Shown: piece after piece, positions 1-47,504 of the stretch
Position numbering within the stretch: position 1 is the stretch's first letter
Layout of the letters: each line of letters opens with the position of its first letter
Origin: Gemmatimonadota bacterium
GTDB lineage: Bacteria > Gemmatimonadota > Gemmatimonadetes > Gemmatimonadales > Gemmatimonadaceae
Direction of reading: 5' to 3'
DNA length: 47,504 nucleotides
Assembly: GCA_016200495.1 (NCBI GenBank)
Contig: JACQES010000319.1
Span: forward strand, 1 to 47,504
The notes under the pieces: generated by a model
Told to the model about the DNA's origin: nothing
What the model saw: only the letters and a program-made list of their open reading frames with translations
The model's database searches: none
Position numbers and translations under genes: made by a program

Positions 1-27
1 ATGCTGCCGCGCGCGTCGGCCTGACGC

Positions 28-444
28 TCAGCCCAGCCAGTTGCGCTGCGAGCCCGTGCGGGCGAGCCACACCAGCGCCACCGCCACGACGAGCACGAAG
101 CCCTGGAGCCCGAGCGCCGTCGCGTCCGGCGCCGCGCCGCTCAGCATGAACAGCGACGCGTCCTGCACGAGGCAGCCGAGGAGCGAGATGACGAGCACGG
201 GCAGCGCCCAGCGCTTCTTGAGGATGAGCGCCACGCACCCGAGCGCGCCGAACCACACGGCGAACGCCGTCGCGCCGACCGACCAGGCGGGCCGGGCGTG
301 GTACATCGCCTGCTGCGCCGCGGTCATCTTCGCGATGTCCTCGGGCTTGAGCATCACGTCCGAGAGGTAGGCGAAGCAGCCGAGCAGGTTCCAGAGCAGG
401 GCGAGGATGGCGACGGGCATGAACCAGCGGGGCGGTGCTTGCAT
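28..444 (-). CDS. small four-helix integral membrane protein
   Basis: This encodes a 138-residue hydrophobic protein with about four membrane segments, near residues 8-28, 54-76, 80-100 and 115-135, joined by short polar loops. The ORF track begins 30 codons earlier, but that extension is Arg/Pro-rich and looks like read-through. The start chosen is an ATG with a GAGGA Shine-Dalgarno sequence seven bases upstream. I see no catalytic motif and cannot name a family with confidence; short hypothetical membrane proteins of this shape are common. It is followed on the opposite side of a 115-base gap by the DUF192 gene, which reads the same way. Function is unknown. Confidence 0.7.
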   Translation of the reverse strand: MQAPPRWFMPVAILALLWNLLGCFAYLSDVMLKPEDIAKMTAAQQAMYHARPAWSVGATAFAVWFGALGCVALILKKRWALPVLVISLLGCLVQDASLFMLSGAAPDATALGLQGFVLVVAVALVWLARTGSQRNWLG

Positions 445-559
445 GTCGGTGTCCTCGGCGGCGCGGGTGGGGGGAGCGAACGTCCGCGCGTGGACCGCCT
501 CGAGGCGTCGCGGGGCGCGCGGAACCCGCGACAAGAGTGCAGTGCGCCGGCCCTTCCGG

Positions 560-1111
560 CTAGCGTCCGCCCGTGTCCCGTCGCGCGGGCAGGTCCGCCA
601 GCAGGAGCCGCGAGGTGGTGTCGATCCCGTGCTGTGCCACGTACCCGGCGTTGAGCTCGAGCGCGTAGCGATACGGTACGCCCGGCGCGTACGACGGACA
701 GCCCTCGGGAATCGTCGTCGGGCACGGCGTCATGTTCCGGATCGCGCGCACGCGGCCGGTCGAGTCGAGGAAGGCGATGTCGAGGGGAATGCGCGTGCGG
801 TACATCCAGAAGCCCGCGTCGGGCCCCTCGTCGGCGGCATAGATGAAGAGCATGCCCGCGAGCGCGGGGAGCTGGTGCCGCTCCATGAGTCCGAGCCGCT
901 GCTGGTCGGTGCGGACGGCGAGCTCGAGGTGGAGCGCCTGCGTGTCACGTCCGTTGGTGAAGCGCACGACGGCCGAGTCGAGCACGAGGAGGCGCCGGTC
1001 GCCGGTCTCGGCCGGCGGCGGCGCGTCGCGGCAGGCGCCCGCCACGAGGATCACGGCGGAGGCAAGCCCGTGTCGGAGGCGGCGCAGGATGCGCGCGCGA
1101 GCATGGTTCAT
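560..1111 (-). CDS. DUF192 family lipoprotein
   Basis: This is a 183-residue exported protein. A basic N-terminus and hydrophobic stretch end in AGAC, a plausible though not ideal lipobox with Cys near residue 27, so it is probably lipid-anchored. The remainder matches the DUF192 (COG1430) pattern: a beta-strand-rich domain with 'RxxGLMxR' followed by 'GMLFxY', then the 'FWM...IPLDIAFLD' block and the terminal 'ALELNAGY' block. The role of DUF192 proteins is not established. A TTG two codons upstream has a GGAG four bases before it and is an alternative start; the ATG is ten bases after the same GGAG. Confidence 0.85.
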   Translation of the reverse strand: MNHARARILRRLRHGLASAVILVAGACRDAPPPAETGDRRLLVLDSAVVRFTNGRDTQALHLELAVRTDQQRLGLMERHQLPALAGMLFIYAADEGPDAGFWMYRTRIPLDIAFLDSTGRVRAIRNMTPCPTTIPEGCPSYAPGVPYRYALELNAGYVAQHGIDTTSRLLLADLPARRDTGGR

Positions 1112-1184
1112 CGGCAATGCGCTCCGGAGGCGCGGTGCGCAGCGCGGGCGACACGCATATGGAGCCGATGCACGACGCGCGGCC

Positions 1185-1559
1185 TCAGGTCGCCTCGGGA
1201 AACATCAACTCGTTCCCGTCCGGGTCGTCGAGCTGCAGCACGTCGTAGCCCCACCACGCCTCGCGACTCGGGATACCCCGCGCCGAGACCTCGCGCCGCC
1301 ACGCGTCGAGCGCCTCGGGCGTCAGCTCGATGAACAGCCGTCCGCGGCCCGCGCGACGCGCGTCCTCGCAAAGGATGACTTCGCACTCGCCATGGTTGAC
1401 CTGGCACACCGTGCCGGCGCCGTCCCCCGCGTGCCACGCCTTGGTGAAGCCCAGCTGGTCCACGTAGAAGCGCAGCGCGCGCTGCACGTCGGTCACGAAG
1501 AAGACGGGGCGCGCGTACCAGCGCGGCGTCGCGGGGGCCGACGGCTGGGGCGTGGACAT
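1185..1559 (-). CDS. VOC (glyoxalase/bleomycin-resistance) superfamily protein
   Basis: This is a 124-residue single-domain VOC protein. It shows the first beta-alpha-beta unit ('VFFVTDVQRALRFY', then 'GFTKAW'), a central 'GECEVILCED' strand and the terminal 'LQLDDPDGNELMF' block typical of the family, where the acidic residue is often a metal ligand. VOC proteins bind a divalent metal and act as dioxygenases, isomerases or drug-binding proteins. The substrate cannot be read from sequence. The ATG used is preceded by AGGAG seven bases upstream, which rules out the longer ORF-track start at 1604. It is divergent from the DUF2975 gene. Confidence 0.85.
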   Translation of the reverse strand: MSTPQPSAPATPRWYARPVFFVTDVQRALRFYVDQLGFTKAWHAGDGAGTVCQVNHGECEVILCEDARRAGRGRLFIELTPEALDAWRREVSARGIPSREAWWGYDVLQLDDPDGNELMFPEAT

Positions 1560-1702
1560 CGGAAGGCTCCTGGCAAAGGCACCGGGCGGCGGGCGACGCA
1601 TCACCGCGCCGTGCGCCGGTGCACGCGCCGCGAAGAATCTACTGTGCGCCGTACGCCCGTCCGCGTGGCGCCAAGCCGGGAGGTTCGCCTTGGCGCAGAT
1701 CG

Positions 1703-1771
1703 CATATCCATTATCAATATGCCACTTGCCGTTAAACGATACATCGCTTATTGTTTATCGGTAAGACCGAT
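1703..1771 (+). promoter_or_regulatory. AT-rich promoter with three dyads upstream of the DUF2975/XRE operon
   Basis: The 1605-1803 gap contains an AT-rich island. A possible sigma70 promoter reads TTGCCG (1726-1731), a 17-base spacer and TATTGT (1749-1754). Three inverted repeats lie around it: CATAT/ATATG (1703-1721), AAACGATA/TATTGTTT with matching outer bases (1734-1756), and a perfect ATCGGT-N3-ACCGAT (1757-1771). The operon encodes a small XRE-type regulator, so one or more of these dyads may be its operator. The promoter and dyads are seen in the sequence; their link to the regulator is inferred. Confidence 0.5.
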
Positions 1772-1803
1772 CCTGCCTGTCGCACCCCGTCACGGAGTTC
1801 CCC

Positions 1804-2328
1804 ATGGTCGCACCGCCGATCGACGCGCTCGCCCTCAGCCGACGCGCGTTGCGCGTGGTGATCGCGCTCAACCTGCTTGCCGGCGCGTTCATCCTCGCGC
1901 TCCTCCTCGCGAGCTTCGCGGCGCCCGACTGGGTCATGCGCGCGCTGGGCATCACCCCCGTGCCGGGTGACAGCGTCCGCGCGATCGGCGCGCGACTCAT
2001 CATGGGGCTCGGCCTCGTCGCGGTGCCGGTGGTGCACTACGTGCTCACGCGCCTGCGCACGATCGTGGAGTCGGTGCGGATCGGCGATCCGTTCGTCGTC
2101 GCCAACAGCGCGCGGCTGACGGAGATCGCCTGGGGTGTGCTCGGCCTCGAGCTGCTGCACGTGGCGATCGGGGCCGTGGGCACGAGCCTCGCGTCCGCGG
2201 GGGTGCCGCTCCGCATCGGGCTCGAGCTTTCGGTGACGCGCTGGCTCGCGGTGCTGCTGCTGTTCGTGCTCGCCCGCGTGTTCGAGCAGGGCGCGCTCAT
2301 GCGCGCCGACCTCGAGGGCACGGTCTGA
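1804..2328 (+). CDS. DUF2975 family membrane protein
   Basis: This 174-residue protein has four predicted membrane helices, near residues 16-38, 60-82, 103-125 and 145-163. Between helices 2 and 3 is the signature 'LRTIVESVRIGDPFVVANSARL' region of DUF2975 proteins, which includes the conserved G-[DN]-PF motif. In known genomes DUF2975 genes are usually paired with a short YozG-like XRE regulator, and that is the case here: the next gene starts two bases after this stop. The biochemical role is unknown; the pairing suggests a membrane partner or target of the regulator. The ATG at 1804 is in the ORF-track position and follows the AT-rich promoter region. Confidence 0.88.
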   Translation: MVAPPIDALALSRRALRVVIALNLLAGAFILALLLASFAAPDWVMRALGITPVPGDSVRAIGARLIMGLGLVAVPVVHYVLTRLRTIVESVRIGDPFVVANSARLTEIAWGVLGLELLHVAIGAVGTSLASAGVPLRIGLELSVTRWLAVLLLFVLARVFEQGALMRADLEGTV

Positions 2329-2330
2329 CC

Positions 2331-2561
2331 ATGGCCATCCTCGTCAAGCTCGACGACCTGCTGCACGAGCGGCGGATGACGCTGACCGAACTCTCGGAGC
2401 AGGTGGGCATCACGCTCGCCAACCTGTCCGTCCTCAAGACCGGCAAGGCGCGCGCCGTGCGCTTCTCCACGCTCGAGGCCATCTGCGCGGCGCTCGACTG
2501 CCAGCCGGGCGACCTGCTCGCCTACGTGCCCGAGACGAACACGCGCCGGCGGTCCGCATGA
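2331..2561 (+). CDS. YozG-like XRE family transcriptional regulator
   Basis: This 76-residue protein is almost entirely one helix-turn-helix domain. 'LLHERRMTLTELSEQVGIT' and the following 'NLSVLKTGKARAVRFSTL' form the HTH and recognition-helix region, and 'ICAALDCQPGDLL' is the usual end of Cro/C1-type domains of the YozG group. It binds DNA as a probable dimer. It lies two bases downstream of the DUF2975 gene and its stop overlaps the start of the next gene by four bases (ATGA), so the three are co-translated. Autoregulation through the dyads at 1703-1771 is likely but inferred. Confidence 0.9.
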   Translation: MAILVKLDDLLHERRMTLTELSEQVGITLANLSVLKTGKARAVRFSTLEAICAALDCQPGDLLAYVPETNTRRRSA

Positions 2562-3349
2562 CCAACCGCGCCGTGTCGCTGCCCACGCCGACGGCCGTCG
2601 CGCCGGGATCGCGCACCGATGCCGTCCGCGCCGGGCGATCGCCCAGCACCCTGGCGCGAAGCGCGGGCGCCCTCCTGCTCGTCACGATGATCGCCGGAGC
2701 GTTCGCGCAGGGCTACGTGGGCGCCCGGCTCATCGTGACCGGCGACGGCGCCGCGACCGCCGCGAACATCCTCACCCACGCCCCGCTCTACCGGCTGGGG
2801 TTCGCGGTTTACCTCGTGGAGATGGCCTGCCAGGTCGCGGTCGCCGTGCTCTTCTATGAACTCTTCCGCCCCGTGAGCCGGACGGGCTCGCTACTCGCCG
2901 CGACCCTCCTGCTCGTCGGGTGCGTGATCAAGGTGATGAGCCGCCTGTTCTTCCTGGCGCCGCTGCTCGTGCTGGGCGGCGGGGCGTGGCTCGCGGCCTT
3001 CGACGCGCGCCAGCTGCAGGCGCTCGCGCTGCTGTCGCTCCGCGCGAACTACACGGCGGAAACGATGGCGATGGTCTTCTTCGGGCTCGCCTCGGTCGTG
3101 AAGGGCGTGCTCGTGCTTCGCTCCACCTTCCTGCCACGGTTCCTCGGCGCGGTATCGGTGGCGGGCGGCGTGGGGTGGATGCTCTACCTCTACGAGCCGT
3201 TCGCGCGGCAGGTCGAGGGGCTGATCGTCGGCACGGGATTCGCCGGTGCGCTGGTGCTCGTGGCCTGGCTCCTGGTGAAGGGGGTGGACGACGCGCGCTG
3301 GTTCGCGCAGAGGAACGCCGCTACCGCTTCGGTCGAGGCTTCGGCGTAG
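2558..3349 (+). CDS. DUF4386 family membrane protein
   Basis: This 263-residue protein has about six hydrophobic helices. It begins after a polar N-terminal tail of about 30 residues with a 'LLLVTMIAGAFAQGYV' helix and continues through 'YRLGFAVYLVEMACQVAVAVLFYELFRPV', the recognisable core of DUF4386 proteins. The family's function is unknown. It is the third gene of the DUF2975-XRE operon, with a four-base ATGA overlap. Its 3' end overlaps the convergent DUF1801 gene by 29 bases, so the last codons are shared on opposite strands. Confidence 0.85.
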   Translation: MTNRAVSLPTPTAVAPGSRTDAVRAGRSPSTLARSAGALLLVTMIAGAFAQGYVGARLIVTGDGAATAANILTHAPLYRLGFAVYLVEMACQVAVAVLFYELFRPVSRTGSLLAATLLLVGCVIKVMSRLFFLAPLLVLGGGAWLAAFDARQLQALALLSLRANYTAETMAMVFFGLASVVKGVLVLRSTFLPRFLGAVSVAGGVGWMLYLYEPFARQVEGLIVGTGFAGALVLVAWLLVKGVDDARWFAQRNAATASVEASA

Positions 3350-3938
3350 GCTTCGTCCGCTTCCGCGACGCTGCGGCCTTCGTCGGCGTCGCAGTCTTCG
3401 CAGTCTTCGCAGTCTTCGCAGTGTTCGCGACCTTCGCGACCCTCGCGGCCTTCGCGGCCTTCGCGGCCTTCGCGGCCTTCGCGGCCTTCGCGGCCTTCGC
3501 CGGCCTCCCGGCGGTCGCTCGCCTCGCCACCTGCGTCGCCCCGCCGCGGTTGAGCGCGATTGCCGCGCGCACGAGCGCCGTGAACGCCTCGGCGTCGAGC
3601 GCCTCGCCCTCGCGGATGTCGATCGCGCGGCGCGCATTGCCCTCGAGGCTCGAATTGAACAGCCGCGCCGGGTCGGGCAGGGACGCGCCCTTGTGGAAGG
3701 TCAGCTTGATCACCTGCTTGTACGACTCGCCCGTGCAGATGATGCCGTCGCACTCCCAGACGGGAGTGCCCATCCACTTCCACGTCTCGATGATCGCGGG
3801 GTCCGCGGCGGTGATGAGCTGGCGCATCCGCGCGAGCGTCTCGCCGCGCCAGTCGCCCAGTTCCGCGATCCGTTGCGAGATCCGCGCCGAAGCGGACGGG
3901 TCCTCGGACGCGCTGGATGTCGTGCCGGGGCGACTCAT
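3321..3938 (-). CDS. DUF1801 protein with a lysine/alanine-rich C-terminal tail
   Basis: This 205-residue protein has two parts. Residues of about 18-125 form a DUF1801 (YdhG-like) domain, seen in 'IIETWKWMGTPVWE' and 'VIKLTFHKGASLPDP'. Residues from about 140 to the end are a low-complexity basic tail of AAK/TAK triplets ending in 'KPTPKPRPKR', similar in composition to histone H1 or eukaryote-like bacterial HU tails. The tail is encoded by a 9-bp tandem repeat. The start is an ATG overlapping the SRPBCC stop by four bases, so it is the last gene of the ArsR operon. The longer ORF-track start is a shadow of that upstream gene. DNA binding by the tail is inferred. Confidence 0.85.
   Translation of the reverse strand: MSRPGTTSSASEDPSASARISQRIAELGDWRGETLARMRQLITAADPAIIETWKWMGTPVWECDGIICTGESYKQVIKLTFHKGASLPDPARLFNSSLEGNARRAIDIREGEALDAEAFTALVRAAIALNRGGATQVARRATAGRPAKAAKAAKAAKAAKAAKAARVAKVANTAKTAKTAKTATPTKAAASRKRTKPTPKPRPKR
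3390..3501. repeat. 9-bp tandem repeat inside the DUF1801 gene
   Basis: About a dozen tandem 9-bp units run here, first as GTCTTCGCA variants and then as near-perfect GCGGCCTTC copies. On the coding (minus) strand they read as AKT/AKA triplets in frame, so copy-number change would lengthen or shorten the protein tail without a frameshift. The six near-identical GCGGCCTTC units look recently expanded. Confidence 0.9.
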
Positions 3939-4531
3939 GCGCGCGGCTCCTGCGCGGCGTCCTTCGCCGCACCGGCCTTGGGGCCCCACGATGGCAGCTC
4001 GACGCCGAACTGCGCCGAGTACTCCCCGAGCAGTCGCTGCCACCCGCCGAACTTCATCGCGTCGGGGCCCACGATGCGCCCGATCGGGTCGTCGGCCAGG
4101 GCGTGCGCGAGCACGTCGAGGCAGAGGTGCCAGCCAGCCGCGCCCATCGCGATCCACGGCTTGGCGATGTTGTGCCAGAGCGTGAGCCGCGTGGCGGTCG
4201 CGCCGACGGGCTCGAGCTCCCAGCGGATCTCCTGCCCGCCCCAGCTGAACTCGAGGCGCGTGGGGAAGTCGGCGCGGGTGACCTTCGTTTCAGAGACCTG
4301 CGCCGTAGGCGCGTTCACGGTGGTGAGCGTCACCGGCCCAACGACGCCCATGTTGCGGTCGGCGTCGAAGGGGGCCCACGCGCTCAGGTGCTCGGGCTGG
4401 GTGAGCGCCTTCCACACCTTGGCGGGCGGATGGGGCAGCTCGCGCACGACGACGAGGGTCCAGGCGTCGCCGGACTTGTCCACGCGCGCGCCCTGCGCGG
4501 GGCCGGGCTCATACGAGGTACGTCGGGTCAT
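3935..4531 (-). CDS. SRPBCC / AHSA1-type START-like protein
   Basis: This 198-residue protein carries the START-like fold of the activator-of-Hsp90-ATPase (AHSA1, COG3832) group. 'VVVRELPHPPAKVWKALTQPEHLSAW' is the classic opening, followed by 'RLEFSWGGQEIRWELEP' and 'TRLTLWHN'. Such proteins bind hydrophobic ligands in a deep cavity. SRPBCC genes are very often paired with an ArsR regulator, as here: its ATG overlaps the ArsR stop (TGATG) and its stop overlaps the DUF1801 start. The long 418-aa ORF in the track is read-through; the real start is the overlapping ATG at 4531. The ligand is unknown. Confidence 0.9.
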   Translation of the reverse strand: MTRRTSYEPGPAQGARVDKSGDAWTLVVVRELPHPPAKVWKALTQPEHLSAWAPFDADRNMGVVGPVTLTTVNAPTAQVSETKVTRADFPTRLEFSWGGQEIRWELEPVGATATRLTLWHNIAKPWIAMGAAGWHLCLDVLAHALADDPIGRIVGPDAMKFGGWQRLLGEYSAQFGVELPSWGPKAGAAKDAAQEPRA

Positions 4532-4866
4532 CACGGCTTCTTCCTCCGCGCGCGGGGCGTGCGATCCATGGTGGCGAGGTGCCGTTCGAGGGCGTCGAGG
4601 TGCTTCGACCAGAAGCGCCGATAGGGCGCGAGCCAGGCATCGAGCTCCATGAGCGGCTCCGGCCGGAGGCGGTAGAGGCGGCGCTGTGCCTCGACGCGGG
4701 ACTCGACGAACCCCGCGTCGCGCAGCACGCGCAGGTGCTTGGACACCGACGGCTGCGACATCCGGAGCGACCGTTCGATGGCGCCGACGGACTGTTCCTG
4801 CTCGAGCAGGAGCCCGAGGATGGCCCGCCGGTTGGGCTCGGCGAGGATGGCAAAGGTGGATTCCAT
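4531..4866 (-). CDS. ArsR family winged-helix regulator
   Basis: This 111-residue protein is a compact ArsR-type winged helix. 'STFAILAEPNRRAILGLLLE' opens the domain, 'MSQPSVSKHLRVLRDAGFVESR' is the recognition helix, and 'RRLYRLRPEPL' is the wing. No metal-binding cysteine pair is visible, so it belongs to the metal-independent group that controls neighbouring SRPBCC genes. The start chosen is the second Met of the ORF-track protein, because the upstream Met would lie inside the promoter. There is no Shine-Dalgarno sequence, and the predicted transcription start falls almost on the ATG, so the mRNA may be leaderless. Confidence 0.9.
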   Translation of the reverse strand: MESTFAILAEPNRRAILGLLLEQEQSVGAIERSLRMSQPSVSKHLRVLRDAGFVESRVEAQRRLYRLRPEPLMELDAWLAPYRRFWSKHLDALERHLATMDRTPRARRKKP

Positions 4867-4873
4867 GACACGT

Positions 4874-4902
4874 ATATAACCTGATACGTATATACCTGTC
4901 AA
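4874..4902 (-). promoter_or_regulatory. near-consensus promoter of the ArsR-SRPBCC-DUF1801 operon
   Basis: On the minus strand a perfect -35 TTGACA (4902-4897) is followed by exactly 17 bases and TTATAT (4879-4874). The spacer and -10 contain a direct repeat of TATATACGT, a plausible ArsR operator overlapping the promoter. The -10 ends seven bases before the ATG at 4866. Confidence 0.75.
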
Positions 4903-4926
4903 GGCACCTTCGGCGCGGGCGATGGC

Positions 4927-5325
4927 TCAGCGCGCGCGCGCCGTGCGGACGTCGCGCCGTTTCACGCCGTCGGCCGAACGCAGCTCGCCCACGAGGCTGT
5001 CGCCGCGCACGGTGAAGCGCCACGTCCCGTTGGGCAGGGTGCAGGTGAGCTGCGCCGAGGCGGCGGCGAACTGGCAGGCGAGCGGGCCCATCTCGACCTC
5101 CTGCCCGTTCACCACCCGGCGGCCGTCGATCGAGATGCTGTCGGCCGCCCCCAGCCGGCTGATGCGGAACACGACCGTCTCGTCGTTGCACGCCGACGGG
5201 CGCACCATGCAGAGCGACGTGCCGCGCCAGACGCCGACGGGGCTCGGGGCGCTGGTGGCGGCTTGCGCGTGCGCCGCATTCGCGAGCGCGCAGGCGGCGA
5301 TGATGAAGGGGAGCGTGCGGCGCAT
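4927..5325 (-). CDS. small secreted protein of unknown function
   Basis: This encodes 132 residues. The N-terminus 'MRRTLPFIIAACALANAAHAQ' is a clear Sec signal peptide with an AHA-Q cleavage site. The mature part has 'GVWRGTSLCMVRPSACNDETVVF' and alternating hydrophobic strands, with four cysteines that could pair in the periplasm. It resembles small beta-sandwich or lipocalin-like exported proteins, but I do not recognise a family. The ORF-track start at 5598 is read-through into the neighbouring VOC gene's shadow. It lies 37 bases downstream of the exported VOC protein on the same strand, so the two may be co-transcribed. Confidence 0.75.
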   Translation of the reverse strand: MRRTLPFIIAACALANAAHAQAATSAPSPVGVWRGTSLCMVRPSACNDETVVFRISRLGAADSISIDGRRVVNGQEVEMGPLACQFAAASAQLTCTLPNGTWRFTVRGDSLVGELRSADGVKRRDVRTARAR

Positions 5326-5362
5326 GGGCACGAGGGACGAGGGTGAGATCGCGGCCGGCCGG

Positions 5363-5860
5363 CTACCGCTCGAACAGCTGGATGAGCGTCCCGGCGTTGT
5401 CGCGGAGGATGACGTTCGCCGCCTCGCGGCCGCGCCGCGGGAAGGGCCCGTAGGCGAACGTGACCCCGCGCGCGCGCAGCGCCGCGACCGTGCCGTCGAA
5501 GTCGGTGACCACCACGCCGACCTTGGCGATTCCCTGCACGGCGGTGATGCTGGTCCGCGCGCCGGGCACGACCGACGCGAGCGGCACGGCGTCGTCATGC
5601 TGGAGCAGCTCCACGATCAGGCCGCCGCCCTCGAGGATCACCACCTGCACGCGCGACGCGTCGGTGCGCGGCACGCGCTTGGTGACGGCGAGCCCGAACG
5701 TTTGCATGTACCAGCGGGCGCTGGCCTCGGCGTCGGGCACGGTGAGGGCGAAGAAGGCGCCGTTGGCGGCGAGGACGGGCGTGGTCGTCGCGGGCGCGGG
5801 CGCCTGGCCGAGCGCGGACGACGCGAGCGCGAGGGAGAGGGCGAGCGTGAGTCGGAGCAT
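5363..5860 (-). CDS. exported VOC superfamily protein
   Basis: This 165-residue VOC protein is unusual in having an N-terminal Sec signal ('MLRLTLALSLALASSALGQ'), so it works in the periplasm or outside. The domain runs from 'AFFALTVPDAEASARWYMQTFG' through 'VQVVILEGGGLIVELLQ' to 'ANVILRDNAGTLIQLFER', giving both halves of a glyoxalase fold. The final Glu-Arg in 'QLFER' matches the usual position of the last metal ligand. The start was chosen at the Met that begins the signal peptide. It is divergent from the alcohol dehydrogenase. Its substrate is unknown. Confidence 0.85.
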   Translation of the reverse strand: MLRLTLALSLALASSALGQAPAPATTTPVLAANGAFFALTVPDAEASARWYMQTFGLAVTKRVPRTDASRVQVVILEGGGLIVELLQHDDAVPLASVVPGARTSITAVQGIAKVGVVVTDFDGTVAALRARGVTFAYGPFPRRGREAANVILRDNAGTLIQLFER

Positions 5861-6081
5861 GCGCAGCAATCTTGCATGTCCGGTGCGGGGCGCAATGCAC
5901 GCGGAGTCGGGGCGACCCGACCTGGGCACCGGTCGGCGACCGGCCGGCGCCCGTGCGCGAATCCCCCGCATGTCGTGCGCAACTCGGATGACGGGCGAGC
6001 CGCCTACCCATCTCGGCTGACTGCGCGGCGCCGCTCGAACCTCCATGCTGTGACGTACACGGCGGTGTCCGCCGGACCAGC

Positions 6082-6097
6082 GTCCGCTGCAGCGGAC
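6082..6097. promoter_or_regulatory. perfect 16-bp palindrome before the alcohol dehydrogenase
   Basis: GTCCGCTGCAGCGGAC is a perfect 16-bp palindrome. It abuts the AGGAGG ribosome binding site (6098-6103) of the alcohol dehydrogenase. It could be a regulator-binding site or, in the mRNA, a small stem next to the ribosome binding site. The rest of the 5861-6108 gap shows no clear gene. Confidence 0.55.
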
Positions 6098-6108
6098 AGG
6101 AGGCATGG

Positions 6109-7218
6109 ATGGCCACGCTCATTCGCACCAACCGCGACGTCGACGAAGCATTCCTGCCCACCGCCAGGACGATGAAGGCGCTCGTCTTTGCGAAGCCGGG
6201 CGTGGTCGAGCTCCGCGAGAAGCCCATTCCCGCCGTCGGTCCGACCGACGCGCTCATGCGCGTGACGCTCACGACGATCTGCGGCACCGACGTCCACATC
6301 CTCAAGGGCGAGTATCCCGTCCGCGAGGGGCTCACGATCGGCCACGAGCCCGTCGGCGTGATCGCCGCGCTCGGGTCCGCGGTCACCGGCTATCGCGTGG
6401 GGCAGCGCGTGATCGCTGGCGCCATCACGCCGTGCGGCCAGTGCGGTCCGTGCCTCGACGGCGTGCACTCGCAGTGCGGCGGGAAGGCGATGGGCGGCTG
6501 GCGGTTCGGCAACACGATCGACGGCTGCCAGGCGGAGTTCGTGCTCGTGCCCAGTGCGCAGGCCAACCTCGCACCGATTCCCGACACGCTGACCGACGAA
6601 CAGGTGCTGATGTGCCCCGACATCATGAGCACGGGGTTCGGCGGCGCGGAGAGCGGCAAGATCCGGATCGGGGACACGGTGGCGGTGTTCGCGCAGGGGC
6701 CGATCGGGCTGTGCGCCACCGCGGGCGCGCGGCTCCGCGGCGCGTCGCGCATCATCGTCGTGGACCGGCTCGCCGGGCGCCTGGCGGTGGCGCGCACGCT
6801 CGGGGCCGACGACGTCGTGGACGCGAGCACGACGGATCCCGTCGAGGCGATCATGACGCTCACCAAGGGGCGTGGCGTGGACGTGGCGATCGAGGCGCTC
6901 GGCCTGCCGCAGACGTTCGAGAGCGCGCTGCGCGTGCTCCGGCCGGGCGGGACGCTCTCGAGCCTCGGCGTCTACTCGGGCAAGCTGACGTTGCCGCTCG
7001 ACGCGTTCGCCGCGGGGCTGGGCGACCACACGATCGTCACGACGCTCTGCCCGGGGGGACACGAACGGATGCGTCGGCTGATGTCCACGCTCGAGCACGG
7101 ACGGGTGGACCTCCGGCCGCTCGTGACGCACCGGTATCCGCTCGACCGGATCGTCGAGGCGTACGACCTGTTCGGCGCGCAGCGGGACGGCGTGCTCAAG
7201 GTGGCGATCACGCCGTGA
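6109..7218 (+). CDS. zinc-dependent alcohol dehydrogenase, secondary-alcohol type
   Basis: This 369-residue medium-chain dehydrogenase oxidises an alcohol with NAD(P). Catalytic zinc ligands are visible as Cys58 ('TICGTDVH'), His79-Glu80 ('GHEPVG') and Asp171 ('PDIMSTGFGGAE'). Asp in place of Cys in the third position is the pattern of the Thermoanaerobacter/Clostridium secondary-alcohol (isopropanol) dehydrogenases. The structural zinc cysteines 109, 112, 115 and 123 are present, unlike in those enzymes. The cofactor site has 'FAQGPIG'. ATG at 6109 has AGGAGG five bases upstream. A second Met at residue 22 is where most homologues begin, so the N-terminus may carry a 21-residue extension. 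The substrate is not determinable. Confidence 0.9.
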   Translation: MATLIRTNRDVDEAFLPTARTMKALVFAKPGVVELREKPIPAVGPTDALMRVTLTTICGTDVHILKGEYPVREGLTIGHEPVGVIAALGSAVTGYRVGQRVIAGAITPCGQCGPCLDGVHSQCGGKAMGGWRFGNTIDGCQAEFVLVPSAQANLAPIPDTLTDEQVLMCPDIMSTGFGGAESGKIRIGDTVAVFAQGPIGLCATAGARLRGASRIIVVDRLAGRLAVARTLGADDVVDASTTDPVEAIMTLTKGRGVDVAIEALGLPQTFESALRVLRPGGTLSSLGVYSGKLTLPLDAFAAGLGDHTIVTTLCPGGHERMRRLMSTLEHGRVDLRPLVTHRYPLDRIVEAYDLFGAQRDGVLKVAITP

Positions 7219-7241
7219 CGTCGCGATGACGCCAGGGTGAC

Positions 7242-7275
7242 GGGCGGTCGCGGCGCACGGGGGCCGCGACCGCCC
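7242..7275 (+). terminator. strong GC hairpin after the alcohol dehydrogenase
   Basis: GGGCGGTCGCGG and CCGCGACCGCCC form a perfect 12-bp stem with a 10-base loop, starting 24 bases after the dehydrogenase stop. No T-run follows, so it is either a Rho-assisted end or an mRNA-stabilising stem. Confidence 0.55.
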
Positions 7276-7470
7276 GGCCGGGTGAGAAGGCCCCGGGCCC
7301 CCAACGCGTTGCGGGCGGCCGTCTTCGGCGCGCGGGTGCGGGGCGACTCCTCCCCAACACTCGCCCCGCCTCGGCCGTTTATTCTGGGCGAACCAACGAT
7401 TTCCCCGACCGCGCTGTCAGAGTCCGTGGGCGCGGCAGGCGATCGTGGCGACAGGCGTGTCGACATCATC

Positions 7471-7511
7471 GGGGCCGCTCGTCCGCGAGCTCGGCCCCTT
7501 CTCCTTTTTTT
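7471..7511 (+). terminator. intrinsic-terminator-like hairpin in the leader of the TonB receptor
   Basis: GGGGCCG-CTCG pairs with CGAG-CT-CGGCCCC (two-base bulge) around a TCCG loop and is followed by TTCTCC and seven Ts. The T-run ends ten bases before the receptor ATG. A transcript for the receptor would have to pass through this element, so it may act as an attenuator. Between 7276 and 7470 I see no gene; the region is presumably promoter and leader. Confidence 0.6.
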
Positions 7512-7521
7512 CGTGGCGTTC

Positions 7522-10005
7522 ATGCTTGACCGTTCCCTTTCGTGGCGCGCGCCGTGCGCCGCGTTCCTGCTCGCGCTCGTCGCGCCGGCCGCCACGGCCC
7601 AGCGCGGCGGTGGTCCCGGCGAGATCCGCGGCCGCCTGGTCGGCGCCGGGGTGCCGAAGCCCATCGGCACCGGCACGGTCTCGGTGCGCCGCGGCAGCGA
7701 CACCGCGGTGGTCGCGCGGGTCCCCGTCCACGCCGACGGCAAGTTCGAGGTCACGGGCCTCGCCGTCGGCCGCTACGGCATCGCCGTGCGCGCGCTCGGC
7801 TTCGCCCCGCTCACGCGCCTCGCGATCGCGGTGACGGCGGAGCATCCGGTGGTGGAACTGGGCGACCTCGCCCTGACCGAGGTCGTGGTGCAGCTCGAGG
7901 GGCAGAAGGTCGTGGCCGAGAAGGAGGAGGTCGCGCTCTCGCCCGACCGGAACACGTACAGCGCGAAGAACATGACGTCCACGGCCGGCGGCACGGCGGT
8001 GGACGTGCTCCGCAACGTGCCGTCGGTGGAACTCGACGCCAACAACAACGTCTCGCTCCGCGGCAACACGAACGTCGTGGTGCAGATCAACGGGCGCCCG
8101 ACGCCGCTCAAGGGCGACCAGCTGGCGGCTTTCCTCGCGCAGCTGCCGGCCAGCATGGTCAAGCACGTGGAGGTGGCCACCAACCCGTCGGCCAAGAACG
8201 ATCCCGACGGCTCGGCGGGGCTCATCAACATCGTGCTCGACCAGGAGGCGGACATCGGCCTGTCGGGCGGGTTCAACTCGTCGGTCGGCACCACGGGGGC
8301 CGCGCAGCTCTCCGGCAACATCGCGTCGCAGACGGGCCCGTGGACCTGGTTCGTCTCGGCCAGCGGCTCGCTCGACGAGCGCCCGCTCGAGTCGTCGACG
8401 GACCGCAGCAACCATTTCACGACGTCGCCGGCGACGTCGTTCACCAACGGCGACGGCGCGAACCGGGGGCGCTCGGGCGGCCTGACGCTGCGCGGCGAGT
8501 ACCGGCTGACCAAGAAGGACGCCATCACCTTCGACGGGATGTCGTTCGTCGGCATGAACCGCAACGAGAACGGACTCACCCTCGCGAACGCCGACAACTC
8601 CGGCACGCCGACGGGGCTCGTGGACGAGTCGAACCTCGGGCAGTCGCACGGCTGGTCGCAGAACTACAACCTCGCGCTGCGCCACCTGGGCGACCCCAAG
8701 CAGACGGCGTGGTCCACGGAGCTCCGCTACAACGACAACGACAACACGAACGCGTCGGACCTCGCGAACCTGATCCTGCTCTCCGACCCGACCGTGTCGT
8801 CGCTCATCCCGTTCGAGCACGACCTCGCGGCCGGTCGGCAGACCTCGCTCTCGCTGCAGGGCGACTACACGCACCCGTTCGCGTGGGGCGGCAAGCTCGA
8901 GATCGGCGCGAAGGGGGTCGGACGCAACTCGGCCTACCAGTTCAACCCCGCGGTGGCGTCGGGCGTCGGCATGCCGCTCCTGCCCGACACTGCGCGCGCC
9001 ACGGCGTCGTCGTACCACGAGCGCACGGCATCGGCGTACGCGGTCTGGTCGCAGCCGCTCGGGCCGTTGGAGGTGCAGGCGGGGCTCCGGCTCGAGAAGG
9101 CCGACAACAACCTCGAGGTGCCGGCGACGGGGAAGCAGTACGACGTCAGCTACAGCAGCGCGTTCCCGAGCGCGATCCTCCGGTGGAACGCGACGCCGAT
9201 GCGCCAGTTCAAGCTGAGCTACGCGCGGCGCATCTCGCGCCCGGACGCGTTCCAGCTCTACCCGAGCGCCGTGCGGCAGGACGCGCGGAGCGTCTTCAAG
9301 GGCAATCCGTCGCTCCAGCCCGAGTACACCGACTCGTACGAGATGGGCTGGCAGGAAGCGCTGCCGTGGGGCTCGATCCAGGTGACGCCGTTCCTGCGCA
9401 AGTCGATCCAGTCGGTGCGCAACATCCAGACGATCGACTCGGCGGGCACGCTGATCAACACCTTCGACAACCTCGCGGGGACGACGACCTACGGCGCCGA
9501 CGTGAACGTCAACGTGCGCGCCGGTCCGCTCACCGTGAACGCGGGGGGCAGCGCGTACCACTACGCGAGCGACGCGTCGAACCTTCCCGGCAACCTGTCC
9601 ACGACGGCGAAGGTGTGGAACGTGCGCACGGGGATCACCTGGCAGGTGACGACCAAGGCCGACTTCCAGGCGTGGACGTCGTATCGCGGCCCGCAGGTGC
9701 GCGAGGGCGGCTCGAACGACGCCTTCATCTGGATGAACCTCTCGGCGCGCTACAAGCTGTGGGGCGACCAGGGGAGCATCACGCTGCGGGCGAGCGACCC
9801 GTTCGGGCTCACCTACTTCGGCTACCGCACCAACACGCCGCTCATCACCGAGAGCGGGGTGCGCTACTTCGGCGTGCGCGGCGTGTTCATCAGCGTCTCG
9901 CGCAGCTTCGGTCGGGCGCCGCAGTTCCGGCCGAAGGGGCGCGACTCGGGCGACGACACGAACACCGAGCGGCCGCCGACGGCGGGGCCGCCGGGGGCGA
10001 AGTAG
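7522..10005 (+). CDS. TonB-dependent outer membrane receptor
   Basis: This 827-residue protein begins with a Sec signal ending 'ATAQ'. Next is a carboxypeptidase-like regulatory domain (about residues 30-110), then a plug domain ('GGTAVDVLRNVPSVELD', 'VSLRGNTNVVVQINGRP', 'VEVATNPSAKNDPDGSAGLINIVL'), then a beta-barrel of the outer-membrane beta-barrel type 3 family. The last strands ('SARYKLWGDQGSITLRASDPFG') are followed by a polar tail of about 30 residues after 'VSRSFGRAP'. It imports an unknown large substrate with TonB energy. No SusD or transporter partner is adjacent. The ATG was chosen because it begins the signal peptide; no good ribosome binding site is visible, and an in-frame GTG lies three codons upstream. 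Confidence 0.9.
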   Translation: MLDRSLSWRAPCAAFLLALVAPAATAQRGGGPGEIRGRLVGAGVPKPIGTGTVSVRRGSDTAVVARVPVHADGKFEVTGLAVGRYGIAVRALGFAPLTRLAIAVTAEHPVVELGDLALTEVVVQLEGQKVVAEKEEVALSPDRNTYSAKNMTSTAGGTAVDVLRNVPSVELDANNNVSLRGNTNVVVQINGRPTPLKGDQLAAFLAQLPASMVKHVEVATNPSAKNDPDGSAGLINIVLDQEADIGLSGGFNSSVGTTGAAQLSGNIASQTGPWTWFVSASGSLDERPLESSTDRSNHFTTSPATSFTNGDGANRGRSGGLTLRGEYRLTKKDAITFDGMSFVGMNRNENGLTLANADNSGTPTGLVDESNLGQSHGWSQNYNLALRHLGDPKQTAWSTELRYNDNDNTNASDLANLILLSDPTVSSLIPFEHDLAAGRQTSLSLQGDYTHPFAWGGKLEIGAKGVGRNSAYQFNPAVASGVGMPLLPDTARATASSYHERTASAYAVWSQPLGPLEVQAGLRLEKADNNLEVPATGKQYDVSYSSAFPSAILRWNATPMRQFKLSYARRISRPDAFQLYPSAVRQDARSVFKGNPSLQPEYTDSYEMGWQEALPWGSIQVTPFLRKSIQSVRNIQTIDSAGTLINTFDNLAGTTTYGADVNVNVRAGPLTVNAGGSAYHYASDASNLPGNLSTTAKVWNVRTGITWQVTTKADFQAWTSYRGPQVREGGSNDAFIWMNLSARYKLWGDQGSITLRASDPFGLTYFGYRTNTPLITESGVRYFGVRGVFISVSRSFGRAPQFRPKGRDSGDDTNTERPPTAGPPGAK

Positions 10006-10020
10006 CCGTCGGCGCGCGCG

Positions 10021-10070
10021 GTCGGGCGTGCGCCGTCGGGCGTGCGCCGTCGGGCGTGCGCCGTCGGGCG
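10021..10070. repeat. 14-bp intergenic tandem repeat
   Basis: GTCGGGCGTGCGCC is repeated three times and followed by a partial copy, starting 15 bases after the receptor stop. The repeat lies between two convergent genes and contains no ORF. A GC-rich imperfect palindrome follows (about 10080-10108), which may help end transcription from both sides. Confidence 0.85.
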
Positions 10071-10109
10071 CGAGCGGGTGCGCCCGGGCGATCGCGCGAC
10101 CGCCCGCGC

Positions 10110-11432
10110 CTACGCGCGGCGCAGGCGCGTCGCGAGGAGCACGAGCCCGGCGCCCGCGACCATGAACGCGGCAATCACGTAGAGGCCCGACGCCGCGTCG
10201 CCGGTCGCGTCCTTCGAGACGCCGACCACGTACGGCGCGAGGAAGCCGGCCAGGTTGCCCACCGAGTTGACGGCCGCGATCCCGGCGGCCGCCGACACGC
10301 CGCGCAGCGCCGCGGTGGGCAACGTCCAGAAGAGTGCGATGTTGGTGAGCGCGCCCGACATCGCGGCGGTGGTGGCCGTGAGGCCGATGACCAGGTCGCT
10401 GCCGAACAGGCCAGCCACGACCAAGGCCCCGGCGCAGAGCAGGCAGCCGCCGACCAGGTGCCAGCGCCGGTCGCCCGACCGGTCGGAACTCATGCCGGCG
10501 AGCACCATCACGATGGCGGCCACCCCCGAGGGAATCGCGCTCAGGAGCCCCAGCCGCCCCGTGTCGGCGACGCCCATCGTGCTGATGAGCTGCGGCAGCC
10601 AGAACGAGATGCCGTAGAGCCCCGTCACGAGGCAGAAGTCGCACGCGGCGAACAGCAGCACGGCCGGGTCGCGCAGCGTGCGGAGCACGCTCACGTGCTC
10701 GGCCCCATGCGCTTCGGCCGCGAGGTTGCGCTGGAGCACGGCCCGTTCGTCGTCGGGCAGCCAGCGCGCTCCGGCGATCGAGTCCTCGAGCGCGACGTAC
10801 ACGACCACGCCCATCACCACCGACGGGATCCCCTCGAGCAGGAAGAGCCACTGCCAGCCGGCGAGGCCGTTCACCCCCGAGAGGCGATGCAGGATCCAGC
10901 CCGAGAGCGGTCCGCCGATCACCCCCGACACCGCGACGCCGGTGAGGAAGATCGAGAGGATCCGCCCGCGCCGCGACGCGGGATACCAGTGCATCAGGTA
11001 GTACACGATGCCCGGGAAGAACCCCGCCTCGGCGACGCCGAGCAGGAAGCGCAGCACGAGGAACGACGGCGTGCCGCGCACGAACATCATGAGGGCCGAC
11101 AGCACCCCCCACGTGACCATGATGCGCGCAATCCACCGGCGCGCACCGGTGCGATGCAGGATCAGGTTGCTCGGCACCTCGAACAGGAAGTAGCCGATGA
11201 AGAAGATGCCGGCCCCGACGCCGTAGGCCGTGTCGCTCATGTGCAGGTCGGCGAGCATCTGCAGCTTGGCGAACCCGACGTTGACGCGGTCGAGGTAGGC
11301 CACGAGGTAGCAGACAAACAGGATCGGGACGAGGCGCCAGGTGATTCGGCGGTAGGCGCGGGCCTCGAGGGCGGACGCCGGCTTGGTCGCCTGCGCGATG
11401 GTGCGCGCTGGCTCGCCGGACGGAGCTGTCAC
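10110..11432 (-). CDS. MFS transporter, anion:cation symporter (ACS) type
   Basis: This 440-residue protein has about twelve membrane helices in two halves with a central loop near residue 215. 'FVCYLVAYLDRVNVGFAKLQM' in helix 1 and 'GYFLFEVPSNLILHRTGARRWIARIMVTWG' are signatures of the ACS family, which imports organic acids and sugar acids such as tartrate, phthalate or galactonate derivatives with protons. It starts with GTG and overlaps the YdeI stop by four bases (GTGA), so the two are co-translated. The precise substrate cannot be read. Confidence 0.92.
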   Translation of the reverse strand: MTAPSGEPARTIAQATKPASALEARAYRRITWRLVPILFVCYLVAYLDRVNVGFAKLQMLADLHMSDTAYGVGAGIFFIGYFLFEVPSNLILHRTGARRWIARIMVTWGVLSALMMFVRGTPSFLVLRFLLGVAEAGFFPGIVYYLMHWYPASRRGRILSIFLTGVAVSGVIGGPLSGWILHRLSGVNGLAGWQWLFLLEGIPSVVMGVVVYVALEDSIAGARWLPDDERAVLQRNLAAEAHGAEHVSVLRTLRDPAVLLFAACDFCLVTGLYGISFWLPQLISTMGVADTGRLGLLSAIPSGVAAIVMVLAGMSSDRSGDRRWHLVGGCLLCAGALVVAGLFGSDLVIGLTATTAAMSGALTNIALFWTLPTAALRGVSAAAGIAAVNSVGNLAGFLAPYVVGVSKDATGDAASGLYVIAAFMVAGAGLVLLATRLRRA

Positions 11433-11986
11433 TTGAGTCCCAGCCGGCGCCCGGCGCGCAGCCTCTCGAGCGATTCGCGGATGCGCCGGTCACGCGTCTC
11501 GTCCGTGCGCGCCGTGTGAATCCAGACGACGAAGTTGCGGCGCTCGCGCGACGGAAGGGAGCCGAAGAAGCGCCACGCCGGCGCATCGGCCCTGAACGCC
11601 CTCGCGATGTACGCCGGGAGCACGGGAACCACGGGCTTGGGTGCGGAGCGTCGCGCCGAGGGCGCGGTGGCCAAGCCCGCTGGCGCGAGGCGCCCCGCCG
11701 CCTTGAGCTCCGCCCAACGGCGTCGGTTGACGTCGGACCATCGGCTCCCGGGGCGGCGCGGGGTCATCTTCACGGCGTAGCGATGGTCATCGAGCCGCTT
11801 GATGAGGCTGTCGATCCAGCCGAAGCACAGCGCCTCGTGCGCTGCGTCGTGGCGCGAGAACCCGGTCGGTTCCGCGGGCGCCTTGCGGAACACGAGCCAG
11901 ACGCCGGTGCTCCGCGCGTGGTGCCGCGTGAGCCACGCGCGCCACGCCTGGCGCGTCGTGCTGTCGAGAAGCGGAAGGGACGTCAC
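11429..11986 (-). CDS. YdeI/OmpD-associated family protein
   Basis: This protein of about 185 residues matches the YdeI/OmpD-associated (COG4430) family. 'TTRQAWRAWLTRHHARSTGVWLVFRK' leads to 'ALCFGWIDSLIKRLDDHRYAVKMTPRRPGSRWSDVNRRRWAEL', the best conserved block, and it ends with a helical 'RRNFVVWIHTARTDETRDRRI' segment. In enterobacteria YdeI has been linked to antimicrobial-peptide resistance, but the biochemical activity is unclear. Two GTG starts are possible: 11986, which fits the family's usual N-terminus, and 12058, which would overlap the upstream gene by 29 bases. The pairing with an MFS gene looks opportunistic. Confidence 0.82.
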   Translation of the reverse strand: MTSLPLLDSTTRQAWRAWLTRHHARSTGVWLVFRKAPAEPTGFSRHDAAHEALCFGWIDSLIKRLDDHRYAVKMTPRRPGSRWSDVNRRRWAELKAAGRLAPAGLATAPSARRSAPKPVVPVLPAYIARAFRADAPAWRFFGSLPSRERRNFVVWIHTARTDETRDRRIRESLERLRAGRRLGLK

Positions 11987-12029
11987 GCGGTGCGCCGCAT
12001 GACGTCCCGCATCGTGCGTCGGCCTCGCG

Positions 12030-12947
12030 TCACGGCGCCGCCGCGCGGGCGTCGGCACCGCGCCCGAGGCGCGGCAGGCCGAACCCCACCTTCATCGACA
12101 CGTTCGGCACGCGCGCCGCGACCACCTCGAACGCCACGCGCGCGCCCCACGCCTCGAGCACGGCGCCCACCGATGCCTGCGCGCCGAGCACGGTCTCGTC
12201 GTGCACGCTCACGAGCGCCGACTTCGCATGCGAGCGCGCCATCGTGCCCGACGCGGTGACGTACGGCGACAGGTGCGCGCGGTTCGAGAAGAACGCGAAC
12301 GACCGGCTCGCGAGCAGGTCCACGCCGCTCACCGAGAAATCGAGGTCGTCAGGACCGAACATGGAGACAAAGCTTACGCGCGCGGCCGCCGACCAGCCAC
12401 TCGTAGCGTCATCCACGAGGGCGTGCTGCACCTGCACGCCGTACACGCCGTAGTTCGCGTGCGAATTGCGGGTGAAGTAGACGCCGACGTCGGTGCGGTC
12501 GGTGACGCCGACGCGCGCGGTGATGCCCGGGACCTTGAGGCCGGGGCCCTCGTAGAGCCAGTGCGTGGAGTCGGGGTGGACCATCGTGTCGTTCCACGCC
12601 GCGTCGTTGTCGTTGATCCCCGACTGCCACTGCAGGAGCGAGAGTTCGACCGCGCCGCGCCCCATCGGGCGCGCGTCCACGAGCGGCCGGAAGTACGTGA
12701 CCACCGCCGCCTCGCCCGTGAACTGGCGCCACGCCGCCTGCGTGAGCGACGGGTCCAGCTGGAAGGAGCACTCCGTCCAGCGCTTGTTGACGTGTAGCGT
12801 GGGGCCCTCGTGGCTCATCACGGTCGTCGTCCGGACCTGGGCCCGTGCCGGCGTCGTGGCCAGGACGGTCGCCAGTCCCGTCGCCAGTCCGACCGCCAGG
12901 GCGCGCCGCAGGGGCTGCGCCGGGTACTGCCTGCCGATCTGTCGCAT
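12030..12947 (-). CDS. predicted outer-membrane beta-barrel protein
   Basis: This 305-residue protein has a long Sec signal ('LRRALAVGLATGLATVLATTPARAQ') and then many alternating strands of 8-12 residues ('GAVELSLLQWQSG', 'ITARVGVTDRTDVGVYFTRN', 'AHLSPYVTASGTMAR', 'GAVLEAWGARVAFEVVAARV'). This is the pattern of a small outer-membrane barrel such as those annotated as OmpA-like or transporter-like barrels. I do not recognise a specific family. The start is the second Met of the ORF, which begins the basic n-region. It lies upstream of the YdeI-MFS pair on the same strand. It could serve as an outer-membrane pore for the same substrate, but that is speculation. Confidence 0.7.
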   Translation of the reverse strand: MRQIGRQYPAQPLRRALAVGLATGLATVLATTPARAQVRTTTVMSHEGPTLHVNKRWTECSFQLDPSLTQAAWRQFTGEAAVVTYFRPLVDARPMGRGAVELSLLQWQSGINDNDAAWNDTMVHPDSTHWLYEGPGLKVPGITARVGVTDRTDVGVYFTRNSHANYGVYGVQVQHALVDDATSGWSAAARVSFVSMFGPDDLDFSVSGVDLLASRSFAFFSNRAHLSPYVTASGTMARSHAKSALVSVHDETVLGAQASVGAVLEAWGARVAFEVVAARVPNVSMKVGFGLPRLGRGADARAAAP

Positions 12948-13116
12948 ACGTCCCTCACTCGGTGTCTGCACGAGGACCGACCACCGGTCCCGCGTGAGCC
13001 GAGTGTACGAGGAACGAGGGGGCCGAGCGCTCGGACCGGTGGGCCGGGACGTCCAGTCCGGCCGGATCGGACGCCGGGCCGCGTGCCGCCGCGCGATGAG
13101 CGATGCGAACGACGGG

Positions 13117-13923
13117 CTACACTGACCGGGTCGCGGTCACCACCAGATCCGGATCGAGCACCGACACGGCCGTCGCGCGACCTCCCGCGACCGTGAAGCG
13201 GATGCGCACCGCCTCCGCGCCGATCGGGAAGAAGGTGAAGTCGCCGAGATGCCTCAGGTCCCTCGGAAAGGGCAGGCCGGGCCGGAAGATGGAGAGCGCG
13301 CCGGGTTGGGACGAGGTGATGTCGAGCCGATCGTTCGGGCTCGTACCGAAGGTGTAGGTCCCGACGCAGGCCGACACGGCGCCGGCGTCGACGGGCGCCA
13401 GCGGCGGCCCCGCGTCGGCGTCACCCAGCTGCTCGAGGAACTGGCGCACGCCGCGGGCGCGCTCGCCACCCACGCGCGCATGGTGCAGGAGCGTGAGGCT
13501 GTGGGGGCCGAGGATCCGCTGCGACCCTGGCGCGGCGGCGATGATGGCCTTCACGGTGTCGAGCTGCCCGAGCATGGTGGCCGAAAAGAGCGTGGGCCGT
13601 GCCCCGCGTGCGAGCAGGAGTTCGGCGATGTCGGCGCGTCCGACGTGCGATGCCGCGCCCAGCGCATCCTCCCAGTCACCGAAACCCCAGTCGATCGCCG
13701 CCTTGGCCAGCGCGGGATGTGCGTCCAGCAGCTGCTTCACGCGCGCGAATCCCCCGTGCGACACCTTGAGCATCTCCTCCACCATCTCCGCCTCCTGTCG
13801 CGGAAAGCCGGGGGTGATGCCCGCGACCGCACGCCGCTCCGCGCGACGGAGTCCGAGCGCCGCTCCCGCAACTCCGGTCATCGCAATGCCGAGGAAGGTC
13901 CGGCGTTCCGGCGTGTCCGCCAT
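13117..13923 (-). CDS. Tat-exported ankyrin-repeat protein with a C-terminal DUF3471-like domain
   Basis: This 268-residue protein starts with 'ERRTFLGIAMTGVAGAALG', a twin-arginine signal. Ankyrin repeats occupy about residues 45-150 ('ALGAASHVGRADIAELLLARGARPTLFSATMLGQLDTVKAIIAAAP'). The C-terminal 90 residues begin 'VSACVGTYTFG' and contain 'FRDLRHLGDFTFFPIG' like strands and a closing 'VTATR', resembling the DUF3471 lipocalin-like domain often found after beta-lactamase folds. It is therefore a small periplasmic two-domain protein, possibly protein- or ligand-binding. The ATG at 13923 has GGAG seven bases upstream; the GTG four codons earlier overlaps that site and is rejected. It is divergent from the hydrolase. 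Confidence 0.78.
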   Translation of the reverse strand: MADTPERRTFLGIAMTGVAGAALGLRRAERRAVAGITPGFPRQEAEMVEEMLKVSHGGFARVKQLLDAHPALAKAAIDWGFGDWEDALGAASHVGRADIAELLLARGARPTLFSATMLGQLDTVKAIIAAAPGSQRILGPHSLTLLHHARVGGERARGVRQFLEQLGDADAGPPLAPVDAGAVSACVGTYTFGTSPNDRLDITSSQPGALSIFRPGLPFPRDLRHLGDFTFFPIGAEAVRIRFTVAGGRATAVSVLDPDLVVTATRSV

Positions 13924-14073
13924 GATCGTCTCCACGTGCTGAAGGTGAGTGCTGGCAAGATGCAGCGAGGCGGCCGCTCGAACACGCGCCTCGCCACAAA
14001 GGTTCCGTCACGCGTGCGCGACATCGAGCAACGACGTGGAAGCGGGCGCCGATGCGCCGTCCGAGGATCACGG

Positions 14074-15171
14074 ATGCGACGCTCCATCGCCGGGCCGACG
14101 ACGCGTTCCATTCGGCACCTCATCGTGCTCGTGATCATCGGCGCCCTGCTCGCGTCGAGCGCGTGCGCGGCGCGCTTCGCGGTCGCGGGCGCGAGCGTGG
14201 CCTATCCGAGCGACGACGTGCGCCTCGCGGGCGCGTTGTACGAGCCGCCAGGCGCGGGCCCGTTTCCGGCCGTCGTCATGGTGCACGGGGCCGGCCCGGC
14301 GATCCACGACGACCCGTGGTTTCGCGTGCACGCGAACGCGTTCGTGCGACGCGGATTCGCGGTGCTCCTCTATGACAAGCGCGGCAGCGGCCAGTCGACC
14401 GGCCGGCTCGAGGAGGCCGACTACGATGACCTGGCCCGCGACGCGCTCGCGGGCGTGCGCTTCCTGCGATCGCGCCCCGAGATCGCGCCGATGGAGATCG
14501 GCGTGCTCGGCCTGAGCGAGGGCGGGTGGGTCGGTCCGCTGGCGGCGCGACGCGACTCGACGCTGGCGTTCGTGATCATGTGCTCCGGTTCGACGGTCCG
14601 TCCACTCGAACAGGTGGAATACTGGACCCGGACCGGCATGCGCGCTCGCGGCGCGCCCGACAGCCTGATCGCGCGCGCCTGGTCGCTCAAGCGGGCGGTC
14701 TGGGACTACTATGCGGACGTGGCGCGCGACAGCATCGTCGCGCGCGGTCCCGCGGGCCTCGCGCGACACGACACGCTGGCGCGTGCGCTCCGGGCGTTCG
14801 AGGCGTACGCGCCGCACATGATGACCGGCCTGGCCAGTCCGGCGCGACGGCCGATCGGCTTCTTCCGGGCGAACGCCAACATGATGTCGCATGATCCGAT
14901 CGCGACGCTCGACGCGCTGCGGAGCCCCGTGCTGGAGTTGCTCGGCGCCGACGACGTCACCGTCGATCCGGCCACGTCCGCGGCGGTGCTCGAGCGCTAC
15001 CGGTCGCGGGGACGCGACGTGACGGTGCGGGTGTTCCCGGGCGTCGGGCACTCGCTCACGCGATTCTCGCGGATCGAGCCGCTCGGGGAGGGCCGCTTTC
15101 CGGAGGGATACATGTCCTTCGTGACCGACTGGGCCGTGGCGCGCGTCGGTCGCATTCGGGGCACGTCGTAG
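14074..15171 (+). CDS. exported alpha/beta hydrolase
   Basis: This 365-residue protein begins with a hydrophobic signal ('LIVLVIIGALLASSAC') that may be a lipoprotein signal, though the residue three before Cys is Ser rather than Leu. The alpha/beta hydrolase core has 'VVMVHGAGP' (oxyanion strand), 'VLLYDKRGSGQSTG', the nucleophile elbow 'GLSEGG', an acid in 'LGADDVTVDP' and the catalytic His in 'GVGHSL'. It resembles the BAAT/DUF1100-like acyl esterase group acting on small esters. GAGGA sits six bases before the ATG. The much longer 640-aa ORF in the track is read-through upstream across the ankyrin gene. It is divergent from that gene. Confidence 0.88.
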   Translation: MRRSIAGPTTRSIRHLIVLVIIGALLASSACAARFAVAGASVAYPSDDVRLAGALYEPPGAGPFPAVVMVHGAGPAIHDDPWFRVHANAFVRRGFAVLLYDKRGSGQSTGRLEEADYDDLARDALAGVRFLRSRPEIAPMEIGVLGLSEGGWVGPLAARRDSTLAFVIMCSGSTVRPLEQVEYWTRTGMRARGAPDSLIARAWSLKRAVWDYYADVARDSIVARGPAGLARHDTLARALRAFEAYAPHMMTGLASPARRPIGFFRANANMMSHDPIATLDALRSPVLELLGADDVTVDPATSAAVLERYRSRGRDVTVRVFPGVGHSLTRFSRIEPLGEGRFPEGYMSFVTDWAVARVGRIRGTS

Positions 15172-15246
15172 CGCGCGCGAGATGGCCGCGTCGCCCGCCG
15201 CCGCCACGATCCACGTCGTCCGCTTCCCGCGGCCACGCGACGACGA

Positions 15247-16509
15247 CTAGCGATCGGCGGTCGCGCGGAACTCGGTCGGCGTGCGTCCCGTGTGCTTCTT
15301 GAACACCTGGTTGAAGGTGCTCTTGGAGGCGAAGCCGGCGTCGAGCGCCAGCGCGAGCAGCTTCCGCGAGTCGGCCTCGCCGGCGCTGATGCGGCGCTGG
15401 ACCTCGCGCACGCGGTACCCGTTCACGAAGTCGTAGAAGGTCTCGCCGACCTCGAGGTTGAGCACCTCGGAGAGCTTGTGCGGCGTGGTGCCGAGGGTGG
15501 CGGCCAGGTCGGCGAGGGTCAGCTCCGCATTGGTCCACGGACGCTGCTGTTCCATGGCCTCGAGCAGTCGCGCCTTGATGCGGCGCGCCTCGGGGGCGGA
15601 GAGGCCGGAGCGTTCGTAGCGGGCGGCGGCCGCGGGTTCGGGCGGCGACGCGGACGCCACGATATTCGCGGACTCGGCCATCGGCTCCGGCGCGGGCGCG
15701 GTGACGGCGACACTCGAGGCCGTGGCGCCCGGATCGGGCGGACTCGTGAACGCCACCGCGATCGGATACTCCGCCGTCTCGAAGCGGTAGACTTCGCCCT
15801 GCCGGAGCCCCATGTAGCCGATCGCATAGACGATCATCGCCACCGCGAGCGAGACCACGTCGTCGCCGCGCGCCGCACCCGGCCCACGCGGGATGACGTG
15901 GACGAAGACCGCGATGAGCCAGACGGCCGCCGCGCCCGCTCCCAGCCAGAGCAGCCACCGCAAGTTCACGTGCTCCGTGTGCGAGTAGCTCTCCTTCACC
16001 CGTTCGGCGTGCCGGCGCAGGAAGAGGATCGTGGCCACGCCGTAGCCGACGCCGAGGAGGTACCTGATGGGATCGGCCGCGCGCATGAGCAGCGTGCGCT
16101 CGCCCATGAGGATGCGCTCGTAGAACGCGCGCTTCCCCTCGGCGTCCATGAGGAAGACCGGCAGCGCGGCGACGACGACCGCGACGAAGGGCACGAAGTG
16201 GAGCGCGTCCACCGGCCGCAGCGTGCGTTGGCGATCGGCGGCGGCCTGCGCGTAGAGCAGCACGAGCGGCCCGAACAGGAAGGGGAGCGGATAGCCCAGC
16301 CCGAAGAGCTGCGGCCAGCGCACCTCGAGGCCGGCGGCGTAGTAGACGTTGGAGGCGAGGAACGCGGAGAACGCGAGCATGGCCACCGCCAGCAGCCGAT
16401 TGGCCGTGCGATTGCGGCGCCGCGTGGCGAGCGCGCCGGCGAGGACGACACCCTGGATCGCCCCGAGGAGGACGATCAGGTGGAGGGGGTCGAGGGTGAG
16501 GGAGGGCAT
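15247..16509 (-). CDS. AraC family regulator with an N-terminal membrane sensor
   Basis: This 420-residue protein has about seven hydrophobic helices in residues 1-245 ('HLIVLLGAIQGVVLAGALATRRR' at the start, 'VVSLAVAMIVYAIGYMGLRQGEVY' at the end). A Pro/Ala linker of about 50 residues follows, then an AraC DNA-binding domain from about residue 310. That domain has both HTH motifs: 'TLADLAATLGTTPHKLSEVLN' and 'DAGFASKSTFNQVFKKHTGRTPTEFR'. Such 7TM-AraC proteins sense a signal at the membrane and act locally. The 573-aa ORF-track start lies within the next gene and is rejected. The ligand and targets are unknown; it is the last gene of the long minus-strand series. Confidence 0.88.
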   Translation of the reverse strand: MPSLTLDPLHLIVLLGAIQGVVLAGALATRRRNRTANRLLAVAMLAFSAFLASNVYYAAGLEVRWPQLFGLGYPLPFLFGPLVLLYAQAAADRQRTLRPVDALHFVPFVAVVVAALPVFLMDAEGKRAFYERILMGERTLLMRAADPIRYLLGVGYGVATILFLRRHAERVKESYSHTEHVNLRWLLWLGAGAAAVWLIAVFVHVIPRGPGAARGDDVVSLAVAMIVYAIGYMGLRQGEVYRFETAEYPIAVAFTSPPDPGATASSVAVTAPAPEPMAESANIVASASPPEPAAAARYERSGLSAPEARRIKARLLEAMEQQRPWTNAELTLADLAATLGTTPHKLSEVLNLEVGETFYDFVNGYRVREVQRRISAGEADSRKLLALALDAGFASKSTFNQVFKKHTGRTPTEFRATADR

Positions 16510-16594
16510 CGCGCGCAGGGAAGGTAGCGCGCACGGGGCCGAGGGCTCCAGCGGGGGGTGCGTCGAAGGCCGCCGACGCCGTCGGCCCGGGCCG

Positions 16595-16936
16595 TCAGGA
16601 CTGCGGGTCGAACATGAAGACGCGCAGCTCCTGCGCGCAGCGGCAGGCCGTCGCGATGCGCGCGGCCCACGTGATCGCTGCGTCGCGCGTCGGGACCTCG
16701 AGCACGCAGAAGCCGCCATCGAGCGTGGGCGCCCACGGGTATCCACCGTCGGTGACCTGGCCGTCGCCCGAGACGAGCACGGGCGGCACGGACTCGTCGA
16801 TGCCGCCACCGAAGACGTAGACGCCGGCGGCCTTGGCATCGTCGATGACCGCGTGTGCGTCGCGGCTGACGGCTTCCAGTTCGCCGGGGGCGACGTGCAT
16901 GGCGGCGCTGGGGAAGGAGATGAGGTACTTGGACAT
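16595..16936 (-). CDS. YciI / DGPF-domain protein
   Basis: This 113-residue protein belongs to the YciI-related (DGPF) fold: 'MSKYLISFPSA' opens it, 'GGGIDESVPPVLVSGDGQVTDGGYP' contains the characteristic D-G/D-G segment, and 'GGFCVLEVPTRDAAITWAARIATACRCAQELRVF' closes it. These small dimeric ferredoxin-like proteins are frequently encoded beside ECF sigma factors, but none is visible here. The His-Asp pair that forms the putative active site in YciI is not obvious. It lies 66 bases downstream of the DacB gene, on the same strand. Confidence 0.85.
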   Translation of the reverse strand: MSKYLISFPSAAMHVAPGELEAVSRDAHAVIDDAKAAGVYVFGGGIDESVPPVLVSGDGQVTDGGYPWAPTLDGGFCVLEVPTRDAAITWAARIATACRCAQELRVFMFDPQS

Positions 16937-17002
16937 CGGAGGTCGCGACTGGATGAGGATGCGCGCACGCTGCCGCGCGCCGGGTGACTCGTTCGCGTCG
17001 AG

Positions 17003-18565
17003 TTACGGCGTCAGGTACGCCGCCGCCGCGACTTCTCCCAACGCCTGCCCCACCACCTTCGTCACCTCGTCCGGCCCGCGCGCCACCGCGACGCGATTCA
17101 CGAAGATCGCGAGGATCAGGTGTCGGCCGCTGGCCGTCGTCGTGTAGCCGGCGAGTCCCTTGGCCGTGACGAGCGTGTTCTTGTTGAGCGGATCGCCCAC
17201 GGCGAACGTGCCGGTCTTCGCGTGCACCTGGCCCGCGGCGGGACTGTCCTTCTGGATCGGCGCGAGCGTGCCGTCGCGGCCCAGGATCGGGAGCGCCGCG
17301 TGGAAGGCGGCGAAGTCGGCGCGCTTCGACATCATCTGCAGGTAGCTCACCATGAAGGCCGGCGTGTAGTGCGCATCGCCGCCGGCGCCGTCGCCCTGCT
17401 GCGCGCCGCGCGTGTCGAGTCCCGCCTGCTGCAGCCACTCGCGCTCGATGTCGAAGCCGTTCTGCTTCTTCGCCTTGCCGTAGAGGGCGCCCATGAGCAT
17501 CGGCATGGCCGACGCGTGCATGTTCTGGCTGACCTTGAGGATCACCTTCACGAGCTCCGTGGCCGGCGCCGACACGTGCTCGGCCACCACGTTCGCGTCG
17601 GTGTAGGACGGCGCGAGCTTGGCGAAGTCGGGGACGCCGCCCTTGGATTCGGTCACGGCCACGCCCTGCGCACGCAGCGCGTCCACGAGCGCGGCGGTGG
17701 CGAAGCGCGTGGGCGACGGCACCGCGTAGGCGTAGAGGATGGCGGGGGTGCCGAGCGGCACGTCGCCGGTGATCGTCACGGTGATGAGGCTGTCCTTGTC
17801 GGCCTTCTCGTCGAAGTCGAGCGTCTTGGGTGCGTCGACGGCCACGGTGCGCGCCTTGTTCACGAAGCGAACGAGGCGCGTGGGCGGTGAGACGGTGAAC
17901 GCCGGCGCGTCGCCTGCCTTGGCGCCGGGCCCAACGGTCACGTCGAGCACGTTGTCGTTGACGCTGATGGGTGACACCACCACGCCGGTGCCGAGCTCGC
18001 GGGTCCCTTCATTGAACAAGGTCGCGTCCACCAGCACGCGGCCGGTGATGCGCTTGACCCCCTTGGCGGCCACCTGCTGCGCGAGCGCCTTGATGACCAC
18101 GAGCGGATCGCCCGGCACGGCGCGCGTCGTGACGTCGCCGCCGTAGGAGTGGTCGTGGTCCTCGAACGCGAGCGTGCCGTCGGGCTTGAGGCGCTGCGAC
18201 AGGTTGGGGTCGCCCGACGCGACGAGCACGAGGTCGCCGCGCAGCACGCCGCCGGTGACGGGACCCGTGCGATAGACCTTCGTGTGAAAGCGGTGATCGG
18301 CGCCCAGTGTCGCGAGCGCCGTGCCGGCCGTGAGGAGCTTGGTGGTCGAGCCGGGGAACATCAGCTTGTCGGCGTTCAGCGCGTAGATCGCCTTCCCCAG
18401 GTCGGCGTCGTACACCTCGATGCCCCAGATCGCGTGCTGGAACTCGGGCCGGTTGATGATGCGCTCGATGCGCGCGGACAGCGCGGGATCGTTCTGCGCG
18501 CCGACAGTGGCGGGGACGGCGAGCAGCGCGGCGGCGAGGAGTACCGAGAGGCGAGGCAGAGGCAT
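17003..18565 (-). CDS. dacB: D-alanyl-D-alanine carboxypeptidase/endopeptidase (PBP4, DacB type, class C)
   Basis: This 520-residue periplasmic peptidoglycan hydrolase removes terminal D-Ala and cleaves cross-bridges. It has a Sec signal ending 'VGAQ'. The SxxK box is 'PGSTTK' with Ser73 and Lys76, the SxN box is 'KVSQNMHA' and the KTG box is 'HAKTGT'. A large insertion between the first two motifs, characteristic of PBP4/S13 peptidases, occupies about residues 100-330. The ORF-track start adds 30 low-complexity residues before the signal peptide and is rejected. It lies 100 bases downstream of the racemase-like gene on the same strand, and both deal with D-amino acids, which may or may not be meaningful. 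Confidence 0.93.
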   Translation of the reverse strand: MPLPRLSVLLAAALLAVPATVGAQNDPALSARIERIINRPEFQHAIWGIEVYDADLGKAIYALNADKLMFPGSTTKLLTAGTALATLGADHRFHTKVYRTGPVTGGVLRGDLVLVASGDPNLSQRLKPDGTLAFEDHDHSYGGDVTTRAVPGDPLVVIKALAQQVAAKGVKRITGRVLVDATLFNEGTRELGTGVVVSPISVNDNVLDVTVGPGAKAGDAPAFTVSPPTRLVRFVNKARTVAVDAPKTLDFDEKADKDSLITVTITGDVPLGTPAILYAYAVPSPTRFATAALVDALRAQGVAVTESKGGVPDFAKLAPSYTDANVVAEHVSAPATELVKVILKVSQNMHASAMPMLMGALYGKAKKQNGFDIEREWLQQAGLDTRGAQQGDGAGGDAHYTPAFMVSYLQMMSKRADFAAFHAALPILGRDGTLAPIQKDSPAAGQVHAKTGTFAVGDPLNKNTLVTAKGLAGYTTTASGRHLILAIFVNRVAVARGPDEVTKVVGQALGEVAAAAYLTP

Positions 18566-18665
18566 GCGCGGGCGAGGCGGGAGGCGAGGCGGGGGTCCGG
18601 CAGGTCCGGAACCTTCACCCCGACGGCGCGGGGGCGCAACCAGCGCTCGCGCCACGGCCGCGCTC

Positions 18666-19361
18666 TCACCCGTGCAGCAGGTCCAGCGCGGCGTCCACGT
18701 GAATGGACGTGGTGTCGAGCAGCGGCAGATCGAGCGCGCCGGCGCCCGGCAGCGCGAGGGGGAGTTCGGTCCCGCCGAGAATCAGGGCCTCGAAGCCGGT
18801 GTTTCGCCGCCAGCGCTGCACCAGCTCCCACAACAGCGCGGCCGTCTCGGGACGGTAGACGCCATGCACGAATTCCTGCATGTAGCGCGCATGGATCAAC
18901 TCCTGGTCGGCCGGCGGGGGCACCACGCACGTGATGCCGGCGCGCGCAAGGCCGGCCTGGTAGTAGCCGCCCTGCATCGTGAATCGCGTCCCGATGAGCC
19001 CCACGTGCCGGAGTCCCAGCGCCCTGGTGGCCTCGACGGTCGCGGTCACGATGCTGATGAGCGGGACGGTGGTGGACGCCTCGAGCGCGTCGAACAGCAG
19101 GTGGGGCGTGTTGGAGGCGAACAGGGCGGCGTCCACGCCGGCGCGCTCGACCTTCCGGAGTTCACCGGCCAGCAACGTCGTCGCGTCGTCGTACCGGCCC
19201 GCGTGCATGAAGGCGAGCATCGGCGCGAGGTTCATGCTGTTGATCACGACCTGCGGATAGCTGCCGTCCGTCGCGCGGGCGCGATGACCGCTCACCAGCT
19301 TCCGGTAGTACTCGATCGTGGACGACGGAGCGATGCCGCCGACGATGCCGAGCGTCTTCAT
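18666..19361 (-). CDS. Asp/Glu racemase family protein lacking both catalytic cysteines
   Basis: This 231-residue protein is a full-length member of the PLP-independent Asp/Glu racemase family ('MKTLGIVGGIAPSSTIEYYR' is the classic start). The two cysteines that act as acid-base pair in typical members are replaced: 'ASNTPH' has Ser83 where [C]NT is usual, and 'ILGGTEL' has Gly197 where GCTE is usual. The rest of the pocket ('IGTRFTMQGGYY') is kept. E. coli YgeA keeps one of the two cysteines and works as a broad racemase, as I recall; losing both makes ordinary racemisation unlikely. It could be a binding or regulatory protein, or use another residue. It lies 88 bases downstream of a LysR gene. 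Confidence 0.88.
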   Translation of the reverse strand: MKTLGIVGGIAPSSTIEYYRKLVSGHRARATDGSYPQVVINSMNLAPMLAFMHAGRYDDATTLLAGELRKVERAGVDAALFASNTPHLLFDALEASTTVPLISIVTATVEATRALGLRHVGLIGTRFTMQGGYYQAGLARAGITCVVPPPADQELIHARYMQEFVHGVYRPETAALLWELVQRWRRNTGFEALILGGTELPLALPGAGALDLPLLDTTSIHVDAALDLLHG

Positions 19362-19426
19362 GCGAGAACCGGTCCCGTGAGGTGGCGCCCGTGCACCCGC
19401 GGGCAGGGCGATACCGAACCGATTGA

Positions 19427-19462
19427 GCCAATCACGCCGATCACCCCGATCACGCCGACCGC
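19427..19462. repeat. short 9-bp direct repeats between the LysR and racemase genes
   Basis: Copies of GATCACGCC/GATCACCCC and ATCACGCCG occur back to back between the LysR stop and the racemase start, extending into the last codons of the LysR gene. Only three to four units are present. No ORF is supported in the gap. Confidence 0.6.
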
Positions 19463-20415
19463 GCCAGCTTGCCGCGCCGTCCCGGCGCCCGCCGCGTCGG
19501 CGGGCCGCCCGGCACGATCTCCAGCACGCTCGGGCCCGTCGCGAGCATGTCGACCAGGGCGCGCACCGCGGCGCGCGGCCTGGCGTGGCGCAGGGCGACG
19601 GCGAACCATTGGCGATGCACGCCGGCGCGCGTGAGCTTCACGGGCACCACGCGGCCGGTCGCGATGGCCGGCTGCACCGCCCAGCGCGCGAGGACGCTCA
19701 CGCCGACGCCGCCGGCGACGAGTTCGAGCGTCGCCTCCGTGAGCATGATCTGGGACACGCGCCGCGGCGCCAGCCCGGCCTCGCGCAGGAGCTGGCCGAG
19801 GAACGACGATCCGGCGGACAGGGACGAATACACCAGCAGGTGCTCACCGCACAGGTCACCGAGCTCCACGTGTCCGCGCTCCGCAAACGGGTGGTCCGGC
19901 GCGGTGACCACGACGAGCTCGTCGCGGAACAGGGGCCATGCCCGGAGGTGACGGCCCGCATGGCGATTCATCATGATGGCGACGTCCACGGAGCCCTCGG
20001 CGAGCGCCGCGAGCGGGTCCGACGTCGCCTCCGCCACGATGCGCAGCTCCACGCCGGCGTGCGTGCGCTCGAAATCGTGCATCACGCGGGGAAGCCAGTG
20101 ATAGGTGGTGTAGCACTCGGTGGCGATCTTCAGGCGATCAACCTCCCCCCGCACGACATTCGTGAGGTCGTCCTCGGCGGCGCGCAGCTCCTCGAGCGTG
20201 CGCTGCGCGGCCAGCAGCACGCGCTCGCCCGCCACCGTCAGGGTCATGCGCTTGCCCAGGCGACGGAAGAGGGGGGTGCCAAGCCGGCGCTCGAGGTTCC
20301 CGAGCATGTGACTGAGGGCCGACTGGCTCAGGTTGAGGTCGCGCGCGCTGCGGGTCATGGTGCCGTGCTGCGCGATGGCCGCAACGAGCTGGAGGTGTCG
20401 CGTTTCGAGGATCAT
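19450..20415 (-). CDS. LysR family regulator (MetR-like), paralogue 1
   Basis: This 321-residue regulator begins with a LysR winged HTH ('LQLVAAIAQHGTMTRSARDLNLSQSALSHMLGNLERRLGTPLFRR'). The effector-binding domain starts with 'LKIATECYTTYHWLPRVMHDFE', a pattern close to MetR, which controls methionine and homocysteine metabolism. The paralogue at 25144-26139 shares this pattern ('ATECYTSFHWLPGVLKVF'). The start chosen is ATG 20415, immediately at the HTH; the ORF-track start adds eleven residues. It lies 73 bases after the ADOP permease, separated by a hairpin. The ligand is unknown. Confidence 0.93.
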   Translation of the reverse strand: MILETRHLQLVAAIAQHGTMTRSARDLNLSQSALSHMLGNLERRLGTPLFRRLGKRMTLTVAGERVLLAAQRTLEELRAAEDDLTNVVRGEVDRLKIATECYTTYHWLPRVMHDFERTHAGVELRIVAEATSDPLAALAEGSVDVAIMMNRHAGRHLRAWPLFRDELVVVTAPDHPFAERGHVELGDLCGEHLLVYSSLSAGSSFLGQLLREAGLAPRRVSQIMLTEATLELVAGGVGVSVLARWAVQPAIATGRVVPVKLTRAGVHRQWFAVALRHARPRAAVRALVDMLATGPSVLEIVPGGPPTRRAPGRRGKLARSA

Positions 20416-20451
20416 GGCACGTCTCGACGGCTCGGGAATGTGCTGCAACTG

Positions 20452-20478
20452 GCGGGGCGGGCCGGGCGCACGCCCCGC
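20452..20478 (-). terminator. GC hairpin between the exporter operon and the LysR gene
   Basis: GCGGGGCG pairs with CGCCCCGC over an 11-base loop. It begins ten bases after the permease stop on the minus strand. No T-run follows, so it may be a Rho-dependent or weak terminator. Confidence 0.4.
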
Positions 20479-20488
20479 GACGTCGGCC

Positions 20489-22905
20489 TCACGCGCGCAT
20501 GGCGATCGTGGGCGAGATGCGGATGGCGTGGCGCGCCGGAAGCCACGCCGCGATCAGGGCCAGGACGACAAAGACGATAACCACGAGCAGGACCACGGGT
20601 GCGTCGGACGGCCGCACCGGCTCGCGCACGTAGGCCTGCAGCCCGGCGACGGTCGGCACGGCGAGGACGACCCCGGCGCCGAGGCCGATGATGGCCGGAC
20701 GCACCGAGCCCACGAGCGTGTCGACGAGCAGCGAGCGCGGCGTCGCGCCAAGCGCGGAACGGATGCCGATTTCGCGCGTGCGGCGGACGACGGCATGCTG
20801 CGTGGTGGCGTGCACGCCGGTCAGCACGAGCAGCAAGCCGGACGCCCCGAACAGTCCGACGAGCATGGCGCGGAGCCTCGGCTCGGCCACCGAGCGCGCG
20901 ACGAGTGCCTCGAGCGGCAGGGTGCTCTCGATGGCCTGGTCGGGGTCCGCCCGCCAGATGGCCCGCCGCACGGGATCCGCGAGCGCGGCCGGATCGCCCG
21001 GGGTGCGGGCCACCACGGTCACGCGCGCGGTCGGCGTGTTCTGCTGGAGGTACGACACGTACAGCGTCGGACCGAGCGCCACGCCGGCGCCGGCGTCGGC
21101 CACGTCCTCGACGACGCCGACGATGTCCATCCACGGGGCGTCGGCGCGGTTGGCCCGCCGGATCCGTGCGCCGAGCGGCGGAGCCCCGGCGAGGAGCTGG
21201 CGGGCGAAGCTCTCGTTCACGACGGCGACGACGCGCGCGCCCTCGCGATCCGTCTCGTCGAAGGTCCGCCCCGCGACGAGCCGCGTCTTGAGCACGGCGA
21301 AGATCGCCGGGGACACGTGCCGGATGTTCGCGGTCAGCTGCGACCCCGCCTCGGCCGGCCGTCCATCGATGTCGATCGCCGACTGCATGTTCTCGTTGAG
21401 CACGAACCGCGTCTGGATCGTCGCGGCGTGCGCGACGCCGGGCACCTGCTGCACCTCCGCGAGGATGCGCTCGACGCGGCGGGCCCGGTCCTGCACGGTC
21501 TCGCGCGCGGCGCGCGACGGCGCCAGAGGCGCGACCACGACGCCTCGCTGCTCGAACCCCGGCCACCGATCGAGCAGGGCGCCGAGGTTGCGCGTCAGGA
21601 GCGTGGCCGCGACGAGCAGCACGACGGTGATCGCGACCTGCGCGCCCAGGATCACGTCGCGGCTGGCCCGCTCGCGCCGGGTGCCGGTGGCCTTGCTCGC
21701 GGCGCCGGCGAGCGACGCGATCTCGAGGCGCGCATCGGCGAGGGCGGCGGGCAGCATCGTCAGCACCCCCATCACGGCCACGGCGCCCACGGCGTAGGCG
21801 ATCACGGGCAGGTCGGCCAGCGCCTCCGGGCCGACGATCAGCCCCGGGTTGAGCGCGCGCGCGGCCGCGAGCAGGAGGGCCGCGCCCGCGAGCGCGGGCG
21901 GCAGCGCCAGCAGCGCCAGCACCGCGCCCTCGGCCACGCGGAGCGACATCACGTGGACGGGATGCGCGCCGAGCGCGAGGCGCATCATGGTGGTCGTCTG
22001 CTGCGCCACCGCGTCCGCCGCCGACAGGCCGGCGACGTTCATCGCGCCAATGCCGACGAGGAGGAGGACCGCGACCAGGAGGATGCTGATCGTGGCGCGC
22101 TGGTTGCCGAGCAGCGCCTCGCGCAGCGGCGTCGCCACCGGGGTGGCGCCACGATAGACGTCGGGCTCCTCCTGCACGAGCGTCGCTTCCAGCTGGGCGA
22201 GGTCGGTCGCGAGTTGAGCGGCGGACACGCCGGGGCGCAGGCGTCCGACGGCAGAGAAGGTCCGCACGGGTCCGCGCAGCCGGTCGGCGGAGAGCACCAT
22301 CGGGAGCCAGACGTCCGCGGGCTGGAAGAAGAGCGAGAATCGCGCCGGCATGACGCCGACGATCTGGCGCGCCTCGTTGTCCACCATGAGGGTGCGCTGC
22401 AGGACGGCGGGGTCGCGGGCGAATCGCGTGGCCCAGAGCCTCTCGCTGATGACCGCGACGGCGCTGGTGGCGACCTCCTCGTCGCGCCGGAACTCGCGCC
22501 CGAGCTGTGGCGAAGCGCCCACGAGTTCGAACAGTCCGGCCGAGACGAGCATGCCGGCGACGGCCTCGGCGGAGCCGTTCCCCGTGACCGCGACGGTGGT
22601 GGGCGCGTAGCCCCCGACGGCCGCGAGGGTCCGGGACGCGCCGCGCCACGCGACCAGCTCCCGCGCGGAGATCGCGCTGCGCTGTGCGACGCGCGCGGAC
22701 TGCCGCAGGTCCACCGCGAGGTCGTGCAGCGCCTCGGGCTGGCGATACGGGAGCGGGCGCAGCAGCGTGGCATGCGCGACGGCGAGGATCGCGGTCGCGG
22801 CCGCCGCCCCGACGGTCACCAGGGCGAGGGCGAAGCCGGCGAAGGCGGGACGCCGGCGCAGCATGCGTGCGGCGTGGACGAGCGTGGCCGCGCGGATGGG
22901 GCGCG

Positions 22906-22909
<4 letters not shown>
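20489..22909 (-). CDS. ABC transporter permease, MacB/ADOP type
   Basis: This 806-residue protein has the layout of the acidobacterial duplicated orphan permease (ADOP) family. There are eight membrane segments: one near residues 23-48, three near 270-370, then another set starting near 425 and three near 680-790. Large periplasmic MacB-type domains separate them ('FELVGASPQLGREFRRDEEVATSAVAVISERLW' and 'IFAVLKTRLVAGRTFDETD'). FtsX-like segments end with 'VRRTREIGIRSALGATPRSLL' and 'AAWLPARHAIRISPTIAMRA'. ADOP genes normally stand alone; here the start overlaps the ATPase stop by four bases (ATGA) and an HlyD adaptor is upstream, so a complete pump is encoded. The substrate is unknown. Confidence 0.9.
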
Positions 22910-23604
<695 letters not shown>

Positions 23605-23657
23605 GCCGGTCTCCGTCGGGGAGGAGCGAAGGGTTGAGGGGCGGATCGAGATGCCGC

Positions 23658-24989
23658 CTAGCGGATGCGCACGCGATCGGTGTTGTCCCACTGGCTCATG
23701 TCGGACAGGATCACGCGATCGCCCGCCTTGAGTCCCGCGAGCACCTGCACGGCATTGACCGAGCTCACGCCCAGCCGAACCGGCACGCGCTGCGCGGTGT
23801 GGCCGTCCTCGTCCAGCCGGAAGAGGCCGACGACGGCGCCGTCGGCACCGGTCGCGGGTCGGCCCGTGTAGAGCACGGCCGGCAGCTTCTGGACCTGGAT
23901 GACGCCATCCACGCCGAGGTCCGGCCGGGCGCCTGCGGGCAGTGGTCCGTCGAGCGCGATGTCGACGGTGACGGTGCCGCCCGAGGACGCGGGGTCGATG
24001 CGCGAGACGTGTCCGCTGACGACGCCGTTCCGCGTGTCCACCGTTGCCCCGAGGCCGATGGCGAGGTCCTTGGCCTGCGTCTCGGGAATGCGCACGACCG
24101 CCTTGAGCCGGCCGGGCTGCACCACCTTGGCGAGGGCCATGCCCGCATTCACCCACTGGCCGGGCTCGAGCAGGGGTCCGCCGGCGCCCGCGGAGAGCTC
24201 CTGCAGCGTGCCCGCGTCGCCGGCGCGCAGCACCATGGCGGCCTTGAGCGACTCGCGGAAGGCGGCGATCTGGCGCAACCGCTCGACGCTCTGCGTCTGC
24301 ACCGCGATCTGCGGCTCGATCGAGGCGCGCAGCAGTTCGAGCGTCCGCTGGGCGACGCGGAACCGGACCGCCGCCTCCTCGGCCGTCGCCTTGAGGCCGT
24401 CGCGCTCGGCGGCCGCCATGAGGCCGCGCGCGAAGATGGAGTCGGCCCCCCGGGCGCGGTGTGCGGCGACGACGTGCGCCGTGTTGGCGGCCGCGACCTC
24501 GGCTTCCTGCTCGAGGAGGCCGCGCTGCAGGCCGAGTTCCGAGGCGGCGAGCTGCGCGCGGGCGTCGTTGTAGGCCTGCTGGGCCTGCATCGCCTGGATG
24601 TCGACGTCGGGATTGGAGAGTTCGGCGATGACCGTGGTCGGGGTGACGGCCTGACCGACGTGCGCGACGAGGCGGTCGACGCGGGCGGAGACCACGGCGG
24701 GAATCCAGCGGATGTGCTCGGCCACGAGGGTGCCGGGGCCGCGCACCTCGCGCACCATGTCGCCGAAGCGGACGGAGTCGACGGTGACCGCGCCGCGGTC
24801 GAGCGTCGGGGCCGCGGGCCTCAGTCCCATGAGGAGGCCCGTGAACGCGACGGCGACGGTCAGTCCGGTCGCCACCAGCAGGTGACGACGGGTCCGGCGG
24901 GGGGGCGTGCGGGCAAGGTCGACCAAGGCGGCAGCGGCGGTTCGGGCACGGGCGATGTCGGGGCTGCCATGAAGCTGTTGCACGTACAT
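23658..24989 (-). CDS. HlyD/MacA-type periplasmic adaptor
   Basis: This 443-residue protein has a cytoplasmic stretch, one membrane anchor near residues 36-56, then the membrane-fusion-protein order: a half lipoyl motif ('VVSARVDRLVAHVGQAVTPTTVIAELSNPD'), a long helical hairpin (about residues 125-250) and the second lipoyl half plus beta-barrel ('LLEPGQWVNAGMALAKVVQPGRLKAVVRIPE'). It ends with a membrane-proximal segment 'VLAGLKAGDRVILSD'. It should link the ABC pump to an outer-membrane channel, which is not encoded nearby. The start is ATG 24989; the ORF-track start lies 16 codons upstream. Confidence 0.9.
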   Translation of the reverse strand: MYVQQLHGSPDIARARTAAAALVDLARTPPRRTRRHLLVATGLTVAVAFTGLLMGLRPAAPTLDRGAVTVDSVRFGDMVREVRGPGTLVAEHIRWIPAVVSARVDRLVAHVGQAVTPTTVIAELSNPDVDIQAMQAQQAYNDARAQLAASELGLQRGLLEQEAEVAAANTAHVVAAHRARGADSIFARGLMAAAERDGLKATAEEAAVRFRVAQRTLELLRASIEPQIAVQTQSVERLRQIAAFRESLKAAMVLRAGDAGTLQELSAGAGGPLLEPGQWVNAGMALAKVVQPGRLKAVVRIPETQAKDLAIGLGATVDTRNGVVSGHVSRIDPASSGGTVTVDIALDGPLPAGARPDLGVDGVIQVQKLPAVLYTGRPATGADGAVVGLFRLDEDGHTAQRVPVRLGVSSVNAVQVLAGLKAGDRVILSDMSQWDNTDRVRIR

Positions 24990-25076
24990 CCGACATTCCA
25001 ATGAAAAGAACGCATGCTGCGTTCTCGCACCGTTCATGCGCGCCCGGGCTGCGTGCCGACCGGCGCTCCGCCGGCC

Positions 25077-25168
25077 AGCCGGTCGGCCCGCGGCGCCGGA
25101 GCCGATCGACCCGCGGCGCCCTAGCCGGTCGGCCCGCGGCGCCCTAGCCGATCGACCCGCGCTGCGCG
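25077..25168. repeat. 23-bp tandem repeat with alternating variants
   Basis: Four adjacent copies of a 23-bp unit, AGCCGGTCGGCCCGCGGCGCCCT or its variant with GATCGACCC in the middle, alternate A-B-A-B. The last copy, which is partial, forms the 3' end and stop codon of the LysR gene. The remaining 24990-25076 gap has no gene and should hold the exporter operon's promoter, if it has one. Confidence 0.85.
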
Positions 25169-26139
25169 GACGTCCGCCCCGCCGTGGCGGGCACCGCTTG
25201 CGGTCGCACCACCGGCCCGCCCGCCAGCGACGTGCGCAGCAGGTCGCGCAGGTCGAGGAGGTAGGCTGGTGCCGGATCGTCGGCGCGCACGGCCATGAAC
25301 CAGGTGCGCGGACACCCGCGCGGCGTGAACCGCACGGCCGCGAGCGTGCCCGCGCGCACGAGCGGCGCCACCGCCCAGCGCGCGAGCACGCCGACGCCGA
25401 GCCCGGCGGCGACGAGCTCGGTGATCGCCTCGGTGAGCTGGATGCGCGTGAGACGCGCGGGCACGACTCCGGCCGCGTCCAGCACCTCCTGCACCATCGA
25501 CGGCGCGTCGGCGCTGCCGCCGTACAGGATGAGGTGCTCCCGCGCGAATTCCGACGCCGCGACGTGGGTGCGGCGGGCCAAGCGATGGTCGGGCGCCATG
25601 ATCACGACGAGTTCATCATCGAACAGGCGCTCGAGGCGGAGGCGCCGGTCGCGGGGATTCCGGTGGAGGAGCGCGACGTCGAGCAGGCCGTCGCGCAGGG
25701 CGAGGGCGGGATAGTTGGTGTGCTCGGGCGCGATCCGGACGTCGATGCCGGGCCACCGCTCGCGAAACACCTTCAGCACCCCCGGCAGCCAATGGAAGCT
25801 CGTGTAACACTCCGTGGCGAGGCGCACGGCGCCGGACACGTTGGCGAAGGCGCCTCCCGCCACCTGGCGTTCGAAGCTCTCGACCTCGGCGAGCACGCCG
25901 CGCGCGAGTCGCAAGATCCGCTCCCCGGCCGCCGTGGGCTCGAGGCGGCGCGGCGTGCGCACGAAGAGCGGCGTGCGGAGGCGCGTCTCGATGTCGCGCA
26001 GTTGGAGGCTGGCCGCCGGCTGCGTGATGTGGAGGGCGCGGGCCGCTGCGGTCAGGCTGCCATGCGCGGCGATGGCGGCCACGAGCCGCAGGTGCCGGAG
26101 CTCCACGGCGGCGGACCGATCGGCGGGGGACGGGGACAT
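25144..26139 (-). CDS. LysR family regulator (MetR-like), paralogue 2
   Basis: This 331-residue regulator has the LysR HTH ('LRLVAAIAAHGSLTAAARALHITQPAASLQLRDIETRL') followed by the effector domain with 'VRLATECYTSFHWLPGVLKVFRE', the same MetR-like signature as the paralogue at 19450-20415. It is divergent from the cupin operon and shares its promoter region, the usual position for a LysR-type regulator and its target. It is also upstream of the exporter genes on its own strand. The start is ATG 26139, 30 codons after the ORF-track start. Its C-terminal codons run into the 23-bp tandem repeat, so the end of the protein may vary between strains. Confidence 0.93.
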   Translation of the reverse strand: MSPSPADRSAAVELRHLRLVAAIAAHGSLTAAARALHITQPAASLQLRDIETRLRTPLFVRTPRRLEPTAAGERILRLARGVLAEVESFERQVAGGAFANVSGAVRLATECYTSFHWLPGVLKVFRERWPGIDVRIAPEHTNYPALALRDGLLDVALLHRNPRDRRLRLERLFDDELVVIMAPDHRLARRTHVAASEFAREHLILYGGSADAPSMVQEVLDAAGVVPARLTRIQLTEAITELVAAGLGVGVLARWAVAPLVRAGTLAAVRFTPRGCPRTWFMAVRADDPAPAYLLDLRDLLRTSLAGGPVVRPQAVPATAGRTSAQRGSIG

Positions 26140-26201
26140 GGCGTTCTCGCGGGTGGAGGCGACGGGCGGGGCGCGACGGCGCCGGGCAGCGCGCCGACGA
26201 A

Positions 26202-26238
26202 CATAAGGCACAATTATGGATAGTATCACGACCCATAC
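26202..26238. promoter_or_regulatory. candidate LysR operator in the divergent promoter
   Basis: CATAA-N7-TTATG (26202-26218) is a perfect dyad that contains the T-N11-A spacing typical of LysR-type sites. A second dyad, GTAT-N8-ATAC (26223-26238), follows five bases later. Both are in a short AT-rich island within otherwise GC-rich DNA, between the divergent LysR and cupin genes. Confidence 0.6.
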
Positions 26239-26276
26239 AGTGCAAGGATGGCGTGCGGCCGGTGATCGTTGTCCGC

Positions 26277-26753
26277 ATGACCGAATACCGCCCGCACGCC
26301 CACGGCCTGCCGCCGGCCCACACCGAGCACGCCGCCTTTCCTCCGCTCCTCGTCGTGGACCTCGCCGCCACGGCCGCCGCCGTCCGCGTCGCCTATCGCA
26401 ACGACGTCCTGCTCGACGTCAACGACCACTGCCTCCGGCTGGCCGTGATGGTCGGGGGCGAGTCGCGATGGCACGCCCATCCACGGTCCGACGAGTGCTT
26501 CGTCGTGCTCGAGGGGGTCCTGCACGTTGAGCAGGCCGATGGGCGCGATGCGCGCGTGGGCCCTGGCCATGCGTACGCGGTGCCGGCCGGTGTCGTGCAC
26601 CGCACGCGCGCCGAGGGCCGCACGGTGCTGTTGTGCCTCGAGCACCGCGCGGCGTACACCGACGTCGAGTTCGCCACGGAGGACGCGTCCGGTGCTCGGC
26701 CTGCCGCTCTCCCGCCCGCCGAGGCGCCGCCACGGCAGGCGGGCGCGTCATGA
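26277..26753 (+). CDS. cupin-domain protein
   Basis: This protein of about 158 residues has a single cupin domain. Cupin motif 1 reads 'WHAHPRSDECFVVLEGVLHVE', with the His-His and Glu metal-ligand positions present, and motif 2 reads 'GPGHAYAVPAGVVHRTRAEG' with the third His. It should bind a divalent metal and may be a dioxygenase, isomerase or small-molecule sensor. A Pro/Ala-rich tail follows the domain. Its stop overlaps the next start by four bases. A GTG at 26253 with AAGGA four bases upstream is an alternative start, eight codons earlier. Confidence 0.85.
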   Translation: MTEYRPHAHGLPPAHTEHAAFPPLLVVDLAATAAAVRVAYRNDVLLDVNDHCLRLAVMVGGESRWHAHPRSDECFVVLEGVLHVEQADGRDARVGPGHAYAVPAGVVHRTRAEGRTVLLCLEHRAAYTDVEFATEDASGARPAALPPAEAPPRQAGAS

Positions 26754-27382
26754 ACGTCGGCGTCATCGGCGGCGGCACGATGGGGTCGGCCCTCGCCGTG
26801 CGCCTGGCGCGCGCGGGGCACGAGGTCCACGTCGGCACGCGATCCGCCACCACCCCGTGGCCGCTCGCCGCGATCCCCCGCGTCACCTATCAGCAGGCCC
26901 TCGAGGGCCGCGACCTCACCATCATCGCGCTGCCGTGGCCCATCAGCGTCGACGTCCTGCGCGCGCTGGCCGTGCCGCGCGGGCGCGTGCTGGTCGACGT
27001 CGGCAACCCGGAGACGCCCGACGGCCGTGCGCTGGCCGTCGGACACGACACCTCCGGCGCGGAGGTGCTGGCCGCCGCCGTGCCGGGCGCGCGCGTGGTC
27101 AAGGCCTTCAGCCATTACTACGCCGAACTGCTGCGCGAGGACGTCGCGTTCGATGGCGGGCCGGCCAGCGTGCTCTACTGCGGCGACGATGCCGACGCGA
27201 AGGCCGGCGTGCACGCGCTGATCACGAGTTGTGCGCTCGATCCCGTGGATGCGGGACCGCTCGCGATCGCGCGTTTTCTCGAACCGATGGCCATGCTGAC
27301 CGTGGCCCTCGTGCGCGCGCAGGGCTGGGGACCGACCGGCGTGGCGTGGCGCCTGATGCGCCGGCGCGAGGTGGCGTCATGA
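26750..27382 (+). CDS. F420-dependent-type NADP oxidoreductase family protein
   Basis: This 210-residue protein has the N-terminal Rossmann motif of the NADPH:F420 reductase family and related proteins ('MNVGVIGGGTMGSALAVRLARAGHEV'). It continues with 'LTIIALPWPISVDVLRAL', 'DVGNPE' and 'GARVVKAFSHYYAELL', a signature segment of the family. Whether it uses F420 is unknown; many homologues use only NAD(P). It is joined to both neighbours by ATGA overlaps, so it should be made with the cupin and dehydrogenase proteins. Confidence 0.85.
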   Translation: MNVGVIGGGTMGSALAVRLARAGHEVHVGTRSATTPWPLAAIPRVTYQQALEGRDLTIIALPWPISVDVLRALAVPRGRVLVDVGNPETPDGRALAVGHDTSGAEVLAAAVPGARVVKAFSHYYAELLREDVAFDGGPASVLYCGDDADAKAGVHALITSCALDPVDAGPLAIARFLEPMAMLTVALVRAQGWGPTGVAWRLMRRREVAS

Positions 27383-28665
27383 GCGGCGCCCGCGCGCGGC
27401 GCCCTCGGCGCGCGCACGCCCCGCGCGCCCTTCCGATGCATGGCGATGGCGCAACGGCCACCATCGTCCGCACCGTTCACTCCGGCGTGGTGGGCCTGAC
27501 GGCCGCGGTCCCGGCGCCATTTGCCCGCCGGCTCGGTGGCGTGCGGTTCGTGCAGCGCGGCAGCGTCGAGGAAGCGGTGCACCTCGCGCAGGGGATGGCC
27601 GACAAGTGCGCCGCCAGTCGCGTGCCCCTCGGTGGGCAGAAGGCGCTCATCATCTGCGAGGCGGGGGTGAGCGCCGATCCGGCCGTGCGCGCGGACATGC
27701 TCGCCGCTCACATCCGCGCCACCCTCGCGCTCGAGGCCCGCGGATTGTACGGGCCGGACATGGGCTGCGGATCGGAGGTGCTCGACCGGCTGGCCGGCCA
27801 GCCCCCCTTCGCTGACCACGTCACGGGACTCTCCGAGTCGTGCTTCGGCGTGGACATCAACGGGCGCGCGCTGACGGCGCACGGCGTGGTGGCCGCCCTC
27901 GAGGCGTTCGAGCGCCTGGCGCGGCCGGTTGGTCGCTCGGCGGCGATCCAGGGCTTCGGGATGGTCGGCGCTCCGGTGGCGGCGGAACTCGTCGCGCGCG
28001 GATTCGCCGTGAAGGCGGTGTCGAACGCGCGGGGCGTCCTGCACGATCCGAACGGTCTCGACATCCCCGCCCTTCTCGAACTGTGGCGCGCGCATGGGGA
28101 TGGCTGCCTCGACGCATACCAGGCCCGGCCGGTTGCGGGCGCCCGTGCGTCGACCCTGCGTGCGGACCCCGATCTCCTGTTCGCCATTCCGGTGGATGTC
28201 CTCGTGCCCGCCGCCCGCACGACCGTGCTGGCCTGCCGGGACGAACTGACGTCGGCTCGGGACGAGAACCCGAACGTGGTCGCGATCGAGCGCTTTCTCG
28301 ACGACACGGGCTGCACCCTGATCGCGCAGGCGGCCAATCGTCCGTTGTCCCCCGCCGCGGAATCGGCCGCGGAAGCGCGCGGCGTGGCCCTCCTGCCCGA
28401 CGTGCTGATCAACCACGGCGGGATGGTCGGCTGCTACGCGGAATGGCGCTACCGCCACCTCCTCGCCGACGGGACGATCTCCGCGGATGAACTCGCGGCG
28501 CAGTGCCGCGCGTACTCGGCGCGCGTCGCGGAGGAGAACGTGCGCGCGCTGCTGGCACACGCGGGCCCGGCGCGTACCGCGACGGCCGACATCATCCAGG
28601 CCAACCGGCGCGCGATGGACTCGCTCGACTCGTACGACGACCTGTTCACCCTCGAGCCCACCTGA
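27379..28665 (+). CDS. Leu/Phe/Glu dehydrogenase family protein
   Basis: This 428-residue protein resembles amino acid dehydrogenases that reversibly convert an L-amino acid plus NAD(P) to a 2-oxo acid and ammonia. The two lysines of the active site keep the family's 12-residue spacing: Lys76 in 'MADKCA' and Lys88 in 'PLGGQKALI', close to 'GGGKTVI' of leucine/phenylalanine dehydrogenases. 'GPDMGCGSEVL' matches the glutamate/leucine dehydrogenase aspartate region, and 'IQGFGMVGAPVAAEL' is the nucleotide fold. Sequence between these is divergent, so the substrate may not be a standard amino acid. ATGA overlap with the upstream gene; the ORF-track start is read-through. Confidence 0.85.
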   Translation: MSGARARRPRRAHAPRALPMHGDGATATIVRTVHSGVVGLTAAVPAPFARRLGGVRFVQRGSVEEAVHLAQGMADKCAASRVPLGGQKALIICEAGVSADPAVRADMLAAHIRATLALEARGLYGPDMGCGSEVLDRLAGQPPFADHVTGLSESCFGVDINGRALTAHGVVAALEAFERLARPVGRSAAIQGFGMVGAPVAAELVARGFAVKAVSNARGVLHDPNGLDIPALLELWRAHGDGCLDAYQARPVAGARASTLRADPDLLFAIPVDVLVPAARTTVLACRDELTSARDENPNVVAIERFLDDTGCTLIAQAANRPLSPAAESAAEARGVALLPDVLINHGGMVGCYAEWRYRHLLADGTISADELAAQCRAYSARVAEENVRALLAHAGPARTATADIIQANRRAMDSLDSYDDLFTLEPT

Positions 28666-28690
28666 CGGACCACCTACCGGGGATCCACCG

Positions 28691-29248
28691 ATGCAGCATC
28701 GAACGATAGCCTTTCCCGCGTACTCCGAATACTCGAACGCGACCCTCCTCGCCGCGTTCACGGCCGGTGCCGCGCGCCTGCGCGCCTCGCTCGCCGGGCT
28801 GTCCGACGCGCAGTGCCATACGCGGGTGCGCGGGCCCACGCGCTGGTCCATCCACGAGATCGTGCTGCACATTGCCGACTCGGAGACGCAGGGCACGTTC
28901 CGCATCCGCAAGGTGTGGTCCGATCCGCCCGCGACCTGGCCGATCTTCGACCAGGACGTGTGGGCCAAGGAGCTGGACTATGCGGCCTCGGGTGCACCGG
29001 CGCGCGAACGGGCCCTCACCCTGCTGGAACTGCTGCGCGAGCGCACGGCGCCGCTGTTCGCTCGCGCGACCGACGCGGACTGGGCCAAGTGGGGCACGCA
29101 CCCCGAGTTCGGCCGGATGACCCTGCGCAACCTGCTGGAGCTGTACGCCGACCACGTCGAGCGTCACATCGAGCAGGTCCTCGAGTCCCGGCGGCTGCTG
29201 GGTCACCCGCTGGAGATGGACGCCCCGTTGCCGCGCCGGCTCTACTGA
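28691..29248 (+). CDS. DinB/YfiT-like metal-dependent protein
   Basis: This 185-residue four-helix-bundle protein of the DinB superfamily has two of the usual three metal-binding histidines clear: '[14 protein letters not shown]' in the second helix and '[13 protein letters not shown]' in the last. Family members include thiol transferases (bacillithiol, mycothiol) and isomerases. It is 25 bases after the dehydrogenase stop and completes the four-gene operon. The middle of the protein ('[17 protein letters not shown]') resembles YfiT-type bacillithiol transferases, though no thiol pathway is identified here. Confidence 0.85.
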
Positions 29249-29301
29249 TCCGTCGGCGCCGGTGCGGCCGCGGGCGCGTCGGCGAGGGCGGTCGGCGCGC
29301 C

Positions 29302-29318
29302 CGCGACGTTACGTCGCG
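29302..29318. promoter_or_regulatory. perfect dyad between the DinB gene and the CocE gene
   Basis: CGCGACG-TTA-CGTCGCG is a 7-bp perfect inverted repeat with a 3-base centre, about 50 bases before the CocE/NonD start. It could be a regulator site or a weak terminator of the operon; no T-run follows. Confidence 0.35.
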
Positions 29319-29370
29319 GAGTCCGCCGGGCGATATTCGGGGACGTCGTCGACCCGAGCCCCGCGTCGCC

Positions 29371-31341
29371 ATGAACTCCGCCGGCCGCCTCGCCCTCCTC
29401 GCCGCGACCCTGTTCGCGAGCGCCCCGTCCGCCCACGCGCAGCCGCAGGCGCCGACCGCCGAGGCGCAGGCGCGGCTCCGCGCACGGCGCGACTCCCTCG
29501 AAGCCGAGCTGCAGCGCGTGGCGGTCGTGGACCGCAAGCGCATGGTGGCCATGCGCGATGGCGTGCGCATGCAGGCGGACATCTACCGCCCGAAGAACGC
29601 GACCGACGGCGTGCCCGTCATCTTCAGCCGCACCCCGTACAACTTCAACTGGTGGGACGTGCGCCTCGGCGCGCCGTCGGACATGAGCACCGCGCTCGAG
29701 GCGGTGAAGCGCGGCTACGCGTACGTGATCATGAACGAGCGCGGCCACTTCTACTCCGAGGGGAACTACGACATCCTCGGCGCGCCGCTCTCCGACGGCA
29801 CCGACGCCATTCAGTGGATATCCGGACAGCCGTGGTCGAACGGCAAGGTGGGGCTGATCGGGTGCTCGAGCACGGCCGAGTGGCAGATGGCGGTGGCGGC
29901 GCAGGCGCCCAAGGGGCTGGCGACGATCATTCCGCAGGGCTTCGGTGCGGGGGTCGGGCGCGTGGCGCCCTATTTCGAGCAGGGGAACTGGTACCGGGGC
30001 GGCGCGGTGCAGATGCTGTTCATCGCGTGGCTGTATGGCGAGCAGAACCAGGTGCGGCCGATGTTCCCGCCCAACGCCACGCAGGCGCAGCTGATCCAGG
30101 CGTCCAAGCTGTTCGACCTGGCGCCGCAGATGCCGCCGGTGGACTGGGACAAGGCGCTGGCCAAGCTGCCGAGCATCAGCATCATGGAGGCGGTGGGGGG
30201 CCCCCGGGGGATCTTCGCCGACTCGATGGAGGGGATCGCGACCGGCGGCGCGATGATGAAGCGGAAGCCCAACGACCCGGCGTGGTACAAGGGCGGGCTC
30301 TTCCACGACGACATGGTGATCAACGTGCCGGGGCTCTGGTTCATGTCGTGGTACGACGTGAGCGTCGGGCCGAACCTCGCGACGTACAACCACGTGCGGA
30401 AGACGGCGCGCTCCGAGATCGCGAACCAGCAGTACGCGGTGATCGCGCCGGTGCTCCACTGCTCGTACAAGCGCGCGACGGAGAACACCATCGTGGGCGA
30501 GCGGAGCGTGGGTGACGCGCGCCTGGACTATGACGCGCTCACTTTCGGGTGGTTCGACCACTTCCTCAAGGGGGAGCAGAACGGGCTGCTCGACACGCTG
30601 CCCAGGATCCGCTACTTCACGATGGGCGCGAACAAGTGGCAGACCACGGACACGTGGCCGCCGCGCGGCGCGGAGACGCTCGCGTTCTATCTCTCGAGCG
30701 ACGGCGGCGCGAACACCAAGGACGGCAACGGGCAGCTCACGCTCACGCCCCCGAAGACGGACAAGCCCGACACCTTCGAGTACGATCCGATGCACCCGGT
30801 GCCGAGCTACGGCGGCAACGTCTGCTGCACGGGGAACGCGGTGAGGGGCGGCGCCTTCGACCAGCAGCAGATGGAGGCGCGGAAGGACATCCTCGTCTAC
30901 ACGAGCGAGCCGCTCAAGGAGGGGATGGAAGTGAGCGGCCCCGTGGAGCTCACCGTGTACGTGAGCACCAACGTCAAGGACACCGACTTCACGGTGAAGC
31001 TCATCGACGTGGGCCCCGACGGAAAGGCCTACAACCTGGACGAGTCCATCCAGCGCGCGCGCTACCGCGAGGGCTACGACAAGGAAGTGTTCATGGAGCC
31101 GGGCAAGGTGTACCCGGTCAAGATCGGGCCGCTCACCACGAGCAACTACTTCGCGCCGGGGCACCGCCTCCGGATCGAGGTGTCGAGCTCGAACTTCCCG
31201 CGCTTCGACCGGAACATGAACACTGGCGGCAGGAACTATGATGAAGTGACGGGGCCGGTGGCGACGAACGTGGTGCACCACTCGACCAGGTATCCCACCA
31301 AGCTCACGGTGACGGTTGTGAAGAAGGCGCCGCAGCCGTAG
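29371..31341 (+). CDS. CocE/NonD family hydrolase, exported, paralogue A
   Basis: This 656-residue protein has a Sec signal ('[18 protein letters not shown]'). The N-terminal CocE/NonD fold gives '[11 protein letters not shown]', 'VIFSRTPY', '[14 protein letters not shown]' and the nucleophile region '[11 protein letters not shown]' around Ser166. The C-terminal galactose-binding-like domain of this family runs from about residue 450 ('[26 protein letters not shown]'). These enzymes hydrolyse esters, amides or dipeptidyl substrates. The nucleophile elbow is GCSST rather than the usual GxSYxG, so activity is less certain than in the paralogue below. The 842-aa ORF in the track is read-through. 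Confidence 0.9.
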
Positions 31342-31367
31342 GCCACCCGCACGCCGGAGGACGTCCC

Positions 31368-31829
31368 ATGCAGTCGCTCGAACACCGCATTCCGCCGCCG
31401 CTGGTCGCCCTCGTGACGGGGGTGCTGATGTGGCTCGCCGTGCGCGGCGGCGCCGCGGCGCCCTTCGCGTGGGACGCGCGTCACGTCGGCAGCCTCGTGC
31501 TCGCGGGCGCGGGGTTGCTGATCGCCGTGTCGGGCGCGCTCACCTTCCGCCTGGCCGGCACGACGCTCAATCCGCACACGATCGAGAAGGCGTCGTCGCT
31601 GGTGACGCACGGCATCTTCCGCGTCACGCGGAACCCGATGTACCTCGGGCTCACCGTGGTCCTCACCGCGTGGGCCGGCTGGCTGGGCTCCCCGTGGCTC
31701 CTCGCGGGGCCCGCGCTCTGCGCGCTCTTCCTGAACCGCTTCCAGGTCCTGCCCGAGGAGCGCGTGATGCGCGAGAAGTTCGGCCAGGCGTACATGGACT
31801 ACTGCGCGCGCGTCGGACGCTGGATCTGA
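31368..31829 (+). CDS. isoprenylcysteine/PEMT-type methyltransferase family protein
   Basis: This 153-residue membrane protein has about four helices and the C-terminal SAM-binding pattern of the ICMT/PEMT group: 'GIFRVTRNPMYLGLTVV' and 'FQVLPEERVMREKFGQAYMDYCARVGRW'. Such proteins methylate the carboxyl or amino group of small hydrophobic substrates in the membrane. No isoprenylated partner is identified here. GGAGG lies seven bases before the ATG. It is 26 bases after the CocE gene and probably in the same transcript. Confidence 0.88.
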   Translation: MQSLEHRIPPPLVALVTGVLMWLAVRGGAAAPFAWDARHVGSLVLAGAGLLIAVSGALTFRLAGTTLNPHTIEKASSLVTHGIFRVTRNPMYLGLTVVLTAWAGWLGSPWLLAGPALCALFLNRFQVLPEERVMREKFGQAYMDYCARVGRWI

Positions 31830-31920
31830 CCGCGCGCTCGATCGGTGCGGGGGCCGGCCTCACGTGCGCGCGGGCGGCGCATACCATGCGGGCGCGCGTG
31901 CGCACCGAACCGGCGCGTCG

Positions 31921-32184
31921 TCACGGCACCCGCGCCGCCGCCTCCGGCGACGTGATCGCCGGGTGCACCTCGAACTCGACCAGGTCGGCCCAGTTGGCCA
32001 TCCACTGGTCGAGCAGCGCGCGATCGTCGCACGCCATCACCTGCCAGCACGTGGTCATGTCGTCGCTCACCCAGCTCGTGACGTAGGTGAGCCCGTCGGG
32101 GGCGAGGCGCCCCTGGGCGCGGAAGCGGTGGTAGACGGGGACGGGGTTCCCGCCCTTGAACCGCTCGATCACCATGTAGTGCAT
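31921..32184 (-). CDS. DUF3303 family protein
   Basis: This 87-residue protein reads 'MHYMVIERFKGGNPVPVYHRF' at the start and 'GLTYVTSWVSDDMTTCWQVMACDDRALLDQWMANW' in the middle, matching DUF3303, a small ferredoxin-like-fold family of unknown function. It follows the CocE paralogue B stop by 17 bases on the same strand. Confidence 0.85.
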   Translation of the reverse strand: MHYMVIERFKGGNPVPVYHRFRAQGRLAPDGLTYVTSWVSDDMTTCWQVMACDDRALLDQWMANWADLVEFEVHPAITSPEAAARVP

Positions 32185-32201
32185 CGGAGCCTCCGGGCGC
32201 G

Positions 32202-34037
32202 CTACGGCAGCACGCTCAGTTCGAGGTGCGACGGTGCGCTGGCCGAGTGGTGCACGCGGTGTTCCTGCGCGCGGTAGTCGCCCGGCTTCGCGCGGAAGAT
32301 GTTGGGGACGAAGGTCTGCGGGTTCCGGTCGTAGAGCGGGAACCAGGTGCTCTGCACCTGCACCATGAGCCGGTGCCCCGCCTTGACGGTGTACGCCTGC
32401 TGGTGCAGGTCCACCGTGTACGGGAGCACGGCGTTCGCCTTGATCGGGCGCGCGACGTCGAACCCCTCGCGGTAGCGCCCGCGCAGGATGTCGCTCGCGA
32501 TCATCAGTTCGTAGCCGCGCATCGGCGCGCGGTCCACGCCCGAGTCGGGGTACACGTCAATCAGCTTGACCACCCAGTCGGCGTCGGTGCCGGTGGTCGA
32601 GGCGAAGAGCCTGGCCACCACGCCGCCCGCGATCACGAGGTCGCGCTCCAGCGAGGCCGACTGCCAGGTGAGCACGTCGGGGCGCCCGTCCACGAACCGC
32701 TGGTCGCGCACGAGCCACGTTTCCCACTCGACGTACGAGGGGATCGGCCGCGGGCGATAGGGCACGGGTGACGCGGGATCGGAGGTGAAGCGCGTGAAGC
32801 CCGACGCGGCGGTGCCGGGCTCGAACGCCAGCGTGCCGTGCTCGCGGAGGTACAGCTTGCGCACCGCGGCCGCGCGCGGCGGCCACGCGTCGAAGGTGCG
32901 CCACTGGTTGGTGCCGGCGTCGAACACGGTCGCGACGGGGATCTCGCCGTCCACGCGATCGTGCAGCCACCGGCGGAAGAAGCGCGCCTGCAGCGCGCGG
33001 AAATCGTCGCCGGTGTTGCGGCCGAAGCGGATGGCGCCGAGCGAGTCGCCGGCCTCGTCGTACCACTCGCCGTGGAACCAGGGCCCGATGACGATGCGGC
33101 TCAGGCCGGCCGTGTCCGTCTTCGCGAGTGCCCTGAACGACGCCTGCGGCCCGTAGCCATCTTCCTGGTCCCAGAAGCCGCCGACGGTGAGCGTCGGGAT
33201 GGTGGTGTGCGTGAGGTAGCGGTCCACGGCGCGGTCGCGCCAGACGGCGTCGTACGCCGGGTGCTCGACGAAGCGCTGCCAGGTCGGCCACCTGGCCGCG
33301 CCCGTGAAGGCGGCGAGCGAGTCGAGCGTCGGGAACGCGCGATACCAGTCGTAGGTGTCCCAGCGGGTGATGCGGAGCGGCCCGGTGCCCGCGGCCTTCG
33401 CCTCGCGACCGTGCACCCACTCGATGCCGTACGACTGGCGGAACGCGCCTTGGTGGAAGAAGTCGTCGCCCATCCACGTGTCCACCATCGGCGCCTGCGG
33501 GCTCATGGCCTTGAGCGCGGGGTGCGGTTCGACCATCGCCGCGTTCACGAGGTAGCCGGGGTACGAGATGCCGAGCATCCCCACCTTGTGCGCGGCCTGC
33601 GGCACGTTGGCGAAGAGCCACTCGATCGTGTCCCACGTGTCGGTGGCCTCGTCGATGCTGCGCGGGTCCCTGCGGTCGCGCGGCGGGCGGTTCATCACGA
33701 ACGTCCCCTCGGACTGGTGCTGTCCGCGGATGTCCTGGAAGACGAACACGTAGCCGTCGGCGATCAGCTCCTTGAAGGCGACCGCGATGTTGACGGTGCC
33801 GCCCCATCCCGCCGTGCCGTACGGGGTGCGCGACAGCAGCACGGGAAGCGCCGCGGACGCACGCTTCGGCACGAGGACCACCGTGAACAGCTTCACCCCG
33901 TCCCGCATGGGGATCATCGCCTCGCGCCGCTCGAACAGCGCGTCGACGCGGGGATCGGCCGGGCGCTGCGCGCCGACGGCCTGCACCGATGCGGAGACGA
34001 ACGCGAGGGCGGCGAGCGGGGCAATCAACGAGCGCAT
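32202..34037 (-). CDS. CocE/NonD family hydrolase, exported, paralogue B
   Basis: This 611-residue exported protein (signal ending 'VGAQ') is a typical CocE/NonD hydrolase. 'GVKLFTVVLVPK', 'LLSRTPYG', 'FVFQDIRGQHQSEG' and the nucleophile elbow 'GISYPG' with Ser158 are all canonical. The catalytic Asp is probably in 'TVGGFWDQED', the His in 'IGPWFHGEW', and the C-terminal beta-domain starts near residue 435. Members hydrolyse amide or ester bonds, including cocaine, cephalosporin-type or peptidyl substrates. It is transcribed towards the other CocE gene. The start is ATG 34037; the longer ORF-track start is not supported. Confidence 0.92.
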   Translation of the reverse strand: MRSLIAPLAALAFVSASVQAVGAQRPADPRVDALFERREAMIPMRDGVKLFTVVLVPKRASAALPVLLSRTPYGTAGWGGTVNIAVAFKELIADGYVFVFQDIRGQHQSEGTFVMNRPPRDRRDPRSIDEATDTWDTIEWLFANVPQAAHKVGMLGISYPGYLVNAAMVEPHPALKAMSPQAPMVDTWMGDDFFHQGAFRQSYGIEWVHGREAKAAGTGPLRITRWDTYDWYRAFPTLDSLAAFTGAARWPTWQRFVEHPAYDAVWRDRAVDRYLTHTTIPTLTVGGFWDQEDGYGPQASFRALAKTDTAGLSRIVIGPWFHGEWYDEAGDSLGAIRFGRNTGDDFRALQARFFRRWLHDRVDGEIPVATVFDAGTNQWRTFDAWPPRAAAVRKLYLREHGTLAFEPGTAASGFTRFTSDPASPVPYRPRPIPSYVEWETWLVRDQRFVDGRPDVLTWQSASLERDLVIAGGVVARLFASTTGTDADWVVKLIDVYPDSGVDRAPMRGYELMIASDILRGRYREGFDVARPIKANAVLPYTVDLHQQAYTVKAGHRLMVQVQSTWFPLYDRNPQTFVPNIFRAKPGDYRAQEHRVHHSASAPSHLELSVLP

Positions 34038-34209
34038 GGCGGGTCCAGGTCGGTGAAAGGATGTCCCTGCGAGAACAACGGAGCCTCGATCTCGCCGAGC
34101 ACGCATCCCGGAAACGATACGTGCGCGACGCCGACGGCAAGGCGCGACGCCTCTTCGGCCCGTCGCACGCCCCCACCGAGGAGCGCGCGCCCGCCGCGCG
34201 CCGACCGCG
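34038..34209. other. gap between CocE paralogue B and the LOG gene, no gene seen
   Basis: The only ORF here is a 62-codon minus-strand reading with atypical composition, running through the CocE start region. I see no conserved motif, hairpin or promoter that I would defend. Confidence 0.5.
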
Positions 34210-34743
34210 TCAATCGAGCCAGCGTGCGAGCGCCGCGAGGTCCGGGAGCACGGTGAGCGCGTCGCGCTGCGACGCGCGCACGAGCCCGGCGCCGGCGGCG
34301 TGGGCGATGAACGCGAGCAGTCCGTCGTAGAAGCCGGCCACGTTCACGAGCGCGATCGGCTTGGCATGGAGCCCCAGGTGGCGCCAGGTCCAGACTTCCA
34401 TCAACTCGTCGAGCGTGCCGATGCCGCCCGGGATCGCCACGAACGCGTCGGCCAGTTCGGCCATGCGCGCCTTGCGCTCGTGCATCGAGTCCACGAGTTC
34501 GAGTCGCGTGAGGGCCCGGTGCCCCACCTCGCGGTCGGCGAGATGGCGCGGCAGCACGCCGACGACCTCGCCGCCGGCCGCGAGGGCGGCGTCGGCGACG
34601 ACCCCCATGAGCCCGACGCTGGCGCCGCCGTAGACGATCGCGATGCGGCGGGCCGCCGCCTCGCGACCCAGCGCGCCCGCGACCTCGGCGAAACGCGCAT
34701 CCGTCCCGAGGGCGGAGCCGCAGAACACGGCGAGGGCACGCAT
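34210..34743 (-). CDS. LOG family (cytokinin-activating) phosphoribohydrolase-like protein
   Basis: This 177-residue protein matches the LONELY GUY / TIGR00730 family. 'LAVFCGSALGTDARF' opens it, 'IVYGGASVGLMGVVADAAL' is the nucleotide-binding segment, and 'MHERKARMAELADAFVAIPGGIGTLDELMEVWTWRHLG' holds the PGGxGTxxE motif that defines the family. These enzymes cleave nucleoside 5'-monophosphates to base plus ribose 5-phosphate; most bacterial members have no role in plant hormones. It starts seven bases after the small ORF upstream of it, so it lies at the end of the penicillin-acylase transcription unit. Confidence 0.92.
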   Translation of the reverse strand: MRALAVFCGSALGTDARFAEVAGALGREAAARRIAIVYGGASVGLMGVVADAALAAGGEVVGVLPRHLADREVGHRALTRLELVDSMHERKARMAELADAFVAIPGGIGTLDELMEVWTWRHLGLHAKPIALVNVAGFYDGLLAFIAHAAGAGLVRASQRDALTVLPDLAALARWLD

Positions 34744-34750
34744 CCGCGGG

Positions 34751-34918
34751 TCAGGTCGGAGTCACGCGATGCGTGGCGGCGACGACGCACGCCGCGTGTC
34801 CGAGCACGCGCTCGCCTTCCTTGAGCCGCGTCGGCGTCGGCTTCCACCCGCGCGCGAGCCGGTCGTGCAGCAGCGCGTCCGCATCGGGCATCACCGGCCA
34901 GACGGCGACCGCCGTCAC
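34751..34918 (-). CDS. small ORF of 55 residues, GTG start
   Basis: This ORF is too short for the ORF track but has clear coding character: high-GC third positions and a sequence with 'AVAVWPVMPDADALLHDRL' and 'RLKEGERVLGHAACVVAATHRV'. It begins with GTG and no ribosome binding site is visible. It is in the same reading frame as the ORF just upstream, from which it is separated by one TGA stop and three codons, so the two may be one interrupted gene. Function is unknown. Confidence 0.45.
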   Translation of the reverse strand: MTAVAVWPVMPDADALLHDRLARGWKPTPTRLKEGERVLGHAACVVAATHRVTPT

Positions 34919-34927
34919 GGAGCCGAG

Positions 34928-35197
34928 TCAGGTGGTGTCGAAGGCGAGCCAGCGCGCGGGACCGAGGGCGAGCACGACATCGTGCGTGTACTCGTCCTGC
35001 GTGATGATGGCCTCGGGGGCGCGGGGCGGGGTGAGCGCGCGTGCCCACGCGAGCACGTCGCCCAGGGTGTGCAGGCGGACGAGCGCCTCGCGCTCGGTCT
35101 CCGCGCAGGTGGCGGTGCCGACGGTGCGGATCGGGACGTCGCGACCCGACGGCGTGCGCGCATGGCGCCGGCCGTCGTGCTCGGGCTCATGACCCAG
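34928..35197 (-). CDS. coding-like ORF of 89 residues with a possible CTG start
   Basis: This frame has strong coding character, with 'VPIRTVGTATCAETEREALV', 'LHTLGDVLAWARALTPPRAP' and 'IITQDEYTHDVVLALGPARW', but has no ATG, GTG or TTG at its beginning. A CTG at 35197 lies eight bases after a GGAG and would start the protein 'xGHEPEHD', overlapping the penicillin acylase stop by 11 bases. The only GTG in frame is well inside at 35056. The alternatives are an indel or a decaying gene. Family is unknown. Confidence 0.5.
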   Translation of the reverse strand: MGHEPEHDGRRHARTPSGRDVPIRTVGTATCAETEREALVRLHTLGDVLAWARALTPPRAPEAIITQDEYTHDVVLALGPARWLAFDTT

Positions 35198-37397
35198 GGT
35201 GGTAGCTCCGCTCGGCGTGGCCCACGAGCTGGTCGGGATAGAAGTAGACCTCGCGCAGCCCGCCCGTGGTGTAGCGCTGCGCCTGGTCGTTGAAGTGCTT
35301 CGAGGTGCGGTCGCCGCTCTCGCCGCCCGCGGTGATGGCGCGGGCGCGCACCTTGGGTCCGAACTCCACGATCGCGACGAACGAGTTGCCGCTCGTGCCA
35401 TACCACTTCTTCGTGCCGGGCCAGGGCCGCGAGCCGAACGCGGCGAGCGAGCCCCAGCGCGACGACGTGAACGCCACCGGGAGGCTCGGTGCCTTGTCGT
35501 CGAACGGATGCACGATGTCGTCGGTGAGGCGCTGGAAGCGGTTGATGTCGCCCCACGGCGTCTTCCAGGTGCCGAAGTCGCGGGTGAGCTGCTGGACCGC
35601 GGCCTGCAGCGACGCGATCGCCATCTCGGCCGGCGCCGCGGCGGGAATCTGCGAGCCGCGCTTGGGGCCCGTGGTCAGGAAGTCGGAGACGGCGAGGTCC
35701 TCGGACTCGGCGTCCGCACGCGCACGGCGCCAGACGTCCTCGCCCCAGAAGATGGCGACCGACGTGGCGATGGAGTTCGCACCGAAGCGCATGTCCCACT
35801 TGCGGAGCACTTCGATCGGCTCGGCGAGCTCGGCCTTGCGCTTGTCGCTCGCGGGGAGCGCGTCGTACGCCTTGAGGAGCGGCGGCAGCAGCTGCCAGAA
35901 GGCGGGGAGCTCCGAGTCGAACGCCGCATCGATCACGCCCTGCGGCGTGAACGCCTTGCCGGCGGAGAGGACCTTGATCGCGTGGAGGCCGCGCGGGCTC
36001 TCGGTGCCCATCTCCATGTACGAAGGAAATGCCCGCTTCTTCGGGCTCGCGTCGCCGGCGGCGGAGAATGGCCAGTTGTTGACGTTCTGGATCCAGCCGG
36101 TGGACGGGTTGATCACGTTGGGCGACTCGTCCACGGCATGGACGCCCTTCCACTCGGTGGCCGGGTTGCTGCCGTCCACGGGGCGGCGCCAGTTGAAGCT
36201 GGTGTCGCGCTTCGGGATGAAGTTGGCGTGGAAGTAGGCGATGTCGCCGTCGGCGTCGGCGAAGACGGTGTTGTTCGACGAGTTGGTGTGGAACTCGAGC
36301 GTCTGCCTGAACTCCTTGAGCGACCGCGCCTTGGTGCGCAGGAACGACTGCTGCAGCGCCTTGAGCGGCTCGTTCATCATCCGGATCGCGATCCACTTGC
36401 CGCCATCCTCGCGGACGACGGGGCCGTGGTGCGTGTGCCACGTGGTGACGGTGCGCGTGGCGAGCGAGCCGTCGGCGGCCTTGTAGCGGAGCGTGACCGG
36501 CTTCGCGGTCACGGCGCGCTGCTGCCCGCCGTAGGCGTAGGTCCAGCCGCTGCCCTTGGCGGTCACCGTTTCCACGTACTCGTCGATCGCGTCCACGCCG
36601 CTCGAGGTGTGCATCCACCCGGTCTTCTCGTTGAAGCCCTGATAGATGAAGAACTGGCCCCAGGTCGAGGCGCCGTAGGCGTTCAGTCCCTCGTCGCTCG
36701 TGACCTGCAGCTCCGAGCGGAAGAAGAACGACGTGTGCGGGTTGATCCAGAGCATCGCGTGCTTCGACGCCGAGCGCGACGGCGCGATGGCGAAGCCGTT
36801 GGAACCCGTGGGCTCCTCGGGGGGGCCGTCGCCGCGGCTCGCGGAGGCGGGGCGCGGACCGGTCACCTTGTACAGCGCCGCGAGGCGCCCCTCGTCGACG
36901 CGCTCGATGTCGCCGCCGATCGAGCCCTCGCTGAACGAGAGCGCCATCCACGGCTCGAAGCGCGCGAGCACGCGCGGCTTCACGGCCGGGTGGGTCGAGA
37001 GATAGAAGTTGAGGCCGTCGGCCCACGCATCCATCAGCGCCCTGAGCCACGCGGGCGCCTGGCCGTAGTAGCCCTTGAGCGTCGCCTCATCAATGAAGAG
37101 CCGCTGCCGCAGGTCGCGCGCGAGCAGCGCCTCGCCCTCGGCTTCGGCCATGCGGCCAAGCGCGTTGAGGTAGTTCACCTCGATCCGGTTGAAGTCGTCC
37201 TCGGCCTGGGCGTAGATCATGCCGAAGACGGCATCGGCGTCGCTGGGGCCCTTCACGTGGGCGATCCCCCAGTCGTCGCGCGTGATGGTGACCCTGGCGG
37301 CCCGCTGGGCCCAGCGCGCGCGCTCGGCGTCCTGGGCATGGGCGCGCGGGGCGGCGCAGGCGACGAGCAGGGCAAGGATGGCGACGGTTTTGTGCAT
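35187..37397 (-). CDS. penicillin acylase family (S45) amidohydrolase
   Basis: This 736-residue Ntn-hydrolase precursor has a Sec signal ('MHKTVAILALLVACAAPRAHAQ'). An alpha-chain ('DDWGIAHVKGPSDADAVFGMIYAQAEDDFNRIEVNYLNALGRMAE') is followed by the autocleavage site before the beta-chain Ser199 ('PTGSNGFAIAPSRS'), whose Ser is the nucleophile, and 'INPHTSFFFRSEL' and 'THHGPVV' further on. Such periplasmic enzymes cleave amide side chains of penicillins, acyl-homoserine lactones or other N-acyl compounds. The ORF-track frame is a 1399-aa read-through; the true start is the signal-peptide Met. It is divergent from the ABC exporter at 37554. Confidence 0.93.
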   Translation of the reverse strand: MHKTVAILALLVACAAPRAHAQDAERARWAQRAARVTITRDDWGIAHVKGPSDADAVFGMIYAQAEDDFNRIEVNYLNALGRMAEAEGEALLARDLRQRLFIDEATLKGYYGQAPAWLRALMDAWADGLNFYLSTHPAVKPRVLARFEPWMALSFSEGSIGGDIERVDEGRLAALYKVTGPRPASASRGDGPPEEPTGSNGFAIAPSRSASKHAMLWINPHTSFFFRSELQVTSDEGLNAYGASTWGQFFIYQGFNEKTGWMHTSSGVDAIDEYVETVTAKGSGWTYAYGGQQRAVTAKPVTLRYKAADGSLATRTVTTWHTHHGPVVREDGGKWIAIRMMNEPLKALQQSFLRTKARSLKEFRQTLEFHTNSSNNTVFADADGDIAYFHANFIPKRDTSFNWRRPVDGSNPATEWKGVHAVDESPNVINPSTGWIQNVNNWPFSAAGDASPKKRAFPSYMEMGTESPRGLHAIKVLSAGKAFTPQGVIDAAFDSELPAFWQLLPPLLKAYDALPASDKRKAELAEPIEVLRKWDMRFGANSIATSVAIFWGEDVWRRARADAESEDLAVSDFLTTGPKRGSQIPAAAPAEMAIASLQAAVQQLTRDFGTWKTPWGDINRFQRLTDDIVHPFDDKAPSLPVAFTSSRWGSLAAFGSRPWPGTKKWYGTSGNSFVAIVEFGPKVRARAITAGGESGDRTSKHFNDQAQRYTTGGLREVYFYPDQLVGHAERSYHPGS

Positions 37398-37553
37398 CCC
37401 GAATGGTCGCAGGGCGCCCGGATGCCCGCAACGCCCGCGCGACGGGCGACAGAATCCCGACAGGCGCGGTGCCGGGCGCCTGACAGCGCGGCGGGCCGGG
37501 GCGGGGCATCGTGGACGGGGGCCGCGCGACCGGGTCCCGGCGGGGAGGAGGCC

Positions 37554-39335
37554 ATGGTTCGACCGCGCGTCCGGCTCGTGCAGCTGCTGCGCCCGCACGC
37601 GCCGCTCCTGGGCGTCGCGCTCGCGGCGATGCTGGTCGAGGGCGGGGCGAGCCTGCTCGAGCCGTGGCCGCTCAAGGTCGTGGTGGACAGCGTGCTTGGC
37701 ACGCGGCCGGCCCCCGCGTGGGTGCACGCGCTGGGGGTGCGCACGCCGTCGGCGCTGCTGGCGCTCTCGGCCGGCCTCGTGGTGGCGATCGCGCTCGTCG
37801 GCGCGGCGAGCGGCTACGCCGAGAAGTCGCTGGTGACGGTGGTGGGCAAGCGCGTGGGGTTCGACCTGCGGCAGCGACTGTATCACCACGTGCAGGGGCT
37901 CTCGCTCGCCTGGCACGAACGCCAGCGCGCCGGCGACCTGATGATGCGGCTCACGGCCGACGTGGACGCGGCCGAGTCGTTCGTGACGGGGGCGGTGCTG
38001 GGGATCGCGCTCGACGTGCTGACGGTGGGCGGCATGCTCGCCGTGATGTTCGCGCTTGCGTGGCGGCTCAGCCTGGTGGCGCTGCTCGTGACGCCGCTCC
38101 TGTTCGCGGTGGCGCTCGCGACGACGCGGCGCGTGAAGGCGGCGGCCGGGGCGCTCAAGGCGCGCGAGGCCGAGCTCGCCTCGGTGGCGGAGGAGGCGAT
38201 CGCGGCCGTGCGCGTGGTCCAGGCGTTCGGCCGTGAGGCGTTCGAGGAGGAACGACTCGCACGGGAGGGGCGCGACGTCGTGGCGCTGGGGCTCGCCGCG
38301 CGACGGGTGAAGGCGCTGCTCCCGGCGCTCGTGAACGTGCTGGTGGCCGTGGGCACGGCCGGCGTGCTCGTGGTGGGGGCGCAACAGGTGCTCGCCGAGC
38401 GCCTGAGCACCGGGGAGCTGCTGGTGTTCGTGCTCTACCTCGCGCAAACGTACAAGCCCGTCAAGGACCTCGCGAAGATGACCGACAGCTGGTCGCGCGC
38501 GGTGGCGAGCCTCGACCGGATCGGCGAGGTGCTCGGCGAGGCCACGCGCGTGCACGACGCGCCGGACGCGCGCGCGGCGCCGCGCTTCCGCGGGCGGATC
38601 GCGTTCGAGCGCGTGACCTTCGGGTACGACGACGGGCCGCCGGTGCTGCGCGACCTCGACCTCGTGATCGAGACGGGGCAGCGCGTCGCACTCGTCGGGC
38701 TCACGGGGAGCGGGAAGTCCACCTGCATCCGCCTGATCTCGCGCCTCTACGACCCGCTCGTGGGCCGGGTGACGATCGACGGCGAGGACGTCCGCCGGTT
38801 CACGCTCGCGTCGCTCCGCGGCCAGGTGAGCGTGGTGCTGCAGGACGCGGTGCTCTTCCACGCGACGGTGGCCGAGAACATCGCGTACGGCCGGCCGGAC
38901 GCGACGGCGGCGGAGATCGAGGCGGCGGCGCGGCTCGCGCACGCGCACGCGTTCATCGAGCGGCTGCCGCGCGGCTACGCGACCGTGCTGGGCGATCGCG
39001 GCGAGACGCTCTCGGGCGGACAGCGGCAGGCGATCGCGATCGCGCGCGCCCTCATCCGCGACGCGCCGATCCTGCTGCTCGACGAGCCCTCGGCCGCGCT
39101 CGACGCGGAGTCGGAGGCGCGGATCTTCGCGGGGATCGAGCGGCTGACGGCGGGGCGCACCTCGGTCACGATCGCGCACCGGCTCGCGACGGTGCGGCGC
39201 GCCGACCTGATCGTGGTGCTGGACGGGGGGCGGATCGTGGAGCGGGGCACGCACGCGTCGCTGCTCGCGCAGGGCGGCTTGTACGCCCGCCTGCACCAGA
39301 TCCAGTTCGCCGCGGAGCCCGCGCCGGTCGGCTGA
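37554..39335 (+). CDS. ABC exporter, fused membrane and ATPase domains (MsbA-like)
   Basis: This 593-residue half-transporter has six membrane helices in residues about 15-320 and an ATPase domain from about residue 350. Walker A is 'GLTGSGKST', the signature is 'LSGGQRQ', Walker B is 'ILLLDEPSAALD' and the switch His is in 'TIAHRLATV'. It works as a homodimer or heterodimer exporting lipids, peptides or drugs. GGGGAGGAG lies just before the ATG. The 1378-aa ORF in the track is an upstream read-through antisense to the acylase. No dedicated adaptor is next to it. Confidence 0.93.
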   Translation: MVRPRVRLVQLLRPHAPLLGVALAAMLVEGGASLLEPWPLKVVVDSVLGTRPAPAWVHALGVRTPSALLALSAGLVVAIALVGAASGYAEKSLVTVVGKRVGFDLRQRLYHHVQGLSLAWHERQRAGDLMMRLTADVDAAESFVTGAVLGIALDVLTVGGMLAVMFALAWRLSLVALLVTPLLFAVALATTRRVKAAAGALKAREAELASVAEEAIAAVRVVQAFGREAFEEERLAREGRDVVALGLAARRVKALLPALVNVLVAVGTAGVLVVGAQQVLAERLSTGELLVFVLYLAQTYKPVKDLAKMTDSWSRAVASLDRIGEVLGEATRVHDAPDARAAPRFRGRIAFERVTFGYDDGPPVLRDLDLVIETGQRVALVGLTGSGKSTCIRLISRLYDPLVGRVTIDGEDVRRFTLASLRGQVSVVLQDAVLFHATVAENIAYGRPDATAAEIEAAARLAHAHAFIERLPRGYATVLGDRGETLSGGQRQAIAIARALIRDAPILLLDEPSAALDAESEARIFAGIERLTAGRTSVTIAHRLATVRRADLIVVLDGGRIVERGTHASLLAQGGLYARLHQIQFAAEPAPVG

Positions 39336-39406
39336 GGCGGCGGCCCGCGAGTCTCGACTTCGCCGCGCCGGGGCGCAATGTTCCACGGACCTCCGGCCCC
39401 GCTTCC

Positions 39407-41692
39407 GTGCCCGACGCCCGTCCCCTGTCCCTCCTCAATCGCGCGCTGGCCCTCGCCGTCGCGGGGAGCGTGCTGTCGGCGTGCGGCGGTGGCGGCACCG
39501 ACCCGCGCCCCGTGGCCGTGGCGTCGGTGTCGGTGAGCCCGCCGACGGCGACGCTCGCGGTCGGCGCGACGCAGCAACTGACGGCCGTGACGCGCGACGC
39601 GAACGGGAACGTGCTGAACGGGCGCGCGGTCACCTGGAGTTCGAGCGCGACGGCCGTCGCGACGGTGAGCGCGAGCGGGCTCGTGAGCGCGATCGGCAGC
39701 GGCAGCGCGACGATCACGGCGACGGCGGAGGGCGTGCCGGGCTCGGCGACGGTTTCCGCGCAGGGATTGCCCGTGATCAACTCGGTGACGCCGGCGGTGC
39801 TCGTGCCGGGACAGACCATGACCATCACCGGCAGCGGTTTCGAGCCGATCGCCGTCGACAACACGGTGACGGTGGCGGGGGTGCCGGCCGTGGTGCTCTC
39901 GCCCTCCCCCACGCAGCTGATCGTCTCGGTGCCGTGCGTGGTGTCGGGGCCGGTGGGGGTGCGCGTGACCTCCAAGGTGGGCGCGAGCGGGCTCACGAAC
40001 ACCACGGCGCAGGGCACGCCCCGCACGATCGCCACCGGGCAGATGTACGTGACGCCGGACGCGTCGAGCGCGCTCTGCACCGAGATCGCGACGGGGGGCG
40101 CGACGTCGCGCTATCTCGTGGCCGTGTTCAGCAACGCGCCGGGCCAGAACACCCTCGTGGACTTCGACCTGGCCGGCAACCCCGTGCCCGGGTCGGCGGA
40201 GCCCGCGCTCGTGCGTGCGCCGCAGCCGGCGCTGCCGCCGGCGAGCGCGCCGGGCGTGGCGGAGGCCCGGTTCGAGGCGGCGCACCTCGCGCAGCGCGAG
40301 CGCGACCGCGCGTGGTACGCGGCCACTCGCGCGCGGCTGCCCGTGCGCAACCTGCAGGCGCGCGTGGCGCCGGCGCGGCTCGCCGCCGTCGGCGACAAGC
40401 GCACCTTCTACTTCAACTTCAACAGCTGCAACGACAGCACGCAGCTGATCGGCGCCCGGGCGATCTACGTCGGGAGCAAGGCGGTGATCTGGGAGGACAC
40501 CACCAACGCGCTGCCGTCCACGTCCTCGGCGGCGCTCGCCACGTACTACCAGCGCATCGGGCAGATCTTCGACGCCGAACAGTACGGCGTCGTGGCGGCC
40601 AACTTCGGCGATCCGCTGCTCCGCGACGCGGTGACCGACAACGACGGCCATCTGCACATGGTGTTCACGCAGCGCCTGAACGGCACCGGCGCCGCGGCGT
40701 ACGTGACGGGATGCGACCAGTTCCCGCGCGGGCCCGGGTTCTACGGGAGCAACGGGGGCGAGTTCTTCTACGGCTTCGTGCCCACGCAGGCGGCGCTCGA
40801 CGTCAACTCGACGGCCGCGCCCGACGGCTGGTTCGCCTTCATGGGGCGCACGGTGGTGCACGAGGTCAAGCATATCGCGTCGGTGGCGGCGCGCGTCGCC
40901 AACAACGCGCCGGTGTTCGAGGAATCGTGGCTCGAGGAGGGGACGGCGCGCCACTCCGAGGAGCTGTGGGTGCGCGCCTTCCTGCACCACACCACGTTCA
41001 AGGGCAACGAGGGGTTCGGCACGGCGGCGTCGGGCGGCGTGTTCTGCGACTTCAGCCTCGCCGACGCGACCTGCCTCGCGAACGACGCGACGCACCGGCC
41101 GGGGTGGGGGGTGCGGCGCCAGCTCAACGAGATCCTCCCCAAGATGCAGCAGCCGTGGAACTGGTCGCCGTTCGGCGACGCCACGGGACAGAGCGGCAGC
41201 GTGTTCTACCAGACCACCTGGTCGCTCGTGCGCTACACGATCGACCGCTACGGCGCGAGCGACGCGGCCTTCCTCACGGCGCTCACCAGCGCCACGACGA
41301 GCGGCACGGTGAACCTGTCGGCGCGCGCCGGGGTGAGCTTCGACCAGCTGCTCGGCGGCTGGGGGCTCGCGCTCTACGCCGACGATTACCCGGGGCTCGC
41401 GGGCGCGAGCCCGGACATCCAGTTCGCGACGTGGAACCTCCGCAGCATCTACGCCGGGCTGAACGCGCAGGCGGCGTGGGTCGGCCGGTTCCCGACGCCG
41501 TATCCGCTCGCGCCGGCGCCGCTCGCCTTCGGGTCGTTCACGCAGCGCACGACGGGACTTCGCGGAGGCGCGCACATGCTCTTCGAGATCAGCGGCGCGT
41601 CGGGGGCGGCGCAGCTGGTGGCCCTCCGCTCCACGGCACCGGGCGCGCTCGCGTCCCCCTTCCTCCGCGTGGCGATCACGCGACTGCAGTGA
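39407..41692 (+). CDS. lipoprotein with Ig-like and IPT domains and an HExxH metallopeptidase
   Basis: This 761-residue protein starts with GTG and a lipoprotein signal whose lipobox is 'LSAC' (Cys26). A bacterial Ig-like (BIG2) domain covers about residues 36-117 ('VSVSPPTATLAVGATQQLTA'), then an IPT/TIG domain (about 120-205, 'VINSVTPAVLVPGQTMTITGSGF'). From residue 350 a peptidase-like region holds 'VVHEVKHIASVAA' with the His485-x-x-x-His489 motif and Glu486, and 'EESWLEEGTARHSEELW' with the further Glu ligand expected in gluzincins. It is probably a surface protease. The stop overlaps the next lipoprotein's start. Confidence 0.85.
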   Translation: MPDARPLSLLNRALALAVAGSVLSACGGGGTDPRPVAVASVSVSPPTATLAVGATQQLTAVTRDANGNVLNGRAVTWSSSATAVATVSASGLVSAIGSGSATITATAEGVPGSATVSAQGLPVINSVTPAVLVPGQTMTITGSGFEPIAVDNTVTVAGVPAVVLSPSPTQLIVSVPCVVSGPVGVRVTSKVGASGLTNTTAQGTPRTIATGQMYVTPDASSALCTEIATGGATSRYLVAVFSNAPGQNTLVDFDLAGNPVPGSAEPALVRAPQPALPPASAPGVAEARFEAAHLAQRERDRAWYAATRARLPVRNLQARVAPARLAAVGDKRTFYFNFNSCNDSTQLIGARAIYVGSKAVIWEDTTNALPSTSSAALATYYQRIGQIFDAEQYGVVAANFGDPLLRDAVTDNDGHLHMVFTQRLNGTGAAAYVTGCDQFPRGPGFYGSNGGEFFYGFVPTQAALDVNSTAAPDGWFAFMGRTVVHEVKHIASVAARVANNAPVFEESWLEEGTARHSEELWVRAFLHHTTFKGNEGFGTAASGGVFCDFSLADATCLANDATHRPGWGVRRQLNEILPKMQQPWNWSPFGDATGQSGSVFYQTTWSLVRYTIDRYGASDAAFLTALTSATTSGTVNLSARAGVSFDQLLGGWGLALYADDYPGLAGASPDIQFATWNLRSIYAGLNAQAAWVGRFPTPYPLAPAPLAFGSFTQRTTGLRGGAHMLFEISGASGAAQLVALRSTAPGALASPFLRVAITRLQ

Positions 41693-42273
41693 GCGCGCGC
41701 GGCGGGGCATGCCAGCCCGTGAACGGTGGGCCGACCGGGCGACCGCGCTCGGCCCGGCGCGTGCTCACGGGCCTCGCGGGCGTGTCGTTCCTCGCGGCCC
41801 TGGCCGCCTGCGGCGGTGGCGCCGGCAACGCGCCCGCGCCGGTCATCGCGCGCGATTCGCTGCGCGGCGTCGTGCGCGTGACCGGCAGCGCGCCGCTCAC
41901 CGCGCTGCTCGTGGTGCCCGCAGGCGCCGATCCCGTGGTGCCGCGCGGCCCCGACTCGACGCGGCTGCGCAACCTTACCGGGCTCGAGGTCGTGCTCAAG
42001 GGTGCCTACTCGGAGGACTGCGCCGCGGACGCCGGGCCGCGCGGTGCGCGCTTCTTCGACGTCACGCGCTTCATCGTGCGCGGGCTCGACGGCCGTCCGG
42101 CGGTGGACGGGATCCTCGCGCAGGTGGACGGGCGCTGGCAGGTCACCGACACCGAGGGCACCGTGCACGCGCTGGCCGTGCTGCCGCCGCTCCTCGAGAG
42201 CATGGCGGGGGCGCGCGTGTACCTCGTGGGGCCGCTCACCAACCTGCCGATCGCGTACGGCGTGATTCGCTGA
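41689..42273 (+). CDS. small lipoprotein coupled to the metallopeptidase gene
   Basis: This 194-residue protein begins with GTG that overlaps the upstream stop by four bases (GTGA). Its signal ends in 'LAACGGG', a canonical lipobox with Cys41. After that it reads as a compact domain with strands such as 'GVVRVTGSAPLTALLVVP', 'GLEVVLKGAYSEDC' and 'HALAVLPPLLESMAGARVYLVGPL'. Two free-looking cysteines are near the middle. No family is recognised. The coupling suggests it acts with the metallopeptidase, for example as an inhibitor or anchor, but nothing in the sequence shows this. Confidence 0.75.
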   Translation: MSARGGACQPVNGGPTGRPRSARRVLTGLAGVSFLAALAACGGGAGNAPAPVIARDSLRGVVRVTGSAPLTALLVVPAGADPVVPRGPDSTRLRNLTGLEVVLKGAYSEDCAADAGPRGARFFDVTRFIVRGLDGRPAVDGILAQVDGRWQVTDTEGTVHALAVLPPLLESMAGARVYLVGPLTNLPIAYGVIR

Positions 42274-42346
42274 CCGGCGAGCAGCGGCGCGCAGGCGCGC
42301 GGTGCCTCCCTCACCGACGCCGAACGCGCCGCGGGTTCGTTGCCCT

Positions 42347-43111
42347 TCAGGCGTAGAGCGCCGCCGGGTCCGCCGCCGCGAGCTCGACGAGAAACTCCCC
42401 CAGCTGCACCGCGACGGCCTCGAAGAACGCAGCGCCCTTCTCGCGCGTCGCCTGCGCCGGGTTGCCGACCCCCGTATCGTCGGTGACCGACACCCAGTGG
42501 CGCGGCGTCCACGCCCACCCCTCGCGGAAGCCGCGCACCACCGACGGCCGCGCGGCGCCGGGTCCCGCTTCCGACACAGGGCGCGTGATGTGAGGGGCCA
42601 GGTGCAGCATCACGCTCGTCTCGAGTTCGCCGGCATGGTCGCCCGGTTCCGCGAAGTGCCGTGCGGGCTGAGCGAGCGTCCACCAGTTCACCAACGCGAG
42701 CAGGAGTCCCGCCGTCGGCTGCAGCTCGCGGATGATCGGCTTGAACTCGTTGCCGCCGTGGCCGTTGATGATCACGAGCTTCCGCACGCCGTGCGCGGCC
42801 ACCGTGTGCACGATGTCGCGCAGCACCGCGAGCTGCGTGCTCGGGTTCATGTTGAGGCAGAACGGCACCTCGCGCTGCGTCGTCTGCACGCCGAACGGGA
42901 CGGCGGGCAGCACCAGCACCCGCGCGCCGTGCTCCCACGCGCGCCCCGCCCCCGCGATCGCCACCTGCTCGGCCTGGATCGTGTCCGTCGCGTACGGCAG
43001 GTGGCGGTTGTGCGCCTCGGTCGCCCCCCACGGCAGGAGCGCCACCTCGTAGCGCTGCGTGCGCAGCGCCTCCCATGTGCACTCGGCGAGGACGTACGGA
43101 CGCGCGCTCAC
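42347..43111 (-). CDS. creatininase family amidohydrolase
   Basis: This protein of about 254 residues matches the creatininase family, binuclear metal enzymes that open cyclic amides or act in formamide/pterin pathways. 'LLPWGATEAHNRHLPYATDT' holds the first Glu-His and Asp ligands, 'IINGHGGNEFKPII' is the family's NGHGGN motif, and 'GDHAGELETSVML' holds the remaining His and Glu. GTG at 43111 was chosen because GGTGG precedes it; a GTG at 43120 is possible. It is the last gene of the Rieske operon. Confidence 0.9.
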   Translation of the reverse strand: MSARPYVLAECTWEALRTQRYEVALLPWGATEAHNRHLPYATDTIQAEQVAIAGAGRAWEHGARVLVLPAVPFGVQTTQREVPFCLNMNPSTQLAVLRDIVHTVAAHGVRKLVIINGHGGNEFKPIIRELQPTAGLLLALVNWWTLAQPARHFAEPGDHAGELETSVMLHLAPHITRPVSEAGPGAARPSVVRGFREGWAWTPRHWVSVTDDTGVGNPAQATREKGAAFFEAVAVQLGEFLVELAAADPAALYA

Positions 43112-43184
43112 GCGAACCACCCGCCTCGCACCACCGCGCGACCGTCCATGTGCACGCCCGGCTGCGCACGCCCGCGCGTGCCGC

Positions 43185-44912
43185 TCACGACTCGTACACC
43201 CAGCGCCCGCCCACCATGGTGCGCTCGATGGGGACGTTCACGATCTCGATCGCCGGCACGGTACGCGGGTCGCGGCCGAGCACCACGAGGTCGGCGAGCT
43301 TGCCGACGGTGAGCGATCCCTTGAGGTGCTCCTCGTACGACGCGTACGCGCCGTTCATCGTCAGCACGGTGAGCGCCTCGGCGAGGGTGATGCGCTGGTT
43401 CGCGCCCCAGGTCGTGCCCTTGAGGTCGGTGCGCGTGGTCATCGAGGTGAGCGCCATCATCGGCTCGAAGGGGCCGGGCGGATAGTCGCTCCCCATCGCC
43501 GCCCGGATGCCGGCATCGAGGAACCAGCGCATCGGGAACATCCGCCCGGTCCGCTTCGCGCCGTACTCGCCCATCTTCTCGCCGTGGAAGTACACGTAGC
43601 TCGCGAACGGCGTGGGGATCGCGCCGAGCGCCTTGATGCGCGCGATGAGCTCGGGGGTGAGCACCGTGCAGTGCTCGTAGCGGAGGCGGGGGTCCTTGCG
43701 CGGCATCGCCTTGATGAGCCGCTCGTACAGGCCGGTCACGATCTCGATCGCGGCATCGCCGTTCGCGTGCGTGCCGATCTGCCACCCGGCCGCGTGCACC
43801 TTGGTGAAGATCGTCCACAGCTCCTCGGCCTTCATGACCTCGATGCCGCGATCGCTCGGGCGGCCCACGTACGGCTCGGCCAGGAGCGCGGTGCGCTCGG
43901 AGATCGAGCCGTCACTGATGCACTTGACCGCGCCGACGCGCACCCACTCGTCGCCGAGCCCGGTGCGAACGCCGGCCGCGATCATGCGGTCGACGAAGGC
44001 GTAGTTGATGTGGCAGTACGCGCGATGGCGCAGTGTCCCAGCCTCGCGCGCGTCCTGGTAGGCGAGCAGCTCGGTGGGCGTCCCCTGCGCTTCGGTGGCC
44101 GATGTCACGCCGGTCGCCACGAGCCGCCGCGAGATTTCGGCCGCTCCCCTGGCGTAGTCGTCGCGCGTGTAGTCCTTGGCGTCGGCGGCGCGGATGACCC
44201 CCGCGGCCGTCTCGGCCACGCGCCCCGTGAGCTGCCCGTTGGCGTCGCGCTCGAAGCGGCCCCCGGCCGGGTTCGGGGTGTCGGCGGTGACGTGCGCGCG
44301 CGCGAACGCGAGCGAGTTCACGTAGCCCGTGTGTCCGCCGCGGTGCTCGACATAGATCGGATGCGTCGTGCTCACGGCGTCCAGGTCGGCGCGGGTGAGG
44401 AAGCGCCCTTCCTTCGTCTTCGTGTCGTCGTACTTGAAGCCGCGGATCCACTCACCGGCGGGGGTCCGGGCTGCGCGCTCGCGCAGCGCCGCCTGGATCG
44501 CGCCGATCGAGCGGAGGTCGCAGTCTACCTCGTAGAGGTGGCGAACGCCGGCGTACACCGGGTGGTTGTGCGCGTCGATCACGCCGGGAATCACGACCTT
44601 CCGTCCGAGATCGGTGATCGTGGTGCCGGCCCGGGCGAGCGCGCGCATGTCGGCGTTGGAGCCGATGGCCACGATCCGCCCCCGGGCGATCGCGAGAGCC
44701 TCGGCGCGAGGCAGGGCCGGGTCCTGCGTGAGGAGATCGCCGTTCACGAGCACGAGCTCGGGCGTCTCGAACGGCTGAGGCGGCAGCGTGGGCCGGAGCG
44801 GTGCGAGCGGCCCGTGCCCGCCGTCGCGCGGCACGGCGCCGAGGGCGCGGGCGGTCGCGGGAAGTGCCGCGAGCGCGGCGGTCTGTCCCAGGAAGGTACG
44901 GCGCGACGTCAT
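43185..44912 (-). CDS. Tat-exported YtcJ-like amidohydrolase
   Basis: This 575-residue protein has a twin-arginine signal ('MTSRRTFLGQTAALAALPATARALG'). The amidohydrolase-3 fold shows the metal ligands 'DAHNHPVYAG', the Lys in 'VKCISDGSISE', 'THANGDAAIE', 'RYEHCTVL' and 'GSDYPPGPFEPM'. YtcJ-type enzymes hydrolyse N-substituted formamides, amides or cyclic ureides. It begins with GGAG six bases upstream and is 16 bases downstream of the Rieske gene. The creatininase-family gene follows. Together they look like a catabolic set for a nitrogen-containing ring compound, as an inference. Confidence 0.92.
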   Translation of the reverse strand: MTSRRTFLGQTAALAALPATARALGAVPRDGGHGPLAPLRPTLPPQPFETPELVLVNGDLLTQDPALPRAEALAIARGRIVAIGSNADMRALARAGTTITDLGRKVVIPGVIDAHNHPVYAGVRHLYEVDCDLRSIGAIQAALRERAARTPAGEWIRGFKYDDTKTKEGRFLTRADLDAVSTTHPIYVEHRGGHTGYVNSLAFARAHVTADTPNPAGGRFERDANGQLTGRVAETAAGVIRAADAKDYTRDDYARGAAEISRRLVATGVTSATEAQGTPTELLAYQDAREAGTLRHRAYCHINYAFVDRMIAAGVRTGLGDEWVRVGAVKCISDGSISERTALLAEPYVGRPSDRGIEVMKAEELWTIFTKVHAAGWQIGTHANGDAAIEIVTGLYERLIKAMPRKDPRLRYEHCTVLTPELIARIKALGAIPTPFASYVYFHGEKMGEYGAKRTGRMFPMRWFLDAGIRAAMGSDYPPGPFEPMMALTSMTTRTDLKGTTWGANQRITLAEALTVLTMNGAYASYEEHLKGSLTVGKLADLVVLGRDPRTVPAIEIVNVPIERTMVGGRWVYES

Positions 44913-44928
44913 GGCACTCTCCGGAGGT

Positions 44929-45942
44929 TCAGGCGGCGCCGTACTGGAGGCCCAGCTGGCGCAGGTACTTGCGATAGGCGATCGCGACGCGATCCGACTT
45001 GAGGTGGAGTTCCGCCTGCAGGTCGAGCGGCAGCAGCTCGGGCCGCTGCCCCATGACGACGGCGCGATCCTCCTCGAAGATCGCGGTGATGCGCTTCGTG
45101 TAGTCCACCTGCAGCGCGGCCGGATCGGTCCAGGCGTCGGACGCGATCAGGAACCACACCGTGGAGTCCATGTCGCCGTGCGGCGTGATGGTGAGCATGA
45201 GCCCGTGCGACGCCGCGGGCGAGTCGGGGGCCCACCAGCCGGCGGGGACGCGCTTGTGCATGTGCGCGGTGTACGGCCGCTCGACGCGGTACGTGTAGCT
45301 CACCCGCCCGCCCGCCTCCGTGCCGTGCTGCACCGGCTGCCAGATGAGCACCGGGTCCGAGCGTACCCCGGTCGCGTCCACGTGGCACTCGTAGTCGCTC
45401 ATGTCGGCGTGCCGCTTGTCGCCGAGCACCCCCTCGTGCACGAACGGGAAGTGCGCGACGTCGAGGAAGTTCTCGATGAGGCGCGGACCGTGCGCCTGCA
45501 CGTGCTCAATCGGGTCGCACACGGCGCAGGCGTAGCCGACCTTGCCCCACTCGGGGAACGCGGGCACGTCGTGCCCTGGCTCGCCGAGCGAGACCCAGAG
45601 TAGCCCGTAGCGTTCGGTGATGCGATAGGCCGTGGCGCGCGCCTTGGCGGGCGGCACCTGGTCGGGGTGCGCCGGGATGCGCACGCATGCGCCGCCCGCG
45701 TCGTAGGTCCAGCCGTGGTACGGGCAGTGCAGGCAACCGTCGGCGATGGTGCCGCCCGAGAGCCGCGCGCCGCGATGGACGCAGAGGTCGCGCCACGCGC
45801 GATAGCCGTCGGGCGACTTCCAGAGGACGATCTCGACGCCGAGCAGCCGGGCCGCTAGGAGGCCGCGCGCGTCCACCTGCGCGGGGGTCGCGACGGGATG
45901 CCAGTCGTGGACGAGGACGGGGTCGGTGATCATCGAGGGCAT
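44929..45942 (-). CDS. Rieske [2Fe-2S] non-heme iron oxygenase
   Basis: This 337-residue protein is an oxygenase subunit of the ring-hydroxylating type. The Rieske cluster motif is 'CVHRGARLSGGTIADGCLHCPYHGW' (Cys-x-His and Cys-x2-His pairs). The mononuclear iron site is 'ENFLDVAHFPFVHEG', with the Asp and two His residues in the expected spacing. The C-terminal half matches the VanA or pheophorbide-oxygenase-like group more than the alpha-beta dioxygenases, so a monooxygenase or demethylase is likely. No ferredoxin or reductase gene is adjacent, so electron donors come from elsewhere. ATG 45942 was used; ATG 45933 is the alternative. Confidence 0.92.
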   Translation of the reverse strand: MPSMITDPVLVHDWHPVATPAQVDARGLLAARLLGVEIVLWKSPDGYRAWRDLCVHRGARLSGGTIADGCLHCPYHGWTYDAGGACVRIPAHPDQVPPAKARATAYRITERYGLLWVSLGEPGHDVPAFPEWGKVGYACAVCDPIEHVQAHGPRLIENFLDVAHFPFVHEGVLGDKRHADMSDYECHVDATGVRSDPVLIWQPVQHGTEAGGRVSYTYRVERPYTAHMHKRVPAGWWAPDSPAASHGLMLTITPHGDMDSTVWFLIASDAWTDPAALQVDYTKRITAIFEEDRAVVMGQRPELLPLDLQAELHLKSDRVAIAYRKYLRQLGLQYGAA

Positions 45943-46114
45943 CGAGTGCCCGTGGAGCCGCGCTTTGGGGTGAAGGCGAGTGCGTGGACAGTCCGTCAAA
46001 GGTGCCGCGCGCGCGGCGACGCGGACAGGGGCTTGTCTGGCGAATGCCGCGCGCCCCGCCGTATCGTTGGGGCGCGCCCCGCGTGGGGTGATTCCCCGAG
46101 CACGGAGTGGTGGC

Positions 46115-47329
46115 ATGCGGCAGGTGATGACGCTGGGCGTGCTCGCGCTGGTCGTGGCGGTTCCCGCGCGGGCGCAGCACTCGACGCGCGGCGCGGAAGC
46201 GGATGCGTACACGCGCTACGAGCTGCTCGCCCCCGGGAGCGCGAAGTTCAAGATCATCTATGAAGTCACCGCGGTGACGCCCGGTGCCGCCTACTACTTC
46301 AACCCGATCCGGCAGGGGAGCGTCGCGAGCGACGAGAGCGTGTTCGACCGTGCCACGGGGAAGCCGCTGCCGTTCACCGAGGTGGGCGCGGCGGAGGCGC
46401 GCGCGGCGGGGCTCCGCGTCGGCGACTCGACGCAGCGCTACATCCGCGTGACGCTGCCGCGCGCCGTGCCGGCCAACGGCGGCGAGTCGCGCGTGCTGAT
46501 CATCAAGACGTACTACGACACCACGAGCTACAAGACCAGCGGCGACACGGTGACCTTCACGCGGCCGCTCGGCATCAAGCGCAACGCGGTGGTGCTGCCG
46601 CCGGGGTACGAGCTCCTCACCTCCACGTACCCGGCGCAGGTGCTGCAGGAGGCCGACGGGCGCGTGGGGATCTCGTTCTGGAACACGACCCCCGGCGAGG
46701 CGCCCGTGACGCTGCGCGGCGTGCGACGCGACACGCGCGCGCTCGCGGCGAACGGTGCGTCGAGCCAGGCGAAGCGGCTTGGCGAGCGCGCGCACCAGGA
46801 CCGCGAGATCGTCTACGAACTGCGGCAGCCCGAGACGCACGCGTTCGACCTGTACCACGACTACACCGAGTCGCGGCCCGGCGTGGGCACTTACGTGAAC
46901 GTGGTGCGCACCGGCAGCACGGTGTCCAACCCGAGCGCGCGCAACCTCGACACGGGCGAGCCGCTCGTGACCGAGACGCTCAAGGGCGACGCGATCAAGC
47001 GGGCGAAGCTGGGCGACCCGGACGCCGAGAACGCGGCGGAGGTGGTGGTATTCCGCTTCCCGCCCGTCGCGGCCGGCGGCTCGACGCGCATCCGCATGAG
47101 CGAGACCTACACCGACACGGCGCGCTTCACCCTGCGCGGCGACGAGCTCGCGTGGGACCGGAGCTTCAGCCGGCCGATCAACACGGTGGTGCTGCCGCCG
47201 GGGTGGGTGCTCACCAACAGCTCGATTCCGGCGGTGGTGAGCACGCGGGCCGACGGGCGGGTGCAGCTCGACTTCGTGAACCCGCGGCCCGACGACATCG
47301 CGGTGCTGATCACGGCGCGGCGGCGGTAG
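46115..47329 (+). CDS. secreted protein with two homologous tandem halves
   Basis: This 404-residue protein has a Sec signal ('LGVLALVVAVPARAQ'). GGAG is seven bases before the ATG. Its two halves (about residues 20-215 and 225-404) can be aligned: 'YELLAPGSAKFKIIYEVT' with 'YELRQPETHAFDLYHDYT', 'YFNPIRQGS' with 'YVNVVRTGS', and 'AVVLPPGYELLTSTYPAQVLQEADGR' with 'TVVLPPGWVLTNSSIPAVVSTRADGR'. Each half looks like a beta-sandwich. I do not know the family. It is divergent from the Rieske gene and is the last complete gene. Confidence 0.82.
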   Translation: MRQVMTLGVLALVVAVPARAQHSTRGAEADAYTRYELLAPGSAKFKIIYEVTAVTPGAAYYFNPIRQGSVASDESVFDRATGKPLPFTEVGAAEARAAGLRVGDSTQRYIRVTLPRAVPANGGESRVLIIKTYYDTTSYKTSGDTVTFTRPLGIKRNAVVLPPGYELLTSTYPAQVLQEADGRVGISFWNTTPGEAPVTLRGVRRDTRALAANGASSQAKRLGERAHQDREIVYELRQPETHAFDLYHDYTESRPGVGTYVNVVRTGSTVSNPSARNLDTGEPLVTETLKGDAIKRAKLGDPDAENAAEVVVFRFPPVAAGGSTRIRMSETYTDTARFTLRGDELAWDRSFSRPINTVVLPPGWVLTNSSIPAVVSTRADGRVQLDFVNPRPDDIAVLITARRR

Positions 47330-47345
47330 CGGCGCGATCGCGGCA

Positions 47346-47381
47346 ATCACGGCGACCACGGCGATCACGGCGACCACGGCG
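47346..47381. repeat. 18-bp tandem repeat in the 3' intergenic region
   Basis: ATCACGGCGACCACGGCG is present in two exact adjacent copies, followed by a GCCGAC-rich run up to about 47420. It lies after the secreted protein's stop and before the truncated gene, with no ORF of its own. It is composed of 9-bp subunits like the repeat at 19427-19462. Confidence 0.8.
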
Positions 47382-47455
47382 TTCACCGACGCCGCCGCCG
47401 ACGCCGCCGACGCCACCGACGGCAGGGGCGCCGGCGCGCCGCGCCGCCCGCGCCG

Positions 47456-47504
47456 TCAGGCCGAGAGCCGCACCGCGTACGGCACCGACGTGCCCGATCC
47501 CGCG
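47456..47504 (-). CDS. C-terminal end of a truncated minus-strand gene
   Basis: A TGA at 47458-47456 is preceded by an open frame to the window edge that reads 'GSGTSVPYAVRLSA', plausible as a protein C-terminus. Too little is present to name a function. It is convergent with the secreted protein gene, with the 18-bp repeat between them. Confidence 0.5.
   Translation of the reverse strand, partial: AGSGTSVPYAVRLSA

Follow-up and report, generated by a model that had tools for sequence, protein, structure and literature searches.

A GC-rich hairpin with a run of T residues lies a few bases ahead of the start codon of a TonB-dependent receptor gene in a Gemmatimonadota genome. This raises the question whether transcription is terminated there and, if so, whether termination is regulated, as proposed in a previous sequence-only reading, which saw the geometry of an attenuator with its signal expected in the leader. 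The window, i.e., the whole analyzed stretch of 47,504 nucleotides, is contig C33 of a 4.14-Mb genome in 431 contigs. To our knowledge, gene regulation has been little studied in the phylum Gemmatimonadota. The following features were considered:

6109..7218, forward strand: zinc-dependent alcohol dehydrogenase gene, the upstream neighbour of the receptor gene
7241..7276, forward strand: inverted-repeat hairpin I3, perfect 14-bp stem without T-run, 22 nt past the dehydrogenase stop codon
7345..7470, forward strand: leader region upstream of the receptor hairpin, conserved in the sister species
7356..7385, forward strand: candidate promoter area with conserved CCAAC..CCGTTT and the AT-rich TTTATTCT
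7471..7498, forward strand: hairpin with an outer stem of 6 bp (GGGGCC/GGCCCC), an inner stem of 5 bp (GCTCG/CGAGC), the loop TCCG and a 2-nt bulge (TC) on the 3' arm
7499..7511, forward strand: pyrimidine tail, consisting of the gap TTCTCC and T7 at 7505-7511
7512..7521, forward strand: spacer CGTGGCGTTC, ten bases to the start codon, without Shine-Dalgarno (SD)-like sequence
7522..10005, forward strand: TonB-dependent receptor gene (827 aa) with carboxypeptidase-regulatory-like domain, plug and OMP_b-brl_3 barrel

The receptor has a signal-peptide-like N terminus. An in-frame GTG is present at 7513, and the alignment with the sister species fits the ATG at 7522. Between the dehydrogenase stop (7218) and this ATG there is a gap of 303 bases. 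The perfect hairpin at 7241-7276 is the likelier 3' end structure of the dehydrogenase mRNA.

The stem at 7471-7498 reads GGGGCCGCTCG / TCCG / CGAGC-TC-GGCCCC and comprises 11 bp. Folded alone it reaches -19.6 kcal/mol, a stable GC-rich hairpin, and the 65-nt segment containing it gives z = -2.4 against dinucleotide shuffles. It was absent from the output of one scan, presumably owing to the bulge. The hairpin ends 23 nt before the ATG and is separated from the upstream stop by 252 nt. The stem-proximal tail, TTCTCCTT, contains 5 T in 8 positions and T7 starts 6 nt past the stem. Stem, T-run and their coordinates were correctly described before, as were the ten bases between T-run and ATG. One point is corrected here: the T-run does not abut the stem, as TTCTCC intervenes.

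For the question of chance or signal, site statistics were obtained from 591 kb of the 4.14 Mb with our own crude gene calls; this part has a GC content of 71%. With a d'Aubenton-Carafa-type score, the receptor site reaches d = 20.9 and rank 13 among 349 candidate sites. Twelve of the 13 sites with at least this score are intergenic, though called genes cover 87% of the sequence. Intergenic sites of at least this score number 11 in the sampled 591 kb versus 1.1 ± 1.4 in dinucleotide shuffles, so that about one in ten such sites is expected by chance. Owing to this excess and the intergenic location, the receptor site is probably a terminator-type sequence beyond chance, which gives statistical support to the earlier terminator-like assignment. 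Its proximal tail resembles the tails of the other intergenic terminator-like sites of the genome. Seven of 12 intergenic terminator-like sites are located 37-114 nt past a same-strand stop, and several others lie 7-56 nt ahead of the next gene. Strong hairpins as such are common, as 8% of intergenic positions have one of this stability within 6 nt.

The T-run is scarcer. T7 occurs at 5 distinct places in the 4.14-Mb genome and once in the sampled 591 kb. They are located at the 3' end of a gene resembling rpmA, in the rimP leader, in the gap before a FabI-like gene, in the receptor leader and at a site with a weak hairpin; at the other four places a stable hairpin precedes the T-run (the names rpmA, fabI and rimP are our assumption from reading the translations). 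In the sister species, hairpin and T-run are kept at the rpmA-like 3' end, in the rimP leader and in the FabI-like gap, so this lineage makes use of a hairpin followed by T7 as a signal. At these three conserved sites the gap between stem and T-run is 0-1 bases, in contrast to six at the receptor site.

The start regions of this genome were also analyzed. Among 291 starts with a free upstream region, SD-like 4-mers were found near 23% versus a background of 19%, pyrimidines (C/T) are enriched at about -26 to -13, and 66% have C at -1. The last 30 nt of the receptor leader are 80% pyrimidine, a value reached by 2% of genes. Hairpins of at most -13 kcal/mol that end 15-29 nt before the ATG were counted 45 times in 163 genes versus 30-47 times in column shuffles; a general hairpin peak at this distance was rejected as not significant. 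At 0-14 nt before the ATG strong hairpins are clearly depleted (24 versus 36-42 in shuffles). Given these genome-wide start features, the combination of a hairpin with its end 23 nt from the ATG and a pyrimidine tail is an ordinary layout, and T7 is the unusual part. A hairpin with T-run close to a start codon is not unique in this genome either, as it is also found before rimP (22 nt) and the FabI-like gene (27 nt).

The position of the site fits a transcription attenuator, and the receptor promoter is a candidate only. A close receptor orthologue was found in one genome only, the sister species (G001), with 79% protein identity. The leader region 7345-7470 aligns locally to the sister with a score of 67 compared to 19.9 ± 3.7 in shuffles (z about 12.6). 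The upstream gene of the sister is protein-kinase-like and not a dehydrogenase. As the block is conserved despite the different upstream gene, it probably carries the receptor promoter. No match to the sigma70 consensus was found in the candidate area 7356-7385, and a search by sigma70 consensus and dyad enrichment gave no confident promoter for the receptor. Likewise, 7478-7515 shows neither a TTGAC nor a TANNNT-like element. It had been argued that almost all receptor transcripts must traverse the hairpin. No sigma70-like promoter lies between hairpin and ATG, and receptor transcripts started upstream would thus have to pass it. Elsewhere, in 307 upstream regions, three sigma70-like promoters were observed 33-39 nt ahead of start codons, pointing to mRNAs that have very short leaders or none.

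For a regulated attenuator, an antiterminator, a ligand-binding structure or a leader peptide could be expected in this leader. Ensemble folding from four assumed starts revealed no antiterminator beyond that of shuffled leaders. The terminator has P 0.99 for the starts 7387, 7400 and 7432. For the start 7421 it has P 0.24, with the 5' arm engaged in an alternative fold; 11% of shuffled leaders reach this as well. The fold of the whole intergenic region gives z = -0.5. There is no upstream ATG in 7345-7521, GTG frames continue beyond the start codon, and no closed leader peptide, i.e., a short ORF ending ahead of or within the terminator, was found. At the gathering threshold no Rfam 15 family matched the window, and a permissive threshold gave only a chance match inside the gene (E = 8); the earlier reading had seen no riboswitch motif in the leader either. 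In attenuators that depend on a protein, an antiterminator need not be visible. A literature search on attenuated SusC/TonB leaders, judged from titles and abstracts, returned nothing relevant.

Comparison with relatives separates the leader from the terminator. The hairpin/tail segment is not clearly similar to the sister (23 versus 16.1 ± 3.8 in shuffles), and the T-run is replaced there by a C-rich pyrimidine stretch ahead of the ATG. In isolation, the sister segment can form a shorter hairpin at a shifted position (GGGGCU/AGCCCC, -14.8 kcal/mol), so that the hairpin itself may not be lost, but folding of a longer segment predicts a structure other than the hairpin 7471-7498. Lack of structural conservation, named beforehand as an observation against an attenuator, was thus largely found, with the upstream leader sequence kept, the T-run absent and the predicted fold different, though a shorter hairpin is possible. 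The suggested comparison for covarying pairs comprised two sequences, the receptor leader and that of the one sister with a homologous leader. In 18 readable leaders of distant orthologues (38-50% identity; including L018, the start of which is doubtful) no T-run above 4 was detected in the last 60 nt. The genome has 28 further plug-domain genes, and no terminator-like site with a positive score precedes any of their starts, as assigned automatically (one of them, L235, has almost no upstream sequence). A DNA search of 179 family genomes with the leader and start region yielded nothing beyond short matches, about 25-75 bases in length, a few of them to about 7425-7474. A recurrent match to 7567-7613 was rejected as homology and attributed to composition, as three of four inspected loci are antisense to an apparently FtsH-like reading frame and the fourth is a signal-peptide-like region. 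On present evidence and within the available genomes, the terminator-type sequence appears confined to this species.

The rimP leader of the same genome served as a positive control and illustrates a conserved element of such geometry:

L151 (G000:C323:1-4749), minus strand: rimP leader, T9 at 3673-3681; also in L164-L193

It is short and has the sigma70-like promoter TTGACG-N16-TACTTT, a hairpin (TGTGGGG/CCCCACA) and T9, 22 nt before the ATG. A hairpin with T6-9 ahead of rimP was found in all 30 genomes considered, i.e., this one and its 29 best-matching relatives. Alignment of 29 of these leaders revealed a nearly invariant 10-bp stem with compensatory changes at two pairs. The strict rimP pattern occurs once each in 26 of 41 genomes and not at all in a reversed control, and six rimP loci gave no match in Rfam 15 at the gathering threshold. 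A rimP-leader was described by Naville and Gautheret (PMC2965389), and in B. subtilis NusA is autoregulated via intrinsic termination in its leader (PMC12288461). The element looks like a Gemmatimonadota version of the known rimP-leader attenuator. It shares with the receptor site a hairpin and T-run a few tens of bases before the ATG and the lack of a visible antiterminator. However, its T-run abuts the stem and it recurs in 30 of 30 genomes, whereas the receptor element shows no recurrence.

Riboswitch-controlled TonB receptors exist, for example under a cobalamin riboswitch. The untranslated leader is shared with these, but the leader analyzed here matches no Rfam family. With intrinsic (Rho-independent) terminators the site has in common the GC-rich hairpin, the U-rich tail and a score in the range of the intergenic terminator-like sites of the genome; it differs by the TTCTCC that splits T7 from the stem and by its location before a start codon, 252 nt past the upstream stop. 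Naville and Gautheret (2010) listed 15,930 premature-terminator attenuator candidates in 302 genomes, so that a single candidate is common (PMC2965389). With 10 nt to the ATG and 252 nt to the upstream gene, the receptor site passes their positional filter, but real attenuator families were singled out in that study by recurrence across the gene family (PMC2965389). No such recurrence is seen here. The word TonB is absent from the main text of that study (PMC2965389).

Our preferred explanation, put forward tentatively and with slightly less than even confidence, is a lineage-specific, leaky and unregulated intrinsic terminator in an SD-poor, pyrimidine-rich receptor leader. Polymerases would arrive from the receptor's own upstream promoter or by readthrough from the dehydrogenase gene. 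A fraction would be released in the U-rich tail, and the remainder would transcribe the receptor. The terminator would be a fixed brake on the receptor, as nothing found suggests signal sensing. The data show the sequence, its predicted stability and rarity and the lack of the T-run in the sister; that termination occurs at all, its extent and the upstream position of the promoter we infer. The absence of sensor, antiterminator and recurrence and the dominance of the hairpin for three of four assumed starts are consistent with such a terminator. Against it stand the six-base gap between stem and T7, the T-run missing in the sole sister with a homologous leader, a distance from the upstream stop that is far for a 3' terminator here, and the one in ten sites of this score that arises by chance; moreover, a constant brake right before the start codon would cost expression. 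Possible, though rather unlikely, is that the site has no role in termination and is a GC-rich hairpin like many others that lie directly outside the ribosome footprint, with T7 as a chance expansion in a pyrimidine-rich start without SD sequence. The C/T enrichment and weak SD signal genome-wide, the roughly shuffled frequency of hairpins at this distance, the strongly pyrimidine-rich last 30 nt of the leader and the sister, which keeps such a stretch without the T-run, all agree with this, but T7 is very rare in the genome, most T7 places follow hairpins, and about 90% of the intergenic sites in its score class exceed chance.

The regulated attenuator, in which the leader responds to a ligand, a protein or the ribosome, switches between termination and readthrough and so controls receptor synthesis, seems improbable to us. 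The positional filter (PMC2965389), the conserved upstream leader and the alternative fold from start 7421 speak for it. Against these, the T-run is not conserved, the alternative is matched by shuffled leaders and gone for the other three starts, the intergenic fold is unremarkable, and Rfam match, leader peptide and recurrence in orthologues or paralogues are all missing; the proposal of an attenuator with its signal in the leader thus gained no support. Its narrower form, a species-specific attenuator of the TonB-dependent receptor with a signal acting through the conserved leader 7345-7470, is very unlikely. We consider it equally doubtful that the hairpin forms the 3' end of another transcript, either a long dehydrogenase 3' UTR or an intergenic small RNA, with the receptor transcribed by readthrough or from an unrecognized promoter at its start (leaderless or with a very short leader). 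Sigma70-like promoters close to starts and terminator-like sites shortly before the next gene do occur in this genome, but no promoter element is visible between hairpin and ATG, the hairpin at 7241-7276 is the better candidate for the dehydrogenase end, and 252 nt from the stop is atypical.

If the favoured leaky terminator does terminate, it would be one more lineage-specific premature terminator and useful mainly as a warning: where starts are rich in pyrimidines and poor in SD signals, as in this genome of 71% GC, a hairpin and T-rich tail before a start codon are weak evidence for regulation unless recurrent. If regulated, the site would represent a new point at which an outer-membrane receptor is controlled in Gemmatimonadota.

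A hairpin with T7 was also observed ending 27 nt before the start codon of the FabI-like gene (L150, G000:C68:30000-38000, about 3587-3650; L194). The sister species retains this site, its stem being altered, and such a T-rich tail is present in 0 of 4 other relatives. Probably the site serves the peptidase-like gene upstream as its 3' terminator.
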